Positions 1 to 11,128 of a DNA stretch of 11,128 nucleotides are shown piece after piece. Where the stretch lies: positions 1 to 11,128 of the forward strand of contig PUOI01000111.1 of assembly GCA_003552765.1 (NCBI GenBank), read 5' to 3'. The notes under the pieces were generated by a model. That model was not told where the DNA came from. It did not search any database and saw only the letters and a list, made by a program, of their open reading frames with translations. Both the position numbers and the translations under genes were made by a program. The stretch is from Candidatus Hydrogenedentota bacterium. GTDB taxonomy: Bacteria; Hydrogenedentota; Hydrogenedentia; Hydrogenedentales; SLHB01. How positions within the stretch are numbered: position 1 is the first letter of the stretch; every line of letters begins with the position of its first letter.

Positions 1-666
1 CGCCACGAGCATGTTGCGGAACGTGACATCCTGATTCTGGGGCCACTTGCCGATGCCGGTGATCCCGCCGCCCGCCGCGATGCCGCTGCCGATACCCGGC
101 CCGAGCGCCCCGGCTCCAATGGCGAGGCCCGCGCCCAGCACAATGCCGATGTGAATCACGTCGGTGCCCGGTTGTTGGGTGAACAGCAGCAACAAGGCGA
201 TGACCATGGCGAAGATGGTGGGCGATTGCGCCACCGCTTGGCCAATGACCATGCGCAGCGTGATGGGGGTTATCTTACGGGGATTGCGGGCAACCCCATC
301 GCAGGCCGTGGCCCCAGGCCAACCGCATCCAAGGCCGCTGCCAAAACTGCCCAGCCCTATGGCCAAGCCTGCGCCAATCATCGTTGCGACAAAGTTACCG
401 CCCACCATCTCGGGATCGGTGGCCGGCATGAACAGAATAAGGATCGCGATGACCAATGGGAACACGCTAACCGTGCCCCCGCCCACCGCCTGCCCAATCA
501 GCATGGTGCGAACCATGGCGTTGTTCTGCGTGGGCTGCCGCATCAGGCCTTCGTCGCCGCTCGCGGCCACCATGCCCATACCAATGCCCGCGCCAATACC
601 GCCTAGCCCCACGGCTATTCCGGCGCCGAAAATCCGGCCGATCGCTTCAAGTGTCTGAGGTTCCAC
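1..666 (-). CDS. atpE: F-type ATP synthase subunit c, multi-hairpin form (partial, continues past left edge)
   Basis: Rotor (c-ring) subunit of the Fo sector in the cytoplasmic membrane, carrying H+ or Na+ during ATP synthesis. The 222 visible codons form at least three helical hairpins: about residues 8-81, 90-163 and 171 to the edge. Each has a Gly-rich first helix (for example GIGAGIGMG and LGPGIGSG) and a polar loop (RQP at 43-45, RNP at 128-130, KWP at 207-209). Normal bacterial c subunits are one hairpin of about 80 residues, so this is a fused form. The second helices of hairpins 1 and 2 lack the expected carboxylate. In hairpin 2, IGQAVAQSP has Gln147 where families have Glu/Asp; in hairpin 1, IGQAVGGGT has Gly63 there. 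The third second-helix lies outside the window. The start is GTG at 666-664, with GGGA seven bases upstream and an in-frame TGA just before it. It follows atpB by 44 bases. Identity is firm; the stop is not seen. Confidence 0.93.
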   Translation of the reverse strand, partial: MEPQTLEAIGRIFGAGIAVGLGGIGAGIGMGMVAASGDEGLMRQPTQNNAMVRTMLIGQAVGGGTVSVFPLVIAILILFMPATDPEMVGGNFVATMIGAGLAIGLGSFGSGLGCGWPGATACDGVARNPRKITPITLRMVIGQAVAQSPTIFAMVIALLLLFTQQPGTDVIHIGIVLGAGLAIGAGALGPGIGSGIAAGGGITGIGKWPQNQDVTFRNMLVA

Positions 667-710
667 TGCCAGTTCCCGTCAAGTATCCAGTGAACAAACC
701 GGGCCACGAA

Positions 711-1445
711 CTACTTTATGGCCACGGATATGTAGGTAAGGGTGAGCATCGCGAACACAAACGCCTGGATGGCTCCCACAAAAAACACGAAGAAGAACAA
801 TAATCCAATGGGCAACACCAGATAGAAGACAAGGTGGGAGATCACCACCAGCAAGACGGCGCTGCCCACGATGTTGCCAAACAAACGGAACGAAATCGAT
901 AGGACCTTGGAGATCTCGCCCACCACATTGAGCGGAAAGAAGAAAAGGGCCGAAATCTTGCCGGCGATGCCGGGTTGCTGCCACAGGGGGCCCAGCAGTT
1001 CCTCCAGGTACCCCCCGATTCCCTTGGCCGCGATGCCGCAGACCACGGCTATCCCAACGCCCAGAATGCCCAAGCCCAGCGTGGTGCTGAGGTCCGCCGT
1101 GGGCTCCTCGAACCAAGGGCCGGGCAAGAAACCCAGGAAATTGGCCAGGATGAGAAAAAGAAACATGCCCGTAATCAAAGGGAAAAACCGGCGGTTCTTC
1201 TCCCGATCCATTTCCAGGGACGACGCCACCAAATTGTCGAACGCCCCGACCACCCACTCAAGCGCCGCTTGACCGCGATTGGGCACGGCGGAAAGACGGC
1301 GGGTCGCGGCATACATCAACCCCCACAGCACCGCCATCACCACCAACGTGTTGATGACGGTGTACGGATTCAACCCTCCCATTGGAATCTCAAGATTCGT
1401 CCCGGGAAGGTAATACAGGATATAACGTTCCCCTATATCATCCAT
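711..1445 (-). CDS. atpB: F-type ATP synthase subunit a
   Basis: Stator subunit of Fo that forms the two ion half-channels against the c-ring. It is 244 residues long, within the usual range, with several strongly hydrophobic helices. The hallmark is FRLFGN at 186-191, where Arg187 matches the essential Arg210 of E. coli. Glu177 precedes it, and the C-terminal helix has the conserved IQAFVFAMLTLTY with Gln227, matching Gln252. The site corresponding to E. coli Glu219 is Ala196, and the site seven residues before Gln227 (E. coli His245) is Val220, so two classic polar half-channel residues are absent. The ATG lies only 4 bases after the atpI stop and has no clear Shine-Dalgarno sequence nearby (a GAGG is about 17 bases upstream), which suggests coupling to atpI translation. 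It is followed by atpE. Confidence 0.95.
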   Translation of the reverse strand: MDDIGERYILYYLPGTNLEIPMGGLNPYTVINTLVVMAVLWGLMYAATRRLSAVPNRGQAALEWVVGAFDNLVASSLEMDREKNRRFFPLITGMFLFLILANFLGFLPGPWFEEPTADLSTTLGLGILGVGIAVVCGIAAKGIGGYLEELLGPLWQQPGIAGKISALFFFPLNVVGEISKVLSISFRLFGNIVGSAVLLVVISHLVFYLVLPIGLLFFFVFFVGAIQAFVFAMLTLTYISVAIK

Positions 1446-1449
1446 GAGA

Positions 1450-1839
1450 TTATTTTGCTTGCCTCGTAAGGTCTAGACCGGCCACGCCGAGCACAATCAT
1501 CGCGAGCTTGACCAAAAGGAGTCCCCCCGCGGCCCCGATGAGTCCGTACCCAGAATCCAGATCAAGGGTGTATGCACGATACAAGATCACCCCATACAAC
1601 ACCGTGCGCACACACATCCAGCGTAGGGCAACGGATTGTAGCTTACTTGGCTCCTCCGATGCAACCCTGCTGATCCGCCGCGCCATCAGCCAGAACCCCA
1701 AGGCTCCCCCAATGCCGCCCAACAACACGCCGTGCGCCAGCGCACGGTCGAACACAAGCGCCAGGGCCGCGAACACTACCGTGGCTAGCGCCGTGAGCTG
1801 AACCGTAAGCAACCGGAATTGCTTATCGCCATTATCCAT
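1450..1839 (-). CDS. atpI: ATP synthase subunit I (AtpI-like assembly protein)
   Basis: Small membrane protein of the ATP-synthase I-chain family. Family members assist assembly of the c-ring and are encoded just upstream of atpB, as here. It has 129 residues with four hydrophobic segments at about 10-30, 36-54, 74-92 and 98-120. The segment around 36-54 is Gly-rich (LLGGIGGALGFWLMARR), as is common in the family, and a basic loop (RRISR) follows it. The ATG at 1839 has AAAGG five bases upstream. The stop overlaps the atpB start region, with 4 bases between them. Assignment rests on size, hydrophobic layout and operon position, because this family is weakly conserved in sequence. The gene has its own strong-looking promoter upstream at 1926-1954. 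Confidence 0.82.
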   Translation of the reverse strand: MDNGDKQFRLLTVQLTALATVVFAALALVFDRALAHGVLLGGIGGALGFWLMARRISRVASEEPSKLQSVALRWMCVRTVLYGVILYRAYTLDLDSGYGLIGAAGGLLLVKLAMIVLGVAGLDLTRQAK

Positions 1840-1894
1840 TGAGACCTTTAGTTTTCCAGGCGCGCCCGGCCGCTATACGGCGGAAACGGCGCAC

Positions 1895-1908
1895 TGAATG
1901 GGCATTCA
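1895..1908. repeat. 14-base palindrome in the atpI leader
   Basis: TGAATG-GG-CATTCA is a perfect inverted repeat with 6-base arms and a 2-base centre. It sits about 10-25 bases downstream of the predicted transcription start of the atpI promoter. A 2-base centre is too tight for a good RNA hairpin with full arms, so a dimeric repressor site is the more natural reading. It may also be chance. Confidence 0.35.
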
Positions 1909-1925
1909 TGTTGTGAATCGCCGAC

Positions 1926-1954
1926 ATCATATAGCGAACGCTTATTCGTGTCAA
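1926..1954 (-). promoter_or_regulatory. Near-consensus sigma70-type promoter ahead of atpI-atpB-atpE
   Basis: On the minus strand TTGACA (1954-1949) is followed after exactly 17 bases by TATGAT (1931-1926). This is a perfect -35 and a -10 with one mismatch to consensus. The expected start of transcription is near 1919, giving a leader of about 80 bases before the atpI ATG. It lies in the 155-base gap between atpZ and atpI, so it should drive the ATP synthase genes apart from, or in addition to, any promoter upstream of atpZ. Sequence evidence only. Confidence 0.72.
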
Positions 1955-1994
1955 ATCAAACGGCGCCGCCAGCCACCGCCAACGATACCGCGCT

Positions 1995-2228
1995 CTATCC
2001 GCCGATTTCCTTCATCATCAGCTTGTACACGGCGTAGCCCCCCGAGGCGATCCCCAGCGCAATCATCAGGACCAAGACAATCCCCCGTCCCCCAAGCCAC
2101 CGATCCAAGTAGAGGCCGCCCAGCACGCCCAAGCCAATCGCCGCGCCCATGGTCAGCCCCACCTGGCCCACCAGGGTCAAGGCGCTGAACACGGCGCCGG
2201 CTGGGAGATCGCGCTTCCGTTTAATCAT
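1995..2228 (-). CDS. atpZ: AtpZ/AtpI-family small ATP synthase accessory protein
   Basis: A 77-residue protein with a basic N-terminus (MIKRKRD) and two hydrophobic helices (about 14-38 and 48-70). The helices are joined by the short loop YLDRWLGGRG at 40-49. The LD-W-LG loop between two Gly-rich helices is typical of the AtpZ (ATPase gene 1) family, encoded at the head of many atp operons. Its role is not settled; proposals include assembly and cation handling. The reading frame stays open upstream to an ATG at 2402, but those extra residues are hydrophilic and non-conserved. The ATG at 2228, with AGG and GGAG 5-14 bases upstream, gives the expected family length. It is followed after 155 bases by atpI on the same strand. 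Confidence 0.8.
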   Translation of the reverse strand: MIKRKRDLPAGAVFSALTLVGQVGLTMGAAIGLGVLGGLYLDRWLGGRGIVLVLMIALGIASGGYAVYKLMMKEIGG

Positions 2229-2520
2229 TTCGCCTGCGCTCCGGCGCCAGGTGGCGCTAACTTCCAAGCAAGCTCTTCCAAGGCCATAAGGGGGGCTCTT
2301 CTGAATACTCGTATTCTGTCCGCCCTTGAATTGCCGGTAGCCTCTATTCTTCGCGGTGAGGCAGCACGGCCCTGGAAAGCCATGCTGGCTACCAGCTGTC
2401 ATCCCTACGGGATGGATTTGATTTTGACACTATCTTAGGCGGCGTCCGAAGCAATCGGGATATCCACACATCAAGGGTTGGGGAGGCGCCACTCCCGCGC
2501 ATATACGCATATATCGGAAC
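2229..2520. other. Intergenic region between the glycosidase gene and atpZ
   Basis: No convincing gene in 292 bases. It holds a perfect inverted repeat GAATAC-TC-GTATTC (2303-2316), about 75 bases upstream of the atpZ start. An 8-base direct repeat CTTCCAAG occurs at 2261-2268 and 2275-2282. A short inverted repeat CATCCC-TAC-GGGATG lies at 2400-2414, and a GGGAG/CTCCC inverted repeat at 2481-2496. A promoter for atpZ should be here, but no good -35/-10 pair at 16-18 base spacing was found on the minus strand. TAAGAT (2437-2432 on minus) has no properly spaced -35 box. Confidence 0.5.
2481..2496 (-). terminator. Weak candidate terminator after the glycosidase gene
   Basis: Read on the minus strand, GGGAG-TGGCGC-CTCCC forms a short GC-rich stem 24 bases past the glycosidase stop codon. 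There is no run of T after it, only CAACCCTTG, so intrinsic termination would be weak. It is offered because it is the only stem found near the end of this gene. Confidence 0.25.
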
Positions 2521-3906
2521 TCAAGCGTGTATTGCCCGCTCCTTGTCCGTGAGTTCCAATTGGTACTTCTCTGTCAGGCCATCTAGCATAAGAGCCACCA
2601 AGGTAGAACTCATGCAATAGTCCTCAATACCCAGGCCTCCTCCCGTTTCGGAATTGTAGTGTTCGTAGATGCCATTCTCTATTGCATTGGCGACGGTCTT
2701 GTCCGCAATATCGGCCGCCAATTCGGTATGACCATAAGCCGCCAGCCCACTGGTAATCTGATAGTTCGTGGGGGGCCATACATCCCCGCGCCAGAATCCA
2801 TTGGGTCTCCATCGGGGATCCTTGCTGTCAACGGTTGGAATGGGAAGGGGAGTCTGCCATGAGTCCGTTGCAAGCACCTCGGCCATTCTGTCCGCCATGT
2901 CTTGTGTGGGAACACCGGCCGTGAGCGGAACCCAGCTACTGATCGTCGCCACTGGAATCCGTTCCATGGTGTCCCGCTTTACCGACAGAAACGTTCCGGC
3001 CTCTTCATCCCACATATAATCGCGCATTGCCTGAACGGCCTTGTCGATGAACGGTTTCCTCCGCGCGGCCATCTCCTCATCGCCCATGGCTTCAGCCAGC
3101 CGCACCAGGCTCTTTTCTCCTAGGATTAGATACGAGGTGTTCCCGGTTACCCACATGTCGCCATACCAGGCCCCCTCTTCAATTAACTCGCCCTCCCGCG
3201 TGGGATGCTTTAGCAGCTCCAAATCATCCATATTGCATTCATAATCAAAGGTTTCCCAGCGGGCATGTTGTATTTCGCCGCTATACGAACCAACGGTTAG
3301 AAGTCCGATGTCCGTAATATCCCGCTCACGCCAAAACCAGTTATGAAACTTCTCCAGGCGCGGAAGGCATTGTTCGAGTAGTTGCGTGTCCCCGTTTCGC
3401 TGAAATACACGTTCGACTCCCCAAGCCAAGATGGGTATTTGCGAGAATTGACGAAGTTCCTGAGGAAAAGTCTTAATGGCGACAGTCACCATGTCGTGGG
3501 CATAGTCCGGCACGATTTCGTTCCAGCGATCCTGGAAATCCCAGTAGTTCTGGAAAATATCGCGTATGAGTTGCTCTTTTCCAGGCAATATACTGAGCAA
3601 ATCCACCACGAACATGGTGTCCCAGATCCACTGCCCCACATAATAAGGCCCGCCGGGTTGCACCCAGTCATGCTTCAGAGGGGGCTGTGGCGCCAGAATC
3701 CTTTCTAGCACACACTTCTGAAGCACACGTTCGGTAAGCGCTAGCGCATCGTCGCGGTTCGCCCTGAACAGAGCGCGTATATCGAGTTCTTCTATCAGAG
3801 ATTGGTCAAGTGCGGTCCTGGCCAGCAGGGAAGGGGTCGCCATGCCGCCAATGGCAAATGCTCCTGAGGTTTGAAGAAACTGCCGTCTAGAAATATTGCT
3901 ATTCAT
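2521..3906 (-). CDS. Tat-exported GH63/mannosylglycerate-hydrolase-like glycosidase
   Basis: 461 residues, predicted secreted. The N-terminus has a twin-arginine signal (SRRQFLQ at 6-12, then a hydrophobic stretch to about 29). The body fits an (alpha/alpha)6-barrel glycosidase of the GH63/GH37 type. WIWDTMF (93-99) resembles the substrate-binding WD motif, and FWRGDVWPPTNYQ (371-383) is the characteristic WRGxVW-PxN block. HYNSETGGG (416-424) places Glu420 where the general base is expected. The usual SGW-DNSPR motif carrying the catalytic acid is not recognisable: the matching region reads GSYSGEIQHARWETFDYE (206-223). Substrate is therefore unknown; an alpha-linked glucoside such as trehalose, glucosylglycerate or mannosylglycerate is a guess from the family. 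The ATG has a strong AGGAGGAG upstream. G+C is about 47-50% in two 60-base samples (2641-2700 and 3301-3360), against 58-68% in samples from neighbouring genes, which hints at transfer. Confidence 0.8.
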   Translation of the reverse strand: MNSNISRRQFLQTSGAFAIGGMATPSLLARTALDQSLIEELDIRALFRANRDDALALTERVLQKCVLERILAPQPPLKHDWVQPGGPYYVGQWIWDTMFVVDLLSILPGKEQLIRDIFQNYWDFQDRWNEIVPDYAHDMVTVAIKTFPQELRQFSQIPILAWGVERVFQRNGDTQLLEQCLPRLEKFHNWFWRERDITDIGLLTVGSYSGEIQHARWETFDYECNMDDLELLKHPTREGELIEEGAWYGDMWVTGNTSYLILGEKSLVRLAEAMGDEEMAARRKPFIDKAVQAMRDYMWDEEAGTFLSVKRDTMERIPVATISSWVPLTAGVPTQDMADRMAEVLATDSWQTPLPIPTVDSKDPRWRPNGFWRGDVWPPTNYQITSGLAAYGHTELAADIADKTVANAIENGIYEHYNSETGGGLGIEDYCMSSTLVALMLDGLTEKYQLELTDKERAIHA

Positions 3907-3914
3907 GGTTTGGT

Positions 3915-3922
3915 CTCCTCCT
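3915..3922 (-). promoter_or_regulatory. Strong ribosome binding site of the glycosidase gene
   Basis: AGGAGGAG on the minus strand, 8 bases before the ATG at 3906. It is the best match to the Shine-Dalgarno consensus in the window and fixes this start, which also gives an intact Tat signal. Confidence 0.75.
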
Positions 3923-3943
3923 GTAGTGCTAGGGTCTACCGCT

Positions 3944-3973
3944 AAGATAGCACAGGCCCGATGCCCCGGCCAA
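3944..3973 (-). promoter_or_regulatory. Possible promoter of the glycosidase gene
   Basis: Minus-strand TTGGCC (3973-3968) and TATCTT (3949-3944) are separated by 18 bases, about 40 bases upstream of the start codon. Both boxes are imperfect. The same -35 hexamer TTGGCC recurs in the predicted phosphatase promoter. Tentative. Confidence 0.35.
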
Positions 3974-4102
3974 ATCGTTTGTTTCGGGACCAGCTAAGCC
4001 GGTTTGCGGCATGGCATCCCAGGCCTTCAATCATGCTATCCTCACCCGGGAGACGCGCCGCAGGAGAGCTGCCGATAATCATGGAGCCATCAAGGCGGTC
4101 AT

Positions 4103-5815
4103 CTACCCGCGTACCTCCACGGCCAGCACGGACATGTCGTCCCCTTGCCGGCCGCCCTCCCGCCATTCGCGCGTGCGCTCAACCAGCTTGTTAACGCTTT
4201 CCTTGAGCGAAGAACCGGCGTGTTCCCTCAAGTGATGTAACATGCGCTCGACGCCGAAGAGTTCGCCTTGCGGGTTCATGGCTTCTTCCATGCCGTCGGA
4301 GTACAGATAGAGCCGATTACCGGGGTCGAGATTTATCTGCGTTTCCTCGAAACTCGCCCGCGGCGAGCCGAGACCAATCGGGAGATCCCCCGTGCCTTCA
4401 AGTGGTCTAGCCTCACCGTCCGCCACCAAGATGGGTGGGGGATGGCCCGCGCAGGCATAGTGGAAGGTCTGCTCCCGGCAATTGAGGACCCCGTACAGAA
4501 AAGTGAAGAACTGGCCCGTTTCAAGGTCCCAGCGGAACCGGCGGGACAAACGCATCGCGACTTTGCCTGGCGAGGCCACCCGGTAGACTTGGCCCGGCCC
4601 GCCCGAACGTTCAAACACCAGCGACGTGGCGCTGCGAATGGGCGTCAGCAAGTGGCTTACCGTCACACTGAGCATGGAGGAGGCCACCCCATGCCCCGTT
4701 ACGTCGAGGATATACATCCCCACATTTTCGTCGTCGAGGTGGATGACGTTGAGGATGTCGCCCGAGAGTTCCTCGCTGGCCTTCAGGCTCCAGGCGAACC
4801 GCAGGCACTCGATCTCGGGCAGGGCGGACGGGAGCAGGTTCCGTTGCACCTTGGCCGCCGCTTCCAGGTCCCGCTTCATGCGGTGATTGGCCTGGGTGAT
4901 TTTGGCGTTGGCCGCTTCGAGTTCTTCCGTGGCCTCTTGAAGCCTGCGCTCGGTTTCGATGAGATCCGAGATGTCGGACAGAATGGCGATGAAATGCGTG
5001 ACGGAGTCGGTTCGATCGTGGACGGGCGTGATGCTCAGCCGCGTCCACGTGGGGCCATCGTCGCCTCGCTGCTGCTGAAGCTCAAGGGTGGCCGGCATCC
5101 CCTTGCTCAGCTCTTCGCGCGCCCGGGCCGACTCCTCGTCTTCCACTGCGGAATCAAACAACACATCCAGGGGTTGGTCCAGCGCTTCGTCCCGGCTGTA
5201 GCCCATGAGCCGCTCAACCCCTTCGTTCACGTAGATGATGGGCTGCTCGTTCTGCAAGGCGTCCGCGATCACAATGCCATCACTCGCCGAATCCATGGCG
5301 TGGTTGTGCAGGCGCATCTTCTCCTCCGACCATTTCCGGAGGTTGATGTCCCGGAGGATGAGGTATCCCCACTCAAACTGGCCCGCTTCGTTGTTGACGG
5401 GCCGGGCCGACACGCTCACCCAAACTTCACGAATGCCTTCCCCGCTGAGGTGCATTTCCTGCCGCGTCACGGCTTCGCCCCGCAACGCGCGCATCAGGGG
5501 TAATTCGTCAAGGTTTCGCGAGAGGGACCCATCCGGAAGGCGGTAGCGGAAGCGGGTGCGCCATTCGCCGGGTTCGATGGATTCAATATCCTTGCCCAAC
5601 AGGGATCGCGCGGCGTTGTTGCAGTACAACACATGGCCCGGCTGATCCACCACGAGGAAGGCGTCGCCAATCGCGTCAAATACGCGTTGCGCCCCCCGCA
5701 ACTGCTCGAACAGTCCGGGATGGCTCTGCACCGGCGGCGTGGAAACATCGGCTCCCGCGCCTCCATTGCCATTGCCATGGTCGGGGGCGAGATGATATGT
5801 CGGCGTGTAACGCAC
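4103..5815 (-). CDS. PAS-PAS-coiled coil-PP2C (SpoIIE/RsbU-type) serine phosphatase
   Basis: Cytosolic regulatory phosphatase. Counting from GTG at 5815 (570 residues), a first PAS domain spans about 42-160 (FDAIGDAFLVVDQPGHVLYC) and a second about 170-285 (SASDGIVIAD... IIYVNEGVERLMGYS). A coiled-coil linker ends in KVQRNLLPS, the usual entry to this phosphatase class. The catalytic domain shows the metal-binding motifs in order: SGD at 351-353, DVTGHG at 371-376, SDGMEE at 506-511 and DDMS at 559-562, plus AGHPPPIL. It should therefore be active, dephosphorylating an anti-sigma-factor antagonist (STAS) protein in response to a PAS-sensed signal. No predicted transmembrane helix, and no STAS or RsbW-like partner nearby. 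The frame can be extended to a TTG at 5959, but that adds 48 Cys/Arg-rich residues of no family character and starts only about 9 bases from the predicted transcript start. GTG 5815 with an upstream GAGGA is preferred, though the spacing is long. Confidence 0.88.
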   Translation of the reverse strand: MRYTPTYHLAPDHGNGNGGAGADVSTPPVQSHPGLFEQLRGAQRVFDAIGDAFLVVDQPGHVLYCNNAARSLLGKDIESIEPGEWRTRFRYRLPDGSLSRNLDELPLMRALRGEAVTRQEMHLSGEGIREVWVSVSARPVNNEAGQFEWGYLILRDINLRKWSEEKMRLHNHAMDSASDGIVIADALQNEQPIIYVNEGVERLMGYSRDEALDQPLDVLFDSAVEDEESARAREELSKGMPATLELQQQRGDDGPTWTRLSITPVHDRTDSVTHFIAILSDISDLIETERRLQEATEELEAANAKITQANHRMKRDLEAAAKVQRNLLPSALPEIECLRFAWSLKASEELSGDILNVIHLDDENVGMYILDVTGHGVASSMLSVTVSHLLTPIRSATSLVFERSGGPGQVYRVASPGKVAMRLSRRFRWDLETGQFFTFLYGVLNCREQTFHYACAGHPPPILVADGEARPLEGTGDLPIGLGSPRASFEETQINLDPGNRLYLYSDGMEEAMNPQGELFGVERMLHHLREHAGSSLKESVNKLVERTREWREGGRQGDDMSVLAVEVRG

Positions 5816-5974
5816 TCGCGGTAATGTCCTCGGAATTCGGTATGGGGCAACCCAGCAGTGGCGCTGGCGCTTGTTACAGACGATATACGTGGGGACTCCG
5901 CCTTCAACGGCGCAGCCGCACGGAAACGTACAGGAAGGTGCGCCCACAGACGCGCGCAACTCAACACGTCCCGC

Positions 5975-6003
5975 ATTATCGCATACCCGCGCATACCGGC
6001 CAA
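5975..6003 (-). promoter_or_regulatory. Predicted promoter of the phosphatase gene
   Basis: Minus-strand TTGGCC (6003-5998) and GATAAT (5980-5975) are separated by exactly 17 bases. A TGC immediately before the -10 makes it an extended -10. Transcription would start near 5968. The spacer is built of two direct copies of the 7-base element described at 5981-6025. Confidence 0.55.
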
Positions 6004-6025
6004 ACGCGCACGTTGTGCGGTATGC
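5981..6025. repeat. GCATACC element, two direct copies and one inverted copy
   Basis: GCATACC occurs at 5981-5987 and 5991-5997, ten bases apart (one helical turn), and its complement GGTATGC at 6019-6025. The two direct copies fill the spacer of the minus-strand promoter, and the inverted copy begins the spacer of the plus-strand promoter. This layout fits binding sites for a regulator of both genes. Inference from sequence only. Confidence 0.45.
6007..6019. repeat. 13-base palindrome between the divergent -35 boxes
   Basis: CGCAC-GTT-GTGCG is a perfect inverted repeat with 5-base arms. It overlaps the -35 box of the plus-strand promoter, an operator-like position. Confidence 0.35.
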
Positions 6026-6041
6026 CGCCCTGTGCTAAGAT
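6013..6041 (+). promoter_or_regulatory. Predicted promoter of the chaperone gene
   Basis: TTGTGC (6013-6018) and TAAGAT (6036-6041) are separated by 17 bases, with TGC just before the -10 (extended -10). The start would be near 6048, about 113 bases upstream of the ATG at 6161. A TATACT at 6153-6158 is too close to the start codon to act as its -10. Confidence 0.5.
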
Positions 6042-6160
6042 CCGGGGTGGCGTATTGATGGGCGCCCGGAACGTTGGGCAGTCTTGAGCTACTCTCGTCC
6101 CGGAATTACCCTTGGCGGAAGCCATGATGACATTCTCAAACCAGTAGAGGCAGTATACTT

Positions 6161-7156
6161 ATGGCACGCAACAGTCTTCGATATATGCTTATTGTGGCGC
6201 TTGGCTTCGCCGCCGCCGGGTCATCCGCGGCTCAGAACCAAGGCCAAGTAGTGGATGCAATCCTAGCGACGGTGGGCGACGAGGTCATTCTTATGAGCGA
6301 GGTCCGGGCGGAGATCGCCCCCGCCTTGTTTGAATTGCGGCAAGAAGACCTGTCTACCGCGGAATTCGAGCAGAGGCGCGAGGAGCTGCTGGAGGAAGCG
6401 CTGAAACGGTCTGTCGAGAACTTGATCCTTGTGCGGGAAGCCCGGCGGCGGGGCATCGAAGTGCCCAGCCACGCCATTGAGGATCGCCTAGAGGAAGTGC
6501 AAGGACGGTATCCGTCCCGCGAAGCCTTTCTGGAGGATATTGAGCAGGCCGGGGAAACCTTAAGCGATATCCGCGCCCGTCTGCGGCGTCAAGTGCTTGC
6601 GCTAAACATGAGCATGCTGCAGCGGGAGCAATTTGAGCAGGCCGTCGTTGTCAGTGAGGATGAGGCCGCTCAATACTACGAAGACAATCAGGAGCATTTC
6701 CGGCGTCCGGGGCGCGTTCGGATGCGGCAGATCTTTCTGTCGGCCGAAGGAGAGGACGAACAGGCCGAGGCCCGCGAACAGGCCGAGGCGCTTCTTGCCG
6801 AAATCGAGGCGGGGGAGGCCTTTGAAGACTTGGCGCGCGAACACTCCGAAGCGCCGGGCGCGGCCGAGGGCGGACTGGTGGGCTGGCAGCAACGCGGCGA
6901 CCTCATCGAGCCCTTGGACTCGACCGCCTTTGAACTCGAAGAAGGGGAGATCAGCGAAGTCCTTGAAACGGATTTCGGCGTGCACATCCTAAAAGTGGAC
7001 GAGCGTGAGGAAGAGGGCCATGTGCCCTTCGGCGAGGTCCGCTCCCAAATCATCAACCACCTCCGCCAGCAAAAGGCCGACGAGCGTTACGACCGCTGGA
7101 TGGCCGATCAGCGCCGCCGCGCGGGTGTGCAGATGTTTGCCGATGGGGCGCTGTAA
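6161..7156 (+). CDS. SurA/PpiC-type periplasmic peptidyl-prolyl isomerase or chaperone
   Basis: 331 residues, predicted periplasmic. The N-terminus is a typical Sec signal peptide (hydrophobic 8-20, likely cleavage near SSAAQ at 21-25). Residues about 30-160 form a SurA-like helical chaperone domain, with VDAILATVGDEVILMSEV (31-48) as its conserved opening. A single parvulin domain follows at about 186-281, recognisable by EGGLVGW (236-242) and DFGVHILKV (271-279). The first catalytic His of active parvulins is replaced by Gln190 (VRMRQIFLS), so isomerase activity may be weak or absent and the holdase role dominant. E. coli SurA has two parvulin domains; one is common elsewhere. Outer-membrane protein folding is the likely job. 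The ATG has AGAGG ten bases upstream. It heads a plus-strand run of exported proteins. Confidence 0.9.
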   Translation: MARNSLRYMLIVALGFAAAGSSAAQNQGQVVDAILATVGDEVILMSEVRAEIAPALFELRQEDLSTAEFEQRREELLEEALKRSVENLILVREARRRGIEVPSHAIEDRLEEVQGRYPSREAFLEDIEQAGETLSDIRARLRRQVLALNMSMLQREQFEQAVVVSEDEAAQYYEDNQEHFRRPGRVRMRQIFLSAEGEDEQAEAREQAEALLAEIEAGEAFEDLAREHSEAPGAAEGGLVGWQQRGDLIEPLDSTAFELEEGEISEVLETDFGVHILKVDEREEEGHVPFGEVRSQIINHLRQQKADERYDRWMADQRRRAGVQMFADGAL

Positions 7157-7253
7157 CGCCGGGGCTCGATTTTTGACTCCAATAGGGTGGTTCTCCGTGA
7201 TTGGGCCGTAATGCCGTCACACAATCACACAATGTAAGGTATTTCGCGTCACT
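7157..7253 (+). other. Gap between chaperone and lipoprotein genes
   Basis: 97 bases without a clear terminator. It contains TTGACT (7173-7178), a possible -35 whose 17-base-spaced partner CGTGAT is poor. CACACAAT is repeated in tandem (7218-7225 and 7226-7233). AAGG at 7236-7239 is the nearest Shine-Dalgarno-like sequence but is about 14 bases from the ATG. Whether the next gene has its own promoter is open. Confidence 0.4.
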
Positions 7254-7883
7254 ATGGATAGAATCAAACGCAGCGCGCCGGTGCTTGTGGCCTTCATGGC
7301 CGCCCTCCTCATCGGGGCGTGCGCCACTGGCCCCGGTCCTGTCCCATACGAGGCCTTCCGCAACGTTCGTGAAGCGGATCACCAACATCCCGGTGAATGG
7401 CGGATCGACGACAACCGCATGGTGAACGTCATCCCGGAAGAAGCGGCGTCCGATGCGGTGGCGGCTGGCCAGGAAGGCGCCAGCATAGCCTTGGTGGAGG
7501 ACTTCAGCGCCCGGGATTTGGTGGTGCAGGGGCGTCTGGGCTTTGAGGGGTATGCGGCTCCCGCTCTCGTGTTTCGGGTTCAGGAGGAGGATGGCGTGGT
7601 GGACGCCATGTACATGCTGGTGGTGAATACCGATGGCGTCTTCCTTTGGCGGCTGCTCGACGGCCATTGGACGGCGCTTGTCCGCCATTTCGTGCCGTTG
7701 CAGCCCGAGACAATGCATACGGTGCGGGCCGAGGCGCGCGGGGATACGATCGAGGTGGCGCTGGATGGAGAGGACTTGTTTGACGCGAATGATACGCTTC
7801 TCATGCAGCCCGGCGGGGCCGGCGTGAGCGCCCGCGAGGGCGTGTGCTATGTCGAGGATGTCGGGGTGGAGCGTCTGGATTAG
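7254..7883 (+). CDS. Lipoprotein with probable jelly-roll (LamG/DUF1080-like) domain
   Basis: 209 residues. The N-terminus MDRIKRSAPV followed by a hydrophobic run and a lipobox (LIGAC) predicts lipid attachment at Cys23. The mature part, about 75-209, alternates short beta-strands. Its pattern (GRLGFEGYAAPALVFRV, then YMLVVNTDGVFLWRL, W after a polar turn, VRAEARGDTIEVALDG, GGAGVSAREGVCYVEDVGV) resembles concanavalin-like jelly-rolls of the 3-keto-disaccharide hydrolase (DUF1080) type. Such domains often bind carbohydrate. No catalytic residues can be named, so a binding or structural role is as likely as an enzymatic one. The ATG has only a distant purine stretch upstream. The stop is 11 bases before the next gene, so the two are probably cotranscribed. 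Confidence 0.75.
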   Translation: MDRIKRSAPVLVAFMAALLIGACATGPGPVPYEAFRNVREADHQHPGEWRIDDNRMVNVIPEEAASDAVAAGQEGASIALVEDFSARDLVVQGRLGFEGYAAPALVFRVQEEDGVVDAMYMLVVNTDGVFLWRLLDGHWTALVRHFVPLQPETMHTVRAEARGDTIEVALDGEDLFDANDTLLMQPGGAGVSAREGVCYVEDVGVERLD

Positions 7884-7888
7884 GGAGG
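7884..7888 (+). promoter_or_regulatory. Ribosome binding site that sets a TTG start
   Basis: GGAGG directly after the stop of the lipoprotein gene, 6 bases before TTG 7895 and 9 bases before TTG 7898. An upstream in-frame ATG at 7844 would overlap the previous gene by 40 bases and add Cys/Gly-rich residues ahead of the signal peptide, so a TTG start is preferred. Confidence 0.6.
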
Positions 7889-7894
7889 TTCTGT

Positions 7895-9940
7895 TTGTTG
7901 GCGGGCTATTCTTCCTTGCGGAGCTTGGCGATTCTGGCCGCGCTTTTGTGCGCGGGGATGTGGGTTTTTCCGGCGGCGGCGGCCACATTCGAGGGCGTGG
8001 TGGTTGGACCTGATGGCGAGCCGGTGGAAGACGCGCAGGTATTCATTGAGCCTGGTGTCGAGCATTCTCTCCGGCAAACCGAAACGGATGCAAGCGGGCG
8101 TTTCGTCTTTGAAGATGTTCCTGGCGGGCGCATCGGCCTTTTCGCCGTGGCGGATGACGCCTCCTTTGGCGGCAAAACGGTGACGGCCTTGCCGGGCGCG
8201 GAAGAGGCTGGGCTGCGAGTGCGTCTGGCTGAACCCGCGACGGTGCAAGGCCGGGTTCGCGATGCGGATGGCGCCGTTGTGTCCGAGGCGCGCATCACGC
8301 GGGTGGCGCTGTTGCAGGAGGACAAGGTTGGCATCCCCTTGGCCAAATTGCGCGCATTCGGCTTTTCTGAGCCCGCCTCGGACGGCGAGGGCCGTTTCCA
8401 GCTCCCGAACATGCCCGAAGGGGTGGAGCTGGCGTTGAAGGTTGGGCACCCCAGTTACGCACAAACGAGCGTTATGGATGTGCACGCGGGCATGCAGCCT
8501 GTTGAAGTGCGTCTTCAGCGGGGCGTTTTGGTTCAAGGCGAGGTGGTGACACGGGGAGATGAGCGGCCCGTGGCGAACGCGCTGGTGCGATTCGCCAGCG
8601 CCGAGCCCCCGCATGACACGGCGTTGGCGCAGACGAATTATCAGGGCGGATTCGCCGTGCGCCTCAACCCGGGCGGCTACGTGTTCCGGGCTGATGGCGA
8701 GGCCTACGCAAGCCCCAGCTGGCAGCAAGTGCTCCTGCCGGATGACCGCTCCCAAATTCAAGTTAAGCTCCAGGTGGCCGGCAAGGGACGCATCGAGGGC
8801 GCGGTTCGCGATGCGCGCACCGAATCCCCTGTCGCGGGCGTCCGCTTGATCCTGGAAAGCGGCGGCCAACAAGCCGAGGCCGTGCGCACGGGCAGCGATG
8901 GGACTTTCCAAATCGCGGCGGTCGAGGGCGAGAATGTGTTGCGCCTGGACCAAGCGCCGGGCTATCTGCAACCCTCCACATCCGCCTACCGGGTGAACGT
9001 CCGGGAAAACGATACCACCGAACTTCCCACTTTTTGGCTGGCGCCCCTCCCGGACTATCGCGTCACCGTCGTTGATGACAATGAAGAGCGCGTGCCCGAG
9101 GCGGTGATCACGATGGCGCGTCCAGCCCAATTGGGGTGGCATATCGCGGATGAATCGGGGGTGGTGAATCTGGAATTCTCCCAGCTTTCCCAAGGTGTTC
9201 CCATTGGCGTTGCGTATCACCCCACGCGGCCTCTCGGGGCTTTGTTCACCTTGCACGAAAGACAGGAGGAGGCGCTTATTCAGCTTTCTCCATTGCGGGA
9301 AATCCGGGGCGAGGTGGTGAACGCCCAAGGGCGGGGCCTGGAAGGTCTGGTAACCGGCGTGGCGTATACGGCGGGCGAAGATGAGGGGCAGCCCGTGCTG
9401 CTCGGCCAAACAGTGAGCGGAACCGATGGCGGCGCCGTGTTTCCGGGAACGCCCGAGGGCGCGGCGCTGTCTCTCCTTGCTCAAGACGCCGAGGGCCAGT
9501 TTGGCCGTTCGGACGCATTCCGGAGCGGTGAGGTTTCCGGCGCCGTCGAAGTGCGGGTGGAGGAAGGCCGGGAGGGCGTGTCGGTGATAGGGGAGACGTT
9601 CGCCCTGGAGGACATGCCGCCTCTGAACGAGGCCGCCCGGGAGATGAGCGATTTTGCGGGACCATGGGTGGCCGTGTTTGCTGAACCGGCGGAGGCCGCG
9701 ATGCTTGCCGAAAGCCTTGCCCGGCTGCGCGAGGTCTACAGTGGGCATGAGGTGCGGTTTGTTCTTGTCGCGCCGGATGAACACGGGTGGCCAGAAGAAG
9801 GGTATGCCGGTCCCGTATTCGAGGGGGAGGCCCCGGGGACCGCGTCGGCCTATCTTGTGGATGGGGAAGGGACCGTGGTGTACGAGACCTTGGGGCTTCC
9901 TAGCCCGCCCGCCATCCAGCGGTTGTTGGAGGCTGATTGA
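7895..9940 (+). CDS. Secreted carboxypeptidase-regulatory-like repeat protein with degenerate thioredoxin-like C-terminus
   Basis: 681 residues from TTG 7895 (TTG 7898 also possible). A signal peptide covers about 1-30 (LAILAALLCAGMWVFPAAAA). Residues about 32-555 form roughly six tandem beta-sandwich modules of the carboxypeptidase regulatory-like type, starting near 32, 115, 210, 298, 388 and 468. Each opens like GxVxxxDGxPVxxAxV and several contain a TDASGRFVFEDVP-type turn. The last part, 562-681, reads like a TlpA/AhpC thioredoxin fold. It has IGETFALEDM at the start, WVAVFAEPAEAAML where the CxxC should be, VRFVLVAPDE, and a late SAYLVDGEGTVVYETLG strand pair. With no cysteines it cannot do disulfide chemistry. 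Function is unknown; adhesion, scaffolding or ligand binding in the periplasm or outside are possible. A paralogue follows 56 bases downstream. Confidence 0.8.
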   Translation: MLAGYSSLRSLAILAALLCAGMWVFPAAAATFEGVVVGPDGEPVEDAQVFIEPGVEHSLRQTETDASGRFVFEDVPGGRIGLFAVADDASFGGKTVTALPGAEEAGLRVRLAEPATVQGRVRDADGAVVSEARITRVALLQEDKVGIPLAKLRAFGFSEPASDGEGRFQLPNMPEGVELALKVGHPSYAQTSVMDVHAGMQPVEVRLQRGVLVQGEVVTRGDERPVANALVRFASAEPPHDTALAQTNYQGGFAVRLNPGGYVFRADGEAYASPSWQQVLLPDDRSQIQVKLQVAGKGRIEGAVRDARTESPVAGVRLILESGGQQAEAVRTGSDGTFQIAAVEGENVLRLDQAPGYLQPSTSAYRVNVRENDTTELPTFWLAPLPDYRVTVVDDNEERVPEAVITMARPAQLGWHIADESGVVNLEFSQLSQGVPIGVAYHPTRPLGALFTLHERQEEALIQLSPLREIRGEVVNAQGRGLEGLVTGVAYTAGEDEGQPVLLGQTVSGTDGGAVFPGTPEGAALSLLAQDAEGQFGRSDAFRSGEVSGAVEVRVEEGREGVSVIGETFALEDMPPLNEAAREMSDFAGPWVAVFAEPAEAAMLAESLARLREVYSGHEVRFVLVAPDEHGWPEEGYAGPVFEGEAPGTASAYLVDGEGTVVYETLGLPSPPAIQRLLEAD

Positions 9941-9996
9941 GCGGAACGGCATTCTTTCACGTGCACACCAAGCGAATAGGAGATGTCTGCGAGTTT

Positions 9997-11128
9997 ATGC
10001 GTGTTTCGTTTGTGCTGGCGATAGTTGTCTGGGCTTTCTTGCTGGTTGCGCCCGCCTCGGGAGAAGGATTCGAGGTATCCGGCGTGGTGATGAATTACAC
10101 CCGCCAACCGGTGGACGGGGCTTCCGTGTGGCTGGCCCAAGACCGGCGGGTGGACCGGGTGGAAACCGATTCCGAGGGGAGATTCCGCTTCGATGGGGCA
10201 ACGGTCGGTCCCGCCTCGGTGGTGGCGCTGAAAGAGGGGTACGCCATGGGCGGGGCGGACATCCGCGTGGCGGACTCCGTCGAGATCGATGTGATGCTCC
10301 CTCCAGAAGACGACATTACCGTTCGGGTCACCAACCCTCAGCATAGACCCCTGTCCGGGGCTTACGTGAAAAGCCTGTATATCGGCGATGCGTTCACCGT
10401 GCCGGTCGAGGAACTCAACCGCGAAGGCTTTCCCCGCATGCGAAGTGACGATGAGGGCTTCCTCACGATTCCGCATCTGCCCCAACAGAGCCATATAGCG
10501 GGTTTCCTTTATCACCGGGACTACGCCGAGAGCCATGTCGCCTATCTGCCGGTGGGGCGAATCGAGGATCAGGACATCCTTCTCTATCCCGGTGTTACGC
10601 TTGAAGGCCGGGTGACCGGACCGGACCACGATGGCGTGAGTGGGGCGCGGGTGAAGCTGTTTCGCGTGGGTGCGGGAGGCCGGCGCGAATTCGCCAGCCA
10701 GGTCACGGATCCCGAGGGCTTTTACCGGTTGAATGCCCGGCCGGGCGAGTATCATCTTACCGCTGATCATCCGGAGTTTGGCGCGCCGAAACCCGTGGAA
10801 GTGGCGCTTCGGCCCGGTGATGAGCAGAGCGCGCGCAATATCGAATTGCAGTCCGCCCGTTATATCACGGGCGCCGTGGTGGATCCCGATGGCGAGCCCA
10901 TGGCGGGCGTCGACGTCGTCTTTCTGTGTGAAGAAGGAACCTTGCAGGCTCATACTTGGACCGCCGCCAACGGACAGTATCGGCTTCAGGTTGGCGTTGA
11001 GGAAGGGGCCGTACGGGTGTTTCCTCCCGATGGGTACATCACGGAGGCCTTCTCCGACGTGCTTGTTCAGTTTGACGGCGCGGAACGAATCAACTTGGAG
11101 CCGATTGAACTCGACACATTGCCCGAGA
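9997..11128 (+). CDS. Secreted carboxypeptidase-regulatory-like repeat protein (partial, runs off right edge)
   Basis: 377 codons visible with no stop. The ATG at 9997 is followed by a clean signal peptide (VSFVLAIVVWAFLLVAPASG, 3-22). Four tandem beta-sandwich modules can be seen, at about 26-101, 107-198, 201-284 and 288-370. They share openings such as VSGVVMNYTRQPVDGASVW, LEGRVTGPDHDGVSGARV and ITGAVVDPDGEPMAGVDVV, and turns such as TDSEGRFRF and TDPEGFYRL. It is related to the preceding gene in layout and probably arose by duplication; a C-terminal domain may lie beyond the edge. AGGAG (9978-9982) is the likely ribosome site, but its 14-base spacing is long. Another ATG at 9983 is in a different frame and stops after 13 codons. 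Function unknown. Confidence 0.8.
   Translation, partial: MRVSFVLAIVVWAFLLVAPASGEGFEVSGVVMNYTRQPVDGASVWLAQDRRVDRVETDSEGRFRFDGATVGPASVVALKEGYAMGGADIRVADSVEIDVMLPPEDDITVRVTNPQHRPLSGAYVKSLYIGDAFTVPVEELNREGFPRMRSDDEGFLTIPHLPQQSHIAGFLYHRDYAESHVAYLPVGRIEDQDILLYPGVTLEGRVTGPDHDGVSGARVKLFRVGAGGRREFASQVTDPEGFYRLNARPGEYHLTADHPEFGAPKPVEVALRPGDEQSARNIELQSARYITGAVVDPDGEPMAGVDVVFLCEEGTLQAHTWTAANGQYRLQVGVEEGAVRVFPPDGYITEAFSDVLVQFDGAERINLEPIELDTLPE

Follow-up and report, generated by a model that had tools for sequence, protein, structure and literature searches.

A four-hairpin c-type subunit with few or no ion-binding carboxylates in F-type ATP synthase operons of Hydrogenedentota

In textbook mechanisms of the Fo motor, every c subunit that meets subunit a needs a carboxylate. 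The c-type gene at one end of the DNA analysed here lacks this residue in hairpin after hairpin, which raises the question of what such a protein does in an F-type operon. The stretch under study (the window, 11,128 nucleotides) is the whole of contig C624 (PUOI01000111.1) from the assembly of a Candidatus Hydrogenedentota bacterium, which comprises 3.29 Mb in 640 contigs and is 83% complete. On its minus strand, toward the left contig end, lie atpZ (ATPase_gene1; 1995..2402, PF09527 over residues 76-127, probably starting further downstream than the ORF does), atpI (1450..1839, PF03899), atpB for subunit a (711..1445, PF00119, with the conserved Arg in SISFRLFGN) and then the c-type gene, whose first 222 codons occupy positions 1..666. 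This single open frame begins with GTG and runs off the contig, leaving the 3' part of the gene outside the window. Genes for the alpha, gamma, beta and epsilon subunits of the same genome are found on contig C103. In a sister genome (G001, another genome from this genus, read from SKRY01000041.1) the order is atpB, the complete gene, a single-hairpin c gene, b, b', delta and the start of alpha. These F-type neighbours in the window, on C103 and on the sister contig place the gene in an F1Fo operon, as a preliminary description of the locus had proposed. A V/A-type origin is rejected, as the neighbours are F-type and the 83% complete genome has no V_ATPase_I match.

The part of the protein encoded in the window contains three PF00137 stretches, and a complete homologue (locus L037) contains four. 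The complete copy in the sister genome (L034/L004) has 324 residues in four c-type hairpins and is 99% identical in protein sequence to the window part; we call this subunit c4. The preliminary description had counted at least three hairpins in one intact frame, which agrees with this. AF2 helices of the sister copy, 3-43 and 45-79 in the first hairpin, delimit hairpin 1 at residues 3-79 (430..660, minus strand, as are all positions in this gene), hairpin 2 at 90-162 (181..399) and the visible part of hairpin 3 at 170-222 (1..159), which breaks off right ahead of the ion site. Where the essential Glu of helix 2 would stand (Glu65 in Ilyobacter), hairpin 1 has Gly63 (codon GGG, 478..480) and hairpin 2 has Gln147 (codon CAA, 226..228), as originally read, and neither of the two sites visible in the window thus has a carboxylate. 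In the sister copy the four residues are Gly63, Gln147, Gln227 and Gln307, the third being taken from that copy only. The possibility that the third or a later hairpin carries a carboxylate therefore does not hold for the fused subunit of the sister species, which has none at all. Both codons seen in the window recur in G001, which differs at 33 of 666 bases, so that a base-calling error at 226-228 or 478-480 is very unlikely and is rejected as an explanation. Helix 1 is glycine-rich in all four hairpins, and in the fold comparison two c4 hairpins superpose on a true ring subunit at 1.2 Å. Since helix-2 carboxylates are absent from both window sites, from all four sister sites and from 68 of the 120 homologues described below, the residue pattern identifies c4 as a homologue of the rotor subunit that is not an ion-carrying c.

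This silent pattern is conserved. A protein search returned 749 matches, of which we analysed the best 120, all of 315-333 residues and including the sister copy; the organism names among these are three with Hydrogenedentota or Hydrogenedens and one given as "bacterium". With sites assigned by motif position, hairpin 1 has Gly in 102, Ser in 16, Glu in 1 and Ala in 1 of the best 120; hairpin 2 has Gln in all 120; hairpin 3 has Gln in 66, Glu in 48, Asp in 4 and Gly in 2; and hairpin 4 has Gln in 119 and Glu in 1. Gln is thus the substitute for Glu in silent hairpins 2 and 4, and Gly or Ser takes this place in hairpin 1. The two silent sites first noticed in the window are accordingly kept in relatives, with Glu at site 1 in one protein and at site 2 in none of the best 120. 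Counted per protein, carboxylates number zero in 68, one in 50 and two in 2, and the sole carboxylate lies in hairpin 3 in 50 of 50 cases. The 16 uncut copies in the phylum genomes divide likewise: eight have none (G001, G002, G012, G015, G019, G023, G058, G059), seven have one (G007, G030, G037, G045, G047, G050, G052) and one has two (G053). An extra Glu is rare, and occurs in hairpin 1 of P0090 and of G053 (L045) and in hairpin 4 of P0072. In a quick tree of the best 120 homologues the hairpin-3 residue changes between Glu or Asp and Gln or Gly at least 10 times.

The ligand at position 32 is also exchanged in a hairpin-specific manner in the best 120 of the 749 matches: Met in hairpin 1 (120/120), Cys in hairpin 2 (119/120), Ser in hairpin 3 (116/120) and Ser or Cys in hairpin 4 (116/120). 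In the last hairpin alone, T67 and Y70 are retained in addition to V63 and S66. Carboxylates hidden elsewhere in the membrane helices were sought in eight helix stretches of our own choosing across these 120 homologues, and the scan rejects them: beyond position 65 of hairpin 3, it found Asp one residue past the hairpin-1 site in 6/120, Glu two residues past position 32 of hairpin 3 in 2/120, and single acids at four other places, two of which are the Glu residues of sites 1 and 4. An insertion of one residue marks the clade of the window and offsets its hairpin-1 column from that of most rows. Counting complete genes as well as those truncated at a contig end, c4 is present in 21 of 68 Hydrogenedentota genomes from six family groups (f1, f4, f5, f7, f10 and f11). 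A scan of genome contigs made with a single query sequence returned one locus.

The preliminary description envisaged a ring built of the fused subunit alone, with one ion site per three or more hairpins. This homomeric ring is rejected, because an ordinary c follows c4: in the sister genome an ordinary c of one hairpin, with Glu65 and the complete set of Na+ ligands, lies 61 bp downstream, and a single-hairpin c with Glu65 follows in 19 of the 19 genomes with a readable 3' side. Multi-hairpin and single-hairpin c genes therefore share one F operon in all 19 readable relatives; the window itself ends earlier. The second, ordinary atpE that had been suggested as worth seeking was found in the sister genome and not in the window's own, where PF00137 gave three matches, all in C624. 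Since the assembly breaks inside c4 and the F1 genes resume on C103, the ordinary c of this genome most likely lies in the assembly gap. Across 21 ordinary c sequences, including those of G006 and G017, whose contigs begin just before c, the ligands are Gln or Glu32, Val63, Glu65, Ser or Thr66, Thr67 and Tyr70 in every case. By this motif the ordinary c is of the Ilyobacter type where Gln32 is present (6/21) or of the two-carboxylate Fusobacterium type where Glu32 is present (15/21). A further 16 genomes of the phylum have an F-type subunit a and an adjoining c and no c4 (c sequences read for 15; the N-ATPase-like operons of G020 and G023 lie outside this count), and the c of these relatives presumably closes rings alone. 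G023 (loci L046 and L071) has, in addition to its c4-containing F-type operon, a second locus with its own subunit a, the c of which we take to be N-ATPase-like.

We consider it likely that several ordinary c subunits and a minor number of c4 subunits form one mixed ring in an F-type, probably Na+-coupled, ATP synthase. It is the adjacent c gene, with Glu65 and its full Na+-ligand set, that makes this the preferred reading. The window gene would then be the first atpE of the operon, and several ordinary c subunits plus probably one c4 would close the ring. Gln in hairpins 2 and 4, and in hairpin 3 of about half of the best 120 homologues, would act as a permanently neutral stand-in for a loaded carboxylate, with Gly or Ser in hairpin 1, so that the silent hairpins could pass through the lipid and past subunit a without an ion. 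Hairpin 4 keeps one half of a Na+ site, the trans half, and could complete the site of an adjoining ordinary c. That only this hairpin keeps ligands a neighbouring c would need argues for c4 and c being in the same ring.

The energetic consequence of such a ring would be a lowered ion-to-ATP ratio: a full turn would yield three ATP, and the number of ions passed would fall three or four short of the number of hairpins. For every three ATP, one turn of a ring with one c4 and n copies of c would carry n ions, and n+1 if there is a Glu in hairpin 3. If the ring had 11 hairpins, as in Acetobacterium woodii and Fusobacterium nucleatum, this would mean 7 or 8 ions, or 2.3-2.7 per ATP. An enzyme with a lower ratio that runs in reverse pumps ions against a steeper gradient at the expense of ATP. 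In the synthesis direction, passages of PMC5662883 describe a lower ratio as giving more ATP per ion, at a lower phosphorylation potential for a given gradient. The hard step would be the site-less arc, which at four of 11 hairpins spans about 130 degrees: either the stalk stores enough energy to cross it, or subunit a is adapted to it, or c4 acts as a brake. A more specific and quite tentative extension of the mixed-ring reading is that the c4:c ratio works as a gear, in which taking up one c4 gives the ring an arc free of ions, about one third of a turn long, and brings the ratio to about (N-4)/3 for N hairpins, with evolution retuning it through the hairpin-3 residue and cells through c4 expression. 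One of the three catalytic steps would then be unmatched by ion transport, an 11-hairpin ring would run at an ion/ATP ratio of 2.3, and the ordinary c would also be able to form a ring by itself, as is presumably the case in relatives that lack c4.

Alternatively, c4 could be an assembly scaffold or a stator-side membrane subunit that acts as a template for closing the ring or setting its size, or as a seal on it, and is absent from the ring that turns in the finished enzyme. The 16 phylum genomes with an F-type a and adjoining c and no c4 fit such a helper, as does the low translation expected for c4. This expectation comes from start codons and Shine-Dalgarno strength in 16 of 18 examined c4 genes (G052, with masked start bases, and G028, with TTG or ATG, were left out; in G037, G047, G058 and G059, which have an additional ATG 8-10 codons further along, within a conserved stretch, the upstream start was used), compared with ordinary c starts picked by homology, at times within a longer ORF. 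The start-codon test gives p = 1.7e-9, a value overstated since the rows are related, and the Shine-Dalgarno medians differ little (-5.0 against -5.9 kcal/mol). A helper outside the ring, however, would not explain why the glycine-rich helix 1 is kept in all four hairpins or why two of them fit a true ring subunit so closely, and the trans Na+ ligands of hairpin 4 matter only if a c comes next in the ring. We therefore regard this role as rather unlikely.

We give still less weight to c4 as a brake, in which a ring containing c4 is blocked or driven by ATP only, serving as a regulator or a one-way Na+ pump. Such a block has a precedent in the PS3 c ring, where passages of PMC8809890 report that a single Glu-to-Gln exchange, E56Q, stops ATP synthesis, and in 10 of the 21 c4 genomes a V_ATPase_I match suggests that another enzyme could make ATP. 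The other 11 have no such match, however. Three genomes in particular (G012, G030 and G058) are at least 90% complete and have one subunit a only and no V_ATPase_I match, although they carry further PF00006 matches; for these it is less likely that c4 does no more than brake the sole rotary enzyme. Furthermore, in the loci read c4 sits between atpB and c and not apart from them.

Finally, that c4 is a decaying gene or an assembly artefact, made of fused c copies that have lost their function, is hardly credible: the absent carboxylates and a fragmented assembly whose contig ends inside the gene would fit, but c4 recurs at 315-333 residues in 21 genomes and the best 120 of 749 homologues, all 120 of which keep Gln at site 2, and the differences between the window and its sister are overwhelmingly synonymous. 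Of the 33 differences in 666 bases, 30 fall at third positions, and 31 are synonymous against 2 nonsynonymous (dN/dS 0.020). A second close pair, G058 and G059, gives 0.012. Four more distant pairs range from 0.11 to 0.18 and a fifth is saturated. This synonymous excess indicates that c4 is under selection, and leads us to reject decay; nor was a second subunit a found in the window's own genome at 83% completeness, which would have pointed to a second operon and to decay of the present one.

A tree of single hairpins (73 columns) sheds light on how c4 arose. It includes 15 copies of each hairpin from 15 of the 16 uncut c4 proteins (G052 was lost by motif, and cut copies were left out) and 16 of 17 c rows from genomes without c4 (G010 was lost). 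Hairpins 1, 2, 3 and 4 each fall on one side of a branch, with support of 99, 100, 99 and 87, apart from the ordinary c rows, whose own group has a support of only 24; the deeper forks have no resolution. Since each hairpin groups by its own branch, one old fusion is most likely, with each hairpin keeping its own character since. In the atpB tree, which is without G046, the main F-type rows lacking c4 fall into a single clade, 14 rows in size, surrounded by the 19 c4 rows, and this would suggest a single loss of c4. Forcing the c4 rows into one clade is not rejected (AU p 0.297), so gain and loss both fit. Just ahead of the conserved subunit-a Arg, all 19 c4 rows have Phe and 12 of the 14 rows of the c4-less clade have Cys, a split that may reflect shared descent. 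Strong RnfC matches were found in genomes with and without c4.

Matthies 2014 is reportedly the paper on the A. woodii ring, and Brandt and Mueller 2015 is said to be a survey of hybrid rotors. The Acetobacterium c1 analogy drawn in the preliminary description is borne out, as the best PDB sequence match of both c4 and the ordinary c is 4bem, the F/V-hybrid rotor of the Na+ F1Fo enzyme of A. woodii with one c1 and nine c2 chains, which also has the highest Z when folds are compared. In both cases a multi-hairpin and an ordinary c belong to one F-type enzyme, and in the alignment the silent A. woodii hairpin has Gln for Glu and keeps T66, T67 and Y70. A. woodii c1, however, is a two-hairpin protein whose single carboxylate lies in hairpin 1, whereas c4 has four hairpins and either lacks a carboxylate or has one in hairpin 3. 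That ring has 11 hairpins by the chain counts of 4bem and, in the parts of the sources describing it, keeps 10 sites (PMC7793690) and uses 3.3 Na+ per ATP (PMC7793690, PMC5662883). Clostridium aceticum likewise combines a double-hairpin c1 (atpE1), with a Q....QT silent hairpin, and an ordinary c2 (atpE2), and a Na+-dependent ATPase is reported for it; it differs from the c4 systems in having two hairpins, one of them active, and in its phylum. According to the same passages, both acetogens tolerate one silent hairpin (PMC7911925). Fused hairpins, some of which have often lost ligands, are also described for V/A-type K/c subunits, for example E. hirae NtpK, the M. jannaschii triple and the 13 hairpins of M. 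kandleri (passages of PMC2359735), but these belong to V/A-type operons, whereas the neighbours of c4 are the F-type genes for a, b, delta and alpha. In most c4 operons the ordinary c resembles that of F. nucleatum, with Glu32 and Glu65, S66, T67 and Y70, although the ring described there is a c11 of one subunit, with no fused subunit (passages of PMC3692424).

Measured against F/V-hybrid rotors, the ordinary c has the Na+ motif in 21 of 21 cases, whereas c4, with zero, one or two sites (68, 50 and 2 of the best 120), departs from the pattern of two hairpins with one site. We file c4 as a more extreme variant of this rotor, in which a minor silent segment lowers the ions per turn, and do not call it categorically new, since the plan is that of the acetogens. 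The difference is that four hairpins with none or one site replace the two-hairpin, one-site c1, in another phylum. A literature search that left aside Brandt and Mueller 2015, the likeliest place, found no earlier description of a four-hairpin c in Hydrogenedentota. A genome survey of the phylum lists FoF1 in 61% and V/A-type enzymes in 71% of genomes, and the term "c subunit" is absent from its main text, supplements aside (PMC11406978). Up to four adjacent hairpins without a site would test how rotation crosses an ion-free stretch, whether one third of a turn can be covered by elastic energy, and what the lower limit of a synthase's ion/ATP ratio is. Operons with 0, 1 or rarely 2 carboxylates per c4, together with those lacking c4, would form a natural series within one phylum for comparing ratios.

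Two observations concern single genomes. In G007, listed as 100% complete and with a V_ATPase_I match, the F-type alpha gene of locus L037 (10043-11502) reads as two overlapping frames of 306 and 180 residues, the result of a base error or a broken gene. Elsewhere in the window, two large adjacent proteins of 698 and at least 397 residues with repeated carboxypeptidase-regulatory-like domains are encoded on the plus strand at 7844-11127, beside a SurA-like PPIase at 6161-7156, and a PAS-SpoIIE phosphatase lies in the same neighbourhood at 4103-5959 on the minus strand.
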